Shown piece after piece: positions 1 to 64,000 of a stretch of DNA of 64,000 nt; the stretch's first letter is position 1; every line of letters begins with the position of its first letter. Where the stretch lies: positions 620,001 to 684,000 of the forward strand of contig NZ_FQVU01000002.1 of the NCBI RefSeq assembly GCF_900129455.1, written 5' to 3'. Source of the DNA: Jatrophihabitans endophyticus. Its GTDB lineage: Bacteria; Actinomycetota; Actinomycetes; Mycobacteriales; Jatrophihabitantaceae. A program made the translations under genes and the position numbers. The notes beneath the pieces were generated by a model. That model was given only the letters and a program-made list of their open reading frames with translations, was not told the origin of the DNA and did no database searches.

Positions 1-531
1 GACGTGGGTGCCGGCGACTCCGCGGTACGGCGCGCGCAGCAGCGCGTCGCGCCGTTGCGGGTGCCCGGCGGGCTGCGCGCCGTCCGCGGCCCCGGCGTCG
101 AGGTCGTGCTGGACGACGCGCCGGCCGACACGACGGACCAGGGCAGCGGACAGACCGGGGACGACGCCGCGACGGCGAACCAGAAGGTCGTCCACCAGTC
201 CGACCTGCAGGCGGTGGTGAACGCGCTGTGGGCCGGCGGTGCCGAGGCCATGACGATCGCCGGCCAGCGGGTCATCGCCACGTCCGCGGTGCGCTGCGTC
301 GGCAACACCCTGCTGCTCAACGGCGAGGTCTACTCCCCGCCCTTCCGGGTTGCGGCGATCGGGCCGTCACGGACAATGCTGGAGAGGCTCGACGCGTCCG
401 ACGGTGTCCGCACCTACAAGGAGGCCGCGGGCTACTACGGCCTCGGCTACACCGTCGAGACCACCGACGCGATGACGCTGCCCGCCTATCACGGGCCCTT
501 GACGTTGACCTACGCCCGCCCGGGCAGGTGA
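1..531 (+). CDS. DUF881 family protein (5' end missing)
   Basis: This is the C-terminal part of a DUF881 protein; the frame is open through base 1, so the start and any membrane anchor lie outside the window. The stretch VHQSDLQAVVNALWAGGAEA and the following VIATSAVRCVGNTLLLNG are typical of this actinobacterial family, whose molecular function is not established. A threonine/glycine-rich insert (about residues 42-58 of the visible part) precedes the conserved core. It lies 10 bases upstream of the sortase gene on the same strand, an arrangement common near the division genes of actinobacteria, so a cell-envelope role is inferred. Family assignment is fairly secure; function is unknown. Confidence 0.85.
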   Translation, partial: DVGAGDSAVRRAQQRVAPLRVPGGLRAVRGPGVEVVLDDAPADTTDQGSGQTGDDAATANQKVVHQSDLQAVVNALWAGGAEAMTIAGQRVIATSAVRCVGNTLLLNGEVYSPPFRVAAIGPSRTMLERLDASDGVRTYKEAAGYYGLGYTVETTDAMTLPAYHGPLTLTYARPGR

Positions 532-541
532 GGACGACACG

Positions 542-1396
542 ATGGACGACACGATGGTCGAGGACCCGCCGCCGGCGGCGTCGCCGGAGCACACCGGCAC
601 GAGCACCGCCGACAAGGTGCGCTTCGTCCTGCGCGGCATCGGGCAGACCCTCATCACCCTCGGCCTCGTCGTCCTGCTGTTCGTCGTCTACGAGGTGTGG
701 GTCACCAACATCTACGCGCGCGGCGACAACGACAAGATCGCCCAGAAGCTGGAGCGGACGTGGGAGGACCCCACGCTCGACCTGCCGGGCAACCGCAGCA
801 GCACGATCCCGCTCGGCACCGGCGTGGCGAACATCTACATCCCGCGGCTGGGCAGCGACTACCACTGGACGATCGTCGAGGGCACGGGGCTCGACGAGCT
901 CGACAAGGGCCCCGGGCACTACACGCGCACCGCGATGCCCGGCCAGGTCGGCAACTTCGGCGTCGCCGGGCACCGCGTCGGCAAGGGCGAGCCCTTCCTC
1001 AACCTCGACAAGCTGCGGGTGCACGACGCGGTGGTCGTCGAGACCCGAACGACCTGGTACGTGTACCGCGTCCTCGGCTCGGCCGCGGGCAGTGACCCGC
1101 AACGGGCCTCGGCGCGGGTGCGGATCGCCGGCGGCGGCTCGGTCACGGTGCCCGGCCGCGAGATCGTGCCCCCGTCGGCGGGTCGCGTCCTGCTGCCGGT
1201 GCCGAACCACGAGAACGACCGGCCCGTGGAACGGCTCATGACCATGACGACCTGCCACCCGAAGTTCACCGCCGCGAAGCGGATGATCGTCCACGCCGAG
1301 TACGCCGGCAAGTACTCCGCGCTCGACGCGGCGAAGAAGCACGTCGCGGCCATGCCGGCGCCGGTGCGCGCGCTGTACTCGGAGGTCTCGGGCTGA
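542..1396 (+). CDS. Class E sortase
   Basis: Membrane-anchored cysteine transpeptidase that attaches sorted proteins to the cell wall. The 284-residue product has a short cytoplasmic N-terminus, one membrane segment at about residues 33-54, and an extracellular sortase domain from about residue 85. The catalytic triad is visible: His144 in GVAGHR, Cys238 in MTTCHPKF and Arg247 in AKRM. The TTCHP context is typical of class E enzymes of high-GC actinobacteria, which in studied members recognise LAXTG-like signals. No obvious substrate with such a signal lies in the window. Its TGA overlaps the ATG of the small membrane gene by one base (TGATG), suggesting translational coupling. A second ATG four codons downstream is an alternative start. 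Confidence 0.95.
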   Translation: MDDTMVEDPPPAASPEHTGTSTADKVRFVLRGIGQTLITLGLVVLLFVVYEVWVTNIYARGDNDKIAQKLERTWEDPTLDLPGNRSSTIPLGTGVANIYIPRLGSDYHWTIVEGTGLDELDKGPGHYTRTAMPGQVGNFGVAGHRVGKGEPFLNLDKLRVHDAVVVETRTTWYVYRVLGSAAGSDPQRASARVRIAGGGSVTVPGREIVPPSAGRVLLPVPNHENDRPVERLMTMTTCHPKFTAAKRMIVHAEYAGKYSALDAAKKHVAAMPAPVRALYSEVSG

Positions 1397-1557
1397 TGTA
1401 CACGTGGATCTGGCGTCACCTGCCGGGGCCGATCGCGGTGAAGCTGCTGCAGGTGCTCGTCCTGGTCGCCGGGGTGTGCGCGCTGCTGCTGTTCGTCGTC
1501 TTCCCGTGGATCGAGCCGCATCTGCCCATCAACCAGGTCACCGTCCCCGGGGAGTGA
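1396..1557 (+). CDS. Small single-span membrane protein between sortase E and pabA
   Basis: A 53-residue protein starting MYTWIWRHLP, with one strongly hydrophobic segment (about residues 17-37) followed by a short PWIEPHLPINQ tail. The start ATG overlaps the sortase stop codon, and pabA begins five bases after its stop, so the four genes look like one transcription unit. Small proteins with this W-rich start and a PWIEP-like tail recur at this position in actinobacteria, by my recollection. No function is known; a role as a sortase partner is only a guess from position. Confidence 0.8.
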   Translation: MYTWIWRHLPGPIAVKLLQVLVLVAGVCALLLFVVFPWIEPHLPINQVTVPGE

Positions 1558-1561
1558 CACC

Positions 1562-2218
1562 GTGACCCGCATCCTCGTCGTCGACAACTACGACAGCTTC
1601 GTCTACAACCTCGTCCAGTACCTCGGCCAGCTCGGGGTCGAGGTCGTCGTGCGGCGCAACGACTCGGTGCACCCGCGCGAGCTCGGGACGCTCGGCGTCG
1701 ACGGCGTGCTGGTGTCGCCGGGCCCGGGCACGCCCGAGGACGCCGGCACGTCGATGGCCTTCGTCAGCGCCTGTGCGGAGCGAGGGATGCCGCTCCTGGG
1801 CGTCTGCCTCGGGCACCAGGCCATCGGGGCCGTCTTCGGCGCACCCGTCGTCCGCTCCCCCGAGCTGCTGCACGGCAAGACCAGCGACGTCGTCCACGAC
1901 GGGACCGGGGTCCTCGCCGGTCTGCCGTCGCCGTTCACGGCGACCCGCTACCACTCGCTGACGGTGGCCGAGGACGCGTTGCCGGCCGAGATCGTGGTCA
2001 CCGGCCGCACGCCCAGCGGGGTGGTGATGGCCCTGCGCCACGCCACGCTGCCGATCGAGGGCGTGCAGTTCCACCCCGAGTCGGTGCTGACGCAGGGCGG
2101 GCACCGCATGCTCGCCAACTGGCTGCGGGTGTGCGGCCGCGACGTCGACGACGCTCTCGTGCAGCGGCTCGGCGACGAGGTCGAGACGATGCGGACCGCG
2201 GCCTTCGCCGCGGTGTGA
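1562..2218 (+). CDS. pabA: Aminodeoxychorismate/anthranilate synthase glutamine amidotransferase subunit
   Basis: Class I glutamine amidotransferase of 218 residues that supplies ammonia to a chorismate-using partner for folate (PabA) or tryptophan (TrpG) synthesis. The nucleophile is Cys82 in GVCLGHQAIG and the other triad residues are His171 and Glu173 in FHPESVLT. The N-terminus ILVVDNYDSFVYNL is characteristic. Start is GTG, five bases after the small membrane gene. In many actinobacteria this gene is followed by the pknB/pbpA division cluster; here a convergent DNA glycosylase gene follows instead. pabA and trpG cannot be told apart without the partner subunit, which is not in the window. 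Confidence 0.93.
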   Translation: MTRILVVDNYDSFVYNLVQYLGQLGVEVVVRRNDSVHPRELGTLGVDGVLVSPGPGTPEDAGTSMAFVSACAERGMPLLGVCLGHQAIGAVFGAPVVRSPELLHGKTSDVVHDGTGVLAGLPSPFTATRYHSLTVAEDALPAEIVVTGRTPSGVVMALRHATLPIEGVQFHPESVLTQGGHRMLANWLRVCGRDVDDALVQRLGDEVETMRTAAFAAV

Positions 2219-2231
2219 GTAGCGGGCCGTC

Positions 2232-2804
2232 TCAGGCCTGCGCCGCGGCCTTCGCCTTGGCCTTCTGCTCCTGCTTCCACGCGCGGACGGCCTTGCGCGA
2301 GCCGTCGTCCACGACGTCGGCGATCGAGCGCAGCGAGCCCTCGTCGCCGTAGTGCCCGGCGGCCTCGCGCCAGCCCGGCGGCCGGACGCCGACCTGCTTG
2401 CCGAGCAGGGCGGCGAAGATCCTGGCCTTCTGCTCGCCGAAACCGGGCAGGGTGCCGATGCGGGCGACGAGCTCGTCACCGCTCGCGACGCCCTCCCACA
2501 CCGCCTCGGCGCGGCCGTCGTAGCGCTCGACGAGCAGCTGCGCCAGCGCCTGCACCCGCTTGGCCATCGCCGCCGGGAAGCGGTGCAGCGCCGGCGGGGT
2601 ACGGAACAGCGTCTCGAACGCCTCGGGGTCGTACCCGGCGATCACGCGGGCGTCGAGCGTCCCACCGATCCGTTCGCGCAGCACCTCGGGCGAGGTGAAC
2701 GCCTTCTCCATCGGGATCTGCTGGTCGAGCAGCATGCCGACGAGCAGCGCGAGCGGATCCTTCTCGAGCAGCGCGTTCGCGGCGTCGGTCGTGGCGAGGT
2801 GCAT
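2232..2804 (-). CDS. HhH-GPD family base-excision DNA glycosylase
   Basis: A 190-residue protein of the HhH-GPD superfamily, which flips out damaged bases and cleaves the glycosidic bond. DPLALLVGMLLDQQIPMEKAF near the N-terminus is the family's helical core. GTLPGFGEQKARIFAALLGK carries the helix-hairpin-helix glycines, though the usual catalytic Asp is not evident by eye. A basic AKAKAAAQA tail ends the protein. I chose the ATG at 2804 because the family's conserved region starts there; the in-frame ATG at 2834 would add ten residues. It converges with pabA across 13 bases and follows the PfkB kinase gene on the same strand. Substrate is unknown. Confidence 0.85.
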   Translation of the reverse strand: MHLATTDAANALLEKDPLALLVGMLLDQQIPMEKAFTSPEVLRERIGGTLDARVIAGYDPEAFETLFRTPPALHRFPAAMAKRVQALAQLLVERYDGRAEAVWEGVASGDELVARIGTLPGFGEQKARIFAALLGKQVGVRPPGWREAAGHYGDEGSLRSIADVVDDGSRKAVRAWKQEQKAKAKAAAQA

Positions 2805-2866
2805 GGGCACATCCCACCACGCGGGCGGGCGCATCGGAACGCCTCGGCCGTTGCTGCCCCGACGGT

Positions 2867-3928
2867 TCAGGCGTCGGAGAAGCGCGCGATCGTGGCGCTC
2901 GCCCGCCGCACCGACGCGTGCTCGTCGGGCACGACGTCGTCGAGGAACGCGTAGCGCGACACCGCGTCGGCGGCCGTCGTCGAGCCGGCCGCGGCGCGGC
3001 CCCGGATCCCGGCGAGCCAGTCCACGATGTCGCCCCAGCCGGGCGCGGCGAGCGAACCGCCGACGTTCTGGACCGACAGTGCCGCGCACAGGTTGGCGAA
3101 CGCCAGCCGGCGCTCGAGCGGCCAGCCGTACTTCGTCCCGAGCACGAACGCCGCGCCGAACACGTCGCCGGCGCCGGTGGGGTCGTGGGCGTTCACCGGG
3201 AACGTCGGCACCCACGCCTCCTCGCCGGTCGTCGCGTCCATCGCGATCGCCCCCTCGCCGCCACACGTCACCACGGCCACCGGCACCCGGTCGGCCAGGG
3301 CGTGCACGGCGTCGTGCGGGTCGTCGGTGCGGGTGTAGGCCATGGCCTCGACGCTGTTGGGCAGGAACGCGTAGTAGTGCTCGAGCTGGTCGAGGATCTT
3401 CGGCGACCACTCCTCGACCGGGTCCCAGCCGACGTCGGCGAACAGCCGCATGCCGCCGGCGGCGGCCTCGACCACCCAGGGCTGCGGCTCGGCCTCGAGG
3501 TGGACGAAGCCGAACGCCGCAGCGGGGCGTCCGCCCAGCATGGTGGTGGGCGGCAGCGGCGACGGGTGGGCGTGCGTGACCATCGCGCGGTCGCGGTCGA
3601 GGACCATCGACACCGTCACCGGCGAGTGCCAGCCGGGGAAGCGCATCGAGTGCGAGAGGTCGACGCCCTCCTGCTCGGCGAGCGTCGTCCAGCAGAAGTC
3701 GGCGTAGAGGTCGTCGCCGAAGGCGGCCGACAGCGTGGTCCGCAGGCCGAGCCGGCTCGCGGCGATGGCGAGGTTGGCGATGCCGCCCGGGCACGAGCCC
3801 ATGCCGGACGCGAGCACCTCGGCACCACGGGAGGGTGGCGACTCGAGCCCGGTGAGCACGACGTCGAGGAAGACCGTGCCCTGCAGCAGCAGGTCGTAGG
3901 GCTCGGGGGCGAGCGGTGACTCGGGCAT
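2867..3928 (-). CDS. PfkB-family carbohydrate kinase
   Basis: A 353-residue ribokinase-fold sugar or nucleoside kinase. The N-terminal di-glycine region is at residues 48-49 (CPGGIANLA) and the PfkB signature DPTGAGD at residues 249-255, with Asp255 the expected catalytic base. It phosphorylates a hydroxyl of a small sugar-like substrate with ATP; the specificity is not readable here. The protein is somewhat longer than a typical ribokinase because of a C-terminal extension after residue 300 (RAAAGSTTAADAV). It is divergent from the photolyase gene, with 77 bases between them, and sits upstream of the glycosylase gene on the same strand. Confidence 0.88.
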   Translation of the reverse strand: MPESPLAPEPYDLLLQGTVFLDVVLTGLESPPSRGAEVLASGMGSCPGGIANLAIAASRLGLRTTLSAAFGDDLYADFCWTTLAEQEGVDLSHSMRFPGWHSPVTVSMVLDRDRAMVTHAHPSPLPPTTMLGGRPAAAFGFVHLEAEPQPWVVEAAAGGMRLFADVGWDPVEEWSPKILDQLEHYYAFLPNSVEAMAYTRTDDPHDAVHALADRVPVAVVTCGGEGAIAMDATTGEEAWVPTFPVNAHDPTGAGDVFGAAFVLGTKYGWPLERRLAFANLCAALSVQNVGGSLAAPGWGDIVDWLAGIRGRAAAGSTTAADAVSRYAFLDDVVPDEHASVRRASATIARFSDA

Positions 3929-4005
3929 CGACCGGTTCCTCGGCGGCTCGGGGCCTGGGTGACGACCCCAGCGTATGCGTCCGCGATTGCGGGTAGGTCC
4001 ACGCC

Positions 4006-5481
4006 GTGACGGAACGACGCTGGCTGTTCGGCGACCAGCTCGGCCCCCACTTCCTCGACCACCCCGACGACGCGGTGCTGCTGATCGAGTCGCGGGCGGT
4101 CTTCCGCCGGCGTCGGTTCCATCGCCAGAAGGCACACCTCGTGCTCTCCGCCATGCGTCACCGGGCGGCGGAGCTCGGCGAGCGGTGCCGTTACGTCCGG
4201 GCCGACACCTACGGCGAGGTCGTCCGGCGCACCCGCGACCGGCTCACCGTGTGCCGGCCGACCAGCCATGCGGCGCTCGACCTCGTCCGCTCGCTCGACG
4301 TCGAGGTGACGCCCGCCCGGGGGTTCGCGACGTCTTCGGCGGAGTTCGCCGCCTGGGTCGAGGGCCGCGGCAAGCGCAGGCTGCTGCTCGAGGACTTCTA
4401 CCGGGACGCGCGTCGCCGCCTCGACGTGCTGATGGACGGCAGCGAGCCCGCCGGCGGCACGTGGAACTTCGACCACGAGAACCGCGAACCGCCGCCGCGG
4501 CAACCGACCCTCGGCGTGGACGAACCGTGGTGGCCGACCGAGGACGAGATCGACGACGAGGTGCGTCACGACCTCGACCGGTGGGAGCGTGACGGCGACG
4601 TCTCGTTCATCGGCAAGGACGGTCCTCGCCGGTTCGCGGCGTCGCGGGACGAGGCGCTGCATGCAGTGCGCGATTTCGCGCAGAACCGGCTGCCGACGTT
4701 CGGAGCGTACGAGGACGCGATCCTGCGCGCCGATCCGTGGATGTCGCACTCGCTGCTGTCGGCACCGCTGAACTTCGGCCTGCTCGACCCGGTCGAGGTG
4801 GTGCACCGTGTCGAGGAGGCCTACCGCGCGGGTGACGTCCCGATCGCGTCGGCCGAGGGGTTCGTCCGCCAGCTGATCGGGTGGCGGGACTACGTCTGGC
4901 ACCTGTACTGGCAGCAGCCGCGCTCGTACCGCCGACGCAACGAGCTCGGGGCGCGTGGCACGCTGCCCGCGTGGTTCGCCGACCTGGACCACGAACACGT
5001 CGACGCCGCCTGCCTGTCCGACACATTGCGCAATATCGAGCGAAACGGCTGGGTGCACCACATCCCGAGGTTGATGGTGTTGGGCAACTACGCGATGCAG
5101 CGTGGCTGGCGACCCTCGCAGGTCACCGACTGGTTCCATCGCGCCTTCGTCGACGGGTACGACTGGGTGATGGTTCCCAACGTGGTCGGCATGTCGCAGT
5201 ACGCGGACGGTGGCGTCATGGCCACCAAGCCCTATGCCGGCGGGGGCGCCTACATCGACCGGATGAGCGACTACTGCGGCGGCTGCCGGTACGACCCGAA
5301 GGTGCGCGTGGGCGACGACGCGTGCCCCTTCACCGCCGGGTACTGGGCGTTCCTCGACCGCAACCGCGATGCGCTGCAGGGCAACCAGCGGATCGCGCAG
5401 CCGCTACGGGGCCTCGACCGGCTGAAGGATCTCGACGAACTGCGGGTCCAGGAACGCGAGCGCGGCTCGCGCGCACCGTGA
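4006..5481 (+). CDS. Iron-sulfur bacterial cryptochrome/photolyase (FeS-BCP, PhrB-like)
   Basis: A 491-residue flavoprotein of the FeS-BCP group, whose characterised members are (6-4) photolyases with a 6,7-dimethyl-8-ribityllumazine antenna and a [4Fe-4S] cluster. The N-terminus WLFGDQLGPHF starts the antenna-binding Rossmann domain. Four candidate cluster cysteines are seen at 336, 424, 427 and 440; the 3- and 13-residue spacings match those of PhrB from Agrobacterium. GTG is the only well-placed start. The stop codon overlaps the GTG of the Nudix gene by four bases (GTGA), coupling two DNA-protection functions. Light-driven repair of UV photoproducts is the likely role; a photoreceptor role is possible. 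Confidence 0.93.
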   Translation: MTERRWLFGDQLGPHFLDHPDDAVLLIESRAVFRRRRFHRQKAHLVLSAMRHRAAELGERCRYVRADTYGEVVRRTRDRLTVCRPTSHAALDLVRSLDVEVTPARGFATSSAEFAAWVEGRGKRRLLLEDFYRDARRRLDVLMDGSEPAGGTWNFDHENREPPPRQPTLGVDEPWWPTEDEIDDEVRHDLDRWERDGDVSFIGKDGPRRFAASRDEALHAVRDFAQNRLPTFGAYEDAILRADPWMSHSLLSAPLNFGLLDPVEVVHRVEEAYRAGDVPIASAEGFVRQLIGWRDYVWHLYWQQPRSYRRRNELGARGTLPAWFADLDHEHVDAACLSDTLRNIERNGWVHHIPRLMVLGNYAMQRGWRPSQVTDWFHRAFVDGYDWVMVPNVVGMSQYADGGVMATKPYAGGGAYIDRMSDYCGGCRYDPKVRVGDDACPFTAGYWAFLDRNRDALQGNQRIAQPLRGLDRLKDLDELRVQERERGSRAP

Positions 5482-5912
5482 TCGAGGTCGTCGCCGCCGC
5501 GCTGATCCGCGACGCGCGCGTGCTGGCGGCGCGACGCGCTCCCCCGCACCGCCTGGCCGGCGGCTGGGAGTTCCCCGGCGGCAAGGTCGAGCCCGGCGAG
5601 AGCGACGGCGCGGCCCTGGTGCGCGAGTGCCGTGAGGAGCTCGACGTCACGGTCGAGGTCGACCGGCGGCTCGGCACGGCCCGGGGCGACGCGACGGTGG
5701 CGCCGATCCGGCTGTCGCTCTACGCCGCGCGTCTCGTCACCGGGGAACCCCGGCCGCACGAGGACCACGACGCGCTGCGGTGGCTGACTGCGGCCGAGCT
5801 GGCGTCGGTCGAGTGGCTGCCGATCGACCGATCCCTGCTCCCGCTCGTCGCCGCCGCACTGCGCGTCCCGCCGTCGCCCTTGCCAGACGCGAACCGTGCG
5901 GGCAGGTTGTAA
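5478..5912 (+). CDS. MutT-like Nudix hydrolase (8-oxo-dGTP pyrophosphatase type)
   Basis: A 144-residue Nudix protein. The complete Nudix box is at residues 34-56: GGKVEPGE, then RECREEL with the metal-binding glutamates 53 and 54. The fold and length match MutT-type (d)CTP/8-oxo-dGTP hydrolases that clean the nucleotide pool. Start is GTG overlapping the photolyase stop by four bases, so the two are almost certainly co-translated. The substrate cannot be fixed by sequence; MutT-like enzymes in actinobacteria also act on CTP or other NTPs. Confidence 0.9.
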   Translation: MIEVVAAALIRDARVLAARRAPPHRLAGGWEFPGGKVEPGESDGAALVRECREELDVTVEVDRRLGTARGDATVAPIRLSLYAARLVTGEPRPHEDHDALRWLTAAELASVEWLPIDRSLLPLVAAALRVPPSPLPDANRAGRL

Positions 5913-5954
5913 CGAATCCGTCACGACGGGGCGCACGACCGGGGGGCCGCTCAC

Positions 5955-6851
5955 ATGGAGACCATCAGCTTCGACAGCCACGGCACGCGGTGCGAGGCCT
6001 GGTACCTACGCGCGTTGAACGACGATCTGACGACCACGCGCGGCCGGCCCGTGGTCGTGATGGGGCACGGCTTCGGGGCGACCCGGGACTCCGGCCTGCT
6101 GCCGTTCGCCGAGCGGTTCGCGGCGGCCGGCGCCGACGTCCTCGTCTTCGACTACCGGGGGTTCGGGACGTCCGAGGGCGAGCCGCGGCAGGACGTCGAC
6201 CACCGACGGCACCGCGAGGACTACCACGCCGCGATCGCCTACGCCCGGGCGCGGAAGGGCGTCGACGCGGCCCGCGTCGCGATCTGGGGGTCGTCCTACT
6301 CGGGTGGCCACGTGGTCGCGGTCGCGGCGGCCGACCAGCGCGTCGCCGCCGTGATCAGCCAGGGCGCCGCGATGGACGGCCTCGCCGCGCTCATCGGCAA
6401 CCAGACCGGCGAGGGACCGGGCAAGGCCGCGGCGACGACCCGGGCGGCGCTCCGCGACGTGGCGGGCCGCGTGCGCGGCCGGCCGCCGGTCATGCTGCCC
6501 ATCGTGGGCGCACCCGGGTCGGGCGCGGTCATCTCGACCCCCACCGCCGAACAGGGATACCTGACGATCGCCGGCCCGACGTTCCGCAACGAGCTGTGCG
6601 CCCGCGGCGTCCTGCGGGTGCCCCGGAACCGTCCGGTGCGTCACGCCGCCAAGGTGACGTGTCCGATGCTCGTCATCGCCGCCGAGCAGGACGACGTCGC
6701 GCCGGTCAAACCGGTGCACGAGGTCGCCGCCCGCGCGCCGCGGGCGGAGCTGCTCTCGTTCCCCTGCGGGCACTTCGACCTCTACGTGGGCGAGGTGTTC
6801 GAGAAGTCCGTCGTCGAGCAGGTGGAGTTCCTGCGCCGTGTGCTTGCCTGA
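5955..6851 (+). CDS. Alpha/beta hydrolase
   Basis: A 298-residue single-domain alpha/beta hydrolase. The oxyanion-hole region VVMGHGFGATRDSGL is followed by the nucleophile elbow GSSYSGG with Ser114. The likely acid is the Asp in AAEQDDVAPV and the His is in FPCGHFDLY near the C-terminus. The D(Y)RGFGTSEG stretch resembles the dienelactone-hydrolase / X-Pro peptidase-like branch. No secretion signal is seen, so it is probably cytoplasmic. It follows the Nudix gene by 42 bases and converges with hutH. The substrate is unknown. Confidence 0.88.
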   Translation: METISFDSHGTRCEAWYLRALNDDLTTTRGRPVVVMGHGFGATRDSGLLPFAERFAAAGADVLVFDYRGFGTSEGEPRQDVDHRRHREDYHAAIAYARARKGVDAARVAIWGSSYSGGHVVAVAAADQRVAAVISQGAAMDGLAALIGNQTGEGPGKAAATTRAALRDVAGRVRGRPPVMLPIVGAPGSGAVISTPTAEQGYLTIAGPTFRNELCARGVLRVPRNRPVRHAAKVTCPMLVIAAEQDDVAPVKPVHEVAARAPRAELLSFPCGHFDLYVGEVFEKSVVEQVEFLRRVLA

Positions 6852-6879
6852 GCTCGTCGCGTGGTGGCAGCTGCGCCGC

Positions 6880-8421
6880 TCAGCCGACGGCCGCGCCCAG
6901 CGCCGTCTCGGCGGCGGTGACGGCCCGGCCGGATCGGACGAGCTCGACGGCGGCCTCGATCTCGGGGGCGAGGAAGCGGTCGTGGCCGGGAGCCGGGACC
7001 GTCTCGCGTAGCGCCGCCACCACGGCGCCGGTTCCCGGCCCGGGGGTGAGCGGCGCCCGCAGGTCGAGGGCCCGGGCGGCGGTGAGCAGCTCGATGGCCA
7101 GCACCCGCGTCAGCGCGTCGACCGAACGGCGCAGCTTGCGGGCCGCCGACCACCCCATCGAGACGTGGTCCTCCTGCATCGCGCTCGACGGGATCGAGTC
7201 CACGCTCGCCGGCACCGCGAGCCGCTTGAGCTCCGACACCAGCGCCGCCTGCGTGTACTGCGCGATCATGTGGCCGGAGTCCACACCCGGGTCGGCGGCG
7301 AGGAACGGCGGCAGGCCTCGCGAGCGCGCCACGTCGAGCATCCGGTCGGTGCGGCGCTCGCTCATCGACGCGACGTCCGCCGCCGGGATCGCGAGGAAGT
7401 CGAGGACGTAGCCGACCGGCGCGCCGTGGAAGTTGCCGTTGGACTCGACCCGGCCGTCGGCCGTGACCACCGGGTTGTCGACGGCGGCCGCCAGCTCGTA
7501 CCCGGCGACCAGGCGCGCGTGGGCGAGCGTGTCGCGGGCGGCGCCGGCCACCTGTGGGGCACAGCGCATCGAGTACGCGTCCTGCACGTACACGCAGTCC
7601 GGCCCGGCGTGCGACGCGACGATGCGGGAGTCGGCCAGCAGGGCGCGCATGTTCGCCGCGGCGACGGCCTGGCCCGGCTGCGGGCGCAGCGACTGCAGGT
7701 CCGCGGCGAAGACCCGGGCCGTGCCGAGCAGCGCCTCCACGCTCATCGCGGCGGTGAGGTCGGCGGTGCGCAACAGCAGGTCGAGGTCGTGGCAGGCCAG
7801 GAGGAGCTGGCCCAGCATGCCGTCGGTGCCGTTGACGAGGGCGAGGCCCTCCTTCTCGGCCAGCACGACCGGTTCGATGCCGGCCGCGGCCAGGGCGTCC
7901 GCGGCGGGGTGGGCGGTGCCCTCGGCGTCGCGGACGATCCCCTCGCCGAGCAGGGCGAGCGCCACGTGCGACAGCGGGGCGAGGTCGCCGGAGCAGCCCA
8001 GCGAGCCGTACTCGTGGACGACGGGTGTGATGCCCGCGTCCAGCAGCGCGGCGAGCGTGGCTGCGGTGCCGGGACGCACGCCGGTGCGGCCCGTGGCCAG
8101 CGTCGAGAGCCGCAGCAGCATCAGCGCGCGGACGACCTCGCGCTCGACCTCGGGTCCGCTGCCCGCGGCGTGCGAGCGGATGAGCGAGCGCTGCAGCAGG
8201 GCCCGCTGCTCGGTGGGGATGTGTTTGGTGGCGAGCGCACCGAAACCGGTCGAGATGCCGTAGTGCGGTTCGACGTCGTCGGCGAGCGCCTCGACCACGC
8301 GGCGCGAGGCGGCGATCGCGGCGACCGCGTCCGGCGTCAGCTCCACGCCTGCGCCGTCGCGCGCGACCGCGACGACGTCCGCTTCGGTCAGGGGGCCCGT
8401 CCCGACGGCGACTCGCTGCAT
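6880..8421 (-). CDS. hutH: Histidine ammonia-lyase
   Basis: A 513-residue enzyme that removes ammonia from histidine to give urocanate, the first step of histidine use. Its MIO prosthetic group forms from an internal tripeptide, here Cys143-Ser144-Gly145 in GSLGCSGDLAPL. Most HAL proteins have Ala-Ser-Gly, but I recall CSG as usual in actinobacterial enzymes such as that of Streptomyces griseus. Other hallmarks are YGISTGFGALA, ESNGNFHG and SSAMQEDHVSMGW. Start is ATG; an upstream extension is not supported. The gene is alone, without hutU, hutI or a regulator nearby. Confidence 0.96.
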   Translation of the reverse strand: MQRVAVGTGPLTEADVVAVARDGAGVELTPDAVAAIAASRRVVEALADDVEPHYGISTGFGALATKHIPTEQRALLQRSLIRSHAAGSGPEVEREVVRALMLLRLSTLATGRTGVRPGTAATLAALLDAGITPVVHEYGSLGCSGDLAPLSHVALALLGEGIVRDAEGTAHPAADALAAAGIEPVVLAEKEGLALVNGTDGMLGQLLLACHDLDLLLRTADLTAAMSVEALLGTARVFAADLQSLRPQPGQAVAAANMRALLADSRIVASHAGPDCVYVQDAYSMRCAPQVAGAARDTLAHARLVAGYELAAAVDNPVVTADGRVESNGNFHGAPVGYVLDFLAIPAADVASMSERRTDRMLDVARSRGLPPFLAADPGVDSGHMIAQYTQAALVSELKRLAVPASVDSIPSSAMQEDHVSMGWSAARKLRRSVDALTRVLAIELLTAARALDLRAPLTPGPGTGAVVAALRETVPAPGHDRFLAPEIEAAVELVRSGRAVTAAETALGAAVG

Positions 8422-8551
8422 CCGACCAGCGTCCCGTGTCCACAGGTACCCCGCCAGGCACGACGTCGGCAGTCTCGGATCCGAGACTGCCGGGGAGGGC
8501 GGGCGCGGGCGTCCGGGAGGTGGCCGCACCGCCCTCACTAGGGTCGAGGAC

Positions 8552-9538
8552 ATGCGTGCCGTAGTGATCACCGAGTTCGGCGGGCCGGACGTGCTCGCCG
8601 TGCAGGACGTCCCGGACCCGACCCCGAAGGCCGACGAGGTGATCATCGACGTCGCGGCGACGGCGATCAACCGCGCCGACCTGCTGCAGCGGCAGGGGCA
8701 CTATCCGCCGCCGCCGGGGGCGTCCGACATCCTCGGCATGGAGTGCTCCGGGACGATCGCGGCCGTGGGCGAGACGGTCGCGGGGTGGAGCGTCGGCGAC
8801 GAGGTGTGCGCCCTGCTCTCCGGCGGCGGTTACGCCGAGAAGGTGGCCGTGCCGGTCGGGCAGCTGCTCCCGGTCCCGGCGGGCGTCTCGCTGGTCGACG
8901 CCGCCGCGCTGCCGGAGGTCACCTGCACCGTCTGGTCGATGGTCTTCGGCAACGAGGCGGGCCGGCTGCAGCCCGGCGAGCGCATCCTGGTCCACGGCGG
9001 GTCGAGCGGCATCGGCACGGCGGCGATCCAGATCGCGCACGGCCGCGGTGCCGAGGTCCTCACCACCGCGGGCACGCAGCGCAAGCTCGACTTCTGCCGG
9101 GAGCTCGGCGCCGACGTCGTCGTCAACTACCGCGACGAGGACTTCGTGGAGGTGATCGACCGGCACACCGACGGCCGCGGCGTCGACGTCGTCCTGGACA
9201 ACATGGGCGCCTCCTACCTGCCCCGCAACGTGGCGGCGCTCGCGACGGGTGGCCGGCTCGTCGTCCTGGGGATGCAGGGCGGCGTCCGGGGCGAGCTCGA
9301 CCTCGGGGCGCTGCTGACGAAGCGCGGCACCGTCCATGCGGCGGGGCTGCGTGCCCGTCCGGCGGCGATGAAGGCCGAGATCGTGGCCGAGACCCAGCAC
9401 GCCGTCTGGCCGATGATCGAGGCCGAGCAGGTGCGCCCGATCATCGACCGCACGCTGTCGCTGGACGACGCCGGCGACGCCCACCGGCTCGTGGACTCGA
9501 GCGATCACATCGGCAAGGTGCTGCTGCGCGTGCGGTGA
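8552..9538 (+). CDS. NAD(P)H-dependent quinone oxidoreductase, PIG3-like medium-chain reductase
   Basis: A 328-residue member of the zinc-independent quinone oxidoreductase branch of the MDR superfamily. Residues 1-120 form the GroES-like catalytic fold, and GGSSGIGTAAIQIA marks the Rossmann coenzyme site. The stretch NRADLLQRQGHYPPPPGASD is typical of the PIG3/QOR subgroup. Residues for structural or catalytic zinc are absent. It reduces quinones or enones with NADPH. The gene is divergent from hutH (130 bases) and converges with the class V protein across a small hairpin. Confidence 0.92.
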   Translation: MRAVVITEFGGPDVLAVQDVPDPTPKADEVIIDVAATAINRADLLQRQGHYPPPPGASDILGMECSGTIAAVGETVAGWSVGDEVCALLSGGGYAEKVAVPVGQLLPVPAGVSLVDAAALPEVTCTVWSMVFGNEAGRLQPGERILVHGGSSGIGTAAIQIAHGRGAEVLTTAGTQRKLDFCRELGADVVVNYRDEDFVEVIDRHTDGRGVDVVLDNMGASYLPRNVAALATGGRLVVLGMQGGVRGELDLGALLTKRGTVHAAGLRARPAAMKAEIVAETQHAVWPMIEAEQVRPIIDRTLSLDDAGDAHRLVDSSDHIGKVLLRVR

Positions 9539-9540
9539 GC

Positions 9541-9559
9541 CCGGCGGCCGGGCCGCCGG
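9541..9559. terminator. Bidirectional stem-loop between convergent genes
   Basis: The 21-base gap between the quinone oxidoreductase and the class V protein holds an inverted repeat: ccggcgg at 9541-9547 and ccgccgg at 9553-9559 with a five-base loop. There is no U-tract on either strand. Hairpins of this type between convergent genes often end transcription in high-GC bacteria. Confidence 0.5.
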
Positions 9560-10774
9560 TCAGCGCCGGCAGAGCTGGCGCATCGCGTCGACGAACTGCT
9601 CGACCTCGCCGGCCGTGGTGTGGGGCATGACGCCCAGGAACACCGCACCGCCGAACTCGTCGGCGCCGAAGGCGCGCAGCACCTCGCTCAGACCGGACGC
9701 GCCGGTCCAGACCGAGACGTCGTGACGCTGCAGGAAGGCGCCCACCTCGTCGGGCGAGCAGCCGGCCACGGTGTACGCGGTGACCGGGAGCGCGCGTTCC
9801 GAGGCGCCCAGCACGGTCACGCCCGGCAGCTCGCGCAGCTCGGCGTCCAGGTGTGCGAACAGGCCGCCGGCGTACCGTGCCGATGCGGTCACCGACCGGA
9901 CGAGCCGGTCGCGCCTCGTCCCCTCGGGATTCTCGTCGAGATCGGCGAGATGGTCGACGGCCGCGGTGACGCCGTCGAGCAGCTCGACCGGCAGCGGGAA
10001 GTTCTCGAAGCGCTGCAGCGCCGATCGCTCGGCGGCCGGTGCGTCGTCCAGTTCGCCGAGCTCGTCCAGCAGGCCGGGTCGCGCCACGACGGCCCCGGCG
10101 GTGGGGCCGCCGAGGACGGTGGCCGACACGGCGAGCAGGTCCGCGCCGAGCGCCTCGGTGTCGATCGGGGCGTACAGCGGGGCCACGCCGGCATCGACGA
10201 CGACGAGCGCGCCCTGCTCGTGCGCGAGGTCGGCGATGGCCCGGACGTCGGGCACGGTGCCGGTGGCCGGATTCGCCAGCGACACGGTGACGACCCGCGT
10301 GCGGCGTCCGACGAGCTCGTCGTACTGCCAGGCCGGGACGTCGCCGGTGTCGAGGTCGACCTCGGCCCAGCGCACCACCGTGCCGCGGTTGCGTGCGGCG
10401 CGGGTGAACGGCTGGGTCACCAGATCGGCGTCGAGCCGGTTGAGGACGATCTCGTCACCGAGCTGCCAGTCACTGGCCAGCAGCGACACGAAGCGCTGCA
10501 GCAGCGAGCCGGCGCTCTGGCCGAGGACGACATCGGCCGGGTCGGCGCGGACCAGGTCGGCCACGGCACGGCGGGCGCGCAGCACGCGGGTCGCCGACTG
10601 CTGCGACCGCGACGAGCGGGACCCGGGCTGCGCCGGCGCACTGCGCAGCGTGGCGATGACGGCGCGGATCACCGACTCGGGCTGGAGCGCGGCGAAGGAC
10701 CCGTCGAGCTGCGCCGTCCTGGTGGCGAGGGTCGGGTACAGCCCGCGCACCCGTGCGACATCGACGCCGATCAC
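9560..10774 (-). CDS. Class V aminotransferase-fold (cysteine desulfurase-like) protein lacking the PLP lysine
   Basis: A 404-residue protein with the fold of SufS/NifS-type PLP enzymes (VVVDAGVAPLY, ADLLAVSATVLGGPTAGAVV). The motif that should contain the PLP-binding lysine (normally SAHK-x-GGP) reads SATV at 217-220, with Val220 in place of Lys. A canonical PLP-dependent reaction is therefore unlikely. I recall that Rv3778c of M. tuberculosis, near bpa, also lacks the lysine, which points to a conserved non-catalytic or altered function. The GTG at 10774 is chosen because GGGGGTGAG lies just upstream; GTG 10786 is an alternative. It is divergent from bpa across 88 bases. Confidence 0.85.
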   Translation of the reverse strand: MIGVDVARVRGLYPTLATRTAQLDGSFAALQPESVIRAVIATLRSAPAQPGSRSSRSQQSATRVLRARRAVADLVRADPADVVLGQSAGSLLQRFVSLLASDWQLGDEIVLNRLDADLVTQPFTRAARNRGTVVRWAEVDLDTGDVPAWQYDELVGRRTRVVTVSLANPATGTVPDVRAIADLAHEQGALVVVDAGVAPLYAPIDTEALGADLLAVSATVLGGPTAGAVVARPGLLDELGELDDAPAAERSALQRFENFPLPVELLDGVTAAVDHLADLDENPEGTRRDRLVRSVTASARYAGGLFAHLDAELRELPGVTVLGASERALPVTAYTVAGCSPDEVGAFLQRHDVSVWTGASGLSEVLRAFGADEFGGAVFLGVMPHTTAGEVEQFVDAMRQLCRR

Positions 10775-10862
10775 GCCCGGTCTCACCCCCACGTGCACCT
10801 CACGTGCGGTCCGCGGCCGACCGCACTGTTCGTCCGTCTTCACGCGCGGGCAGACTGGACGC

Positions 10863-11471
10863 GTGAGTGACAACGACCAGGATCATCCCGCATCGACCCC
10901 GTCCGTCGGCTACCCCGCCGAAGAACAGGACGTCGAGTTCGGGAGGTCCAAGGCGCTGGCCACCACCGGTGACGAGCCCGACCGCGACGACGACCCCGAC
11001 GACATTACGGGGCAGGTCGAGCAGCCCGCCAAGGTCATGCGGATCGGAACCATGATCAAGCAGCTGCTCGAGGAGGTCCGGCAGGCTCCGCTCGACGAGG
11101 CGGGGCGCCGCCGACTGCGCGAGATCCACGAGTCCTCGATCAAGGAACTCAGCTCGGGACTGTCGGCGGAGCTGCGCGACGAGCTCGACCGGCTCAGCCT
11201 GCCCTTCGGGGGCGATACGCCGTCGGAGGCCGAACTGCGCGTGGCGCAGGCACAGCTCGTCGGGTGGCTGGAGGGCTTGTTCCACGGCATCCAGACGGCC
11301 ATCTACGCGCAGCAGGCGACGGCTCGGGCCCAGCTCGAGCAGATGGCGGGTCGGCGTCAGCTCCCCGGCGGCGCCGGCGGTCGGCAGATCGTGGTGGGCC
11401 CGGACGGGCAGCTCGTCGCGCCGTCCGCGGCCGGCGAGGAGTCGGCGCGCGGCACGGGCCAGTACCTGTAG
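10863..11471 (+). CDS. bpa: Bacterial proteasome activator
   Basis: A 202-residue homologue of Bpa/PafE (Rv3780), the ATP-independent ring that opens the 20S proteasome and feeds it unfolded or Pup-independent substrates. A disordered acidic N-terminus (residues 1-55) leads into the helical core KVMRIGTMIKQLLEEVRQAP, with amphipathic helices to about residue 165. The protein ends in GQYL, the C-terminal motif that docks into the proteasome alpha ring. Start is GTG. Its presence implies the organism has a proteasome. The lysine-less class V protein is divergently adjacent, as in mycobacteria. Confidence 0.95.
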   Translation: MSDNDQDHPASTPSVGYPAEEQDVEFGRSKALATTGDEPDRDDDPDDITGQVEQPAKVMRIGTMIKQLLEEVRQAPLDEAGRRRLREIHESSIKELSSGLSAELRDELDRLSLPFGGDTPSEAELRVAQAQLVGWLEGLFHGIQTAIYAQQATARAQLEQMAGRRQLPGGAGGRQIVVGPDGQLVAPSAAGEESARGTGQYL

Positions 11472-11483
11472 TCCGGCCCCGCG

Positions 11484-12914
11484 GTGCCGAACTGGGTGCG
11501 GGACTTCGTCGCGACGCGGCCGGCCGACGCGCTCGCCCTCGTCGACGACGTGCGGGACCGCGAGCTCCGGTTCGGCGAGGTCGTCGACGACGCGGGCGTG
11601 GTGGCCGCCGGCCTCGTCGCACGCGGCGTGGGCAAGGGTGACGTCGTGCTCGTCCTGCAGGGCAACGGCGCCGACCACGTCGCGCTGACGCTGGCCTGCC
11701 TGTGGCTGGGTGCGCCTGTCCTGCCGTGCAGCGAGATGCTGCGCGCGAAGGACGTCGCGCTGCGGGTGCGACGCGCGCGGCACGCCCTGATCGTCGCCGA
11801 CCCGCGCAACGCGGCCGCCCTCGAGGGTCTCGACGTGCCCGTGTGGTGGGTCGACGACACGTTCGCGCACCCGGTCGAGGCCGTCACCATCCCCGACCAC
11901 GCCGAGCTCGACGACACCGACCCGTCGTTCGTGCTCTTCACCTCGGGGACGAGCGGTGAGCCGAAGCTGGTCCGCCACGGCCAGCGGTACGCGTGGGGCC
12001 AGCGGTTGCAGGCCCAGGAGTGGCTGGCAGCGCGACCCGGCGAGCTGGTCTGGTCGACCGCGGCGCCGGGATGGTCGAAGTCCGCGCGCAACTGCTTCAT
12101 CGCGCCGTGGTGGTGCGGTGCGGCGGCGCTCGTGCAGGACCGCCGCTTCGACGCGGCACATCGGCTCGACACCGTCCGGCGGCACGGTGTGAACGTCCTG
12201 TGCATGGCCCCGACCGAGTACCGGTTGATCGCCGGGCACGGCCCGATCGTCGACGTTCCGTCGCTGCGGCGACTCGTGACGGCCGGGGAGGCGCTCGGCG
12301 TCCCGGCGTGGTCGACGTGGCGCGAGCAGACCGGGCTCGAGATCAGCGACGGGTACGGCCAGACCGAGACCGGTCAGGTCACCGGGACGCCGCCGGGCGA
12401 GACCGCGCCACCGGGGTCGATGGGTCGGCCGCTCCCGGGCGTCCGCGTCGAGGTCGTCGACGGCGAGCTGACCGTCGACCCGAGCACGCTGCCTGCCTTC
12501 TTCCTCGGTTACGACGGTGACGCGGCGCCCACCGGACGCTGGCACACCGGCGACACCGTGCGGCAGGACGACGACGGCTGGTTGTTCTTCGAGGCACGGG
12601 CCGACGACGTCATCATCAGCGCCGGCTACCGCATCGGGCCGGCCGAGGTGGAGTCGACGCTGCTCGGCCACGAGGCCGTCCGGGAGTGCGGTGTCGTCGG
12701 GGTGCCCGACGCCGAGCGCGGCGCGGTCGTGGCGGCTGCCGTCGTGCTGGGTGACGGTCACGTGCCCTCGGCCGCCCTCGCTGCCGAGCTGCAGGCCTTC
12801 GTGCGGGCCGAGACCGCGCCCTACAAGTACCCGCGGCGGATCTGGTTCGTCGACGCCTTGCCCAAGACCACGTCGGGCAAGCTGCTGCGGTCGGCCCTCG
12901 TCCCGCCGTCCTGA
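11484..12914 (+). CDS. Acyl-CoA synthetase (AMP-forming, medium-chain type)
   Basis: A 476-residue ANL-superfamily adenylating enzyme that activates a carboxylic acid with ATP and couples it to CoA. Signature motifs are the phosphate loop FTSGTSGEPKLVRH, the adenine/acid-binding GYGQTETGQV, the hinge region GWLFFEARADD and the C-terminal lysine in TTSGKLLRSAL. The organisation resembles medium-chain acyl-CoA ligases (ACSM-like), but it is shorter than the usual 530-560 residues, mainly at the N-terminus. Start is GTG, 12 bases after bpa on the same strand. Its stop codon lies within the outer arm of a large inverted repeat. Confidence 0.9.
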   Translation: MPNWVRDFVATRPADALALVDDVRDRELRFGEVVDDAGVVAAGLVARGVGKGDVVLVLQGNGADHVALTLACLWLGAPVLPCSEMLRAKDVALRVRRARHALIVADPRNAAALEGLDVPVWWVDDTFAHPVEAVTIPDHAELDDTDPSFVLFTSGTSGEPKLVRHGQRYAWGQRLQAQEWLAARPGELVWSTAAPGWSKSARNCFIAPWWCGAAALVQDRRFDAAHRLDTVRRHGVNVLCMAPTEYRLIAGHGPIVDVPSLRRLVTAGEALGVPAWSTWREQTGLEISDGYGQTETGQVTGTPPGETAPPGSMGRPLPGVRVEVVDGELTVDPSTLPAFFLGYDGDAAPTGRWHTGDTVRQDDDGWLFFEARADDVIISAGYRIGPAEVESTLLGHEAVRECGVVGVPDAERGAVVAAAVVLGDGHVPSAALAAELQAFVRAETAPYKYPRRIWFVDALPKTTSGKLLRSALVPPS

Positions 12915-12992
12915 ACCGACCCCACTTCCTCGGCGAGTTGGTTGATCAACAGGGTGGTTCGTCGACCAACTCGCCGAGGAAGGCAGGTTCAG
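12911..12992. terminator. Large nested inverted repeat between convergent genes
   Basis: Perfect 18-base arms are at 12925-12942 (cttcctcggcgagttggt) and 12965-12982. A second 7-base pair, ctgaacc (12911-12917) and ggttcag (12986-12992), encloses them. The stop codons of the acyl-CoA synthetase (+) and the HAD gene (-) both sit in the outer arms. The structure is symmetrical for both transcripts, fitting a bidirectional terminator. No T-tract is present. Confidence 0.7.
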
Positions 12993-13810
12993 TACCCAGC
13001 GAGCACCGACTCGATAAGACGGCCCACCGCATCGTCGTCGTTGCTGACCGTGACCTCGTCGGCGGCCTCCTTGACCGCGGGATGGGCGTTGCCGACGGCG
13101 TAGGAACGACCGGCCCACAACAGCATCGGGATGTCGTTGGGCATGTCGCCGATCGCGGCGATCTCGTGCGGCGCGACGCCGTGGCGTTCGGCCAGCTCGG
13201 CCAGCCCGGTCGCCTTGGTGACGCCGGGAGCAGAGAGCTCGAGCAGGCCGTAGGACGACGAGTGCGTCAGCGTCGCACGGTCACCGACGACCTCGGTGGC
13301 CGCGGTGAGGAACGCGTCCGGGTCGACCGAGCGGTCCTTCGCCAGCAGCTTCACCGCCGGCCCGTCGACGATCTCGTCGAGCGAGCCGATGCGGGGCGGT
13401 GGGATCGCCACGCCACGCCGGTCGGTGCGCGGATTGATCTGCCAGTCGTGCACGTACTCGGGTTCGGCCGCGAAGCCGTGCCCGAACTCGAGTGCGAACG
13501 CGACGCCGGGGAACTCCGCGCGCAGAGATTTCGCAAGTTCGCGCATAAGCGCCTCGTCCAGGGTGTACGACACCAGCAGCTCTTCGGTCGCCATGTCGTA
13601 GAGCACCGCACCGTTCGCCCCGACGGCGACGCCGTGGTGGCCGGTCGCATCGACCAGGTCGTCCAACCAGCGTGGCGGCCGTCCGGTCACGAAGGCCACG
13701 TGCAGACCGGCGTCGGCGGCGGCGTCGAGCGCGGCGCGGTTGCGGGCCGACACCTCTCCGTCGCTGCCCAGCAGGGTCCCGTCGATATCGGTGGCGACGA
13801 ACCTGATCAT
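12989..13810 (-). CDS. HAD-superfamily Cof-type phosphatase
   Basis: A 273-residue IIB-type haloacid dehalogenase-like hydrolase. Motif I is [13 protein letters not shown] with nucleophile Asp9 and acid Asp11; motif II is the Thr in VTGRPP; motif III is a Lys in the cap-core junction; motif IV is [10 protein letters not shown]. Members dephosphorylate sugar phosphates, nucleotides or cofactors such as FMN and PLP; the substrate here is unknown. The start ATG overlaps the serS stop codon by four bases (ATGA), so it is co-transcribed and probably co-translated with serS. The same serS-HAD order is seen in mycobacteria. Confidence 0.93.
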
Positions 13811-15060
13811 CGGGGCGTCAGGACGTCGCGACCACCCAGGAACGGGCGCAGCGCCGCCGGGACGTAGACCGAACCGTCCGGTTGCTGGTGGTGGTCGAGC
13901 AGGCAGGCTATGGTGCGGGCTGCGGCGCACAGCGTTCCGTTGAGCGTCGCCACCGGCTCGTTGCCCTTCTCGCCCCGGGTGCGGATGTTGAGGCGGCGCG
14001 ACTGGAAGGTCGTGCAGTTCGACGTCGACGTCAGTTCGCGGTAGGCGCCCTGCGACGGGAACCACGCCTCGATGTCGTACTTGCGGGCCGCGCTCGAACC
14101 GAGATCGCCGGCCGCGACGTCGATCACGCGGTAGGCGAACTCCAGCTTGTCCATGAACTCCCGCTCCCACGCGAGCAGCCGCTCGTGCTCCTCGCGTGCC
14201 TCGTCCGCGCGGACGTAGGAGAACATCTCGACCTTGTCGAACCAGTGCACCCGGATGATGCCCTTGGTGTCCTTGCCGTAGCTGCCGGCCTCGCGGCGGA
14301 AGCAGGAGGAGAACCCGGCGTACCGCAGCGGCAGCTCGGCGAGGATCTCGTTGCCGTGCATGCCGGCCAGCGCGACCTCGGAGGTGCCGACGAGGTACAG
14401 GTCGTCGCGCTCCAGGTGGTAGACCTCGTCGGAGTGCGCACCGAGGAAGCCGGTGCCCTGCATGATCTCCGGCTTGACCAGCGCCGGCGCGATCACCTGG
14501 GTGAGGCCGGCGTCGGTGGCCTGCTGCATCGCCAGGTTGACGAGCGCGAACTCGAGCTGGGCGCCGATGCCGGTGAGGAAGTAGAACCGGGCGCCGCTGA
14601 CCTTGGCGCCGCGCTCGGTGTCGACGGCGCCGAGCCCGGCCGCGATCTCGAGATGGTCCTTGGGGTCGGTGACCGCGGGCGGCGTGCCGACCAGCTCGCG
14701 GGTCACGAAGTCGTTCTCGCCGCCGGGCGGAGCGCCGTCCTCGACCAGGTTGGCGATCGCGAACTGCGCGTTGCGCAGCGCCTCGTCCGCGTCGCCCTGC
14801 TCGGCCTCGGCCGCCTTGACCTCGTCGGCCAACCCCTTCGCGCGACTCAGCAGGGCCGGCCGGTCCTCGGGGGACGCCTTGCCGACCTGCTTGCTCAGCG
14901 TCTTCTGCTCGGCGCGCAGCGTGTCGGCCCGCGAGACGGCGGCGCGCCGGACGTCGTCGGCGACGAGCAGGGCGTCGACGAGTCCGGGGTCGGCGCCGCG
15001 GGCGCGTTGCGACGCTCGGGCGTGCTCGGGGTCGTCCCGGACGATTTTCAGGTCGATCAC
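13807..15060 (-). CDS. serS: Seryl-tRNA synthetase
   Basis: A 417-residue class II aminoacyl-tRNA synthetase charging tRNA-Ser (and tRNA-Sec if present). The N-terminal coiled-coil arm spans about residues 30-100 ([20 protein letters not shown]). Class II motif 2 is [19 protein letters not shown], and motif 3 contains [19 protein letters not shown] with its arginine. Start is GTG followed by [11 protein letters not shown], the standard N-terminus. The upstream gap to the WXG100 gene holds no recognisable tRNA gene. It leads an operon with the HAD phosphatase. Confidence 0.97.
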
Positions 15061-15174
15061 CAGGTCAGGCTACTGACGCCGCCGCCCGACGTTATCCACA
15101 GGCCGTGCGCGACACCGAGCGGGCCGACGTCCGGACGACCTACGCTCCCCGGCATCGCCAGGGAGGAGCCCGAG

Positions 15175-15474
15175 ATGTCCGGATACGAGGTCGACCCCAC
15201 GGAGCTGCTGGCCGCGCAGGCGCGCGTGGCGGAGGCCGTGACCGAGGGGCGCGCCGAACTGACCCGGCTCCACACCGCGGCCCGCGATCTGCTCGACGGG
15301 CAGTGGCGAGGTCATGCGGCGACGGCTTTCGCCGCCGGCTGGCACGAATGGGCCGACGGCGCGCGGCAGCTGCTCGCCGCGCTGGACGGCATCGCGCACG
15401 CGCTCGGCGTCACCGCCGCCGACTACGAGACCACCGAGTCCGGCGTGGCGACCGAGCTGCGGCACATCGCATGA
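15175..15474 (+). CDS. WXG100-family (ESX/type VII) protein
   Basis: A 99-residue helical-hairpin protein of the ESAT-6/WXG100 type. The turn motif Trp44-Arg45-Gly46 sits between two predicted helices. A YETTE stretch at residues 84-88 fits the YxxxD/E export signal used by ESX systems. A good AGGAG Shine-Dalgarno lies before the ATG. The stop overlaps the start of the next WXG100-like gene (ATGA), the usual arrangement for heterodimeric partners. No ESX secretion core (EccC, EccD, MycP) is in the window, so it must be encoded elsewhere. Likely a partner or co-exported factor for the downstream toxin-like protein. Confidence 0.9.
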   Translation: MSGYEVDPTELLAAQARVAEAVTEGRAELTRLHTAARDLLDGQWRGHAATAFAAGWHEWADGARQLLAALDGIAHALGVTAADYETTESGVATELRHIA

Positions 15475-15761
15475 CGTCGTTCGCCGTCGACACCGATCTG
15501 CTGGCCGAGCTCGTCCGGCGCATGGCGGCGTGCGGCACGCGCCTCGAGGAGGTCGCGGCCGACGTCGACGCCCGGATGACCCGCGTGCACGCCGTCTGGC
15601 GCGGTGTCGCCGCCGGGGAGCAGGCCGACGCGCACCGGCGCTGGGCGGCGGGCGCCCGGCAGACCCACGAGGCATTGGCCGCCCTGCGGGCCGTCGCCAC
15701 CACCGCGGACGAGAACTACCGCGCCGCCGCCCACGCCAACGTGCGGATGTGGGCGCAGTGA
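15471..15761 (+). CDS. WXG100-like partner protein
   Basis: A 96-residue protein with two predicted helices and the motif Trp43-Arg44-Gly45 at the turn (HAVWRGVAAGEQ). It lacks an obvious YxxxD/E signal, as expected if only one partner of a WXG100 heterodimer carries it. Start ATG overlaps the stop of the first WXG100 gene by four bases, so the two are co-translated. After it, a 41-base gap separates it from the convergent 13E12-type HNH gene. That gene now stands between the WXG100 pair and the EndoU toxin gene. Confidence 0.85.
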   Translation: MTSFAVDTDLLAELVRRMAACGTRLEEVAADVDARMTRVHAVWRGVAAGEQADAHRRWAAGARQTHEALAALRAVATTADENYRAAAHANVRMWAQ

Positions 15762-15802
15762 GCACGCCACGACGTAGGTCGGACCCGACCGTCAGGGGGC
15801 CG

Positions 15803-17137
15803 TCACGGCGGCCGGTCGTCGCGATGCGCGCTCGCCGTCGGACGGTGCAGCATGTTCACGCGTGGCGTCCGCTGCGGATCGAGCCAGGCCGGCGGCACCC
15901 AGGCGACCCGACCCGCGACGATCGTCGCGCTCCACCCCTGCGCCACGCGCACCCGGTGGTCGTGACCGCAGACGAGCGCGCCGTTGCCGGTGGTCGTGGG
16001 CCCGCCGTCGGCGTGGTCGAGCAGGTGGTGCGCCTGGCACCACGCCGCGGGGACGGGGCACCCGGGGAAGGTGCAGCCGCCGTCGCGGGCGGCCATCGCC
16101 AGGCGCTGTGCCCCGGAGAACAGCCGGCGCGCGTCGGTCCACCCCGTGATGCCCCCGCCGGCCCGACCGGGGTCGGCACCGCCGTGACCGAGGCCGACCG
16201 CGAGCTCGCGAGCGTCACCTCCCGTCCAGCCCCGGGCGATCGCGGTCGGCACGACCGCGCCGTGGCCGGTCGTCGCCACGCCCGTCCCCGTGGACCAGTC
16301 GTCGGCCGCGACGGTGAGCAGCACCGTGGTGGACACGCCGCCGGCGTCGGGCAGGCGGCCGGTGCTCCCGAGCCGGATCAGCGCGTCGAGCAGGCCGTCG
16401 TGGCGGCGTTGGCCGGCGGTGCGCGGGTCGCGGCGACCGCCGGCGGCGGGCCGCGGCGCAGCCAGCGGGTCGAGGCAGGTCAACAGCCGCTCGGCGCACT
16501 CGGCGGTGAGCTCGCCGTCGAGGCGGGCGGACCCGTCCGGCCGCTGCGCGACGGTGAGGTCGCGATGGCGCTCGCGGTAGCCGGCATCGCGCAGCAGCCC
16601 GTCGGGGTCGAGATGCGCGTGCACCCGTTCGGCGATGCGACCGAGGGCGTACGGGTCGAAGGCACGGGCGTGCTCGACGAGCTGTCGTTCCACCGTGGGT
16701 CCGTGCTCGTCGCGCACCGTGTCGGGCAGGGTGGCGACCGCGCGCGCGATCACCTGGGCGTGGCGGACGGTGACGTCGCCGGCGGCCTGCGCTGCGGCCA
16801 GGATCGGCAGCTCGGGTGGCACGGGCTCGCCGTGCAGCGACCGCCGCGACCCGATGAGGTCGGCCGCCGCCACGCGGCTACGGGCCTCGCCGGGGTGCAG
16901 CCGCAGCAGTGCGCGCAGCAGCGCCGCGGTGTCGCGTGCGCCGAGCTCGACCGCGCTACCTCGCCGGTCGAGCTCCGCCACGAGTTCGTGGTCGACCGCC
17001 GCGAGCCGGTTCGCGACCCGCTGCAGCGCGCGGCAGGTGTCCAGCAGGTCGTCGCGCGCCACCGCGTCCCACCTGATGGCGAGCAGCCCGTCGACCGCAT
17101 CGTGCAGCGGTCGCAACGTTTTATGCGGGGCGGACAT
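15803..17137 (-). CDS. 13E12-repeat/DUF222 HNH endonuclease-domain protein
   Basis: A 444-residue member of the abundant actinobacterial 13E12/DUF222 family. Residues up to about 330 form the DUF222 helical region (ALQRVANRLAAVDHELVAEL, ARAVATLPDTV). The C-terminal HNH domain has CTFPGCPVPAAWCQAHHLL, then GNGALVCGHDHR. The paired cysteines can bind zinc and the AHH histidines form the nuclease site. In M. tuberculosis such genes lie in REP13E12 repeats, which serve as phage integration sites. I chose the ATG at 17137; a frame extension upstream starts within the divergent toxin promoter. It lies between the WXG100 pair and the toxin gene, on the opposite strand, possibly inserted there. Confidence 0.88.
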   Translation of the reverse strand: MSAPHKTLRPLHDAVDGLLAIRWDAVARDDLLDTCRALQRVANRLAAVDHELVAELDRRGSAVELGARDTAALLRALLRLHPGEARSRVAAADLIGSRRSLHGEPVPPELPILAAAQAAGDVTVRHAQVIARAVATLPDTVRDEHGPTVERQLVEHARAFDPYALGRIAERVHAHLDPDGLLRDAGYRERHRDLTVAQRPDGSARLDGELTAECAERLLTCLDPLAAPRPAAGGRRDPRTAGQRRHDGLLDALIRLGSTGRLPDAGGVSTTVLLTVAADDWSTGTGVATTGHGAVVPTAIARGWTGGDARELAVGLGHGGADPGRAGGGITGWTDARRLFSGAQRLAMAARDGGCTFPGCPVPAAWCQAHHLLDHADGGPTTTGNGALVCGHDHRVRVAQGWSATIVAGRVAWVPPAWLDPQRTPRVNMLHRPTASAHRDDRPP

Positions 17138-17184
17138 ACGTGTGATTATGGCAGCGATGTCCGACAGTTTTCGGAGTCGCACCG

Positions 17185-18660
17185 GTGACCCGGCTGCACG
17201 TCGAGATCGAGGACTTCGTCCGGGCGTCGAGGACGCTGGCCGACGAGGTCGCCGATCCGCTCCACGACCGCTACTGGACCCTGCAGACGACGCTGCAGGA
17301 CAACGGCGGGATGGCCGGGGCCGATCCCGGCGGACATTCGTGGGCCGTGGGCTACGACGCGGCGGCGCGGTCGGTGCTGGCGGCGACGGCCAGGCTGGTC
17401 ACCGGCACGTGGACGACCGCAGCCATGTTCTCGCAGTCGGCGCGCAACTACGCCGCGGCCGAGGCCGCCTCCACCCCGTCGCCGGCGGACGAGCGGTCGA
17501 CGACCGCGCTGCTCGACGCGCTGCCGATGACGTTGGACATCGGCGATGCGTGGACGCCACCCACCGCGGCGGGTGCCGGCGGGGACGACGGGCCGCTGGG
17601 TTGGTCCGTGGTGCGCCACCTCGTCGGCTACCTCTGGCCGAACGGCGACACCGGGCGACTGCGCACCGTGGGCGATGCATGGCTCGCGTGCGGTGGGGCG
17701 TCGAGCACCGCCACCTGCCTGCTCGGTCCGATGGCGCAGCCGTTCGTCGCGCACCGCCTGCCCGAGGCCGACGACATGCAGACGGTGTGCCGGGGGGTGC
17801 AGCGGCGTCTCGAGGATCTCGGCAACGCGCACCTGGCCCTCGGACACGCCTGCCACGACTACGCCGACCAGCTGGACCACTGCCACGACGAGATCAAGTC
17901 CGAGCTCGCGTGGCTGGCCGGCGAGTCCGCCGGCATCCAGATCGTCGGAGCGGTCGCGAGCGCCTTCACCCTGGGCGGCGCCGAGGGACCGACGCAGGGC
18001 GTCCAGGCCGCGCGCATCGCCGCCGCGGCCGCCCGCATCGCGGAGTTCATCCAGAAGCTCGGAACCTCGGCCCACGGCCTCGGTGCGCCGATCCGTGCGG
18101 CCCGAGCGACGGCGGACGAGGTTCGGGCCGCGCTGCAGAGTCTTGCGAGCACACGCCTCGTCCGCGCCGGGGTCACCGACGTCCGGAGCATCGCGCGAAC
18201 GGGGCGCGCCGCCCACGACGGCGCGCGGAGTCGGCGGGCCATGACCACGCTCCGCGACGCGAAGGGTGAGGTCGGTGCCGAGGGGCGGTTGGCAGCTGGC
18301 GAACGGCGCCCGGCCGACGCGGTCAGCGATGAATCCCGTAAGCACATTCTCGACGGAGACGCGACGGGAGGCGGCCATCGGTGGCCGGGTCGGCCGGGCA
18401 AGACTCCATTTCCCGAGCACTGGACGGATGATCGGATAATCGACAATGTTGGAGAGGTCGTGTCGTCACCAACAACGCGATGGCATGTGCAGACGGGCGG
18501 GGGCGCGAAGTACACGAGGAGTGGCAAGCCAGCTGTCTGGCGCGCCTGGGAGGTTCGCGACGGAGTGCGGTTGCGCGTGGTCTGGGAGCCGGCGACCGGG
18601 CGAATCCGTTCAGCGTTCCCCGACGATGGGCCTGCGATGGGAGCGGTGGTTGCTCCGTGA
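17185..18660 (+). CDS. Polymorphic toxin: WXG100/LXG-like N-terminus with C-terminal EndoU RNase domain
   Basis: A 491-residue modular protein. The N-terminal 340 residues are helical and Ala-rich, resembling ESX-associated carrier regions (RNYAAAEAAS, HACHDYADQLDHCHDE). The last 106 residues match bacterial EndoU nuclease tips: KHILDGDATGGGHR with candidate catalytic His387 and His398, then GKTPFPEHWTDDRIID and a late RSAF. EndoU domains cut RNA in contact-dependent and MafB toxins. From about base 18300 the DNA is visibly less GC-rich than the N-terminal part, fitting a shuffled toxin tip. GTG start; the stop overlaps the small immunity gene by four bases. Type VII delivery is inferred from the WXG100 pair upstream. 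Confidence 0.88.
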   Translation: MTRLHVEIEDFVRASRTLADEVADPLHDRYWTLQTTLQDNGGMAGADPGGHSWAVGYDAAARSVLAATARLVTGTWTTAAMFSQSARNYAAAEAASTPSPADERSTTALLDALPMTLDIGDAWTPPTAAGAGGDDGPLGWSVVRHLVGYLWPNGDTGRLRTVGDAWLACGGASSTATCLLGPMAQPFVAHRLPEADDMQTVCRGVQRRLEDLGNAHLALGHACHDYADQLDHCHDEIKSELAWLAGESAGIQIVGAVASAFTLGGAEGPTQGVQAARIAAAAARIAEFIQKLGTSAHGLGAPIRAARATADEVRAALQSLASTRLVRAGVTDVRSIARTGRAAHDGARSRRAMTTLRDAKGEVGAEGRLAAGERRPADAVSDESRKHILDGDATGGGHRWPGRPGKTPFPEHWTDDRIIDNVGEVVSSPTTRWHVQTGGGAKYTRSGKPAVWRAWEVRDGVRLRVVWEPATGRIRSAFPDDGPAMGAVVAP

Positions 18661-18905
18661 CCGAGACGACTGAACTCATCCGATCCCTTCTCGTATTGGT
18701 AGGACCGAGGATTTCGGCCGATGAAGTGGCAGACGTCGACGACTGGCTGGACCACCGTGAGTGGGGGCTGGCAGTCGACGTCCTCGCCGAGGCGCTGTCG
18801 GAAAACGCGGTCACGCTCACCGCGCGAGAGCGTGAGGTGTTCGTCCACATACTCCACGCCATCGGGTATGACGTCACCGATTTCGCGAACCTGCTTGCGC
18901 AATGA
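18657..18905 (+). CDS. MafI-like immunity protein
   Basis: An 82-residue acidic, helical protein that begins at a GTG overlapping the toxin stop codon (GTGA). The sequence (ADEVADVDDWLDHREWGLAVDVLAEALSE) resembles the MafI family that neutralises MafB toxins in Neisseria and is often found beside EndoU domains. Size, acidity, position and tight overlap all fit a cognate antidote kept in the cytoplasm. Base composition is lower in GC than the flanking genes, as in the toxin tip. Its TGA overlaps an ATG (18902) opening a short frame that then runs antisense into the ABC gene, which may be a decayed remnant. Confidence 0.82.
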   Translation: MTETTELIRSLLVLVGPRISADEVADVDDWLDHREWGLAVDVLAEALSENAVTLTAREREVFVHILHAIGYDVTDFANLLAQ

Positions 18906-18962
18906 ACAAGCCGAAGCGGGTCTATGCGGACATCCTCGAACGACCCGCCGACGTGACCGCGG

Positions 18963-20291
18963 TCAACCCTTCTTCAACACGACCGCGTCCGGCTCGGCCG
19001 GCAGCTCGGCCGGGTCGTGGAACAGATGGCACGAGACGGACGCGTCGGAGTCCGGGACGGGTCGCAGCTGCGGCGCGACCGGCTCCGCCAACCTGACGCG
19101 GACGCCGGCGGAATCGGCGGTCAGATCGTGCACGCCGGTCCACAGTGGATCGTCCGGGTGCGCCGTCCGCTCGGACGTCAGCACCTCGAGCAGTTCCGGC
19201 GGCGTCGAGGAGTGGACGACCGCCGAGGTCGCCGAATCGGGCGAGGCGAAACGGGTGCCGTCGCGCACGAGGCGCGACTCGCTCTCGTACTGCTCGGCCG
19301 GCACCGACGTCCAGCGCTGCTCGAGGATCATGCGCAGGTCACGCGCCTCCCACCCACAGGGGGCGAAGGCCTGCGGGCAGCGCGGGTGGAACGCACACCC
19401 CAGCGGGGCGGCGGCCGCGTCGGGGATCTCACCGCGCGGCAGCTCCCGCGGCACCGAACGGGACGGATCGGGATCGGGGACGGCGCGCAGCAGCGCCTTG
19501 GTGTACGGGTGGCGCGGGTTGTCGAAGATCTCCGCCGTCGAGCCGATCTCCACGATCTTGCCGAGGTACATGATCGCCACGCGGTCGCAGAAGAAGCGGG
19601 CGGACGCGAGGTCGTGCGTGATGTAGAGGTAGGTGAGCCCGAGGTCTCGCCGCAGCTCGGACATCAGCCCGAGGATCTTGGCGCGCACCGACATGTCGAG
19701 CATCGAGATGGGCTCGTCGGCCACCAGCAGCTCGGGCCCCAGGGCGATGGCGCGCGCGATCACCGCCCGCTGCTTCTGGCCACCGGACAGCTCGCTGGGG
19801 TACTTGTCGATGAAGCGGGACGCGGGGGCGAGACCGACGCGCTCGAGCGCCGCGCCCACGGCCTCGCGACGGTCCTCCGGGTGCAACCCGTGGATGCGCA
19901 GCGCATCGCTGATCCCGCCACCCACCGTCATGGACGGGTTCATCGACGCGTGCGGGTCCTGGAACACCATCTGCAGGCGCCGCCGCAGCGGCCGCAGCCG
20001 CGACTCGGGCAGGCCGACGAGCTCACGTCCGTCGTAGCGGATGGATCCGCTGGTCGGGTGGACGAGTCCGAGCAGCGCCCGTCCGAGCGTCGACTTGCCC
20101 GACCCCGACTCGCCGACCAGCCCGACGACCTCGCCACGTCCCAGTCGCAGGTTGACGCCGTCCACGGCGTTGACCGTGCCGGCAGAACCTCCGATCAACC
20201 GTGAGAACGCGTTGGTGCGCAGGGCGAACTGGACGTGCAGATCCTCGATCTCGATGAGGGCGTCGGTCTTCTCGTCGCCGCGCTCACCCAC
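18963..20291 (-). CDS. Oligopeptide/dipeptide ABC transporter ATP-binding protein (OppF/DppF type)
   Basis: A 442-residue ATPase of a peptide importer. Walker A is GESGSGKST, the Q-loop region is MVFQDPHASMNP, the ABC signature LSGGQKQR, and Walker B LLVADEPISMLD. The C-terminal GCAFHPRCPQA cysteine motif is typical of Opp/Dpp ATPases, some of which carry a [4Fe-4S] cluster. About 100 further residues follow with no clear domain, longer than usual. The GTG at 20291 is the first plausible in-frame start, eight bases after the OppD-like stop. It is the last gene of a five-gene operon read leftward from the binding protein. Confidence 0.93.
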   Translation of the reverse strand: MGERGDEKTDALIEIEDLHVQFALRTNAFSRLIGGSAGTVNAVDGVNLRLGRGEVVGLVGESGSGKSTLGRALLGLVHPTSGSIRYDGRELVGLPESRLRPLRRRLQMVFQDPHASMNPSMTVGGGISDALRIHGLHPEDRREAVGAALERVGLAPASRFIDKYPSELSGGQKQRAVIARAIALGPELLVADEPISMLDMSVRAKILGLMSELRRDLGLTYLYITHDLASARFFCDRVAIMYLGKIVEIGSTAEIFDNPRHPYTKALLRAVPDPDPSRSVPRELPRGEIPDAAAAPLGCAFHPRCPQAFAPCGWEARDLRMILEQRWTSVPAEQYESESRLVRDGTRFASPDSATSAVVHSSTPPELLEVLTSERTAHPDDPLWTGVHDLTADSAGVRVRLAEPVAPQLRPVPDSDASVSCHLFHDPAELPAEPDAVVLKKG

Positions 20292-20298
20292 CAGGACA

Positions 20299-21312
20299 TC
20301 AGGCTTCGTCGGCAACGGAGACCTCCACGTTCTCGAGCGGGCGGGCGTCCTCGTCCGACAGCGTCTCGTGCAGCCAGCACTCCACCCGTTGCCGCTCCAG
20401 CGTGCGCGGGATCGGGTCACGGGACGCGCATACGCGCATCGCGGACGGGCAGCGCGGGTGGAAGTTGCACCCGGTCGGTGGCGCCACGAGATCCGGCGGA
20501 GCGCCGGGGATGGAGTGCAGTTCCTGCGTCGTCAGCGAGATGGTCGAGCGCAGCAGCTCGCGCGTGTACGGATGCTGCGGTGACGCGAACACCGCATCGA
20601 CGGGGCCCTGCTCGACGATGCGACCCGCGTACATCACCGCGACCCGGTCGCAGGCCTCGGCGATGATCCCGAGGTTGTGCGTGATCAGCAGGATGGCCGG
20701 CGCGAAGCGATCCCGGATATCAGCAAGAATGCGCAAAATCTGCGCCTCGACGAGGACGTCCAGGGCGGTGGTGGGCTCGTCGGCCACGATGAACTTGGGT
20801 CGCAGGGCGAGCGCCAACGCGATCATGATCCGCTGCCGCATGCCGCCCGAGAACTCGTGCGGGTAGTTTCGGTAGCGCGTGGGCGGAATGCCCAACGCGC
20901 GCAGCGACTCGAGGGCCCGCGTCTCGCGTTCCTTCTTCGACAGCTCCTTCGCGTGCGTGCGCAGGGCCTCTTCGAAGTGGTCGCTCACCCGCATCAGCGG
21001 GTCGAGTCGTGTCATGGGCTCCTGGAAGATCAACCCCATGCCGGCGCCGCGGAGCCGTTCCCGCTGGCGCGTGGACAACGTCAGCAGCGATCGACCGTCG
21101 AAGTCGATCCGGCCGTCGACGGCCGCACCCCGCGGGACGAGACCCATCAGGCCGCGGCCGAGCGTCGACTTGCCACACCCCGACTCGCCGACGAGCCCGA
21201 GCACCTCGCCCGGGCGCAGCGTGAAGTCGACACCGTCCACGGCACGCACCGGACCGCCCGCGCCGGCGTACCAGACGCGCAGGTTCTCGACGTCGAGCAC
21301 GGGTTCGCTCAT
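20299..21312 (-). CDS. Oligopeptide/dipeptide ABC transporter ATP-binding protein (OppD/DppD type)
   Basis: A 337-residue partner ATPase. Walker A is GESGCGKST, the Q-loop region FQEPMTRLDP, the signature FSGGMRQR, and Walker B FIVADEPTTALD, with the H-loop in ITHNLG. The OppD C-terminal cysteine motif TGCNFHPRCPSAM is present. It pairs with the OppF-like subunit to drive import through the two permeases. The start ATG overlaps the OppC stop by four bases. Confidence 0.95.
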   Translation of the reverse strand: MSEPVLDVENLRVWYAGAGGPVRAVDGVDFTLRPGEVLGLVGESGCGKSTLGRGLMGLVPRGAAVDGRIDFDGRSLLTLSTRQRERLRGAGMGLIFQEPMTRLDPLMRVSDHFEEALRTHAKELSKKERETRALESLRALGIPPTRYRNYPHEFSGGMRQRIMIALALALRPKFIVADEPTTALDVLVEAQILRILADIRDRFAPAILLITHNLGIIAEACDRVAVMYAGRIVEQGPVDAVFASPQHPYTRELLRSTISLTTQELHSIPGAPPDLVAPPTGCNFHPRCPSAMRVCASRDPIPRTLERQRVECWLHETLSDEDARPLENVEVSVADEA

Positions 21313-22310
21313 GCGGATTCCTTGGTCGGGACGGTGGGTTCGTCGGCCGGGAACTCGACCTGCTCCACCTTGGCCGTGCGCAGCAGCGGGTTGAGGACGT
21401 CGTTCAGGCTCTCGCCGACGAGCGTCACGCCGAGCACGATGAGCACGATGGCGACGCCGGGGAAGGTGCTCGTCCACCAGATGCCGTTGCTGGTGTCACC
21501 GATCGCCTTGGACAGCTGGTGACCCCACTCGGCCGCGGACGACGGCTCGATGCCGTATCCGAGGAATCCCAGTCCGGCGAGGGTGAGGATGGCGTCGCCG
21601 GCGTTCAGGGTCGCGATCACGGGCACCGTCTGCACGACGTTGCCGAAGACGTAGCGCACCATCACGACGCGGGGCGGCGCGCCGAGCGCACGCGCCGCCT
21701 CGACGTAGGTCTCCTCGCGCGCCGCGACGGTGGCGTTGCGGACGACACGGAAGTACTGCGGCACGTACACGACCGTGATCGAGACCGCGGCCGCCAGGAT
21801 GCCGGCGATCTTGGTGCTCTGCCCACCGGAGACGGTGATGGAGATGATGATGGCGAGCAGCAGCGACGGGAACGCGAAGAGCGCATCGCTCACGAGGACC
21901 AGCACGCGGTCGAGCCAGCCGCCGAGGTAACCGGAGATCAAGCCGAGGGGAACCCCGATCACGACGGAGATGGCGACCGCCACCACGATGACCTCGAGGG
22001 CGGTCTGCGCGCCGTAGACCACCTGCGACAGGACGTCCTCGCCGGTGCTGGTCGTTCCGAACCAGTGCTGCGCCGACGGCGCCTTGAAACTGCCGAAGGC
22101 CGTCGTGCCCTCGCGATCGTCGTTGAACCCGTAGGGCGCGATGAGTGGGGAGAACACCGCGACGACGACGAACAGCCCGATGAGGGCGACACCGAAGATG
22201 AGCATGCCGCGCTGGAACCCGGCGGTCGCGCGCATCGCGTCGAGCCCGGGGATGCGGCTACGCCGCGAGGTGGGGACGTCGGCCTCGATCTGAGGCAGGT
22301 TCACCGCCAT
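21309..22310 (-). CDS. Peptide ABC transporter permease (OppC/DppC type)
   Basis: A 333-residue inner membrane protein with six membrane segments, the first at about residues 37-57 (MLIFGVALIGLFVVVAVF). The cytoplasmic EAA loop is EAARALGAPPRVVMVRYVFGN. The extended N-terminus and a periplasmic loop with AQHWFGTTSTGEDVLS are standard for OppC. It forms the translocation pore with OppB. Start ATG lies three bases before the OppB stop. Confidence 0.95.
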   Translation of the reverse strand: MAVNLPQIEADVPTSRRSRIPGLDAMRATAGFQRGMLIFGVALIGLFVVVAVFSPLIAPYGFNDDREGTTAFGSFKAPSAQHWFGTTSTGEDVLSQVVYGAQTALEVIVVAVAISVVIGVPLGLISGYLGGWLDRVLVLVSDALFAFPSLLLAIIISITVSGGQSTKIAGILAAAVSITVVYVPQYFRVVRNATVAAREETYVEAARALGAPPRVVMVRYVFGNVVQTVPVIATLNAGDAILTLAGLGFLGYGIEPSSAAEWGHQLSKAIGDTSNGIWWTSTFPGVAIVLIVLGVTLVGESLNDVLNPLLRTAKVEQVEFPADEPTVPTKESA

Positions 22311-22312
22311 GG

Positions 22313-23359
22313 TCAGTACCTCACTCGGGGATCGATCAGGGCGGCCACGACGTCGATCAGGAAGCTGATGAGCGAGACGACGACGGCGATGAACGCCACG
22401 ATGCCCTGGACGGCCAGGAAGTCCTTGTTCTGCAGGTAGTCGGCGATGGCGAGGCCGAGGCCCTTCCACTCGAACGTCTTCTCGGTGAGCACGGCGCCGC
22501 CGAGCAGCGACGCGATCTGCAGTCCCATGACCGTGATGACCGGGATCAGCGCGTTGCGGAACGCGTGCCGCCGCACGACCCGACCCTCGCGGACGCCCCG
22601 GGCGCGGGCCGCCTCGACGTAGTCGGCGCGCAGCGTCTGCAGCAGGTTGACCCGCACCAGCCGCGTGAAGACGCCGGCGGTCAGCAGGCCGAGGGTCACC
22701 GCAGGCAGCACGGTGTGCCGCAGGACGTCCCAGACGTAGGAGTTGTCGCCGTAGAGGATGGCGTTGATCAGGAAGATGTGGGTGTTCGGCGCGACGTTGT
22801 TGATGGCGGACTCGACGTCGCTGCTCGCCCGGCCGTTCGCCGGCAGCCAGCCCAGCTTGATGGCGAAGAGCAGCTTGAGCAGCAGGCCGAAGAAGAAGAC
22901 CGGGATCGCGTACGTGAGGACGGACGCGAGCCGGATGCCGACGTCGGGCAACCGGTCGCGGTGCCGTGCCGCGACCCGACCCAGCGGCACGCCGACGAGC
23001 ATGGCCACGACGAGTGCCCAGAACGTGAGCTCCAGGGTCGCGGCGCCGCGCTCGACGATGAGGTCGCTGACCTGACGGTTGTCGGTGAGCGACTTGCCGA
23101 AGTTGCCGTGCAGGATGCCGTTGAGGTAGTCGAGGTACTGCGTGATCAGCGGGCGATCGAGGCCGGCGGCGTGGCGGCGCTTCGCGATCTCCGCCGGCGA
23201 CAGCTGGTCCCCGAACTTGGACTTGATGGGGTCGCCGACGACACGCATGACGAAGAAGACGACGGTGACGAGGATCCAGACCGTCGGGATCACCAGCAGC
23301 AGGCGGGTGATGAGGTACGTGCGCAGTGATCCGGACGATGACTTGGTGGTGCTGGCCAC
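22313..23359 (-). CDS. Peptide ABC transporter permease (OppB/DppB type)
   Basis: A 348-residue permease starting at GTG. Membrane segment 1 (LITRLLLVIPTVWILVTVVF) is followed by the long periplasmic loop typical of OppB and the EAA motif EAARARGVREGRVVRRHAFRN. Conserved GAVLTEKTFEW precedes the last segment. The 88-base gap to the binding-protein gene contains a strong hairpin, which may reduce expression of the membrane subunits relative to the binding protein. Confidence 0.95.
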   Translation of the reverse strand: MASTTKSSSGSLRTYLITRLLLVIPTVWILVTVVFFVMRVVGDPIKSKFGDQLSPAEIAKRRHAAGLDRPLITQYLDYLNGILHGNFGKSLTDNRQVSDLIVERGAATLELTFWALVVAMLVGVPLGRVAARHRDRLPDVGIRLASVLTYAIPVFFFGLLLKLLFAIKLGWLPANGRASSDVESAINNVAPNTHIFLINAILYGDNSYVWDVLRHTVLPAVTLGLLTAGVFTRLVRVNLLQTLRADYVEAARARGVREGRVVRRHAFRNALIPVITVMGLQIASLLGGAVLTEKTFEWKGLGLAIADYLQNKDFLAVQGIVAFIAVVVSLISFLIDVVAALIDPRVRY

Positions 23360-23389
23360 GGGGTGGTGGGCGCCTTTCTGTCCGACGAG

Positions 23390-23431
23390 GCCGCCGGGGA
23401 CGCGCGGTGGTGGTGCGCGCCCCCGGGCGGC
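23390..23431 (-). terminator. Intra-operon hairpin between binding protein and permease genes
   Basis: Arm gccgccgggg at 23390-23399 pairs with ccccgggcggc at 23421-23431 (one bulged G), and the interior has a further cgcgc/gcgcg pairing. It lies in the gap between the substrate-binding protein and the OppB permease. Hairpins here often stabilise the upstream message or partly stop transcription, so that the binding protein is made in excess. Confidence 0.5.
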
Positions 23432-23447
23432 GGACGTCAGCGACGTG

Positions 23448-25091
23448 TCAGCTCTTGCTGAACAGCCACATCCGGAACTTGTACGTCGGGTCCAGGGTGT
23501 CCTGGACGCCGCTGATGTTGCCGTGGACGACGGCGACCTGCTTGCCCGAGAGCAGCGGCAGGTACGGCATCGTCCCCGTCGCCACCTTCTGCTGGATCTG
23601 GGCGAGGGCCGCGTCCTTCTTGGCCCCGGTGGACGTCGCCTCCGTGGTCAGCAGCGGGAGCACCTTGTCGGTGTCGCAGGGCCGGCCGGTCTTGCCCTCG
23701 TCGCAGTAGTGCGCGTGGACGAAGTTGGTCTCGCTGAGGAAGTTGGACAGGTAGTTGTCGGCGTCCACGAAGTCCGGGAACCAACCGAGCTGGTAGATGC
23801 CGTACGAGTCCTTGACCCGCTCGTCGCGGTACGTCGTGTACGCGGTGCCGTTGATGCTGACCTTGAAGAGCTTGGTCGCCTCGAGCTGACGCTTGATCTG
23901 GTTGTACTCGTCGGCCGACGTCGACCCGTAGTGGTCGGTCGTGTAGTCGATGTCGAGAGTGACCGGCGTGCTCACACCGGCCGCCTTCAGTGCGGCGGCC
24001 GCCTTGGTGGTGTCGGGCTTCTCGCCGTAGGCCTGCTTGAACGGCTCGGTCGCGCCCTTGATGCCCTGCGGCACCATCGAGTACGCGGGCTGGAACGTGC
24101 CCTGGAAGACGTTCTCGGCGAGATCCTGACGATCGATCGAGTACGCCATGGCCCGCCGGACGGCCAGCTTCTGGGCGTCGGTCTTGCCGGGCATGGTCTT
24201 GAGGTTGAAGACGATGTAGCGCAGTTCGCCGCCGGCACCGGTCAGCACCTTGACCGCGTCGTCCTTCTTCAGCGCCTCGACGTCGGTGGGCGTCAGGCTG
24301 CGCCACGCGATGTCGATCGACCCCTCCTGCACGTCCTGCTTCATGTTGTTGGGGTCGCTGTAGTACTTCATCGTGATCTTGCTGGTCTTCGGCTTGTTGT
24401 CGCCGCCGTAGTTCTTGTTGGCGGTCAGATTGACCAGCTCGTTCTTCTGGTACGAGGTGATGGCGTAGGGGCCGGAGCCGACGACCTTGTCGTCGGCGAG
24501 CAGCTTGTCGGCCGGGAAGACCTTGCTGTCGACGATCGGACCGGCCGAGGTGCCGAGCACGAACGGGAACGTCTGGTCGTTGGGGTTCTTCAGGGTGAAC
24601 ACGACGGTGGTGTCGCCCTTGGCGGCGACCTTGGCCATGTTGCCGAGCAGCGAGGCCGGGCCGTTGGGGTCGTTGATCTTGAGGATGCGGGTGAAGGAGA
24701 AGACGACGTCCTTGGCGGTCATCGGGTCGCCGTTGGCGAACTTCAGCCCCGACTTGAGCGTGCAGGTGTACTCGGTCGGCGTGCTGAACGAGCACTTCTG
24801 CGCGGCGTCGGGCTGAGGGGTCTTGCCGCCCTCGGGCACGTCCAGCAGGAACTGGTAGATGTTGGCCTCGACCGTCAGCGAGCCGTTGTCGTACGACCCC
24901 GCCGGGTCGAGCGCGGTGACCGGGTCGGTCAGCCCGATGGTGATGGCCTTGCCGCCGGCGGAGGTGCCACCGCTGCCGCTTGCCGAGCTGTCGTCGTCCT
25001 TCTTGCCGGCGCCGCACGCGGCGAGCGTGATCGACGCTGCCACGGCGATCGCGGCGGTGACGCCGCGGCGCCTACGGGATCCGAGCCCCAT
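23448..25091 (-). CDS. Peptide ABC transporter substrate-binding lipoprotein (family 5)
   Basis: A 547-residue extracellular solute-binding protein, first gene of the importer operon. The N-terminal signal ends in a lipobox, LAAC, so the mature protein is lipid-anchored through that cysteine, followed by a flexible DDDSSASGSGG linker. Family 5 landmarks include GLTDPVTALDPAGSYD, YTCTLKSGLKFANGDPMTAKD and AVRRAMAYSIDRQDLAENV. It binds oligopeptides or similar ligands and hands them to OppBC. ATG 25091 is chosen for the signal peptide and the GGGGAAG ribosome site before it. The ligand cannot be deduced. Confidence 0.94.
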   Translation of the reverse strand: MGLGSRRRRGVTAAIAVAASITLAACGAGKKDDDSSASGSGGTSAGGKAITIGLTDPVTALDPAGSYDNGSLTVEANIYQFLLDVPEGGKTPQPDAAQKCSFSTPTEYTCTLKSGLKFANGDPMTAKDVVFSFTRILKINDPNGPASLLGNMAKVAAKGDTTVVFTLKNPNDQTFPFVLGTSAGPIVDSKVFPADKLLADDKVVGSGPYAITSYQKNELVNLTANKNYGGDNKPKTSKITMKYYSDPNNMKQDVQEGSIDIAWRSLTPTDVEALKKDDAVKVLTGAGGELRYIVFNLKTMPGKTDAQKLAVRRAMAYSIDRQDLAENVFQGTFQPAYSMVPQGIKGATEPFKQAYGEKPDTTKAAAALKAAGVSTPVTLDIDYTTDHYGSTSADEYNQIKRQLEATKLFKVSINGTAYTTYRDERVKDSYGIYQLGWFPDFVDADNYLSNFLSETNFVHAHYCDEGKTGRPCDTDKVLPLLTTEATSTGAKKDAALAQIQQKVATGTMPYLPLLSGKQVAVVHGNISGVQDTLDPTYKFRMWLFSKS

Positions 25092-25284
25092 GTCTTCCCC
25101 TTTTGACTGTGCTTGTGGCGGTGACCGACGCACGCATGCCGGCGGCCATGACCGCGCAGCCTATCCCCAGGTTCGTGGTCTATGAGGCGCCCGCCACAGT
25201 CCCGTTGCCGACCTGTTAGCGCGACCGAAAGCCGCGAAGGCGCGGAAATCGGACGCGCGTTCGGCTGTCTGGTCCGCATGCCGC

Positions 25285-25306
25285 GTTCACCTGTTGTTCG
25301 CTTTCC
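25285..25306 (+). promoter_or_regulatory. PHO-box-like direct repeat upstream of the phosphate transporter
   Basis: Two 11-base units stand head to tail: gttcacctgtt at 25285-25295 and gttcgctttcc at 25296-25306. The Streptomyces PhoP binding site is made of 11-base direct repeats with consensus GTTCACC. The first unit matches it fully and the second at five of seven positions. It lies 78 bases before the start of the PiT transporter. Phosphate-starvation control by a PhoP-like regulator is inferred. Confidence 0.62.
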
Positions 25307-25383
25307 CGTCGCCGAACGACGGGACGGCATCCGTACCGTCCGATGTGCCTCAGCAGTCTGGATCCTCTTCACGGAGCCGCACC

Positions 25384-26547
25384 GTGGACGTCTCGTTCCT
25401 CGTCGTCATCGTCATCGCGACCGCCCTCGCGTTCGACTTCACCAACGGTTTCCACGACACCGCCAACGCGATGGCGACCTCCATCGCGACCGGTGCGTTG
25501 CGGCCGCGGGTCGCGGTCGTCCTGTCGGGCGTGCTGAACCTCGTCGGCGCCTTCCTGTCCACCGAGGTCGCCAAGACGATCTCGAACGGCATCGTCGACG
25601 ACGACAAGCTCGCCGGTCACGGCGTGAACGGCACGGCCATCATCTTCGCCGGTCTCATCGGCGCCGTGCTGTGGAATCTCGTCACCTGGTTGCTCGGCCT
25701 GCCGTCCTCGTCGTCGCACGCCCTGTTCGGCGGCCTCATCGGCGCCGTGTGGGTCGTCATCGGCACGGCGGGCATCCACTTCGACATGGTCTTCTCCAAG
25801 ATCATCCTGCCGGCGGTGCTCTCCCCCGTCATCTGTGGCGTCATCGCCGGTCTCGCCACCTACGCCGCGTACACGCTGACGCGCCGCGCCGGGGCGGACA
25901 CGTCGAAGCAGTACTTCCGCCACGGCCAGACGATCTCGGCATCCCTGGTGTCCCTCGCCCACGGCACGGGCGACGCGCAGAAGACGATGGGCGTGATCAC
26001 CCTCGTCCTGGTCATCAACGGTCACCAGACGGCCGGCACCGACCCGCAGTTCTGGGTGATCCTGGCCGCCGGCACCGCCATCGGACTCGGGACGGCGCTC
26101 GGCGGCTGGCGCATCATCCGCACGATGGGCACGCGCCTCACCGAGATCGAGTCGCCGCAGGGCTTCGCCGCCGAGTCCGCCTCCACCGCCGTGCTGCTGG
26201 CGTCGTCGCACCTGGGCTTCGCGCTGTCGACGACGCAGGTGGTCTCCGGCGGCATCCTCGGCTCGGGGGTCGGTCGCCGGCTCGCCGAGGTGCGCTGGAA
26301 CGTCGCCGGCCGGATGGCACTCGGCTGGCTGTTCACGCTGCCCGTGGCGGCGGTGGTCGGTGCGCTGGCCGGTGAGCTCGCGAGCCGCGGCAACGGCGGG
26401 ACGGCCCTCGTCGCGGCCCTCGCCGTCGCGGCGGTGGCCCTCATCGTCTACCGCTCTCGACGTGATCCGGTGAATCCGGGCAACGTCAACGACAGTGCCG
26501 ATGCCAGGCCGGACCGTGAGCCCGAGCTGGCCGGAGCCGGTCGATGA
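25384..26547 (+). CDS. PiT-family inorganic phosphate transporter
   Basis: A 387-residue low-affinity phosphate:proton (metal-phosphate) symporter. Both PiT signature repeats are present: FDFTNGFHDTANAMATS near the N-terminus and SLAHGTGDAQKTMGVI in the second half. Around ten membrane segments are predicted, with a short hydrophilic C-terminal tail. GTG 25384 places the first membrane segment directly at the N-terminus. A PHO-box-like repeat lies upstream. The stop overlaps the next gene by four bases (ATGA), suggesting the small membrane protein acts with the transporter. Confidence 0.93.
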   Translation: MDVSFLVVIVIATALAFDFTNGFHDTANAMATSIATGALRPRVAVVLSGVLNLVGAFLSTEVAKTISNGIVDDDKLAGHGVNGTAIIFAGLIGAVLWNLVTWLLGLPSSSSHALFGGLIGAVWVVIGTAGIHFDMVFSKIILPAVLSPVICGVIAGLATYAAYTLTRRAGADTSKQYFRHGQTISASLVSLAHGTGDAQKTMGVITLVLVINGHQTAGTDPQFWVILAAGTAIGLGTALGGWRIIRTMGTRLTEIESPQGFAAESASTAVLLASSHLGFALSTTQVVSGGILGSGVGRRLAEVRWNVAGRMALGWLFTLPVAAVVGALAGELASRGNGGTALVAALAVAAVALIVYRSRRDPVNPGNVNDSADARPDREPELAGAGR

Positions 26548-26876
26548 GCGCGGCCGCGACCGCCACGTCGGTCCTCCTCGCCGCCGGCGACAGCAAGCCG
26601 CTGATCGACTGGGCGGCCCTGGGCAAGGTCGCCGGGGTGAGCCTGCTCTTCGGCCTCGCCGTCGTCGTCCTCTTCTCCGTCGGCATCGTCGGGCTGTCGA
26701 TGGCGCGGGGGCACGACGTCATTGAGGCGCCGCACGACCCCGCCGGCGCCCCCGTCGCCGCGCTCGGGGCGCAGAACCGGCGCGTCGTCGGATCGGCTCT
26801 GGCCGGCGTGTGCTTCGTGGCCTGCGGCGCGGCGGTCCTCTACGGGCTGTACCTGATCGTCCCGCAGTTCCACTGA
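26544..26876 (+). CDS. Small two-span membrane protein coupled to the phosphate transporter
   Basis: A 110-residue protein with two hydrophobic segments (about residues 28-52 and 82-104) separated by a loop containing HDVIEAPHDPAG. It has no recognised domain. Its ATG overlaps the PiT stop codon, so it is translated with the transporter and probably functions with it. Similar small proteins follow pit genes in other actinobacteria, by my recollection. An accessory or regulatory role is inferred only from coupling. Confidence 0.8.
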   Translation: MSAAATATSVLLAAGDSKPLIDWAALGKVAGVSLLFGLAVVVLFSVGIVGLSMARGHDVIEAPHDPAGAPVAALGAQNRRVVGSALAGVCFVACGAAVLYGLYLIVPQFH

Positions 26877-26905
26877 GGGCGCGGCGCCGGCGTAGCGTCG
26901 GCGCG

Positions 26906-27589
26906 ATGACCGAGGCGCGTCGACGGTCGCGGGACTTCCCGGCCCACCCGTACCCGGGCCGGCGGCCGGACTTCTCGTTCGTGCAGGACGGCGAGGTCGT
27001 GCACCGCCTGGAGCCGGCGTCCGGTGGCTGGTCCGTCGCGGGTCGCCCGCTCGACGACTGGCTGGGCGATCGTGGCGCGGCGCCGCTCGCGGCCCGCGAG
27101 CCGGTGCTGGCCTACGGCTCGAACTGCTGCCCGTCGAAGATCGACTGGCTGCGCGACGAGCTGGGACTGCGCGGGCCGGTCGTCGTGGTGCGTGCCCGCG
27201 TGCGAGGACTGGCCGCGGTCTGGGCCGCCGGCTTCCGCGTCGTCGACGACCAGCGTCCGGCCACTCTCGCCGCCGTCCCGGAGGCCGACGAGACGCACGC
27301 GGTCTGGTTCGCCACCGCCGACCAGCTCGCCGTTCTCGACGTCTGCGAGGGGCGGGGCGCGCGGTACGAGCTCGCCCGGCTCCGCAGCGGCTCGATCGTG
27401 CTCGCCGACGGCACCGAGCTCCACGGGGCGCTCGCCTACGTGGCGGCCCGTCCGGGCGGTCGCGCCCCGCTGCTCGTGGACGGGGCGATGGTGCGCTGCG
27501 CCGACGTCGCGCAGGCCGTGGCCGTCGGATTGACGGGCCTGCCGGCCGCCGCGGACGGTCTCGACGTCGAGATCGTCCCCGCGTCCTAG
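26906..27589 (+). CDS. Gamma-glutamylcyclotransferase-like fold protein
   Basis: A 227-residue protein. LAYGSNCCPSKIDWL resembles the phosphate/substrate-binding YGSN loop of gamma-glutamylcyclotransferase-like (AIG2/BtrG) proteins. The glutamate expected as catalytic base could be in LDVCEGRGARYEL. An N-terminal extension of about 60 residues (DFPAHPYPGRRPDFSFV) is extra to the fold. It may cleave gamma-glutamyl amines, but the substrate is unknown. It begins 29 bases after the small membrane gene and is followed 10 bases later by the GroES-like gene. Confidence 0.72.
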   Translation: MTEARRRSRDFPAHPYPGRRPDFSFVQDGEVVHRLEPASGGWSVAGRPLDDWLGDRGAAPLAAREPVLAYGSNCCPSKIDWLRDELGLRGPVVVVRARVRGLAAVWAAGFRVVDDQRPATLAAVPEADETHAVWFATADQLAVLDVCEGRGARYELARLRSGSIVLADGTELHGALAYVAARPGGRAPLLVDGAMVRCADVAQAVAVGLTGLPAAADGLDVEIVPAS

Positions 27590-27599
27590 GCTTGGGTCC

Positions 27600-27917
27600 A
27601 TGACCGACCGGTTGCCGATCAAGATGCTGCACGACCGGGTGCTCGTGCGCGAGACGCGCGAGGAGGGCGAGCGCCGCTCGTCCGGCGGCATCCTGATCCC
27701 GTCGACGGCGCAGGTGTCGAAGCGGCTGGTGTGGGCCGAGGTGCTCGCCGTCGGCAGTCACGTGCGCGCCGTCGAGACCGGCGATCGGGTGCTGTTCAGC
27801 CCGGACGACCGCTTCGAGGTCGAGATCGCCGGTGACGACTACATGCTGCTGCGCGAGCGTGACCTGCACGCCGTCGCTGCCGAGCGCAACGACGCGAACA
27901 CCGGGCTGTACCTCTGA
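27600..27917 (+). CDS. GroES-like co-chaperonin family protein
   Basis: A 105-residue protein of the Cpn10 fold: IKMLHDRVLVRETREEGERRSSGGILIP at the N-terminus, then GDRVLFSPDDRFEVEIAGDDYMLLRERDL. The mobile-loop region differs from housekeeping GroES (RRSSGGILIP in place of a longer TASG loop), and the tail NDANTGLYL is atypical. No groEL gene is adjacent. Actinobacteria usually carry a standard groES-groEL1 pair elsewhere, so this is likely a divergent paralogue of unknown partner. Confidence 0.82.
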   Translation: MTDRLPIKMLHDRVLVRETREEGERRSSGGILIPSTAQVSKRLVWAEVLAVGSHVRAVETGDRVLFSPDDRFEVEIAGDDYMLLRERDLHAVAAERNDANTGLYL

Positions 27918-28016
27918 GCGTCCGACGGGAACGGTTTCCCATTGTCCCGCTCCGGGGGCGATTGGTTGCCTGACCGGGTGCGGCAACGCGGTCGCACCCG
28001 TCCGATCGGAGCACCC

Positions 28017-28643
28017 ATGCGTCCCCTGCCGTCCCGCACGTCCCTCGTCGCCGCCGCGACCGGCCTCGCCCTCGCCGCCGGTCTCGCCGTGGCGACCCCC
28101 GCCTCCGCCGCCGGGTCGAACTACATGCACACGACCCACGCCAGCAAGGCCTGTCTGGTGCACGGCAACCTCCCCAAGACCGGCGTCGACAAGTCCTACG
28201 GGTGGCGGGTCGCGAAGGGCCACGCGCTGCCCGTGCGGTACACCGTCGGGAAGTACACGATGGTCATCGACCGCTCGCGCAAGCACAAGGCCCTGCACTG
28301 GGGCTTCATCGCCAAGAGCTGCCTGGTCGACCCCTACGCCTACGACACCAGCAAGCACCGCCTCAAGGACCGGCGCGGCGTCGGCGGCGACGGCAAGGTC
28401 AAGAAGGTCGTCGTCGCCCCGAAGGCCGGACACGGCCGCAAGACCCTGCACGTCAGCTCGGCCGGGACGCTGCGCAACGCCCCGAAGTCGTTCGTCATCG
28501 GCAACGTCCGGGCGCACGAGACGTTCGTGATCACCAAAGCCAGCTGCGGCCACCACGGCTCGTCGGCCTGGATCTTCGGCCACGACAAGGCGACCGGACG
28601 CTGGGGCTACGTCCAGTCCAAGCACCTGCCGGCCTGCCGCTGA
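28017..28643 (+). CDS. Secreted cysteine-containing protein of unknown function
   Basis: A 208-residue protein with a clear Sec signal peptide (residues 1-32, cleavage near TPASA-AG). The mature part is basic and has four cysteines (KACLVH, KSCLVD, KASCGHH, LPACR), suggesting two disulfides outside the cell. The WGFIAKSCL and WGYVQSKHL stretches look like two SH3b-like strand motifs, so a cell-wall-binding fold is possible. No catalytic domain is recognised. ATG 28017 fits the signal peptide and a GGAG ribosome site. A 7-base hairpin (27976-27982 with 27993-27999) lies in the leader. Confidence 0.78.
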   Translation: MRPLPSRTSLVAAATGLALAAGLAVATPASAAGSNYMHTTHASKACLVHGNLPKTGVDKSYGWRVAKGHALPVRYTVGKYTMVIDRSRKHKALHWGFIAKSCLVDPYAYDTSKHRLKDRRGVGGDGKVKKVVVAPKAGHGRKTLHVSSAGTLRNAPKSFVIGNVRAHETFVITKASCGHHGSSAWIFGHDKATGRWGYVQSKHLPACR

Positions 28644-28653
28644 CCGGTCGGGC

Positions 28654-29577
28654 TCAGCCGGCGCCGTGCTCGCGGACGCCGGCGAGCCAGGCGCGGGCCT
28701 CGACGAAGTCCGGATCGTGCCGGCCCACGGGGGTCGGGCCGCGGGTGCCGTCGCGACGCGGGTACGAACCCAGGTAGCGGACGTCGGCGCAGACGCGGTG
28801 CAGCGCGGCCAGCGCGTCGCCGACGCGCTCGTCGGTCACGTGGCCCTCGGCGTCGATCGAGAAGTGGTACATGCCGTGACGGCCACGGTCGGGCCGCGAC
28901 TCGATGCGGGTCAGGTTGATGCCTCGTGTGGCGAGCTCGCTGAGCAGCTCCAGCAGCGCGCCGGAGTGGTTCTCGCGCAGGTACGCGACGAAGGTCGTGC
29001 GGTCGTTGCCGGTGGCCGCCGGCGGTGGCGCCGGCCGGGTGAGCCGGACGAAGCGGGTGACCGCGTTCTCGTTGTCGGCGACGTCGCGCGCGAGCGAGTC
29101 CAGGCCGTACAGCTCGCCGGCCACGGCCGCGCCGACGGCCGCGTCGTACTGCCCGTCCGCGACGGCGCGCGCGGCGCCCGCGGTCGAGCCGACGAGCACG
29201 ACCTCGGCCGACGGCACGGTGGCGATCAGCCATCGCCGCACCTGCGCCTCGGCGTGCGGATGCGTCGCGACGGTCGCGACGTCGGCGAGTGCCGTTCCCG
29301 GTCGGGCCATCAGGTCGAAGCGCACCGCGAGGTAGGCCTCCTCGGCGATGACGAGCGGTTCGCCCGCGGCGAGGGCGTCCAACGTGGCCGGGACGGCGCC
29401 CTCGACCGAGTTCTCCAGGGGAACGACCGCCGCGTCGGCGCTGCCGGCCCGCACCGCGTCGATCGCCAGCGTCACGTTGGCCAGCGGCAATAGCGTGGCC
29501 CCCTCGGCGACCTGCAGGCCGCGCAGTGCCTGGTGCGCGAACGTCCCCTCGGGGCCCAGGAACGCGATCGTCACCAC
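28654..29577 (-). CDS. pheA: Prephenate dehydratase
   Basis: A 307-residue monofunctional enzyme converting prephenate to phenylpyruvate in phenylalanine synthesis. The catalytic region includes the invariant Thr174-Arg175-Phe176 motif in NAVTRFV. The ACT regulatory domain follows (about residues 195-270) with the ESRP motif at 226-229 that binds phenylalanine, so feedback inhibition is expected. No chorismate mutase domain is fused. Start is GTG followed by VTIAFLGPEGTFA. The upstream side abuts a palindromic repeat array and then the DUF4446 gene, on the same strand. Confidence 0.95.
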   Translation of the reverse strand: MVTIAFLGPEGTFAHQALRGLQVAEGATLLPLANVTLAIDAVRAGSADAAVVPLENSVEGAVPATLDALAAGEPLVIAEEAYLAVRFDLMARPGTALADVATVATHPHAEAQVRRWLIATVPSAEVVLVGSTAGAARAVADGQYDAAVGAAVAGELYGLDSLARDVADNENAVTRFVRLTRPAPPPAATGNDRTTFVAYLRENHSGALLELLSELATRGINLTRIESRPDRGRHGMYHFSIDAEGHVTDERVGDALAALHRVCADVRYLGSYPRRDGTRGPTPVGRHDPDFVEARAWLAGVREHGAG

Positions 29578-29612
29578 GCGTAGGAGCCTAGCCGCGTGAC
29601 CACGTCCCCCTT

Positions 29613-29718
29613 CGACTGGCGACTTCCTGGGGCGACTGGCGAGCTACTGCCCGACTGGCGAGGTACAGCTCGCCAGTCGCCGCGGAAGTCGTCAGTCGGC
29701 CGCGGAAGTCGCCAGTCG
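29613..29718. repeat. Palindromic repeat array A (gactggcga units)
   Basis: Units with core cgactggcga start at 29613, 29633 and 29652. After the centre they appear inverted: ccagtcg or a variant at 29673, about 29692 and 29712. The centre is an 11-base perfect inverted repeat (29652-29662 with 29669-29679). The outermost 15 bases, 29613-29627 and 29704-29718, are also exact inverted copies. The spacing is 19-20 bases. It lies between the stop of DUF4446 and the start of pheA. Related arrays occur at 48161 and 49231. Confidence 0.85.
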
Positions 29719-29731
29719 CGCGCGCGGGGGG

Positions 29732-30253
29732 TCAGGATGCGCGGCGGGCGAGCAGGCTGCGGCGCTTGGCGAGCGCGGCCGACACCGCCTGCTGCTCCTC
29801 GGGCGACAGCTCGTGCTCGCCCTTGCCCGCCGAGACGCCCTTGGCGTACACCCGGGTGTCGCCGGCGCCGGCGATGGCGCTCAGCGCCACGCCGTCGCCC
29901 TTCTCGTCGAGCAGCGCCAACGAGAACGACATCCGTCCCGACATCTCGGTGAACGCGTCGTAGCGCACGAGCGCGATGTTGCGCAGCGCTCCCGGCGCGT
30001 CGCCGGGCGTCGTGCCGAGCATGGTCTCGATGTGGCCCCGCAGCGCCTCGACCTCGTCGGAGACGACCTCGATGCGCTCGTCGTGACGCTGGGTCGTCTC
30101 GAGCAGCGAGGCGTGGCTCTCCTCGCCGCGCGCGCCCTTGGCGAGCACGCGGGTCGCGCGGCGCAGCTTGGCGAGCGTGCGCAGCGCCGCGTACGCCGCG
30201 ACGAGGGCGGCGTAGGCGAGGACGAGCGCGAACACCGCGACGTAGGTGGCCAT
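29732..30253 (-). CDS. DUF4446 family membrane-anchored protein
   Basis: A 173-residue protein with one N-terminal membrane segment (VAVFALVLAYAALVAAYAAL), a coiled-coil-like charged stretch (about residues 45-75), and the conserved DUF4446 core NIALVRYDAFTEMSGRMSFSLALLD. The domain's function is unknown; it occurs widely in Gram-positive bacteria, and in actinobacteria often close to pheA and serS. The C-terminus is Ser/Glu/Lys-rich. Start ATG 30253 is the first residue before the membrane segment. Confidence 0.88.
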   Translation of the reverse strand: MATYVAVFALVLAYAALVAAYAALRTLAKLRRATRVLAKGARGEESHASLLETTQRHDERIEVVSDEVEALRGHIETMLGTTPGDAPGALRNIALVRYDAFTEMSGRMSFSLALLDEKGDGVALSAIAGAGDTRVYAKGVSAGKGEHELSPEEQQAVSAALAKRRSLLARRAS

Positions 30254-31741
<1,488 letters not shown>

Positions 31742-31767
31742 CCGGACGAGGGTGGGACCCTTCCGGG

Positions 31768-33426
31768 GTGACATCGTTCGTCGAACTGAAGCTGCGGCCC
31801 GAGCTGCAACAGGCCCTGGACGAGCTCGGCTACGAAGAGCCGACCCCGATCCAGCGCGAGGCGATACCGGTCGTGTTGAGCGGCCGGGACGCCGTCGCCC
31901 AGGCCGCGACCGGCACCGGCAAGACGGCGGCCTTCGCGCTGCCGCTGCTGCAGGGCCTGGAGCCCGGCAGCCGGACCCCGCAGGCGCTCGTGCTCGCGCC
32001 GACCCGCGAGCTCGCGGTCCAGGTCGCCGAGGCGACCCAGCGCTACGGCCGACAGCTCGGCGCGCGGGTCCTCGCGGTCTACGGCGGTCAACCCATCCCG
32101 CACCAGATGCGGGCGCTCAGCGCCGGCGTGGACGTGGTCGTCGCGACGCCCGGCCGCGCCATCGACCATCTGACCCGCGGCACGCTCGACCTGTCCGACC
32201 TGCGCACCCTCGTGCTCGACGAGGCCGACGAGATGCTCGACATGGGCTTCGCCGAGGACATCGAGGCCATCATGGCCGCCGTCCCCGACGGCCGGCAGAC
32301 CGTGCTGTTCTCGGCGACGCTCCCGGCTCGCATCAACGGCCTGGTCAAGCGCTACCTGACCGATCCGGTCAAGATCAAGATCGAGCGGCCGAAGCCGTCG
32401 GCCGAGGGTGGCGCGTCGGTGCGTCAGGTCGCCTACCTCGTCCCGCGCCAGCACAAGGCGAACGCGCTGGGGCGCGTGCTGGACATCGAGGCGCCGACCG
32501 CCGCGGTGGTCTTCTGCCGCACCCGCGACGAGGTCGACTCGCTCGGCGGCACGCTGGCCGCGCGGGGTTACCGGGCCGAGGCGCTGCACGGCGGCATGAC
32601 CCAGGACCAGCGCGACCGCGTCATGGCCAAGATCCGCAACCGGACCGCCGAGATCCTCGTGGCCACCGACGTCGCCGCCCGCGGCCTGGACATCGACCAC
32701 CTCACCCACGTGGTCAACTTCGACCTCCCCTCCGCGGCGGACACCTACGTCCACCGCATCGGGCGGGTCGGCCGGGCCGGCCGCGAGGGCACCGCGATCA
32801 CCCTCGTCGAGCCCCGGCAGCACCGGTTGTTGAAGACGATCGAGAAGGTGACGAAGTCGCGGATCGCGGTGGAGACGCTGCCGACGGTGGCCGACCTGCG
32901 CGCCCGTCGCCTCGAGCTCACCCGCGGTGCCATCGCCGAGCTGCTGCGTGAGGACGACTACGAGCAGTACCGCGTGGTGGTCGACGCGCTCAGCGACGAG
33001 CACGACATCGTGCAGATCGCACTGGCCGCGGTGAAGCTGGCGCACGAGTCGGGCATCGCCGGGCCGGACGAGGACGACATCCCCGAGGTCACCGTCGCCG
33101 CCGCCACCGCGGCCCAGGGCACGAAGCGGCCGCCGAAGAATCTCGGCGACACGGTGACGATCTTCGTCGGCCTCGGCCACGCGGCCAAGATCCGACCGCA
33201 GGACCTCGTCGGCGCCATCGCCAACGAGACGAGCGTGGCCGGCCGCCAGATCGGCGCCATCGAGATCACGCACAAGTTCTCCACCGTCGAGATCCCGGCC
33301 GCGGCCGAGGCCGAGGTCGTCGCCGCGCTGCAGGCGACGCTCATCAAGGGCCGCAAGGCGCGGGTGGAGCGCTTCAAGCCGCCGTCGCAACGACCACCGT
33401 CGAAGAAGAAGGGCAAGCAGCCGTGA
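31768..33426 (+). CDS. deaD: DEAD-box ATP-dependent RNA helicase with C-terminal DbpA-type RNA-binding domain
   Basis: A 552-residue helicase that unwinds RNA duplexes, probably in ribosome assembly or cold adaptation. Helicase motifs are seen in order: Q motif (PTPIQREAIP), Walker A ATGTGKT (residues 47-53), PTRELA, TPGR, DEAD, SAT, then ATDVAARGLD and HRIGRVGR. A DbpA-like RRM domain (about 455-540, TVTIFVGLGHAAKIRPQDLV) and a short basic tail follow. Start GTG. The stop overlaps the start of the aminotransferase gene by four bases, an unusual partner for a helicase. Confidence 0.95.
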   Translation: MTSFVELKLRPELQQALDELGYEEPTPIQREAIPVVLSGRDAVAQAATGTGKTAAFALPLLQGLEPGSRTPQALVLAPTRELAVQVAEATQRYGRQLGARVLAVYGGQPIPHQMRALSAGVDVVVATPGRAIDHLTRGTLDLSDLRTLVLDEADEMLDMGFAEDIEAIMAAVPDGRQTVLFSATLPARINGLVKRYLTDPVKIKIERPKPSAEGGASVRQVAYLVPRQHKANALGRVLDIEAPTAAVVFCRTRDEVDSLGGTLAARGYRAEALHGGMTQDQRDRVMAKIRNRTAEILVATDVAARGLDIDHLTHVVNFDLPSAADTYVHRIGRVGRAGREGTAITLVEPRQHRLLKTIEKVTKSRIAVETLPTVADLRARRLELTRGAIAELLREDDYEQYRVVVDALSDEHDIVQIALAAVKLAHESGIAGPDEDDIPEVTVAAATAAQGTKRPPKNLGDTVTIFVGLGHAAKIRPQDLVGAIANETSVAGRQIGAIEITHKFSTVEIPAAAEAEVVAALQATLIKGRKARVERFKPPSQRPPSKKKGKQP

Positions 33427-34475
33427 CCCTGCGACCCGTGCTGTCCTCGCTGCCCGCCTACGTGCCGGGACGAACCGTGCCGGGGGCGATCAAGCTGGCC
33501 AGCAACGAGAGCGCCTACCCGCCGCTCCCGCACGTGCTGCAGCGCATCGCCGACGCCGCCGCGAACGCCAACCGCTACCCGGACAACACGTCGAGCGAGC
33601 TGGCCGGCGCCCTCGCCGCGCGCTACGGCGTCCCCGCCGACCAGGTCGCCGTCGGCTGCGGTTCGGTGTCGCTGTGCACGCAACTCGTGCAGGCGGTGGC
33701 CGACGCCGACGACGAGGTCGTCTACGCGTGGCGCTCCTTCGAGGCGTACCCGATCATCACCGCGGTCGCCGGCGCGTCGGCGGTGCAGGTCCCACTGACC
33801 GCGGGCCACGTGCACGACCTCGACGAGATGGCCGCACGGATCACCGGCAAGACCCGGCTGCTGTTCGTCTGCAACCCCAACAACCCGACGGGGACCGCGG
33901 TCGGCCGCGACGCGCTCGTGCGCTTCCTGCGAGCGGTGCCCGCCGACGTGGTCGTGGCACTGGACGAGGCGTACCGCGAGTTCGTGGCCGATCCCGACGT
34001 CCCCGACGGTCTCACGCTGCTCCCCGAGTTCCCCAACGTCGTCGTGCTGCGGACGTTCTCCAAGGCCTACGGGCTCGCCGGCCTGCGGGTGGGTTACGCC
34101 ATCACGGCCGACCCGGTGCTCGCGACCGCCCTGCGCCAGACCCAGGTGCCGTTCGCGGTCACGAGCGTCGCGCAGGCGGCGGCGCTGGCCTCGCTCGAAC
34201 CGGCCGCCGAGGAGCAGATGGCGCAGCGCGTCGACGAGGTGCGTCGCGAGCGGGTGCGGGTGCGCGACGCGCTGCGCGACCTCGGCCATGACGTGCCGGC
34301 CAGCGAGGCCAACTTCGTGTGGCTGCCGCTCGGCGAGCGCACCGTCGAGTGGGCGGCACGCTGCGAGGACCACGGCGTGATCGTCCGCGCCTTCGCCAGT
34401 TCCGGCGTGCGCGTCACGATCAGCTCGCCCGCGGAGAACGATCGCCTGCTCGCCGCGGCCGCCGATCTGGGCTGA
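33423..34475 (+). CDS. pat: Aromatic/histidinol-phosphate-type aminotransferase (class I/II)
   Basis: A 350-residue PLP enzyme of the HisC-like subgroup annotated in actinobacteria as aromatic aminotransferase Pat. The PLP lysine is Lys214 in RTFSKAYGLAGLRVGY; other marks are NPNNPTGT and ALDEAYREF. The short N-terminus (LSSLPAYVPGR) is characteristic. It likely interconverts phenylpyruvate or hydroxyphenylpyruvate with phenylalanine or tyrosine, consistent with pheA and hpd close by. GTG start overlaps the helicase stop codon (GTGA). It could still serve as histidinol-phosphate aminotransferase. Confidence 0.92.
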   Translation: MTLRPVLSSLPAYVPGRTVPGAIKLASNESAYPPLPHVLQRIADAAANANRYPDNTSSELAGALAARYGVPADQVAVGCGSVSLCTQLVQAVADADDEVVYAWRSFEAYPIITAVAGASAVQVPLTAGHVHDLDEMAARITGKTRLLFVCNPNNPTGTAVGRDALVRFLRAVPADVVVALDEAYREFVADPDVPDGLTLLPEFPNVVVLRTFSKAYGLAGLRVGYAITADPVLATALRQTQVPFAVTSVAQAAALASLEPAAEEQMAQRVDEVRRERVRVRDALRDLGHDVPASEANFVWLPLGERTVEWAARCEDHGVIVRAFASSGVRVTISSPAENDRLLAAAADLG

Positions 34476-34495
34476 GCCGCCGTCCCCGCCGCGCC

Positions 34496-35920
<1,425 letters not shown>

Positions 35921-36055
35921 GCGCTACATAGTGCTCGCCGGGAAGTGCCGGCATGTCGGAAGGTCGTCGTCGCACGGCGCCGTCCAGGTGGAAGGATGTT
36001 CACCTCGGACGTCCCCCGACGTCCACCGCCGGCGTCACAATGGAGTGACTCGCTC

Positions 36056-39000
36056 ATGACTGACACGCACATCGACGACGCGACGAGCGGGGCGGCCGGT
36101 GCGGTCGACCCCGACGTCTTCGCACGCCGCTATCTGGCTCACGCCGGCCGGCAGCTCGCGGGGCGCGACCCGGGTGCCCTTGCCGCCCTCGCCGGGCAGG
36201 CGCTGGAGTTCGGCGCGGTGCGGCCCTGGGGGAAGACGCTGCTGCGGGTCGGCGACGTCCAGGACGCCGACGTGACCGCGGTCGACATCGTCAGCGAGGA
36301 CGCGCCCTACATCGTCGAGTCGCTGATGGCCGAGCTGGATCGCGCGGGCTACGGGGCCGAACGGGTGCTCCACCCGCAGATCGTCGTCACCCGCGACCCC
36401 GAGGGCCGGCTGACCCGCGTCTTCGACGTCGACGACAACGCCGACGTCCCGGACAACGCGATCGTCGAGTCGTGGGTGCACGTCGAGCTCGATCGCGTCG
36501 ACGCCGCCGAGCACGGGTCACTGGCCGAGGGGCTCGACCGCGTGCTCGACGACGTGCTGCACGCCGTCGCCGACGCGCCCCACATGTACCGGCTCGTGCG
36601 CAAGCTGGGCGACCGACTGGTCGAGGACCCCGGTGAGTTCGACCGCGAGACGAGTGAAGAGGCCGGCGAGCTGCTGCGATGGCTGGCCGAGGGCAACTTC
36701 ATGGTGCTGGGTCACGCCGAGTTCTCCGCCAATGAGCTCGCCAATCCCCGAGCCCGGCGCGACGAGAAGCGGGTCGACGGCGTGCTCCGCGGCGCCGCGC
36801 GCGTCTCGCCGCTGGAGCTGCTGCCGGCGTTCCGTAGCGGTGCGCCACTCGTGATCTTCAAGTCGCCACTCGTGTCGACCGTGCGGCGTGCGGTGCACTA
36901 CGACTGCGTCACCGTCGTGACGCCGGCCGACGGGGGCGAGGCCCAGACGATCCACGTCTTCCTCGGCCTGATCACGAGCGCCGAGGACGGCGTCGTCGGC
37001 CGAGTGCCGGTCGTGCGGCGGCGCATCGCCGAGATCCTGCTGCGCGCCGGCGTCCGCCCCGACAGCCACTCGGGTCGGCAGCTGCTCGCCGCCCTCCGCA
37101 CGCTGCCGCGCGACGAGCTGCTCGAGGCGCCGACGAGCGATCTGCTGCGGCTCTCGCAGCTCGTCGTCGACCGCGCCGAGAACGGCACGGTGGGCGTCTT
37201 CGCGCGGGTCCACCTGAACCGCGACTTCGTCGGCGTGCTCGTGTACTTCCCGGCCGACCGGTTCGGGCCCGAGACGCGACGGCGCGTCACCGCGGTCGTC
37301 AACCGGCACTGGCCCGGCGAGATCATCGGTCGCGACGACCGGATCGTCGAGCTGAACCTCGCCCGCATGCAGCTGCTGATCGCCGTGCGGCCCGGTTCGC
37401 AGCCACCGTCGCCCGAGCGTTCGGTCGTCGAGGCCGAGGTCGCCTCGGTGACCCGCGGCTGGGGTGACGACCTGCAGGACCTGCTCCAGGTCGCGGTGGG
37501 CGCGGAGCAGGCCGAGCGCCTGTACCGCCGCTACCGCGACACGATCCCCGAGGCCTACAAGGAGGACTTCGACGCCGCCACCGCGGTTCGCGACATCACC
37601 CGGCTCGAAGGTCTGCCCACGGACGACGGGCTCGCCTTCGACCTCTACCGTCCGCACGCCGACGACGCCGCCGACCGCCGACTCAAGGTCTTCCGCACCG
37701 GCAGCGCGGTCTCGCTGGCCCGCGCCCTGCCGATCTTCACGCAGATGGGGATCGAGGTGCTCGACGAACGCCCCTACGAGTTCCAGCTCGGCAGCGACCG
37801 GTGCGCGTGGATCTACGACTTCGGGCTGCGGCTGCCCGCCAACACCCCCTTCGACGACGACCGTGCCCGATACGTCATCGAGGCCATCCGGTTGCTCTGG
37901 CGCGAGGAGATCGAGCAGGACGGGTTCAACGGACTCGTCGTACGAGCCGGGATGACCTGGTGGCAGGCAAATATTTTGCGCATGTACGCGAAATATCTAC
38001 GACAAGCGGGGACGACCTTCAGCCAGGGTTACATCGAGCAGGCCCTGCTCGAGAACACCGCCATCGCCGATGCGATCGTGCACCTGTTCGAGTCCCGGTT
38101 CGACCCGGATCGTGACGGCGAGGCTCCGCTCGCCGACACCGACGACGGGCCGGTCGGCCGCACCGACGTCGTCGAGTCGCTCCTCGCCGACGTGGCCAGC
38201 CTCGACCAGGACCGCATCCTGCGCTCGCTACTGGGGCTCGTGAACGCCACGCTGCGCACCAACGCCTACCGCACCGACGACGACGGCGTCCGCCGCACGG
38301 CCATCGCCGTCAAGCTCGACCCGCGTCTGGTGCCCGAGCTGCCGCAGCCGCGGCCGCGGTACGAGATCTGGGTGCACTCCCCCCGGGTCGAGGGCGTCCA
38401 CCTGCGCTTCGGCCCCGTCGCGCGCGGCGGCCTGCGCTGGTCCGACCGTCGCGAGGACTTTCGCACCGAGGTCCTCGGCCTGGTCAAGGCGCAGACGGTG
38501 AAGAACGCCGTGATCGTGCCGACGGGCGCGAAGGGCGGTTTCGTCGCGAAGCGGTTGCCCGACCCGACCGTCGACCGCGACGCGTGGCTCGCCGAGGGCA
38601 TCGCCTGCTACCGGGCGTTCATCAGCTCGCTGCTCGACGTGACCGACAACTACGTCACCGACGCCGACGGCGTGCAGCAGGTGGTGCCGCCGCCGCGGGT
38701 GCGGCGTTACGACGCCGACGACCCGTACCTGGTCGTCGCCGCCGACAAGGGCACTGCCACGTTCAGCGACATCGCGAACGGCATCGCCGTCGACTACGGG
38801 TTCTGGCTCGGTGACGCGTTCGCGAGCGGCGGCTCGGTCGGCTACGACCACAAGGCCATGGGCATCACCGCCCGCGGCGCCTGGGAGTCGGTCAAGTACC
38901 ACTTCCGCGAGCTCGGCGTCGACACCCAGCGCGAGGACTTCACGGTCGTAGGCATCGGTGACATGTCCGGTGACGTCTTCGGCAACGGCATGCTGTTGTC

Positions 39001-40840
39001 CGAGCACATCCGGCTGGTGGCCGCGTTCGATCACCGGCACGTCTTCCTCGACCCCGACCCCGACGCCGCGTCGTCCTACGCCGAACGCCGCCGGCTGTTC
39101 GACCTCCCGCGGTCCTCGTGGGCCGACTACGACACCTCCCTGCTCTCGGCGGGTGGCGGCGTCTTCCCGCGCACGGCGAAGTCGATCCCGGTGACGCCGC
39201 AGGTCGCGGCGGCGCTGGGCCTGCCCGACGGCGTCACGAAGCTCGCCCCCAGCGAGCTGGTACACGCCATCCTGCTCGCGCCCGTCGACCTGCTCTGGAA
39301 CGGTGGCATCGGGACCTACGTCAAGGCGTCCACCGAGACCCACGCCGATGCCGGCGACAAGTCCAACGACGCGGTCCGCGTCGACGGCGACGAACTGCGG
39401 TGCAAGGTCGTCGGCGAGGGCGGCAACCTCGGGCTCACCCAGCGGGGCCGCATCGAGTTCGCGCGCGCCGGTGGCCGGCTCAACACCGACGCCATCGACA
39501 ACTCGGCCGGTGTCGACACCTCCGACCACGAGGTCAACCTCAAGATCCTGCTCGACCGGGCCGTCGTCGCCGGGTCGATCACGGAGGACGAGCGCAACGA
39601 GCTGCTCGCGGCCGCCACCGACGACGTCGCCGCGCACGTGCTGCGTGACAACTACGAGCAGAACGTGCTGCTGGGAATGGCCCGCAAGCTCAGTCCGGCA
39701 CTGGTGTCGGTGCACCAGCGCTTCATGCAGCAGCTGCAGGCGGCCGGAGAGCTGGACCGCGACCTCGAGTTCCTTCCCGACGACGCCGAGCTCGCCCGGC
39801 GCGAGAGCGAGGGCTACGGCCTCGTGTCGCCGGAGAACTCGGTGCTGGTGGCGTACTCGAAGCTGACCCTCACCGAGCACATCGAGGACTCCACGCTGCC
39901 CGACGAGCCGTGGTTCCAGACCACGCTGGCCGGCTACTTCCCACCGGCGATCGCGGAGCGCTTCGCCGACCTGCTCTCGTCCCACCCGTTGAAGCGGGAG
40001 ATCATCACGACGGTCGTCGTCAACGACATGATCAACCGGTGCGGGACGACGTTCGTCCACCGCGCCATCGAGGAGACCGGCGTCGACACGGCGCAGATCA
40101 CCCGCGCGTACGCCGTCGTGCGCCGCGTCTTCGACCTGCCGCGGCTGTGGGCCGACGTCGAGGCGCTGGACAACGTGGTGCCGACGAGCGCCCAGCACGC
40201 CGCGTACAAGGAGATCCGGCGGCTGATCGACCGCGCGACCCGCTGGCTGGTCGACGTGCGGTTCCCGATCTCCGACGTCGCGGCCGAGATCGAGCGCTAC
40301 GAATCGGTCGTGCGCAGCCTCGGCGCGCACTGTCCCGATCTCATGCGCGGGGCCGAGCGTCAGACGCTGTACGAGGACGCCCAGTCGCTGAGCGAGCTCG
40401 GGCTGCCCGAGGAGCTTGCGCTGCGCGTCTCGGAGCTGTTGAGCGCCTTCCTGCTGCTGGACGTGGTCGAGATCGCGCAGGCGACCGGTTCACCCGCCCG
40501 GCAGGTGGCCGAGCTGCACTTCGCGCTCTCCGAACGGCTCAGCGTCGACGAGGTGCTCACTAAGGTCACGCGGTTGCCGCGCGACGACCGGTGGTCGACG
40601 CTCGCGCGGGCCGCGGCGCGCCACGACGTCTACGCCGCGCTCTCGGCGCTCACCACCGCCGTCCTACGTTCGACCGACGACGACGCCAGTGCCGAGGAGC
40701 GGATCGACGAGTGGGCGGACCGGAACACCGAACGGGTCGAGCGGGCCCGCGAGACGGTGACGGCGGCGCTGTCGCGTGACGTGGTCGACCTCGCGACCCT
40801 GTCGGTCGCGCTGCGGGTGCTGCGAGGGCTGGCCGGGTAG
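36056..40840 (+). CDS. NAD-specific glutamate dehydrogenase, large (about 180 kDa) type
   Basis: A 1594-residue member of the L-180 GDH class, which deaminates glutamate to 2-oxoglutarate with NAD+. It has N-terminal ACT-like regulatory regions (residues 1-650), a central catalytic domain with the lysine in VPTGAKGGFVAKRLP, the coenzyme-binding part (DMSGDVFGNGML, GGIGTYVKAS, KVVGEGGNLGLTQ), and a long C-terminal helical region. The ATG at 36056 follows a GGAG site; the longer open frame to the left is antisense to malic enzyme and not coding. In mycobacteria this enzyme is controlled by GarA; garA is not in the window. Confidence 0.96.
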   Translation: MTDTHIDDATSGAAGAVDPDVFARRYLAHAGRQLAGRDPGALAALAGQALEFGAVRPWGKTLLRVGDVQDADVTAVDIVSEDAPYIVESLMAELDRAGYGAERVLHPQIVVTRDPEGRLTRVFDVDDNADVPDNAIVESWVHVELDRVDAAEHGSLAEGLDRVLDDVLHAVADAPHMYRLVRKLGDRLVEDPGEFDRETSEEAGELLRWLAEGNFMVLGHAEFSANELANPRARRDEKRVDGVLRGAARVSPLELLPAFRSGAPLVIFKSPLVSTVRRAVHYDCVTVVTPADGGEAQTIHVFLGLITSAEDGVVGRVPVVRRRIAEILLRAGVRPDSHSGRQLLAALRTLPRDELLEAPTSDLLRLSQLVVDRAENGTVGVFARVHLNRDFVGVLVYFPADRFGPETRRRVTAVVNRHWPGEIIGRDDRIVELNLARMQLLIAVRPGSQPPSPERSVVEAEVASVTRGWGDDLQDLLQVAVGAEQAERLYRRYRDTIPEAYKEDFDAATAVRDITRLEGLPTDDGLAFDLYRPHADDAADRRLKVFRTGSAVSLARALPIFTQMGIEVLDERPYEFQLGSDRCAWIYDFGLRLPANTPFDDDRARYVIEAIRLLWREEIEQDGFNGLVVRAGMTWWQANILRMYAKYLRQAGTTFSQGYIEQALLENTAIADAIVHLFESRFDPDRDGEAPLADTDDGPVGRTDVVESLLADVASLDQDRILRSLLGLVNATLRTNAYRTDDDGVRRTAIAVKLDPRLVPELPQPRPRYEIWVHSPRVEGVHLRFGPVARGGLRWSDRREDFRTEVLGLVKAQTVKNAVIVPTGAKGGFVAKRLPDPTVDRDAWLAEGIACYRAFISSLLDVTDNYVTDADGVQQVVPPPRVRRYDADDPYLVVAADKGTATFSDIANGIAVDYGFWLGDAFASGGSVGYDHKAMGITARGAWESVKYHFRELGVDTQREDFTVVGIGDMSGDVFGNGMLLSEHIRLVAAFDHRHVFLDPDPDAASSYAERRRLFDLPRSSWADYDTSLLSAGGGVFPRTAKSIPVTPQVAAALGLPDGVTKLAPSELVHAILLAPVDLLWNGGIGTYVKASTETHADAGDKSNDAVRVDGDELRCKVVGEGGNLGLTQRGRIEFARAGGRLNTDAIDNSAGVDTSDHEVNLKILLDRAVVAGSITEDERNELLAAATDDVAAHVLRDNYEQNVLLGMARKLSPALVSVHQRFMQQLQAAGELDRDLEFLPDDAELARRESEGYGLVSPENSVLVAYSKLTLTEHIEDSTLPDEPWFQTTLAGYFPPAIAERFADLLSSHPLKREIITTVVVNDMINRCGTTFVHRAIEETGVDTAQITRAYAVVRRVFDLPRLWADVEALDNVVPTSAQHAAYKEIRRLIDRATRWLVDVRFPISDVAAEIERYESVVRSLGAHCPDLMRGAERQTLYEDAQSLSELGLPEELALRVSELLSAFLLLDVVEIAQATGSPARQVAELHFALSERLSVDEVLTKVTRLPRDDRWSTLARAAARHDVYAALSALTTAVLRSTDDDASAEERIDEWADRNTERVERARETVTAALSRDVVDLATLSVALRVLRGLAG

Positions 40841-40857
40841 CGGTCGCCGGCAGGCGT

Positions 40858-41241
40858 TCAGATGGCCTGCCGGATCGGCACGCGTGCCCACACCTGCTTG
40901 CCGTGGCCCACGCGTTGGACGCCCCATTCCAGGGCGAGCGCCGACACGATGGCCAGCCCACGACCCCCGGTGGCCTCGGCGCCCACGTGCTGCAGGTGCG
41001 GGTCCTCGGAGCCGGTGTCGCGGACCCGCACCAGTACGGTGCTGTCGTCGACGTCCCACGCGATGTCGAGGTCGGCCGGGTCGTCGACGTGGCGGACGGC
41101 GTTGCCCACGAGCTCGCTGGCCACGAGCACGACGTCGTCGACGGAGTCCGGGGTGATCGCCCGGGCCGACAGGTCGGCCGCGATCTCGCGCCGGACGACC
41201 GAGGCGCTGGTGGGGTCGTGGCGCACGAGGAGCATGCCCAC
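40858..41241 (-). CDS. ATP-binding anti-sigma-type regulator (HATPase_c, RsbW-like)
   Basis: A 127-residue stand-alone GHKL ATPase domain of the type that abounds in actinobacteria as anti-sigma or serine-kinase-like switches. The N box is SELVGNAVRHVDD, and the G boxes are DTGSEDP and GGRGLAIVSALALEWGV. There are no membrane segments. GTG 41241 lies seven bases from AAGGA; ATG 41235 and GTG 41247 are alternatives. No STAS partner or sigma factor gene is adjacent, so the target is unknown. Confidence 0.85.
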   Translation of the reverse strand: MGMLLVRHDPTSASVVRREIAADLSARAITPDSVDDVVLVASELVGNAVRHVDDPADLDIAWDVDDSTVLVRVRDTGSEDPHLQHVGAEATGGRGLAIVSALALEWGVQRVGHGKQVWARVPIRQAI

Positions 41242-41326
41242 GTCCACGTCCTTCGCTCGGCTTCTCGGCTGTCGTCTCGACTGTTCCCGAGGCCTCGCAC
41301 GCGCTAACCCGGTCGCGCGCGGGCTC

Positions 41327-42232
41327 TCAGCCGACGCTGCGGGCGATGTGCGCCGCGACCTCGACGGGCCGGTCGGTGATGACGGTGTCGACACCGAGGT
41401 CGAGGACGAAGTCGACGTCGGCGGGCCGGTCCACCGTCCAGACGTACACCGGGTGGCCGCGCGCGTGCGCGCGCTCGACGTAACCTGGGTCCTCGCGCAG
41501 CAGGTGGAGCCCGGGTCCGGCGATGGTCACGCCGGTGGGCAGCAGCCCATCGCGGCGCAGCGGCAGGAAGCGATCGAGCAGCAGGACGGTCGGGACGTCC
41601 GGGGCGAGCAGCTTCACGCGACGCACGGCGGTGGGGGCGAAGCTCATGACCACGACCGGGCTGTCGGGATCGGCCGGTTGCCGCAGTGAGGCGGGCGGCC
41701 CCGGTCGGCCGGCCAACCCGAAGCGGGCGAGCACGTCCACGAGCGTGCGCTCCACCAGTCCCGCGTAGCGGGTGGGGTGCTTGGTCTCGATGAGCAGCCG
41801 CACGTCGCGGCCGGCGTCACGTACGAGCCCGAGCAGCAGCTCGAGGGTCAGCACGCCGCCGCCCTCGAGCCGGTCCGGGCTCACCCCGGCGAGGTAGGGG
41901 TTGTCGGCGACGAGCTGGTCGGCGGAGTCGGGCAGCGTGCCGTGCCAGGACGAGAAGTCCATTTGGTCCAGCGCGGACAGGTCGAGGTCGCTGACGACGC
42001 CCCGGCTGTCGGAGGTGCGGTTGACCGTCCGGTCGTGGACGCAGACCAGGTGGCCGTCGCGAGTCATGCGCACGTCGCACTCGAGCGCGTCGGCGCCGCC
42101 GTCGATCGCGACCTCGTAGGCGGCGAGCGTGTGCTCGGCGACCGTCGACGACGCGCCGCGATGCGCCACGATCATGGGGCGCGCGGGCGCGGCAAGGGCA
42201 GCCGGACGGGTGCGCGGTCTCACAGCGGCCAT
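41327..42232 (-). CDS. Glycerophosphodiester phosphodiesterase
   Basis: A 301-residue GDPD-family enzyme with a TIM-barrel fold, cleaving glycerophosphodiesters to glycerol-3-phosphate and an alcohol. Catalytic marks are HRGASSTVAEHTLAAY (His and the metal-binding Glu), ECDVRMTRDGHLVCVHD, and a late VYVWTVDRPADV. No convincing signal peptide is seen (the N-terminus is Ala/Pro/Arg-rich), so it is likely cytoplasmic. The gene stands in a run of minus-strand genes with rhodanese, Fpg/Nei and MsrA. Confidence 0.92.
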   Translation of the reverse strand: MAAVRPRTRPAALAAPARPMIVAHRGASSTVAEHTLAAYEVAIDGGADALECDVRMTRDGHLVCVHDRTVNRTSDSRGVVSDLDLSALDQMDFSSWHGTLPDSADQLVADNPYLAGVSPDRLEGGGVLTLELLLGLVRDAGRDVRLLIETKHPTRYAGLVERTLVDVLARFGLAGRPGPPASLRQPADPDSPVVVMSFAPTAVRRVKLLAPDVPTVLLLDRFLPLRRDGLLPTGVTIAGPGLHLLREDPGYVERAHARGHPVYVWTVDRPADVDFVLDLGVDTVITDRPVEVAAHIARSVG

Positions 42233-42277
42233 GGTGGCTGGTCCTGGTGGACGATCGGTGACGTCCGGTCGAACGAC

Positions 42278-42619
42278 TCAGGCGACCATCGGGGCGCTGG
42301 GGCCCTCGGCGGTCATCGGCCGTCCCGCGGCGTCCCAGGCGAGCATGCCGCCCTCGAGGTTCACCGCGTCGTAGCCCTGGTGCCGCAGCCAGGCCGTCAC
42401 CTGCGCCGACCGGCCACCGACCTTGCACACCACCACGATGCGGGCGTCGGGCGTCAGCGGCCCGGGGTCGTAGTTCAGCCGTTGCGGCACCTGGTTCATC
42501 GGGACGTGCAGCGCGCCGTCGATGTGGCCGGCCGACCATTCGGCGTCCTCGCGGACGTCGAGCACGACGGCGTCGGCGGGGAGATCGGGGACGCGGACGG
42601 AGGGGACGTCGCTGGGCAT
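42278..42619 (-). CDS. Rhodanese-domain sulfurtransferase
   Basis: A 113-residue single rhodanese domain. The active-site cysteine is Cys65 in VVVCKVGGRSAQV, in the expected six-residue loop, and DVREDAEWSAGHIDGALHVPM is the CH2A motif. It moves sulfane sulfur between donors and acceptors; the partner is unknown. It lies 25 bases downstream of the Fpg/Nei gene on the same strand. Confidence 0.92.
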   Translation of the reverse strand: MPSDVPSVRVPDLPADAVVLDVREDAEWSAGHIDGALHVPMNQVPQRLNYDPGPLTPDARIVVVCKVGGRSAQVTAWLRHQGYDAVNLEGGMLAWDAAGRPMTAEGPSAPMVA

Positions 42620-42644
42620 CACGCCACCCGAGTCTAGGACGCGC

Positions 42645-43538
42645 TCACTTGATGAGCTTGGACAACCGCCGGTCGGCGAGCGTGCGGCCCTCGGTCTGGC
42701 AGGTGGGGCAGTACTGGAAGGCGCGATCGGCGAAGGAGACCTCGCGCACGGTGTCACCGCAGACGGGGCACGGCAGGCCGGCCCGCGCGTGGACACGCAG
42801 CCCGCTGCGCTTCTCGGACTTCAGCGTGGCCGCCCGCTGCCCGACGGAGCGCGCCACCGCGTCGGTCAGCACGTGGCCCATCGCGTCGTGGAGTCGGGTG
42901 AGCTCGTCGTCGGTGAGCTTGCCGGCGTTCTTGAACGGCGAGAGGCGCGCGGTGTGCAGGATCTCGTCGGAGTAGGCGTTGCCGACGCCGGCGAGGACGG
43001 TCTGGTCGGTGAGCGCGCGCTTGAGCTGCGCGCGCTGGGCCGCCAACAGCGTCGCGAGCTCGTCACGGGTCACGGTGAGGGCGTCCGGGCCGAGGCGCGC
43101 GATGCCCGGCACGTCGAGCGGGTCGCGGACGAGGTACACCGCGAGCCGCTTCTGCGTGCCGGCCTCGGTGAGGTCGAAGCCGCTGGTGGGGCCCTCGGGG
43201 AACTCCGGGGCGAGGTGCAGCCGGAACGCGATCGGCCCCTTCCCGCCGGGGCGGGGCGGCGCGGCAGGCAGCGACTCGCGCCAGTGCAGCCAGCCCGCTC
43301 GTGACAGATGGGTGACCAGGTGCAGCATCTCGCCGGCGGCTTCGGAGGCCACGACCAGAGCGAGGAACTTGCCGTGGCGCTCGGCGTCGACGACGTAGGC
43401 GCCGGCCAGGGTGTGCAGCGGAGGGTCGAAGGTCTTCACCGCGCTGATGGCGACCGCGTCGGCCCGGACCACCGACCGGCCGACGGCGCGCTCGCGCAGG
43501 AAGGTGGCGAGGGCCTCGACCTCGGGCAGCTCGGGCAC
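42645..43538 (-). CDS. Fpg/Nei-family formamidopyrimidine/oxidised-base DNA glycosylase
   Basis: A 297-residue base-excision enzyme. The N-terminus PELPEVE provides the catalytic Pro and Glu once the initiator Met (GTG start) is removed. The H2TH region includes LAGVGNAYSDEIL. The C-terminal zinc finger has two CxxC pairs (CPVCGDTVREVSF and CPTCQ). Extra residues after the last cysteine (TEGRTLADRRLSKLIK) resemble the actinobacterial Fpg2/Nei2-like branch, so substrate choice between 8-oxoguanine and oxidised pyrimidines is open. It follows msrA by four bases, pairing DNA and protein oxidative repair. Confidence 0.93.
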   Translation of the reverse strand: MPELPEVEALATFLRERAVGRSVVRADAVAISAVKTFDPPLHTLAGAYVVDAERHGKFLALVVASEAAGEMLHLVTHLSRAGWLHWRESLPAAPPRPGGKGPIAFRLHLAPEFPEGPTSGFDLTEAGTQKRLAVYLVRDPLDVPGIARLGPDALTVTRDELATLLAAQRAQLKRALTDQTVLAGVGNAYSDEILHTARLSPFKNAGKLTDDELTRLHDAMGHVLTDAVARSVGQRAATLKSEKRSGLRVHARAGLPCPVCGDTVREVSFADRAFQYCPTCQTEGRTLADRRLSKLIK

Positions 43539-43542
43539 CGGA

Positions 43543-44193
43543 CTACCCCAGCTTGGCCAGGGGGAAGGAGATGCCGGTCGTGCTGTGGCAGCGGTAGCCG
43601 TTCGGGTTCTTGGCGAGGTACTGCTGGTGGTAGGCCTCGGCGTAGTAGAACTCGCGCAGCGGGGCGATCTCGGTCGTCACGGTGCCGTAGCCCAGCTCGG
43701 CGAGCGTCTCGCCGAAGACGCGCTTGGCCCGCTCGGCGGTCTCGCGCTGGCCCTCGTCGGTCCAGTAGATGCCCGAGCGGTACTGGGTGCCGATGTCGTT
43801 GCCCTGACGCATGCCCTGGGTGGGGTCGTGGATCTCGAAGAACCTCGCGACGAGCTGGGCGTAGGACACCTGCTCGGGGTCGAAGACGACGAGGACGGCC
43901 TCGGTGTGCCCGGTGAGCCCCGAGCAGACCTCCTCGTAGTCGGGGTGCCCGGTGATGCCGCCGCAGTAGCCGACGGCCGTCGTCCACACGCCCGGGAGCT
44001 CCCAGAAGATCTCCTCGACCCCCCAGAAGCAGCCGGAACCGAAGACGGCCTGCTGGTAGCCCTCGGGGAACGGGGGCTTGATCGGGTTGCCGTTGACGTA
44101 GTGCGTGTCGGGCACCGGGAACTCGTAGTGGTCGCGGCCGCGCAGTGCCCGCTCCGGTTCGACGAGCTGGGTCTTGGCCCGGGAGAACAGCAT
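43543..44193 (-). CDS. msrA: Peptide-methionine (S)-S-oxide reductase
   Basis: A 216-residue MsrA that reduces methionine-S-sulfoxide in proteins. The catalytic cysteine is Cys55 in GSGCFWG; EEIFWELPGVWTTAVGYCGG and HDPTQGMRQGNDIGTQYRS are the conserved core. A resolving cysteine could be the one in YRCHSTTG near the C-terminus. The start ATG follows 142 bases of divergent sequence shared with the DUF6191-like gene. TAG ends the gene four bases before the Fpg/Nei start. Confidence 0.96.
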   Translation of the reverse strand: MLFSRAKTQLVEPERALRGRDHYEFPVPDTHYVNGNPIKPPFPEGYQQAVFGSGCFWGVEEIFWELPGVWTTAVGYCGGITGHPDYEEVCSGLTGHTEAVLVVFDPEQVSYAQLVARFFEIHDPTQGMRQGNDIGTQYRSGIYWTDEGQRETAERAKRVFGETLAELGYGTVTTEIAPLREFYYAEAYHQQYLAKNPNGYRCHSTTGISFPLAKLG

Positions 44194-44335
44194 GCGTCCG
44201 AGGCTACGCACGACGTAGTCTCGATGCCATGAGTGCCGGGCGCGCCACACGCGGCCCACACCGTGGCCCGAGTGCCGCGATCTCCATCCGCTCCGTGACG
44301 CGGCCGCGACCCGTCCCCCACCCCGAGGAGGCCGC

Positions 44336-44647
44336 ATGACCCAGTGGGGCCTCGACGTCCTGTTCAACCCGGCCAAGCGCCACATGGACGAGGAGAAGCG
44401 GCGGCTGCAGTCCACCCGCGAGCAGCTGGGCGACAACTCCGGTGGCAAGCGCATCGACCTGGAATCGGGCAAAGTGACGATTCCGCGCACCGAGGGTGAC
44501 GAGGCCGGCGCGGACGGGCAGGATTCGACCCAACAGACCGACCGGTCGGTCGTTGCCGACCAAGATCGGGACGAGCGGTCCGAAGCGGACCTCACGCCGG
44601 CCCAGCTCCGAGCATTGCAGCGGCGAGGACGCGCACCGCGAAGCTGA
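44336..44647 (+). CDS. Small DUF6191-like protein
   Basis: A 103-residue hydrophilic protein. LFNPAKRHMDEEKRRLQSTR followed by RIDLESGKVTIP resembles the actinobacterial DUF6191 family, recalled from proteins with a GKKHE..QRR and DLD.GTA pattern. The C-terminal half is acidic, low in complexity and probably disordered. There are no membrane segments or catalytic motifs. It is divergent from msrA and converges on the 6C-like RNA gene, whose terminator starts 50 bases past its stop. Function unknown. Confidence 0.7.
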   Translation: MTQWGLDVLFNPAKRHMDEEKRRLQSTREQLGDNSGGKRIDLESGKVTIPRTEGDEAGADGQDSTQQTDRSVVADQDRDERSEADLTPAQLRALQRRGRAPRS

Positions 44648-44697
44648 GACTTCGCAACGAGTATGCCCACGGCGCCCGCGGATTAACGGTAGGCGCG

Positions 44698-44878
44698 AAA
44701 AAAGCCCCCGGACAGCGCAAACCCCCGGTGAGCGGGGGATTCACCGGGGGTCTGCTGTGGTCCCATCGGGTACTCGTTTCGACAAGCGGGGGATTCGTCG
44801 AAGCGGGCTCGAGACCGGCGAAGTGCGTCGGTGAGCGGGGGATTCACCTGGTCACTTCGGTCGTCCGTCAACCTGTCT
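44698..44878 (-). ncRNA. 6C-type small RNA with three C-rich loops
   Basis: On the minus strand three successive stem-loops present the same nine-base loop AUCCCCCGC (plus-strand gcgggggat at 44835-44843, 44786-44794 and 44732-44740) on three different stems. The first stem is 44819-44825/44853-44859 plus 44830-44834/44844-44848. The second is 44778-44785/44795-44802, with one G-U pair possible only on the minus strand. The third is 44721-44731/44741-44751, 11 bp. A T6 run (44703-44698) follows, so it ends as a terminator. C-rich loops define the actinobacterial 6C RNA (B11 in mycobacteria). The 5' end is uncertain: a TTGACT (44947-44942) / CATTGT (44923-44918) pair with an 18-base spacer is one promoter candidate. 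Confidence 0.82.
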
Positions 44879-45122
44879 GCCGGGCTTTATGGGGGCCGGT
44901 TCGTGCTGACAGGAACAACAATGCACGTGTGTCCCGTGTGAAGTCAAGCGTTACGAGGCTAACTACTCGGATGTAATTCGAAAACGCTTGCGGGAGCGCC
45001 GGATACGTCCGATTTGCTGGGGTCAAACGGCCGTCGGGTCGCGCCGGGAGCGACGCGCGTCACGTCCCGTCCCGCCGGGTGGCGGGCGGGATGCTCACGC
45101 TCGGTAGCCACCTCGGACGTCC
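44879..45122. other. Gene-free stretch upstream of the 6C-like RNA
   Basis: No coding frame is supported here. The first 80 bases are less GC-rich than most of the window (gtaattcgaaaacgcttg near 44973) and probably carry the minus-strand promoter of the small RNA. The segment 45050-45100 is rich in short GC inverted repeats (cccgcc / ggcggg), and may end the transcript of the leftward hypothetical gene that stops at 45123. Confidence 0.4.
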
Positions 45123-45425
45123 TCACGGGATGTCGGGCGCACCCGGCGTGGCCGGCTCCCACCCGCCGCCGTGGACGCGACGGACGAGGTCGTCGAGCAC
45201 CGGTGCGACCACCTGCGGGAAACCGCCGACGTGGACGGCGATGCTGAAACGGTCGGTCGACACCGCGGCCGCCGGGTCGACCTCGTCGACGACCATCCGC
45301 TCGCTCAGCGTCAGCACCTGGAAGGTGAGGCCCTGCGCGGTCAGGAAGTCGGTCACCGCGGTGACCTCCTTCTCGTCGACCGTCTGCACGAACACCTGGC
45401 CCTGCACCCAACCCGTCATGTCCAT
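45123..45425 (-). CDS. Hypothetical protein (100 residues)
   Basis: No family is recognised. The frame begins MDMTGWVQGQVFVQTVD and has alternating hydrophobic residues suggestive of a small alpha/beta (ferredoxin-like) fold, with VHVGGFPQVVAPVLDDLVRRVHGGG as a likely helix. There is no signal peptide or membrane segment. It sits 46 bases after the secreted nuclease gene on the same strand. ATG 45419 is an alternative start. Confidence 0.6.
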   Translation of the reverse strand: MDMTGWVQGQVFVQTVDEKEVTAVTDFLTAQGLTFQVLTLSERMVVDEVDPAAAVSTDRFSIAVHVGGFPQVVAPVLDDLVRRVHGGGWEPATPGAPDIP

Positions 45426-45471
45426 CGGGCCATCCTGCCCTGGGACGCGGGGCGGGCGCAGGGCCGCGCGC

Positions 45472-47343
45472 TCACGGCGTCAGGTCGACGACCTGCGGGT
45501 CGTGGTCGCTGACCTGGCTGCTGTACTCGGCGTTGACGTGGACCACCTGGTAGTCGTAACGCCGCAGCGCGGGCGAGACCAGGATGTGGTCGAGCACCTG
45601 CGAGATGCCGTTGTAGACGTAGGTGTACTGCTCGCGGGCCGGCAGCGTCGTGATGAGGTCGGTGAGGATCGAGGTACCGCTGCCGTCGGCGGTCCCGGTG
45701 CGCAGCGAGGCGAGCGCCGGGCTGAACTGGTAGTCGTTCAGGTCGCCCACGACGACGACGCGCGCCCGCTTCTGCTGCGCCAGCACGCGCTGCACGAAGT
45801 CGTGCACGACCTGGGCCTGACCCGAGCGTTGCAGCCGCGAGGTCTGCTTCGGGAACTGGAAGCGGCCGTCGGCGTTCTGGTCGCCGCCCTTGGAGTTCCA
45901 GTGGTTGGCGACAACGATGACTGGCTGCCCGCGGAAGCGGAACTCGCCGGCCAGTGGCTTGCGGCTGTCCTGCCAGACCGGGTTCTGCGGGTCGATGCGA
46001 CCGGGCGAGAGCGTGAGCGAGGCCTGGCCGGCGCGCTTCGTCACGCTCGTGCCCGTGGTGGTGCGGTCGGTGCGCGACGAGCCGCGGTCGACGAACGTGA
46101 CGCGGGTCGGGTCGAAGAGGAAGGCCACGCGGATGTTGCCGCCGGGCTGGCCGCCGTCCGCGTCGTCGGTCGGGTCGATCTCGCGGTACCGGTACGCCGG
46201 GCCCCCCGCGGCGCGGATCGCCGTGGTGAGCTTGTCGAGCGTCGTGCCGGCCGTCACGGTGCCGTCGTCGGTGGCGCCGGAGTCGTCCTGGATCTCCTCG
46301 AGCGCGACGATGTCGGGCTTCGCGAGGTTGGCGACGACGCCCTTGGCGAGTGCGGCGTACTTGGCGTCGGAGTCGCCGGGGGCGAGGTTCTCGACGTTGT
46401 AGGTCGCGATCGAGAGCTGCCGCTTGCCGCCGGCCGTGGCCGTCACCGGCGGCAGGTCGCGGTGGACGGTCGTGCCGAGCGAGTCGGCCTCGAGGACGTA
46501 CCCGCCGAAGGTGGACCAGTCGATGACGCCGGTGGTCGCGCCGCGCAGCTCGTCCCCCACGTCCAGACCCAGTTTGCTGCCGTCGAGGGTGGCGACCTCG
46601 AGACGTCCCGACGGCGTCTTGTTGTCCCCGCGCAGCAGCGTGCCGCCCCGGTAGCTCGTCGCCTTGGCCGGCTTGGTCGTCACGTACTGCTCGCCGTACT
46701 GGTTGGACGGGCCGACGACGCGGGCATCGTCCACCTGCACGCGCATGCCCTCGATCGACTCGTAGTAGTCGAGCGCCGACCGCGTCGGGGTGAGGGTGGT
46801 CTTCTCGATGTTGCCGCCGCCGAGGTCCGGTGCGTAGGTGTCGGGGACGGTGTCGGGGCCGAGCACGACGGGCGCGGGCAGCGCGGTGCCGGTGGCGAGC
46901 GTCCGCACGGTGGGTCCGGTGATCTCGGTGACCGAGAGGCTGGCCGTGCTGCTGAGCGACTCGCCGCTGCCGAGCGTGTAGTAGTCGCTCACCTTGCCCG
47001 AGACGAGGACCGAGTCGCCCGCGTGGACCGTGGGAGTCGAGCCGGTGTAGACGAGGACGCCCTCGCTGGTGGCCGGGTCGTCGTCGGGGCTCGGGTCCTG
47101 GATCCAGAAGCCCTTCGAGCTCCCGGTCGCCCGGACGGCGGTCACCACGCCGGGCACGTTGCCGACGGTCTTGCCGTTCTGCGGCGAGAGCCAGCCGGCG
47201 CCCTGGATGTCGTGGATGCGCAGCGGGCCGGGGTCGTCCGGGCCGGCCGCGCCGGCGGGAGCGGTGGCCAGCAGGCCGACGCAGCCGGCGGCCAGGGTGG
47301 TCGCGGCGACGGTGCTCGCGATGCGGATCGGAGTGGGGCGCAC
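45472..47343 (-). CDS. Secreted endonuclease/exonuclease/phosphatase-family nuclease (ExeM-like)
   Basis: A 623-residue exported protein with a Sec signal peptide (residues 1-33, ending near PAGA-AG). An OB-fold/YhcR-like domain (about 45-150, IHDIQGAGWLSPQNGKTVGN) precedes the C-terminal EEP domain from about residue 330. There IATYNVENL, VALEEIQDDSG, VVANHWNSK, VVGDLNDYQ and SDHDPQVVDL hold the metal- and phosphate-binding residues. Proteins of this build are extracellular DNases used for nutrient scavenging or biofilm turnover. GTG 47343 follows GGAGGAAACC. It is divergent from adk across 169 bases. Confidence 0.93.
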   Translation of the reverse strand: MRPTPIRIASTVAATTLAAGCVGLLATAPAGAAGPDDPGPLRIHDIQGAGWLSPQNGKTVGNVPGVVTAVRATGSSKGFWIQDPSPDDDPATSEGVLVYTGSTPTVHAGDSVLVSGKVSDYYTLGSGESLSSTASLSVTEITGPTVRTLATGTALPAPVVLGPDTVPDTYAPDLGGGNIEKTTLTPTRSALDYYESIEGMRVQVDDARVVGPSNQYGEQYVTTKPAKATSYRGGTLLRGDNKTPSGRLEVATLDGSKLGLDVGDELRGATTGVIDWSTFGGYVLEADSLGTTVHRDLPPVTATAGGKRQLSIATYNVENLAPGDSDAKYAALAKGVVANLAKPDIVALEEIQDDSGATDDGTVTAGTTLDKLTTAIRAAGGPAYRYREIDPTDDADGGQPGGNIRVAFLFDPTRVTFVDRGSSRTDRTTTGTSVTKRAGQASLTLSPGRIDPQNPVWQDSRKPLAGEFRFRGQPVIVVANHWNSKGGDQNADGRFQFPKQTSRLQRSGQAQVVHDFVQRVLAQQKRARVVVVGDLNDYQFSPALASLRTGTADGSGTSILTDLITTLPAREQYTYVYNGISQVLDHILVSPALRRYDYQVVHVNAEYSSQVSDHDPQVVDLTP

Positions 47344-47512
47344 GGTTTCCTCCGGGTTCGGGCGGAGATCGTCGGGTATCGGTGCCGACGGGCGGTACGG
47401 GTGGTCCCGCGCAGTCTGCACCACCCGGGTGACCAGCGGGTGTCCGCTCGGCCAACCGGTCACGGCCCGGCCCGGTGGCACTGTTTTCCGTCCGGGATGC
47501 GAAGGTGGACCC

Positions 47513-48076
47513 ATGAACGTCCTGCTCATCGGACCGCCGGGTTCCGGCAAGGGAACGCAGGGCGAACGGCTCGCGCACCGCCTCGGGCTCGAGCACCTCG
47601 CCGCCGGTGATCTGCTGCGCGCCGAGGTCGAGCAGGGCACGCCGCTCGGTCGCGAGGTCGGCGACCTCATGCGGCGCGGCGACCTCGTCCCCGACGACAA
47701 GATCATCCAGCTCGTGATGCCCCGCGTCGTCGCGGCGGCCGCCGCCGACGGCTACCTGCTCGACGGCTTCCCGCGTTCGGTCGAGCAGGCCGAGGAGGCA
47801 CGCAAGCTCGCCGAGGACTCCGACGCCGCGCCGGACGCCGTCATCTACCTCGACGTCCCCCGCGACGAGCTGATGCGCCGCATCCTCGCCCGCGCGCGGA
47901 CCGAGGGCCGCGCCGACGACAACGAGGAGACTGTGCGCAACCGGCTGCGTGTCTTCGACGAGGCGACCAAGCCGCTGGTCGAGCACTACCGCGAGCGCGG
48001 CCTGCTGCACACCATCGACGCCGACCGCAGCGCCGACGAGGTAACCGACGCGATCGTCGCCGCTCTCCCGGACTGA
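47513..48076 (+). CDS. adk: Adenylate kinase
   Basis: A 187-residue nucleoside monophosphate kinase catalysing AMP + ATP to 2 ADP. P-loop GPPGSGKGTQG, NMP-binding HLAAGDLLRAEV and DGFPRSVEQAE are intact. The lid is the short form (RARTEGRADDNEETVRNRL), without zinc cysteines. In actinobacteria the main adk normally lies in the ribosomal-protein operon beside secY. Here it stands alone next to a secreted nuclease, so it may be a second copy or the main gene moved. Its protein would be cytoplasmic. Confidence 0.93.
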   Translation: MNVLLIGPPGSGKGTQGERLAHRLGLEHLAAGDLLRAEVEQGTPLGREVGDLMRRGDLVPDDKIIQLVMPRVVAAAAADGYLLDGFPRSVEQAEEARKLAEDSDAAPDAVIYLDVPRDELMRRILARARTEGRADDNEETVRNRLRVFDEATKPLVEHYRERGLLHTIDADRSADEVTDAIVAALPD

Positions 48077-48109
48077 CCTGCCCCTCCGCTCGCCCGCTCT
48101 CCCGCTCGC

Positions 48110-48158
48110 CCTGTCCGACCCGGCCTGTCCGACCCGGCCTGTCCGACCCGGCCTGTCC
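48110..48158. repeat. 14-base tandem repeat downstream of adk
   Basis: The unit cctgtccgacccgg occurs at 48110-48123, 48124-48137 and 48138-48151, with a partial fourth copy cctgtcc. It lies in the noncoding gap after adk and directly before repeat array B. The copies are identical, suggesting recent slippage and possible length variation between strains. Confidence 0.85.
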
Positions 48159-48160
48159 CT

Positions 48161-48250
48161 GTCGACTGGCGGCTTAGGCGTCGACTGGCGACCTATAGGC
48201 CTCCAGTCGACGCGCATCTCGCCAGTCGAACCGGGAAGTCGCCAGTCGAC
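48161..48250. repeat. Palindromic repeat array B (gactggcga units)
   Basis: Direct units gtcgactggcg start at 48161 and 48180. After the centre the inverted core ccagtcga occurs at 48203, 48222 and 48242. Period is again 19-20 bases and the outer ends (gtcgactggc / gccagtcgac) are inverted copies. It lies between adk and the DUF559-like gene, about 100 bases before the latter's start. Confidence 0.85.
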
Positions 48251-48352
48251 GTGTCAAGGCCGCGGCCTGATCGCTGTGGACGGCCCGACATCGTCCACAG
48301 CCCGGACGACGCGCCGCCGCGCGACGACGCGCCGCGGCCCATGCTGCCTGCC

Positions 48353-49207
48353 ATGACCTCACTCGTGCGCGTGTCCCGCGGTGTGTGGCGGGACCCGGCC
48401 GCCGTCGCGGATCTGGCCGGCAGGGCGGCGGCGCTGCTGAGCGTGTGCCCACCGGATTCGGTCGTCGCCGGCGTGACCGCGACCCAACTGCGTGGACTGT
48501 GGCTGCCGCCGTGGCTCACCGACCCGACCCTGCCGATCGAGGTGATCGTGCACTGCGGACAGGACGAACTCGAGGCACGTCCGCACAGCATCCGACCCGA
48601 GATCCGTGCCCGTCGGCAGCACCTGCGTCCGGACGAGGTGACGACGTTCGCAGCCTTGCCTGTCGTCACCGAGGCCAGGGCATGGGTCGACCTCGCCGCG
48701 CGACTGGGCTCCGCCGACCTGGTCGCCCTCGGCGATTCCGTACTGCGCGGCCCCACCGGCGTCGCCGACCTGGTGGAGATGGTCGGGCGCGCCGTCCGGC
48801 GTCGGGGCGTGGTCCGGGCACGCAGTGTGCTGCCCTACCTCGACGGGCGGTCGCGGTCCCGTCCGGAGAGCCACCTGCGATACGCCATCGTGACGAGCGG
48901 GCTGCCGAGGCCCGAGGTCAACATCCCGATCTTCAGCGACATCGGGGAATGGCTCGCCGAACCCGATCTGAGCTACGACGACGTCAAGCTCGCCCTCGAG
49001 TACCAGGGAGCGGACCACGCCGCGGTCCGCCGAATGCGGCGCGACATCACGCGAGAGATGGACGTCGAGATGCGCGGTGGGTGGCGCACGGCCGAGTTCG
49101 GTCCGGCGGAGGTCTTCGGTCGACCGGACCAGGTGGCAACGCGCGTCCGGCGGCTCCGGATGGAGTGCGCAGCCCTGCTCGGCCGGCGTGATCCGTGGCA
49201 GCGATGA
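48353..49207 (+). CDS. DUF559-like (Vsr/PD-(D/E)XK fold) protein with N-terminal AbiEi-like region
   Basis: A 284-residue protein of a large actinobacterial hypothetical family. The N-terminal half (VCPPDSVVAGVTATQLRGLWLP, DEVTTFAALPVVTEARAWVDLA) resembles the winged-helix region of AbiEi-type antitoxins. The C-terminal part has the DUF559/Vsr-like pattern: SRPESHLRYAIVTSGLPRPEVN, then EPDLSYDDVKLALEYQGADH, with Glu, Asp and Glu-x-Gln placed as in PD-(D/E)XK nucleases. The usual final Lys is replaced by Gln, so activity is uncertain. ATG 48341 is an alternative start. The gene is bracketed by repeat arrays B and C. Confidence 0.75.
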   Translation: MTSLVRVSRGVWRDPAAVADLAGRAAALLSVCPPDSVVAGVTATQLRGLWLPPWLTDPTLPIEVIVHCGQDELEARPHSIRPEIRARRQHLRPDEVTTFAALPVVTEARAWVDLAARLGSADLVALGDSVLRGPTGVADLVEMVGRAVRRRGVVRARSVLPYLDGRSRSRPESHLRYAIVTSGLPRPEVNIPIFSDIGEWLAEPDLSYDDVKLALEYQGADHAAVRRMRRDITREMDVEMRGGWRTAEFGPAEVFGRPDQVATRVRRLRMECAALLGRRDPWQR

Positions 49208-49230
49208 CGCGGTGGCGAGTGGCCACGTGC

Positions 49231-49466
49231 GACGCCGACTGGCGAGTTGCGACGCCGACTAGCGAGTTGCGACGCCGACTGGCGAGTTGCGACGTCGACT
49301 GGCGAGTTGCGACGTCGGCTGCCGACGTCCGGGCCGACGACGACTGGCGAGTTGCGACGTCGACTGGCGACATCCGGGCCGACTGGCGAGGTATAGGTCG
49401 CCAGTCGGCGGATAGGTCGCCAGTCGACGGGACAAGCCGCCAGTCGACGGGACAAGTCGCCAGTCG
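49231..49466. repeat. Palindromic repeat array C (gactggcga units)
   Basis: Four near-identical 20-base units (gacgccgactggcgagttgc and single-base variants) fill 49231-49310. Diverged copies continue to the centre, where cgactggcga (49380-49389) is mirrored by tcgccagtcg (49398-49407). Beyond it the inverted core cgccagtcg recurs at 49418, 49438 and 49458. It begins 23 bases after the DUF559-like stop and ends beside a G-rich run, filling the gap to the convergent acyl-CoA synthetase gene. Confidence 0.9.
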
Positions 49467-49468
49467 GC

Positions 49469-49492
49469 GGGGCGGGGCGGGGCGGGGCGGGG
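49469..49492 (+). repeat. (GGGGC)n run, candidate G-quadruplex
   Basis: Five GGGG runs separated by single C bases lie on the plus strand at the end of repeat array C, four bases before the stop codon of the convergent acyl-CoA synthetase. Four or more G-runs with one-base loops are the strongest form of the G-quadruplex motif. It could block or end transcription in either direction. Confidence 0.7.
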
Positions 49493-49496
49493 CGAG

Positions 49497-51137
49497 TCAG
49501 TCGGGGTCGGGGAGGTCGCGTTTGACGACCTTGCCGGCGGGGTTGCGGGGCATCTCGTCGATGAAGACGATCTCGCGGGGGACCTTGTAGCGGGCGAGGT
49601 TGCTCTTCACGTGATCCTTGAGCGTCTGCTCGTCGACGTCCGCGCCGGCGTCCAGGACGACGTAGCCGCGTAGCCGCTTGCCGTACTTCTCGTCGTCCAC
49701 CCCGAGGACGGCCGCCTCGGCGACGCCGTCGTAGGTGGCGAGCAGCTCCTCGACCTCGGCGGGGAAGACGTTCTCGCCGCCGGAGACGATCATGTCGTCG
49801 TCGCGGCCGTCGACGAACAGCCGGCCGTCGTCGTCGAAGTGGCCGATGTCGCCGGTGGACATCTTCCCCGCGACCACGTCCTTCGTCCCGCCGCCGGTGT
49901 AGCCCTCGAACTGCATCGAACTGCCCACGAAGATGCGCCCGGACTCGCCCGGTGCGACCTCGTGGTCATCGTCGTCGAGCAGCGTGATCGACGTGCCGGT
50001 GGGCGGCCGGCCGACGGTGCCCGGCGCGGCCCGCAGGTCCGCCGGCGTCGCGATGGCGGCGTAGGCGACCTCGGTCGAGCCGTAGAGGTTGTAGACGATG
50101 TCGCCGAGGAGGTCCATCGTGCGGGTCGCGAGCTCGGCGGGCAGCGCGGAACCGGACACCGCGATCACCCGCAACGCGGCGAGATCGCGCCCGGCCAGCT
50201 CGTCCTCGCCCTCCTCCAGCAGCCGAGACAGCAGGATGGGGACGGTGACGAGGGTGTCGGCGGCGTTCTCCTCGAGCGCGCGCAGCGTGAACGCGGGGTC
50301 GGTCTTGCGGGCCGTGACGACGGTGTTGCCCAACCCCAGCGCGAGCATGGACGACAGCAGCCCCCAGGCGTGGAACCCCGGCGCGCTGAGGACGACGGTG
50401 CGCCCGGCCCGCAGCGGGATGCGGGACAGGTAGCCGCCCGGCAGCGCGAGCGACAGGCCCATGTCGCGGGGGGCGCCCTTCGGGGTGCCGGTGGTGCCGC
50501 TGGTGAGCAGCACGATCTTCTGCTTGGCCGACGGCCGGGGCGGCCGCCCCGGGTCACCGGCGCGGATCAGGCCGAGCAGCGTGTCGTCGGTGGTGTCGCC
50601 GTCGTGCCAGGCCACGTACTTCCCGCCGGGCAGGTCGACGTCGTTCGCGACGTCGGCGAACTCCTCGTCGTGGATCAGGGCCTTGACGCCCTCGCGCTCG
50701 CAGACGTCCTTGAGCTGCGGTCCGGCGAAGTCGGTGTTGAGCAGCAGCGTCTTGGCGCCGAGCTTCGCCCCGGCGAAGAGCGCCAGCCACAGCCCACGGT
50801 GGTTGCGGCACATGATCCCGAAACCGTCCCGGGGCTCGACGCCCTGCGTGTGCAGGGCGTTGGCGAGCGCGTTGCTCTGCTCGTCGAGCTCGGCGAAGGA
50901 GATGTCGCCGATCTCGTCGCGGATCGCGGCCCGGCCGCCGAAGCTCGCCGCCGCGAGGGAGACCGCGGCACCGGCCGGCCCGTAGGCCTCGACGTCGCGG
51001 GCGACCCGCAGCAGCTTGTGCGGCGGGGTCATGGCCACCCCGGCGCCGCGGGCCTGCAGCAGCGTCGCCGCGAAACGCGTCTCGAGTCCCGCGCGCTCCA
51101 GCGCCTGGCCGGCAAGCTTGAGGATGTCCATGCTCAT
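49497..51137 (-). CDS. Long-chain fatty-acid-CoA ligase-like enzyme (FadD2-like)
   Basis: A 546-residue ANL-superfamily enzyme. Motifs are LLTSGTTGTPKGAPR (phosphate loop), YNLYGSTEVAYAAIA, TGDIGHFDDDGRLFVDGRDDDMIVSGGENVFP and the C-terminal PAGKVVKRDL with the catalytic lysine. The N-terminal extension (about 55 residues, GQALERAGLETRFAATLLQA) is like mycobacterial FadD2-type proteins. It activates fatty acids with ATP and CoA. It is divergent from the CDP-alcohol transferase gene across 121 bases, and its 3' end abuts the G-rich run. Confidence 0.9.
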   Translation of the reverse strand: MSMDILKLAGQALERAGLETRFAATLLQARGAGVAMTPPHKLLRVARDVEAYGPAGAAVSLAAASFGGRAAIRDEIGDISFAELDEQSNALANALHTQGVEPRDGFGIMCRNHRGLWLALFAGAKLGAKTLLLNTDFAGPQLKDVCEREGVKALIHDEEFADVANDVDLPGGKYVAWHDGDTTDDTLLGLIRAGDPGRPPRPSAKQKIVLLTSGTTGTPKGAPRDMGLSLALPGGYLSRIPLRAGRTVVLSAPGFHAWGLLSSMLALGLGNTVVTARKTDPAFTLRALEENAADTLVTVPILLSRLLEEGEDELAGRDLAALRVIAVSGSALPAELATRTMDLLGDIVYNLYGSTEVAYAAIATPADLRAAPGTVGRPPTGTSITLLDDDDHEVAPGESGRIFVGSSMQFEGYTGGGTKDVVAGKMSTGDIGHFDDDGRLFVDGRDDDMIVSGGENVFPAEVEELLATYDGVAEAAVLGVDDEKYGKRLRGYVVLDAGADVDEQTLKDHVKSNLARYKVPREIVFIDEMPRNPAGKVVKRDLPDPD

Positions 51138-51258
51138 GTCCTACCAGCGAGTAGGGCTTTTCCCCAGCTGGGGCCGCACCGGACCGGGCACGCCGACACG
51201 CTGTGGAATCATCGTCCGCTGTGCCGGACGCCCCTCGTGCTGACGTGACCGCGCCCCG

Positions 51259-54200
51259 GTGATCGTCGCTCTCGTCGGCGGCGGGCCCGCGACGCGGCCT
51301 CGGCTGCGTGCCCAGCTCGACCGGCTCCCCGACCGCGTCCGCGCCCGCGTGACCCCGGTGCCCGCAGCTCCGCCCGCCGTCGTCCTGCGGGCCCTCGCCG
51401 ACCTCGCGCGCCGCGCGGCCGAGAACGGGGAGGGGATCGCGGTCGTGCCCGGTGACCTCGTCGCGTCCGACCGGCTCGTCCTCGACGTCCTCGACGACCC
51501 GCGCGCCACCGACCGGCTGCTGGTGTCGGCCGCGGCACCCGGGCCGGCCGACGGGGTCCGGTGCGCGGGAGCGGTCGTCGTCGGCGCGGCGAGCGCCCGG
51601 CACGAACTCGGCCCGGCCGCCACCCACACGTCGTTGGCGACGGTCGCCGTGACGGCGGCGGACGTCGCCACCGCGGCGGCGGCGTGGGACGAGGCGGCGA
51701 CCGTCGGCGCGAGGTGGGAGGGCGACGGGGCGCAGCTCGCGGTCGTGGCGCTCGTGCGCGCCGGCCTGCCTGTCACCGCGGTCCCGGCCGAGCCGTACGT
51801 CGGCGCCCGTACCCCCGACGCGCTCCCGACCGCGCAGGCCCTCGACGAGGACGACCTCGCGTGGCGGCAGGCGTCGCGTAGCGGCGACGGGGTCTGGTCG
51901 ACGTTCGTGCTGCGCCCGATCAGCCGTCGGGTGTCGCGCCGAGCGGTGCGTGCCGGGCTGACCCCCAACCAGGTGACGGTCGTCGGGTTCCTGCTGGCGC
52001 TGACGGCCGCGGGGCTGATCGCCGCCGGGAACGTCGGGACGGTCGTGGCCGGCGCGCTGCTGCTGCAGGTGTCGCTCGTCCTCGACTGCGTCGACGGCGA
52101 GATCGCCCGCTCGACGCGGCGGTTCAGCAGCTTCGGCGCGTGGCTCGACCTCGCGACCGACCGGGTGAAGGAGTACGCGGTGCTCGCCGCCGTGGCCGTC
52201 GCCGGCAGCGATCTCTGGCCGCTGGCGGTCGCGGCGATCGGGCTGCAGCTGACCCGGCACATGGCCGACTACGCGTTCGCCGACACCGTCCTCGCGCTCT
52301 GGCGACGCGCGGCGCCCGACACCCGGCCGTTCGCCGACGGCACCGCGCCCCCGGCCGCCGCGAGCTCCGGCGACCGGCTCGGGACGCCCACCGGCCGCGG
52401 CCCGGTGCACTGGGTCAAGCAGGCGATCCACATGCAGATCGGCGAGCGCTGGCTGGTGCTGTCGGTCGGGCTGCTGGTGGGGACGGTCGTGGGCGGCCCG
52501 GCCGTCGCCCTCGTCGCCTACCTGACGCTCGTGGGGGCGGGGCTGGCCTGGGTGCTCGCCGGCTGGGCGCTCCGCACGCTGACCAACCCGCGCCGCCGCA
52601 CCCCGCTGCCGCCCGGCCCGGGCCGCGTCGTCGCGGCGCTGCGCGACGACGGGCTGCTCGACCGCGGCCGGCCCGCCCGCCGTCCGACGGCGTGGGTGCT
52701 GCCGCTGCTCGTGACGGCGGCCGAGGGCGGGATGCTGCTGCTCGGTCCGCTGCTGGCCGACCGGGACGCGCTGTCGTGGGCCTTCGCCTGGGCGTTCGTG
52801 GTGGCCTGGCACCGTTACGACGTGTTCTACCGCGCACGCGGTGGGCGCACCCCGGTGCCGCGCTGGGTGGCCCGCGCCGGCGGGGGGTGGCTCGTCCGGC
52901 TGGCCGTGCTCGTCGCCGGCGCCGCGACCGACCAGCTGGGTTGGCTGCTGCCGGCGGGCGCGCTGTACCTCGCGCTGGTGTACGTCCCCGAGAGCCTGCT
53001 GCGGGCGAACCCGCGCGCCACCGTCCCGTGGCGCCGGCCGAGCCTGGGCGTGCTGCGCAAGTCGGTGCGCCGCGCGGTCGCGGTGCCGGTCGCGCGGGGG
53101 CTCATGCGGGTGACCCGCCCGCGCCGGCTCGCCCTGGTCGCCGGCCTGCCCGACACCGAGGAGAACTCGCTCGTCACCGCGGTGGCGCTCGCCGATCGCT
53201 ACCCCGGCGCGGTCGTGCTCGTCGCGAACGACCCGGCCCGGGCGAGGGTCGCGCTGGATCGCGTGGCGGCGTTGGTCGGCCGGCCGGCCGACCGCGTCCG
53301 GGTGGTGCCGAAACGCGGTCTCGCCACGTTCCGGACCTTCGTCCGCGCCGAGCTCGTCTGCTACACGCACGGCCTCTACGACTCCCCCCGCCCGGTGGGT
53401 CGCCGGCTGCACGTCAACCTCTGGCACGGCACCGGCCCCAAGTGGAACGCCAACGCGAACTTCGCGCAGCGCATCGGCGCGCAGGCCCACTCGGCGTCCT
53501 CGCCGCTGTGGGGTCACGAGGCGATCCGCGCCCTCAGCCTCGGCGCCGACACCCGCCTCGTCGCCGGGAACCCGCGCCAGGACGTCGTGGCCGCCGCCCG
53601 GGACCGGGGCCGGCTCGCCGGCCTGGGGCTCGACCCGGCCCGGCCGCTGGTCGTGTGGCTGCCGACGTTCCGCAGCTCGCGCAGCGCCGGGCTCGTGGGG
53701 CTGCACGAGGGGGAACCGTTGACGGCCGCGGCGGGTGCCGCGTTCGCCGCCGCCGCCACCCGCCACGGCGTGCAGCTCGTGGCCAAGCCGCACCGCCTGG
53801 ACAGCGAGCTGTTCACCTCCCTGGGCGTGCGCGTGCTCACCGACGACGACGTCGACCGGGCCGGGATGACGCTCTACGAGCTGCTGGGCCAGGCGGCCGG
53901 CCTGCTCTCGGACTACTCAAGCGGCTGGCTGGACCTGCTCGACCGCGACATCTCGATCGGGCTGTACGTGCCCGATCTCGAGACCTACCGCCGGGAGCGC
54001 GGGCTCAACCGGCCCGACCTCGGCGTGGCCGCGGGCGGCCTGCTGCTCGACGCCGGCGACGCCGACGACTTCTTCGCCGACGTCGCGACCGGCCGGGTGT
54101 GGCACGCGGCCGGCCGGCGCGCGTGCGCCGAGCGGATCGAGCTGATCGACGTCGCGCCGGGGCGGCGTGCCGACCGGATGCTCGCCGAGCTCGCGCAGCT

Positions 54201-54267
54201 GGCCGTCGACCTCTTCGGCGACGACCTGGGCCTGCCGGCTCAGCGGGAGCCGGCGACCTCGTCGTAG
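51259..54267 (+). CDS. Fused CDP-alcohol phosphatidyltransferase and CDP-glycerol glycerophosphotransferase-like protein
   Basis: A 1002-residue multidomain membrane protein. Residues 1-200 have no clear assignment but may be an inactive nucleotidyltransferase fold. At 279-301 the CDP-alcohol phosphotransferase signature is complete (Asp279-Gly280, Ala283-Arg284, Gly293, Asp297, Asp301) within membrane segments that run to about 430. Further hydrophobic segments follow to about 580. The C-terminal 380 residues match TagB/TagF-type glycerophosphotransferases (NLWHGTGPKWN, WLPTFRSSRSAG, LLSDYSSGWLDLLDR). Such a fusion could both make and polymerise a polyol-phosphate glycopolymer. GTG start; the end overlaps the convergent glycosyltransferase by 28 bases. 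Confidence 0.88.
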   Translation: MIVALVGGGPATRPRLRAQLDRLPDRVRARVTPVPAAPPAVVLRALADLARRAAENGEGIAVVPGDLVASDRLVLDVLDDPRATDRLLVSAAAPGPADGVRCAGAVVVGAASARHELGPAATHTSLATVAVTAADVATAAAAWDEAATVGARWEGDGAQLAVVALVRAGLPVTAVPAEPYVGARTPDALPTAQALDEDDLAWRQASRSGDGVWSTFVLRPISRRVSRRAVRAGLTPNQVTVVGFLLALTAAGLIAAGNVGTVVAGALLLQVSLVLDCVDGEIARSTRRFSSFGAWLDLATDRVKEYAVLAAVAVAGSDLWPLAVAAIGLQLTRHMADYAFADTVLALWRRAAPDTRPFADGTAPPAAASSGDRLGTPTGRGPVHWVKQAIHMQIGERWLVLSVGLLVGTVVGGPAVALVAYLTLVGAGLAWVLAGWALRTLTNPRRRTPLPPGPGRVVAALRDDGLLDRGRPARRPTAWVLPLLVTAAEGGMLLLGPLLADRDALSWAFAWAFVVAWHRYDVFYRARGGRTPVPRWVARAGGGWLVRLAVLVAGAATDQLGWLLPAGALYLALVYVPESLLRANPRATVPWRRPSLGVLRKSVRRAVAVPVARGLMRVTRPRRLALVAGLPDTEENSLVTAVALADRYPGAVVLVANDPARARVALDRVAALVGRPADRVRVVPKRGLATFRTFVRAELVCYTHGLYDSPRPVGRRLHVNLWHGTGPKWNANANFAQRIGAQAHSASSPLWGHEAIRALSLGADTRLVAGNPRQDVVAAARDRGRLAGLGLDPARPLVVWLPTFRSSRSAGLVGLHEGEPLTAAAGAAFAAAATRHGVQLVAKPHRLDSELFTSLGVRVLTDDDVDRAGMTLYELLGQAAGLLSDYSSGWLDLLDRDISIGLYVPDLETYRRERGLNRPDLGVAAGGLLLDAGDADDFFADVATGRVWHAAGRRACAERIELIDVAPGRRADRMLAELAQLAVDLFGDDLGLPAQREPATSS

Positions 54268-55379
54268 AGCCGCTCCAGCGCGGCGGTGCAGGTCACGACG
54301 TCGAACTCGGTGAGGACGCGGTGCCGCCCCGCGGCGCCGAGCCGACCCGCGAGGGCCGGGTCGGTGAGCAGCTGCTCGAGATTGGCATGGAGGGCGGCGT
54401 GGTCGCCCTCGGGCGCCAGCAGCCCGGTGACGCCGTCGCTCACCGCGTCGGTGACCCCGCCGTGCGCGTAGGCCACCGACGGCAGGCCCTGCAGCGCGGC
54501 CTCGAGGTAGACCATGCCGAAGCCCTCGGCGTCACCGTCGGCCGCGGTGCGCGACGGCTGCAGGTAGACCGCGCTCCGGGCGAGGACGTCGGCGACCTCG
54601 GCCGACGAGCGGTACCCCAGCAGCTCGACCGGGCCGTCCACCGCGGCGGCCGCGGCAGCCAGCTCCGCGTGCAGCGGACCCTCGCCCACGATGCGCAGCG
54701 GATGCTGGGCGCGCAGTGACGCGGGTAGCGCGCCCCAGGTCTGCAGCAGCTCGGTGACGCCCTTCTTGGGGACGAGCCGGCCGACGAACGCGACGCCGCG
54801 CCGCCGCGCGGGATCGGGCAGCGGATCGGTGTCGCGCACCCCGCGGGTGTCGATGCCGATGGGCAGGATGCGGATGCGGTCGGGATCGGCGCCCAGCGCG
54901 GCCATCCGCTCGGCGATGAAGCGCGACACGGCGACGAGGGCGCCGGCGGAGTCGAACGCCTGCCGCAGCCGGCGCCGGTACTCCCACCCCATCGGCGGCG
55001 GCAGCCGCGTCAGCTTGGTGACGTCGTAGCCGTGGCAGGTCGCGACGAGGGGGACGCCGAGCCGGGCCGCCACCGGCCGGGCGGACGTCGCGTCCAGCCC
55101 GAAGTGGGCGTGGACGAGGCGGACCTGTCGCTCGCGCAGGAAGGCCGCCGCGCGGCGGCGCAGGCCGATCGAGCCGGTGAGCTCGAGGCGCAGCTCGTGG
55201 TGGCGCGAGGGGCCGAGCAATGTGCGGTCGGCCGGGGTGAGCGGCTCGGCCACCGCCCGCAGGCCGAAGCGGACCGGCTCCCAGCGCCGCATCGCGGCGA
55301 CCTGGTCGCGGACGAACGTCTCCGACCCGGCCAGCCAGGCGTTGCGCCAGACCGCGACGCGGGGCCGGTCGGCGTCCAC
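54240..55379 (-). CDS. Family 4 glycosyltransferase (GT-B)
   Basis: A 379-residue retaining-type GT-B glycosyltransferase. The N-domain has LVHAHFGLDATSARPVA and CHGYDVTKL. The C-domain has VAFVGRLVPKKGVTELL and the E-x7-E element in GFGMVYLEAALQGLPSVA. It adds a sugar from a nucleotide donor to a lipid-linked or polymer acceptor. GTG start four bases before the end of the ABC ATPase gene, in the same direction, so it is the last gene of a five-gene run read leftward from 58928. Confidence 0.92.
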   Translation of the reverse strand: MDADRPRVAVWRNAWLAGSETFVRDQVAAMRRWEPVRFGLRAVAEPLTPADRTLLGPSRHHELRLELTGSIGLRRRAAAFLRERQVRLVHAHFGLDATSARPVAARLGVPLVATCHGYDVTKLTRLPPPMGWEYRRRLRQAFDSAGALVAVSRFIAERMAALGADPDRIRILPIGIDTRGVRDTDPLPDPARRRGVAFVGRLVPKKGVTELLQTWGALPASLRAQHPLRIVGEGPLHAELAAAAAAVDGPVELLGYRSSAEVADVLARSAVYLQPSRTAADGDAEGFGMVYLEAALQGLPSVAYAHGGVTDAVSDGVTGLLAPEGDHAALHANLEQLLTDPALAGRLGAAGRHRVLTEFDVVTCTAALERLYDEVAGSR

Positions 55380-55383
55380 CGGC

Positions 55384-56202
55384 TCAGGCGACGTCGTCGG
55401 AATCGTCGGCCTCGGTGTTCAGATCCGGGTCGTTGTAGGTGTCGGTGTCGACCTGGTACTGCTTGATGACGTCCTCGATCGGGCCGTCGGCGCGCAGCTC
55501 GCCGCCCTCGAGGTACAGGCCCCGCTCGCAGAACCGGCGCAGGTTGCCCGCGGAGTGCGAGACGAGGAACAGCGTCTGCCCCTCCTCGAGCAGCCACTGG
55601 ATGCGGGTGAAGCACTTCTTGCGGAACGCGGCGTCACCCACCGCGAGCACCTCGTCGACCAGCATGATGGGCTCGCGCAGCCGCGAGACGACCGAGAACG
55701 CGAGCCGCACCTTCATGCCCGACGAGAAGTGCTTGTAGGGCGTGTCCAGGAAGTCGCGCATCTCGGCGAAGTCGACGATCTCGTCGAAGCTCTCGGCGAT
55801 CTGCTCGTCGCTCATGCCGTGCAGGCCCGCCACCAGCGAGATGTTCTCGCGCGCGGTGAGGTCACCGGCGAAGCCGCCGGTGATGGCGATGAGGGGCGCC
55901 ACCCCGGCGCGGACGTCGACGGTGCCCTCGTCGGGGATGAGCACGCCCGCGAGCAGGCTCAGCAACGTCGACTTGCCCTGGCCGTTGCGCCCGACGACGC
56001 CGATCGCCTCGCCGCGGTGGATGTCGAACGAGACGTGGCGGAACGGCCAGAACTCGTCGGTGCGGGTGCCGGTCGAGCCCTTCGTGATCAGCTCGCGGAT
56101 GCTGCGGTGCCGGCGGCGGCCGCGGGAGAACTGGATGCCGACGTCGCGCAGCGAGATCAGCGGCTCGCCCGGCGCCGCCGGGGGGATGTCGAGTTCGCTC
56201 AC
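55384..56202 (-). CDS. Polysaccharide/teichoic acid ABC exporter ATPase (Wzt/TagH type)
   Basis: A 272-residue ATPase for glycopolymer export. Walker A is GRNGQGKST, the signature HFSSGMKVRLAF, and Walker B IMLVDEVLAVGD, all of the TagH/Wzt/RfbE subtype. ENISLVAGLHGMS is also characteristic. No Wzt carbohydrate-binding C-terminal domain is present, so export probably does not depend on chain-end recognition. GTG 56202 follows GGAGGTCTGAGC, just two bases after the permease stop. Confidence 0.95.
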   Translation of the reverse strand: MSELDIPPAAPGEPLISLRDVGIQFSRGRRRHRSIRELITKGSTGTRTDEFWPFRHVSFDIHRGEAIGVVGRNGQGKSTLLSLLAGVLIPDEGTVDVRAGVAPLIAITGGFAGDLTARENISLVAGLHGMSDEQIAESFDEIVDFAEMRDFLDTPYKHFSSGMKVRLAFSVVSRLREPIMLVDEVLAVGDAAFRKKCFTRIQWLLEEGQTLFLVSHSAGNLRRFCERGLYLEGGELRADGPIEDVIKQYQVDTDTYNDPDLNTEADDSDDVA

Positions 56203-56204
56203 GC

Positions 56205-57059
56205 TCAGACCTCCTTGAGCACCTGGCGCTCCAGGCGTCCGAAGGTGAACAGGCCGAGGACGAAGATGCCGACGCAGATGATCGCGGAGTGCCAGATGAT
56301 GGGCCAGCGGAACTCGGACGGGAAGAACGTCGCGCGGGCCATGGAGATCGGGCCCACCACCGGGTTGATGTGGTAGATGAACGTGAAGCCGTGCAGCTTC
56401 TTGGCCACCGTGTCGATGCTGTAGATGATCGGCGACATGTAGAACAGCAGCCGCAGCACGATCGGGATGACCTTCTCGGTGTCGCGCACCAGGATGTTGA
56501 TCGGCGCGAGCAGCAGCCCGAGACCGGCCAGCAGCACGAACATCATCACCCACGACAGCGGCAGCAGCAGGATGTGCCACGTGGGCTTCTTCGTGTAGAC
56601 GAGCGCGAAGATGACGACCACCGGCAGACTCAGGAAGTACTCGACGGCCTTGGAGCAGATCGAGCGCAGCACCCAGAGCTCGCGGGGCACGTTGCTGGAG
56701 CGCACCATCTGCGACTCGGAACGCAGGGCACGGGCCGCCCCGGTGACGCCGCCGTTGAACCAGGCCCACATCAGCTGCCCCATGACCAGGAACATGATGT
56801 AGGGGTTCTCGCCGGGCACGTTGCGCCCGAACACCTTGACGAAGATGAACCAGTAGACGGCGCTCATCAGCAGCGGGTCGAGCACCGTCCACACGTAGCC
56901 GAGCGCCGACCCGGCGTAGCGGACCTTGAGGTCGCGGCGCACCAGCAGGGTGAGGATGCGCCGGTACTGGGCCACCCGCTTGATCCGCTGGACGGCGGTC
57001 GCGCGCCCGGACCCGGAGGTGAACCCCTCGGGACGGCTGTACAGGCTGGCCGCGGTCAT
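56205..57059 (-). CDS. Polysaccharide/teichoic acid ABC exporter permease (Wzm/TagG type)
   Basis: A 284-residue ABC-2 membrane protein with about six membrane segments. RRDLKVRYAGSALGYVWTVLDPLL is the conserved amphipathic start of TagG/Wzm/RfbD proteins, and SSNVPRELWVLRSICSKAVEYF the cytoplasmic loop. It forms the exporter with the adjacent ATPase. The start ATG overlaps the nucleotidyltransferase stop by four bases. Confidence 0.95.
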   Translation of the reverse strand: MTAASLYSRPEGFTSGSGRATAVQRIKRVAQYRRILTLLVRRDLKVRYAGSALGYVWTVLDPLLMSAVYWFIFVKVFGRNVPGENPYIMFLVMGQLMWAWFNGGVTGAARALRSESQMVRSSNVPRELWVLRSICSKAVEYFLSLPVVVIFALVYTKKPTWHILLLPLSWVMMFVLLAGLGLLLAPINILVRDTEKVIPIVLRLLFYMSPIIYSIDTVAKKLHGFTFIYHINPVVGPISMARATFFPSEFRWPIIWHSAIICVGIFVLGLFTFGRLERQVLKEV

Positions 57060-57766
57060 GCCGGGCCGCCGTGGGTGCGCAGCGAGCGGTTGGCGCGCAC
57101 GAGGTCGTCGGGGGTGTCGACCTCGACGGCGTCCAGGGCGGAGATGTCCAGGGCGGCGACGCGCATGCGGTCGTGCTCGATGGCGAGCTCGATGCCGCGC
57201 TCGAAGTAGTCCTGGTCGGCCACCTCGGCGAGCCGACGCAGCAGCACCGGCTTGTCCGCCGCCGACACGTAGTTGACGCCGACGGCCTCGCCCAGGCCGC
57301 CGGTCACCGTCTTGGACAACTCGCGAATCCAACCCTCTTCGTCGACCGTGTACTTCACCTCTTCGTCGGCGACACTCGCGGTGTTGACGGCGACGAAGGA
57401 CTGCTGTGCATCGATGAGCGGAATCGTAAGAGCCAGCAGGGCCCGGTCGAACACCACGTCTCCGTTCATCCACAGCACGCCGCCGTCGTTCGTGGCGGCG
57501 AGGGCCCGGCGCAGGCTCTGCGAGGTGTTGGTCTCGTCGTAGGCCTCGTTGTAGACGAACACCGCCCCGGGGTGCGCCTCGAGGATCATCTCCAGCTTGA
57601 AGCCGACGACGACGTAGACCTGCGGATCCCCGAAGGTCTCGGCCACCTTGGCCAGCTGGCCGCCGAGGATGGTGCTGCCGTCGGCGAGGGGGGTCAGCGG
57701 CTTCGGGTGCGGTCGCCCGAGCCGGGTACCGCGCCCGGCCGCGAGGATCGCGACCTGCTGCCTCAT
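57056..57766 (-). CDS. Sugar/choline-phosphate nucleotidyltransferase (LicC-like)
   Basis: A 236-residue GT-A-fold nucleotidyltransferase. The signature AILAAGRGTRLG with PHPKPLTPL lies at the N-terminus, and WMNGDVVFD provides the metal-binding Asp. VFVYNEAYDETNTSQSLRRAL resembles the NxxYxxxNNxxSL element of LicC phosphocholine cytidylyltransferases, suggesting a CDP-alcohol-type product, but sugar-1-phosphate substrates remain possible. The C-terminal EVDTPDDLVRAN is typical. ATG 57766 is chosen; an in-frame ATG/GTG region ten residues upstream is an alternative. Confidence 0.85.
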   Translation of the reverse strand: MRQQVAILAAGRGTRLGRPHPKPLTPLADGSTILGGQLAKVAETFGDPQVYVVVGFKLEMILEAHPGAVFVYNEAYDETNTSQSLRRALAATNDGGVLWMNGDVVFDRALLALTIPLIDAQQSFVAVNTASVADEEVKYTVDEEGWIRELSKTVTGGLGEAVGVNYVSAADKPVLLRRLAEVADQDYFERGIELAIEHDRMRVAALDISALDAVEVDTPDDLVRANRSLRTHGGPA

Positions 57767-57812
57767 CGGGCCGCCGGCCCTGGGAGCGTGATGCACGTCA
57801 TGGCCGACCCGG

Positions 57813-58928
57813 TCATCGTCCTCCTCCGACCGGCACCCGCCGGCGTCGACCGCGGGCCGCCGTCACCGCGTCCGAGAACATCTCGGCGAGGAACCCGCTG
57901 CCCCACGACAGGTGCATGGTGACGAGCACGGCCGGGTACCAGGCACTCGCGCCGCGGGAGAGACCGCGGCGGCTGCGGGCGGCGCCGCCGAGGACGACGG
58001 CGAGGTAGCCGGCCGGTGCCGCGCCGGCGATCGCGCCGACCACCCGGTTGCGTCGTGTGGCGGCGTTGCCGATCAGCGTGGCCGCGGCGGCCCCGAGCAC
58101 GAACGTCGTCCCGGGGGCGGCGAGGTAGCGGGCGCTGGCGGTGGCCGGGTAGGCGCGGATGATCTGCCATCGCCAGCGTCCCGAGCCGTGGAACTGCGTG
58201 GCGAGCCGGCGCAGGTTGGGCCGCGGCCGGTACGTGACCTGCAGCCGCGGGTCGAACCACACCGTCTCGCCGAGGTCGCGGATGCGGTGGTTGAGCTCCC
58301 AGTCCTGCGCGCGGGCGAAGTGCTCGTCGAAGCCGCCGGTCTTGTCCAGGACGGAGCGGGTGAACACACCCAGGTAGACGGTGTCGGCCGGGCCGGCCTC
58401 CCCGCCGACGTGGAAGGGCACCGAGCCGAGCCCGATCGGCTCGGACATCGCCCGGGCGACGGCGCGCTCGAAGGTGGTGGAGCCCTCCGGGACCATCATC
58501 CCGCCCACGTTCGCCGCGCCGGTGCGCTGCAGGACGTCCACCGCGGTGCGGACGTAGGACGGCGGCAGCGTCGCGTGCCCGTCGGTGCGCACGACGACGG
58601 TGGTGCCGGGGCCGATGGCGGCGATGGCCCGGTTCAGCCCGGCGGGCGTCCGGCCGGTGGGGTTGTCGACGACCTGCATCCGGTCGGCGTGCTCGCGGGC
58701 CAGCCGATCGGCCAGGGCGCGGGTGCTGTCGCGGGAGGGCCCGACGGCGACGACGAGGTCCAGCGGGCCGTCGTAGTCCTGCGTGAAGACGCTCTCGACG
58801 GCCGCGGTGAGGTGCTTCTCCTCCTCCAGCGCCGTCATGATCACGGTGACCGTCGGCGGCGGTGCCGGGGACGACCCGACACCGGAGGCGTCCGCGGCGT
58901 CGGCGGCGTCGTCGGGGGCGGCGGACAT
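57813..58928 (-). CDS. Family 2 glycosyltransferase
   Basis: A 371-residue GT-A glycosyltransferase. After a low-complexity start (residues 1-25), VTVIMTALEEEKHLTAAVESVFTQ opens the GT2 domain. VVRTDGHATLPPSYV contains the DXD-like site (TDGH) and DEHFARAQDWELNHRIRDLG the base-containing region. Two or three hydrophobic segments near the C-terminus suggest membrane association, as in ExoA-like enzymes. It leads the exporter operon, 46 bases before the nucleotidyltransferase. Confidence 0.92.
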   Translation of the reverse strand: MSAAPDDAADAADASGVGSSPAPPPTVTVIMTALEEEKHLTAAVESVFTQDYDGPLDLVVAVGPSRDSTRALADRLAREHADRMQVVDNPTGRTPAGLNRAIAAIGPGTTVVVRTDGHATLPPSYVRTAVDVLQRTGAANVGGMMVPEGSTTFERAVARAMSEPIGLGSVPFHVGGEAGPADTVYLGVFTRSVLDKTGGFDEHFARAQDWELNHRIRDLGETVWFDPRLQVTYRPRPNLRRLATQFHGSGRWRWQIIRAYPATASARYLAAPGTTFVLGAAAATLIGNAATRRNRVVGAIAGAAPAGYLAVVLGGAARSRRGLSRGASAWYPAVLVTMHLSWGSGFLAEMFSDAVTAARGRRRRVPVGGGR

Positions 58929-59004
58929 ACCCCGAATCTAGCCGTCCCCGTTCCGGGAGCCCGGCAAGCTCGCGCGGCGAGCACGCTGGCTCACACCGGC
59001 GCGC

Positions 59005-60588
59005 TCATTCGCCGGGGATCTCCCAGGGCGCCTGGAGGGGGAAGTACTCGCCGAAGAACCGCGTCAGCGCCTCCTCGGCGACCACCGGGTCGATCTCCTC
59101 GGTGCCCATGTCGTTGAGGCAGAACGACTGCGGCCGGCGGCGCAGCACTCCGTCGAGTGCGCGCGGCGTCGTGGCCCGGCCGATGTCCTGGTACTGGTAG
59201 GTCCACTCGCCGGGGACGGCCCGGCCGAGCGCGAGCGCGTAGGACTGCTGCAGCGACGACGGGATCGAGTGGTCGGCCGGGTGCCGGAAGCGCGATCGGG
59301 CGACCGCCTCGAACAGCTCCGGGTGGCGCCGCTCCATCTCGGCCAGGACGCTGCGCAGCTGCGGGTGCGCGGCGTGCTGGTACTTACGGCGCACGGTCAG
59401 CCCGAAGTCGTGCTCGAGGAGGTCGCGCTGGTTCTTCGCCGCGGTGATCGCCGGCAGGTCGCGGGCCGTCGGCGGGTCGAGGTCGATGGTGTCCTTGGAC
59501 AGGAACACCTTCTGCAGCCCGTTGCCGAGGAAGAACAGCTCGGGCTCCACCGGCCGGCCGAAGAACATGTCGTCGTTGAGGTAGAGGTAGTGCTCGGCGA
59601 GGCCCTCGATGTGGTGCAGCCGCGACTCGATGGCGTGACTGTTGAACACGGGCAGCGCCGCGTGGTCGGGGAAGATGTCGCGGTGGTCGACCACCTGGAT
59701 CTTCGGGTGGGTGGTGTCGAGCCACTTCGGCACCTGGTCGTCGGTGACGACGAAGACGGTCCGCACCCAGCTCGCGTACATCGCCACCGAACGCAGCGAG
59801 TACCGCAGCTCGTCGCGGCTGGCGTAGCGCGAGGCATGGGCGGCCGAGGCGTTGAGGTCGCTGCCGGGGGCGTAGGCGGAGCGCCTCGCCTGCCACGCCG
59901 GGTCGTCGCCGTCGACCCACGTGTAGACGATGTCGATCGGCTCGGTGACCTCGAAGGCGTCGGGCCGCGGGTCGGCGACGACCCAGTGGGGGGTCGACGA
60001 CGTGGCCCGAGCCCAGGTCTCGGGCGTCAGGTAGGCGGCGACGCCGTTGCGCGACGGGGCGAGCAGCGTGCCGGGCCGGTGCTCGCCGCCCTCGGTGCGG
60101 CACGTGCCGGCGTCGGTCACGAGCGGCCAGAAGCCGATCTCGCAGCTGGTGTCGTCCCCGCACAGCACCTGGCCGCCGGGCGCGGCCAGGACCCGGTGCA
60201 CGGTGACGACGGGGGCGCGGTGGCGGCGGCTGCCCGCCGGCTCGACGACCCATCCCGGGCCGGCGAGGGCGCTGTCGAGCGCGGCCATCGCCGCCTCGCG
60301 GTCGGCGGCGGCGACCGCGACCTGGCGCACGGTGCGGTGGGGACCGGGCACGAGGGCGTGGGGGACGTCGCGGTGCGTCAGGGCGTCCACGACGGCGGCG
60401 GCGACCTCGGCGCGGACCTCGTGCGCGGCGAACGAGGTCACCGACTGGGGGGTGACCCCCCGGCCGACCCCACGGGAGACCGGCCGCGTCAACCAGGGGG
60501 TCTCGCGGTGCTGGAGTCGCTGCGCGCGTTGACGCATGGGTTCGGGGAAGCGGCCGAGCAGGCGTGGGTGGTTCAGCCGGCCCGCCAT
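59005..60588 (-). CDS. Stealth-family sugar-phosphate transferase (capsule type)
   Basis: A 527-residue Stealth protein. CR1 is IDIVYTWVDGDDPAWQ. CR2 includes SRDELRYSLRSVAMYASW and the HRDIFPDHAALPVFNSHAIE stretch. CR3 is AEHYLYLNDDMFFGRPV and CR4 is the late SFCLNDMG region. These enzymes move hexose-1-phosphate units from UDP-sugars to make phosphodiester-linked capsule. An N-terminal region of about 200 residues without assignment precedes CR1. ATG 60588 has an AGGAGG site six bases upstream, which settles the start. It is divergent from the LicD-methyltransferase gene (209 bases). Confidence 0.95.
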   Translation of the reverse strand: MAGRLNHPRLLGRFPEPMRQRAQRLQHRETPWLTRPVSRGVGRGVTPQSVTSFAAHEVRAEVAAAVVDALTHRDVPHALVPGPHRTVRQVAVAAADREAAMAALDSALAGPGWVVEPAGSRRHRAPVVTVHRVLAAPGGQVLCGDDTSCEIGFWPLVTDAGTCRTEGGEHRPGTLLAPSRNGVAAYLTPETWARATSSTPHWVVADPRPDAFEVTEPIDIVYTWVDGDDPAWQARRSAYAPGSDLNASAAHASRYASRDELRYSLRSVAMYASWVRTVFVVTDDQVPKWLDTTHPKIQVVDHRDIFPDHAALPVFNSHAIESRLHHIEGLAEHYLYLNDDMFFGRPVEPELFFLGNGLQKVFLSKDTIDLDPPTARDLPAITAAKNQRDLLEHDFGLTVRRKYQHAAHPQLRSVLAEMERRHPELFEAVARSRFRHPADHSIPSSLQQSYALALGRAVPGEWTYQYQDIGRATTPRALDGVLRRRPQSFCLNDMGTEEIDPVVAEEALTRFFGEYFPLQAPWEIPGE

Positions 60589-60797
60589 GCGCAACCTCCT
60601 CTCACCGTGCCGTTCGCCCGCAGGTTACCGGCCGTACGCCGGGTCGTCCGAAACGCGGTTCGGTAGCGTTCAGGCCGCACGTCGCCGCGCAGCGCTCGGT
60701 GCGGGCCCGGCCAGACCGGGCCCGCGGGGCGCCGACGAGACGTGCCAGAGCCGTCATTGAGTCCGGAACCGCGAGTCCGAAAGAGGCAGCCACCACC

Positions 60798-62402
60798 ATG
60801 ACCAGCACGCACGCCGGGCCCGTCGGCAGCAACGGTCTCGTCGAGACCTTCGACCGCGACACCGTCAGCGGGTGGGTCGAGGTCTCGCCCGACGCCGAGC
60901 CCACGCGCGTCACGCTGCACGTCGACGGCACCGAGGTGGACGCGGCGTTCGCCGCGGACCCGGCCGAGCGCCACGTGAGCGGCACCGCCCGGCAGTTCTC
61001 CTTCGCGCTCGCCGACCTGTGGGACTTCGTCGGCCCCGGCAACCGGTTGTCGGTGCGAGTGGGGACGCGCGCCCTGCCGATCGCCGGCAGCGGCATGGTG
61101 CACGTGCCCGACGCCGCCGGCACGCGCACGCCCGCCGATCTGGCCCAGCGTCTCGCCGCGGGCGAGGTGTTCAGCCGCACCGGCGCGCTGCAGCTGTCCA
61201 AGACGCTCGACACCGCCTGGCAGGGCGGGGTGCTGGAGCTCTACGGCCGGGTGCGCGCCTACCTGGCCGAGGCCTTCGGCTACGACGCCGTGCTGGCGTA
61301 CGGCACGCTGCTCGGCGCCGTGCGCGAGGGCGGCTTCATCGGCCACGACCTCGACTTCGACGCCGCCTTCGTGTCGTCGCACCGCGACGCCGCGGCCGCG
61401 GCACGCGACCTGCGCGACATCGGCTTCGCCCTCATCGACGCCGGCCTCGGCGTCCACGCCCGCCCCACGTCGTTGAAGATCACCGTGCCCGACCAGCCGG
61501 GCGTGCTCGTGAACCTGTACCACCTCTACGTCGACGAGAGCGGGACGGTGCAGTTCCCGCACGGCGTCGCCGGCAGCGGGACGCTCGCGCCGTGGAACAC
61601 GACCGAGGAGGTCGACTTCGCCGGCGCCAAGGCGCTCGTGCCGAGCGGTGCCGACACCGTCCTCGAGCACGTCTACGGCCCCGACTGGCGCACCCCGAAC
61701 CCGGGCTTCAGCTGGGCGACCGAGCGCACCGCGCAGGCCAGCGACGGGTTCCTGCCCGCGCCGGTCGTCGAGGAGATCTACTGGGCCGACTTCTACGCCC
61801 GCACCGTCTACACCACCGGGTCGACGTTCCAGCAGCTCGTGCAGTCGCGCACCGACGTCCCCGACACGGTGGTCGACATCGGCTGCGGCGACGGGCGCGA
61901 CTCCTACGCCTTCGCCGGCGGCGGCCGGGCGCGGGTCACCGGGCTCGACCGTTCGCACGTGGGCGTCCGGCAGGCCACCAGGAAGGCCGAGCAGATGGGC
62001 TACGGCGGCACGCTGTCCTTCAGCGCGTGCGACGTCGGCGACGCGGCGCTGCTGCGCCAGACGCTGCAGGCGGCTCGCGGCGGGGACGCGCCAATGACGT
62101 TCTACCTGCGCTTCTTCCTGCACTCGATCCCCGAGGACGTGCAGAAGGTGCTGATGGGCGTCGTCGCCGAGTGCTCGCGGCCGGGCGACTACATCGCCGC
62201 CGAGTTCCGCACCGACCGGGACGAGACGATCGCCAAGGTGCACGGCAACCACTACCGGCGCTTCCAGAACGGGCCGGCCTTCGGTCGCTCGCTGCGCGAG
62301 ACCTACGGCTTCACCCCGCTGCTCGAGCAGGAGGGCAACGGCTTCTCGCCCTACAAGGGCGAGGACCCGCAGCTGTACCGCGTCATCGCCCGCCGGGGCT
62401 GA
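60798..62402 (+). CDS. LicD-type phosphotransferase fused to a methyltransferase
   Basis: A 534-residue three-part protein. Residues 10-105 form a beta-rich module (SGWVEVSPDAEPTRVTLHVDG). Residues 150-305 match LicD-type transferases: AYGTLLGAVREGGFIGHDLDFD carries the metal-binding acidic residues. Residues 335-534 are a Rossmann methyltransferase with the SAM loop VDIGCGDGRDS at 359-369. LicD proteins attach phosphocholine or related groups from CDP donors to surface glycans. Fusion to a methyltransferase suggests the added group, or its amine, is methylated; this is inference. Flanked by two Stealth genes on the other strand. Confidence 0.85.
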   Translation: MTSTHAGPVGSNGLVETFDRDTVSGWVEVSPDAEPTRVTLHVDGTEVDAAFAADPAERHVSGTARQFSFALADLWDFVGPGNRLSVRVGTRALPIAGSGMVHVPDAAGTRTPADLAQRLAAGEVFSRTGALQLSKTLDTAWQGGVLELYGRVRAYLAEAFGYDAVLAYGTLLGAVREGGFIGHDLDFDAAFVSSHRDAAAAARDLRDIGFALIDAGLGVHARPTSLKITVPDQPGVLVNLYHLYVDESGTVQFPHGVAGSGTLAPWNTTEEVDFAGAKALVPSGADTVLEHVYGPDWRTPNPGFSWATERTAQASDGFLPAPVVEEIYWADFYARTVYTTGSTFQQLVQSRTDVPDTVVDIGCGDGRDSYAFAGGGRARVTGLDRSHVGVRQATRKAEQMGYGGTLSFSACDVGDAALLRQTLQAARGGDAPMTFYLRFFLHSIPEDVQKVLMGVVAECSRPGDYIAAEFRTDRDETIAKVHGNHYRRFQNGPAFGRSLRETYGFTPLLEQEGNGFSPYKGEDPQLYRVIARRG

Positions 62403-62412
62403 GCGCCGCCGG

Positions 62413-64000
62413 TCACCCGTCGGCACGCTCCCAGGGGGCGGCCAGCGGGTAGTAGTCGGCCAGGAACTCCGCGACGACGGTGTCGTCGAGCGGCTCCTCG
62501 CCCGGCTCCGGCGCGTCGTTGAGGCAGATGGTGTCGATGTCACGGCCGCGCAGGATGCGGCGCAGCCGGTGCACCGACCGGGCGACGCCCACGTTGACGT
62601 ACTCGTAGGTGAACTCGGTCCGCGGCACCGGCACCGCGCGCGCCGTGGCCTGGGCGTAGTAGTGGAAGAGCTGGTCCTGCGCGATGTCGGTGTGGTGCCG
62701 GAAGCGGTGCCCGGCGGTGGCGCGCAGCTCCGCGGCGAAGCGCTCCTCCAGCTCGTAGTTCACCGAGCGCACCTGCGGGTAGGGCGTGTGACGGATCGAG
62801 TTCGAGATCGACACGTCGAGGTCGCGCTCGAGCACGGTCCGGATGTTCTTCGAGATGTTGAAGTGCGGCGCGTCCTCGCTGTGCGCCGCACCGAACGGGC
62901 GGGTCAGCCGGCTCGGGAACATCTTCGTGATCCCGTTGCCGAACCAGAAGTTCTCCGGTCGCACGTCCCGGCCGAGGAAGATGTCGTCGTTCAGGTACAG
63001 GTAGTGCTCGGCCAGGCCCTCGATGTGGTGCAGCTGGGTGATGATCGCGCTCGAGTTGAAGACGGGCAGCACGCTCGGGTCGGTGTAGATGTCGCGGTGG
63101 TCGACGACGGTGATGCGATCGTCGTCCGGGTCCAGCCACGCGGGTACCTGCTGGTCGGTGACGAGGAAGATCCGCCGGATCCACGGGGCGTACATCGCCA
63201 GCGAGCGCAGCGAGTAGCGCAGCTCGTCACGGCTCAGGAAGCGGTTCACCGCCAACGACTCGGGGTGGTACTCGACGCCCTCGGAGTCCGCGCGAGCCCG
63301 CAGCATGCGCTCCCGCCAGGCCGGGTCGTCGCCGTCGACCCAGGTGTAGACGGCGTCGACCTCGAACGTCGCCTCGCCGAGCATCGCGCGGTCGAACAGG
63401 GCGATGGACGGCCGGCTCCGGCCGTCGACGGTGATGGTGGCGTCCGCGAGCAGGTCGTCGCTCGTCTCCACCGCCGCCGCGTTCCGCCGCGAGGCCAGCA
63501 CGACGTGCGGGTCGGTCTCGCTGACGGTCCAGAACTCGATGCCGACGGCGTACTCGAGGCCGTAGAGCAGACTGCCGCCGGCGACTGACCAGAACCGGGC
63601 CAGCAGCAGCGAGCCGCAGTGGCTCGGCAGCGCGCTCATCGACTCCGGCGTGAGGGGGCGGACCGCCTGCGGCGCCAGCGCGCGCGGGTACCGCTCCTGG
63701 TAGTGCACGGCGGGGCCCGCGAGCCGGGCGAGGGCCCGCAGCGCGTCGTGGCGACCGCCGGGCGGCACGCCGATGCGGATGCCGCGGTGCATGCCGGGCT
63801 CGATGATGGGCTTGACCACGAAGCCGCGGACACCGGCGTCGGCGAGGGCGGCCAGGACGTCGTCGGCGAGGTCGTTGCGGGCCTCCCGCGGGGTGAGCCG
63901 GTCGACGCGCCGGTACGCGAAGCCGTCGACGGTGACGACGTCGCGGTCGACACCGCCGTGGTCACCGCCACCGTGGTTGCCGACGTCGCCGGTGTCGTGG
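62413..64000 (-). CDS. Stealth-family sugar-phosphate transferase, second copy (5' end beyond window)
   Basis: The frame stays open to the right edge, so the start is outside; at least 529 residues are visible. The first visible residues (DVVTVDGFAYRRVDRLTPRE) continue into VKPIIEPGMHRG. CR1 is VDAVYTWVDGDDPAW, CR2 SRDELRYSLRSLAMYAPW, CR3 AEHYLYLNDDIFLGRDV, and CR4 is near TICLNDAPEP. It resembles the Stealth protein at 59005 throughout, including the PL-APWE end, so the two arose by duplication and may add different units. It ends 10 bases from the LicD-methyltransferase stop (convergent). Confidence 0.93.
   Translation of the reverse strand, partial: HDTGDVGNHGGGDHGGVDRDVVTVDGFAYRRVDRLTPREARNDLADDVLAALADAGVRGFVVKPIIEPGMHRGIRIGVPPGGRHDALRALARLAGPAVHYQERYPRALAPQAVRPLTPESMSALPSHCGSLLLARFWSVAGGSLLYGLEYAVGIEFWTVSETDPHVVLASRRNAAAVETSDDLLADATITVDGRSRPSIALFDRAMLGEATFEVDAVYTWVDGDDPAWRERMLRARADSEGVEYHPESLAVNRFLSRDELRYSLRSLAMYAPWIRRIFLVTDQQVPAWLDPDDDRITVVDHRDIYTDPSVLPVFNSSAIITQLHHIEGLAEHYLYLNDDIFLGRDVRPENFWFGNGITKMFPSRLTRPFGAAHSEDAPHFNISKNIRTVLERDLDVSISNSIRHTPYPQVRSVNYELEERFAAELRATAGHRFRHHTDIAQDQLFHYYAQATARAVPVPRTEFTYEYVNVGVARSVHRLRRILRGRDIDTICLNDAPEPGEEPLDDTVVAEFLADYYPLAAPWERADG

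Follow-up and report, generated by a model that had tools for sequence, protein, structure and literature searches.

An AbiEi–DUF559-type nuclease gene of Actinomycetota bracketed by its own dispersed palindromes: a probable REPIN/RAYT-like partnership built on a different enzyme

In the genome of Jatrophihabitans endophyticus, a gene for an AbiEi-like protein with a DUF559/EDxHD-type nuclease part stands between two palindromic arrays, and further arrays of the same family are scattered through the intergenic DNA of that genome. Homologues of the gene are common in the order, most of those compared stand between matching palindromes of their own type, and in several genomes the palindrome found at the gene is also dispersed elsewhere. 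We consider it probable that gene and palindromes form a partnership of the REPIN/RAYT kind, in which an EDxHD nuclease takes the place of the HUH transposase. The locus was analysed in a stretch of 64,000 nucleotides (contig NZ_FQVU01000002.1, positions 620,001 to 684,000), called the window hereafter.

Results

The bracketed gene and its arrays

A preliminary description of this DNA had placed two arrays built from the same units, B and C, on either side of a DUF559-like gene with little else in between. This layout was borne out: both arrays are real, and the nuclease gene is the sole gene predicted between them (Table 1). The arrays consist of GACTGGCGA units pointing to a dyad, followed by their reverse complement, and the N8 of the central palindrome is mostly SCTRYAGS genome-wide. 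Alignment of the upstream with the downstream flank of the gene gave a score of 95, compared with 23–31 in three controls. Folded as single-stranded DNA, the arrays form hairpins with z-scores of −9.2 (A), −5.1 (B) and −9.2 (inner part of C, 49333–49470). The gene has an alternative ATG at 48341. Simple repeats abut both arrays, with a perfect 14-bp tandem repeat of 3.5 copies (CCTGTCCGACCCGG, window 48110–48158) immediately 5' of array B and a 5-bp tandem run of GGCGG (window 49466–49494) immediately 3' of array C.

Table 1. Features of the locus in window coordinates; units of the arrays were counted with at most one mismatch per unit.
Feature	Position	Strand	Description
Array A	29614..29717	.	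Solitary palindromic element of the same family as B and C; 3 forward + 3 reverse units; between two minus-strand genes
Upstream neighbour	47513..48076	+	Adenylate kinase-like gene
Array B	48164..48247	.	Palindromic element 5' of the gene; 2 + 2 units, GACTGGCGA / TCGCCAGTC; degenerate centre
Nuclease gene	48353..49207	+	284-aa protein; AbiEi-like part + DUF559/EDxHD-type nuclease part
Array C	49237..49465	.	Palindromic element 3' of the gene; 7 forward + 4 reverse units; tandem expansion
Central palindrome of array C	49381..49406	.	GACTGGCGA-N8-TCGCCAGTC
Downstream neighbour	49497..51137	-	AMP-binding ligase gene

The window protein matched no Pfam family at E-values up to 1, no NCBIfam family at E-values up to 10 and nothing in PHROGs. 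PADLOC models of AbiEi matched it over residues 4–147 and 75–173 (best E-value 1.1e-8) and also matched every other member of a 15-protein alignment. The AbiEi-like part is probably DNA-binding. From the alignment, the nuclease part spans residues of about 165–265. At E ≤ 0.1, Pfam DUF559 (PF04480) matched eight of the 15 aligned homologues (best 2.7e-5) and REase_MTES_1575 (PF18741) matched seven, the window protein being in neither set; the best value of both nuclease models was about 3e-5. Four residues, E172, D205, H222 and D231, are invariant in the 15 rows and present in the window protein, and they would correspond to the letters of the EDxHD motif. Compared with solved structures, the profile gave two weak matches, an endonuclease-like protein (PDB 3hrl, E 0.0043) and a mobile intron protein (3r3p, E 0.23), which were its only ones at E ≤ 10. 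The families matched by the window protein and its homologues include no transposase model. A single-sequence AlphaFold model of the window protein reached a pLDDT of 38.9.

The array family in the window genome

The genome (4.48 Mb in 10 contigs) holds 87 + 80 exact copies of CGACTGGCGA, against 9 + 6 for the backwards control, and the centre GACTGGCGA-N8-TCGCCAGTC occurs 33 times with at most two mismatches, against 0 for the control. All but two of these centre matches belong to arrays with at least one exact unit, so that the repeat count proposed in the preliminary description came to 31 arrays of near-fixed geometry. Most arrays show a 20-19-17-19-20 spacing of unit starts, centred on the dyad, and some carry extra units outward. 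We took exact copies and geometry as the array signal because the 9-mer with one mismatch allowed does not exceed chance in the window, where it occurs 40 times as against 38.8 in shuffles. The centre match at C4:224957 is no array. The one at C1:509558 might be a degenerate 32nd array, with three one-mismatch units at array spacing around a GACCGGCGA palindrome (L311 1040–1084, C1:509539–509583). Another array (L064 3017–3120) has a central unit, GACTGTCGA/TCGACAGTC, altered on both arms.

Of the 31 arrays, two flank the gene and the other 29 lie elsewhere in the genome. Array A, singled out earlier as a solitary copy about 19 kb away, is real and has no such gene, but it is one of those 29 and not the sole one. 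The preliminary description had also held that repeats without enrichment near the gene would speak against its reading; the bracketing pair is present, but no enrichment goes beyond that pair. In a gene model made for this analysis, 22 arrays occupy tandem gaps, five divergent and four convergent ones. Most of them are separated from a neighbouring gene by no more than tens of bases, and two overlap predicted genes. Only one gene in the genome is directly adjoined by these arrays both upstream and downstream.

As far as we searched, the array unit is private to the window genome within the genomes scanned. With at most one mismatch, the centre pattern was found in one of 60 other genomes of the order (G057, once, with one exact unit) and in neither of two incomplete genomes of the window's own genus. 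A second collection of 84,980 species genomes, which may omit the window's own genome, gave single exact matches to the centre pattern in 11 stretches, all from other taxa; these 8-kb stretches contain no further exact unit, or one at 2–3 kb. We judged these 11 matches and the one in G057, being single palindromes or holding one exact unit, to be chance occurrences and not real arrays. Viral contigs contained neither the centre palindrome nor relatives of the window protein, a phage search with the protein gave one match covering 20% of the query, and Rfam gave no match at the gathering score.

Homologues and their flanking palindromes

With a cutoff of E ≤ 1e-30, 256 of the 347 genomes of the order that were searched by profile hold at least one homologue. 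The first homologues read (L103–L107 and L115), as well as a paralogue in the window genome (L032), each stand between two similar palindromes, which are mostly of a four-unit form with the units GAGTGGCGG, GAATGGGCA, TCGGTGGCC, GAGTGGCTA, GTTGAGTGACGG, GAGTGGCGA and GAGTGGTCG. A 19-17-19 spacing is common to the families of the window genome and of two other genomes, G006 and G012.

For a larger sample, flanks were taken from 66 further loci, comprising 26 new ones of 30 given by the profile search and 40 picked from its list. The flanks, 500 nt on each side, were compared by best local alignment, with flanks 1,000–1,500 nt away from the same locus as controls. A matched pair (score ≥ 45) was found at 65 of 78 homologous loci and in two of 234 within-locus controls (Wilcoxon p 6e-14); one of these two, at L168, reflects a third palindrome copy farther out. 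The 78 loci are not independent, many being at one shared chromosomal place, and the palindromes differ among them. L106 and L112, which are cut by contig ends, were left out, L106 having a pair by eye; L108, L109 and L111 were left out as the same genes as L138, L139 and L159. Homologues lacking flanking repeats, named beforehand as evidence against the proposed layout, are thus a minority, 13 of 78 being without a matched pair at this score. At several of the low-scoring loci a strong hairpin is present in one of the two flanks, in a count made without a control. An alternative null, in which the upstream flank of one locus was aligned with the downstream flank of another, had a 99th percentile of 455 and left none of 66 loci above it. 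It was rejected, since orthologous places, whose flanks are homologous, are numerous among the loci, and was replaced by the within-locus distal flanks and by other genes of the window genome.

In the window genome, seven of the eight DUF559-like genes found reach a score of 45, as against none of 146 other genes (non-DUF559, 120–450 aa, in the stretches examined). The top "null" genes of an earlier version of this control were DUF559-like paralogues and had been removed before the 146 were counted. One DUF559-like gene with a matching palindrome pair is at L067 2221–3105 (score 53), and a paralogue without a matched pair is at L072 3001–4032 (score 36).

In a plasmid collection, the window protein found three records, one of Tsukamurella tyrosinosolvens (NZ_LR134454.1, with the homologue WP_170181047.1, annotated as a DUF559 domain-containing protein) and two of Arthrobacter sp. 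StoSoilB13 (NZ_AP024649.1 and NZ_AP024648.1, with a homologue in each). All three genes stand between matching palindromes, with scores of 87, 64 and 74 against 33, 26 and 22 in the controls (700-nt flanks, one control each). These loci extend the pattern to a second order, Micrococcales.

Dispersed copies in other genomes

Palindromes of the type found at the gene were sought across 61 genomes with the pattern GANTGG-N14-CCANTC and its reversed control. A clear excess was found in three of them, namely the window genome (31 against 4), G006 (19 against 3) and G012 (24 against 9), and in all three DUF559 genes are flanked by units of this type. The bracketed gene is also present in G002, G005 and G011, which have no excess of the pattern; it need not fit their palindromes. 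A further, degenerate pattern, searched with one mismatch, did not rise above its reversed control (forward 40 against 50, 33 against 34, and 4 against 83), and of its matches the exact ones alone were used.

These exact matches numbered 33 in G006 and 19 in G012 by our own count, which had no control. All of the 20 places picked and read from the 33 in G006 have the four-unit form, as do all 18 solitary places read in G012 (17 exactly, one with a mismatch). For the paralogue L032, one clear solitary copy of the four-unit form was found besides the two at its flanks, together with a few doubtful ones. Hairpins of another unit, TGATCATSG, mostly of 58–69 nt, reach up to 43 per genome, and the reversed control gave 0 in all 38 genomes. 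They are commoner in the 16 genomes with GATCAT on both sides of a read locus than in 22 others (p 3e-6), and the same comparison within one family (15 against 14 genomes) gave medians of 6 and 1 (p 1e-4). The genomes had been grouped by hand, and the identical 16 and 22 came out when they were sorted mechanically by the presence of GATCAT or ATGATC on each side within 450 nt. Two genomes of the 16, whose other DUF559 loci were only partly read, hold 0 (G304) and 1 (G308) such hairpins.

For the palindromes of the named Tsukamurella and StoSoilB13 loci, a search of 72,556 plasmid records gave 16, 10 and 33 places. The 16 places of the Tsukamurella palindrome are confined to seven T. tyrosinosolvens records, which apparently represent one strain, sharing source and accession series; one place is inside an annotated gene. 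The 10 and 33 places of the StoSoilB13 palindromes are confined to the two records of that strain. In the clearest cases, the gene and the scattered copies of its genome share one palindrome; across the genomes counted, copy numbers run from none to dozens.

Exchange and turnover at fixed sites

The paralogue L032 and L106 of G011 occupy the same place in their genomes. Over 2,036 aligned nucleotides they are 73% identical, and both palindromes have changed together. Among 72 loci, 231 of 2,556 pairs share both outer flanks, many of them at one site in the family f16, where the palindrome-gene-palindrome block is swapped whole between species. Between L138 and L163, for example, the outer flanks are 88–100% identical per 100 nt (about 95%) and the block 44–74%, with the drop at the palindromes. 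In the two proteins, windows in the first 90 residues are 28–56% identical and later ones 60–76%.

Similar proteins tend to have similar palindromes. For 63 loci, element similarity correlated with that of the N-terminal (rho 0.49) and C-terminal (rho 0.52) protein parts, with partial correlations of 0.21 and 0.27 (each p 0.001). In a 14-locus subset at the same site, the N-terminal partial correlation was 0.49, a value that carries no significance estimate. Because the N- and C-terminal correlations are alike, neither part is singled out globally as the reader of the element.

Congeners also differ in which palindrome, if any, occupies a given intergenic site. At site E1, the convergent gap of L274 (L279–L295), 19 loci are readable in the genus of G328, G328 included. 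Three have TGATCATGGGG, three GAGATCTGCACAGTGG, three CGAGATCGSCG, three GTGCACGTCCGCGGA-like elements and seven none of these. At site E2, four of six genomes have the element, one in degenerate form, and two lack it, one of which has flanks 96–97% identical. We saw no target duplication or clean insertion boundary, the marks of a MITE or insertion sequence, at the orthologous sites, where the intergenic DNA is too diverged for boundaries to be read. An ABC-transporter gene of G012 lies in a stretch of about 3 kb (L232 1468–4283) that has a solitary palindrome at either end and is placed between genes that we take, from their translations, to be corA-like and glyA-like. Three sister species are without this stretch, namely G021 and G020, in which its two sides are 111 and 87 bp apart, and G018; other congeners have different genes at this site.

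Discussion

The pattern of REP elements with their RAYT transposase, proposed in the preliminary description, holds for the layout, with an enzyme gene between two palindromes and many enzyme-free copies, but not for the class of the enzyme. As described in PMC3116915, the enzyme gene of a REPIN/RAYT system adjoins its own palindromes, which are extragenic, dispersed, inverted pairs with predicted hairpins, and each palindrome group stands beside its own distinct single-copy enzyme. In the same way, palindromes flank the gene in 65 of 78 loci and in all three named ones, and they are dispersed intergenically as hairpin-forming inverted pairs in the window genome (31 arrays), G006, G012 and others, if not for every gene. 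The RAYT (TnpA-REP) enzyme is an HUH transposase, and REPs contain a GTAG motif that matters more in some groups than in others (PMC8266576). In contrast, the enzyme considered here combines an AbiEi-like part with a DUF559/EDxHD nuclease and is not an HUH (Y1) tyrosine transposase. The palindromes, with units such as GACTGGCGA, GAGTGGCGR, GAATGGGCA and TGATCATSG, have no GTAG (or CGTC) foot, and the CTRYAG of the window genome is central. The system works like REPIN/RAYT and is no member of it, having neither the HUH enzyme nor the GTAG foot. An enzyme with dependent repeats fits better than an autonomous transposon, and we prefer it because one gene alone lies between the arrays and several homologues stand at a conserved place.

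The enzyme also resembles other known families. Its nuclease part matches DUF559 and REase_MTES_1575 in eight and seven of the 15 homologues, and the four invariant residues, if they are indeed those of the EDxHD motif, together with the weak profile match to 3r3p, resemble the EDxHD homing endonucleases. These have been described from introns and phages, where they cut their target and drive their own reading frame, and one of them, I-Bth0305I, acts as a dimer on a target of nearly 60 bp (PMC3943268). The gene studied here differs in being free-standing between repeated palindromes. The AbiEi-like part is shared, in all 15 aligned members, with the antitoxin and repressor of the AbiE type IV toxin-antitoxin system. 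AbiEi binds inverted repeats of its own promoter. Here, however, the AbiEi-like part is fused to a nuclease, and the window locus has no adjoining gene for the AbiEii nucleotidyltransferase toxin. The earlier statement that no link between DUF559-type proteins and such repeats is known agrees with the open-access matches listed, whose titles and abstract beginnings contain no description of one; an earlier description elsewhere is possible. The system appears to be widespread and undescribed.

We infer that the nuclease moves the palindromes, by binding, cleavage and copying and by action in trans. The protein would most likely dimerise on its specific palindrome of 60–100 bp, either as duplex or as extruded hairpin, and we counted the target size of I-Bth0305I, which is close to that of the palindrome, in favour of a dimer. 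The AbiEi-like part might read the palindrome, and the bound protein would nick or cut it. Repair or strand transfer could then copy the palindrome to new intergenic places. The two gene-side copies would serve as a reference pair kept with the enzyme, whereas the solitary copies would be non-autonomous and served by the enzyme in trans.

Other explanations were weighed against this partnership. The cassette might be a selfish unit of the homing type, whose nuclease cuts a cassette-free chromosome, into which recombination then copies the whole unit; solitary palindromes would be relics or further cut sites. The block swapped between species at one site, exemplified by L138 and L163, speaks for homing, and the only structures matched by the profile are 3hrl and a mobile intron protein. 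However, 29 of the 31 arrays in the window genome are free of the gene, that genome yielded no further DUF559-like gene at a copy of this palindrome, and no empty site with the cut sequence was found, and we regard homing as unlikely. The palindromes could instead be bidirectional terminators or mRNA hairpins, with an autoregulated AbiEi-type gene whose product binds them as operators and with dispersed copies that form a regulon or have spread otherwise. We consider this quite improbable. AbiEi models do match all 15 members, and the elements are intergenic, close to stops and starts, and form strong predicted hairpins. On the other hand, palindromes stand on both sides of the gene, also past its stop, solitary ones occupy tandem, convergent and divergent gaps, and the nuclease residues are conserved. 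The unit is also absent from nearly all related genomes and congeners differ at the same site, unlike a conserved regulon.

It seems very improbable, finally, that the gene is mere cargo, carried along by two palindromes that another enzyme, for example an HUH RAYT or an IS transposase encoded elsewhere, had moved. The ABC-transporter stretch of G012, present between two palindromes and absent from three sister species, indicates that other genes can be bracketed. But the same family is bracketed repeatedly, in 65 of 78 loci and in two orders, and its palindromes go with its proteins.

We therefore return to the partnership of nuclease and palindromes, and we incline to a broader reading of it. 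The actinobacterial AbiEi-DUF559 proteins might be a second, independently evolved palindrome-propagating enzyme, each with a private palindrome of 60–100 bp, two copies of which stay at the gene while tens can be seeded through the genome. Competing families would replace each other both at the gene site and at intergenic sites, giving fast-turning pairs in most genomes of the order. This would assign a testable role to a very common nuclease family of "unknown function", whose members occur in 256 of the 347 genomes searched in one order, and every gene-palindrome pair offers a ready-made specificity experiment. If the reading is correct, families of dispersed intergenic palindromes in Actinomycetota would be explained, and the REPIN/RAYT way of life would have arisen at least twice, with unrelated enzymes.

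Some observations concern the form of the elements. With the right arms shuffled 2,000 times within a family, the observed pairing of the arms was reached 17 times for the family of the window genome, 275 times for that of G006 and 1,411 times for that of G012; as proof of a folded RNA or DNA this covariation is weak, and we did not use it. In the G006 elements (L204–L223), some columns of the inner units show less pairing than expected, a frequent combination being a GGCGA with a GGCGG, and the element may have a direction. In G012, four palindromes stand in a row about 177–187 bp apart, with shared sequence between them (L233 1490–2031).
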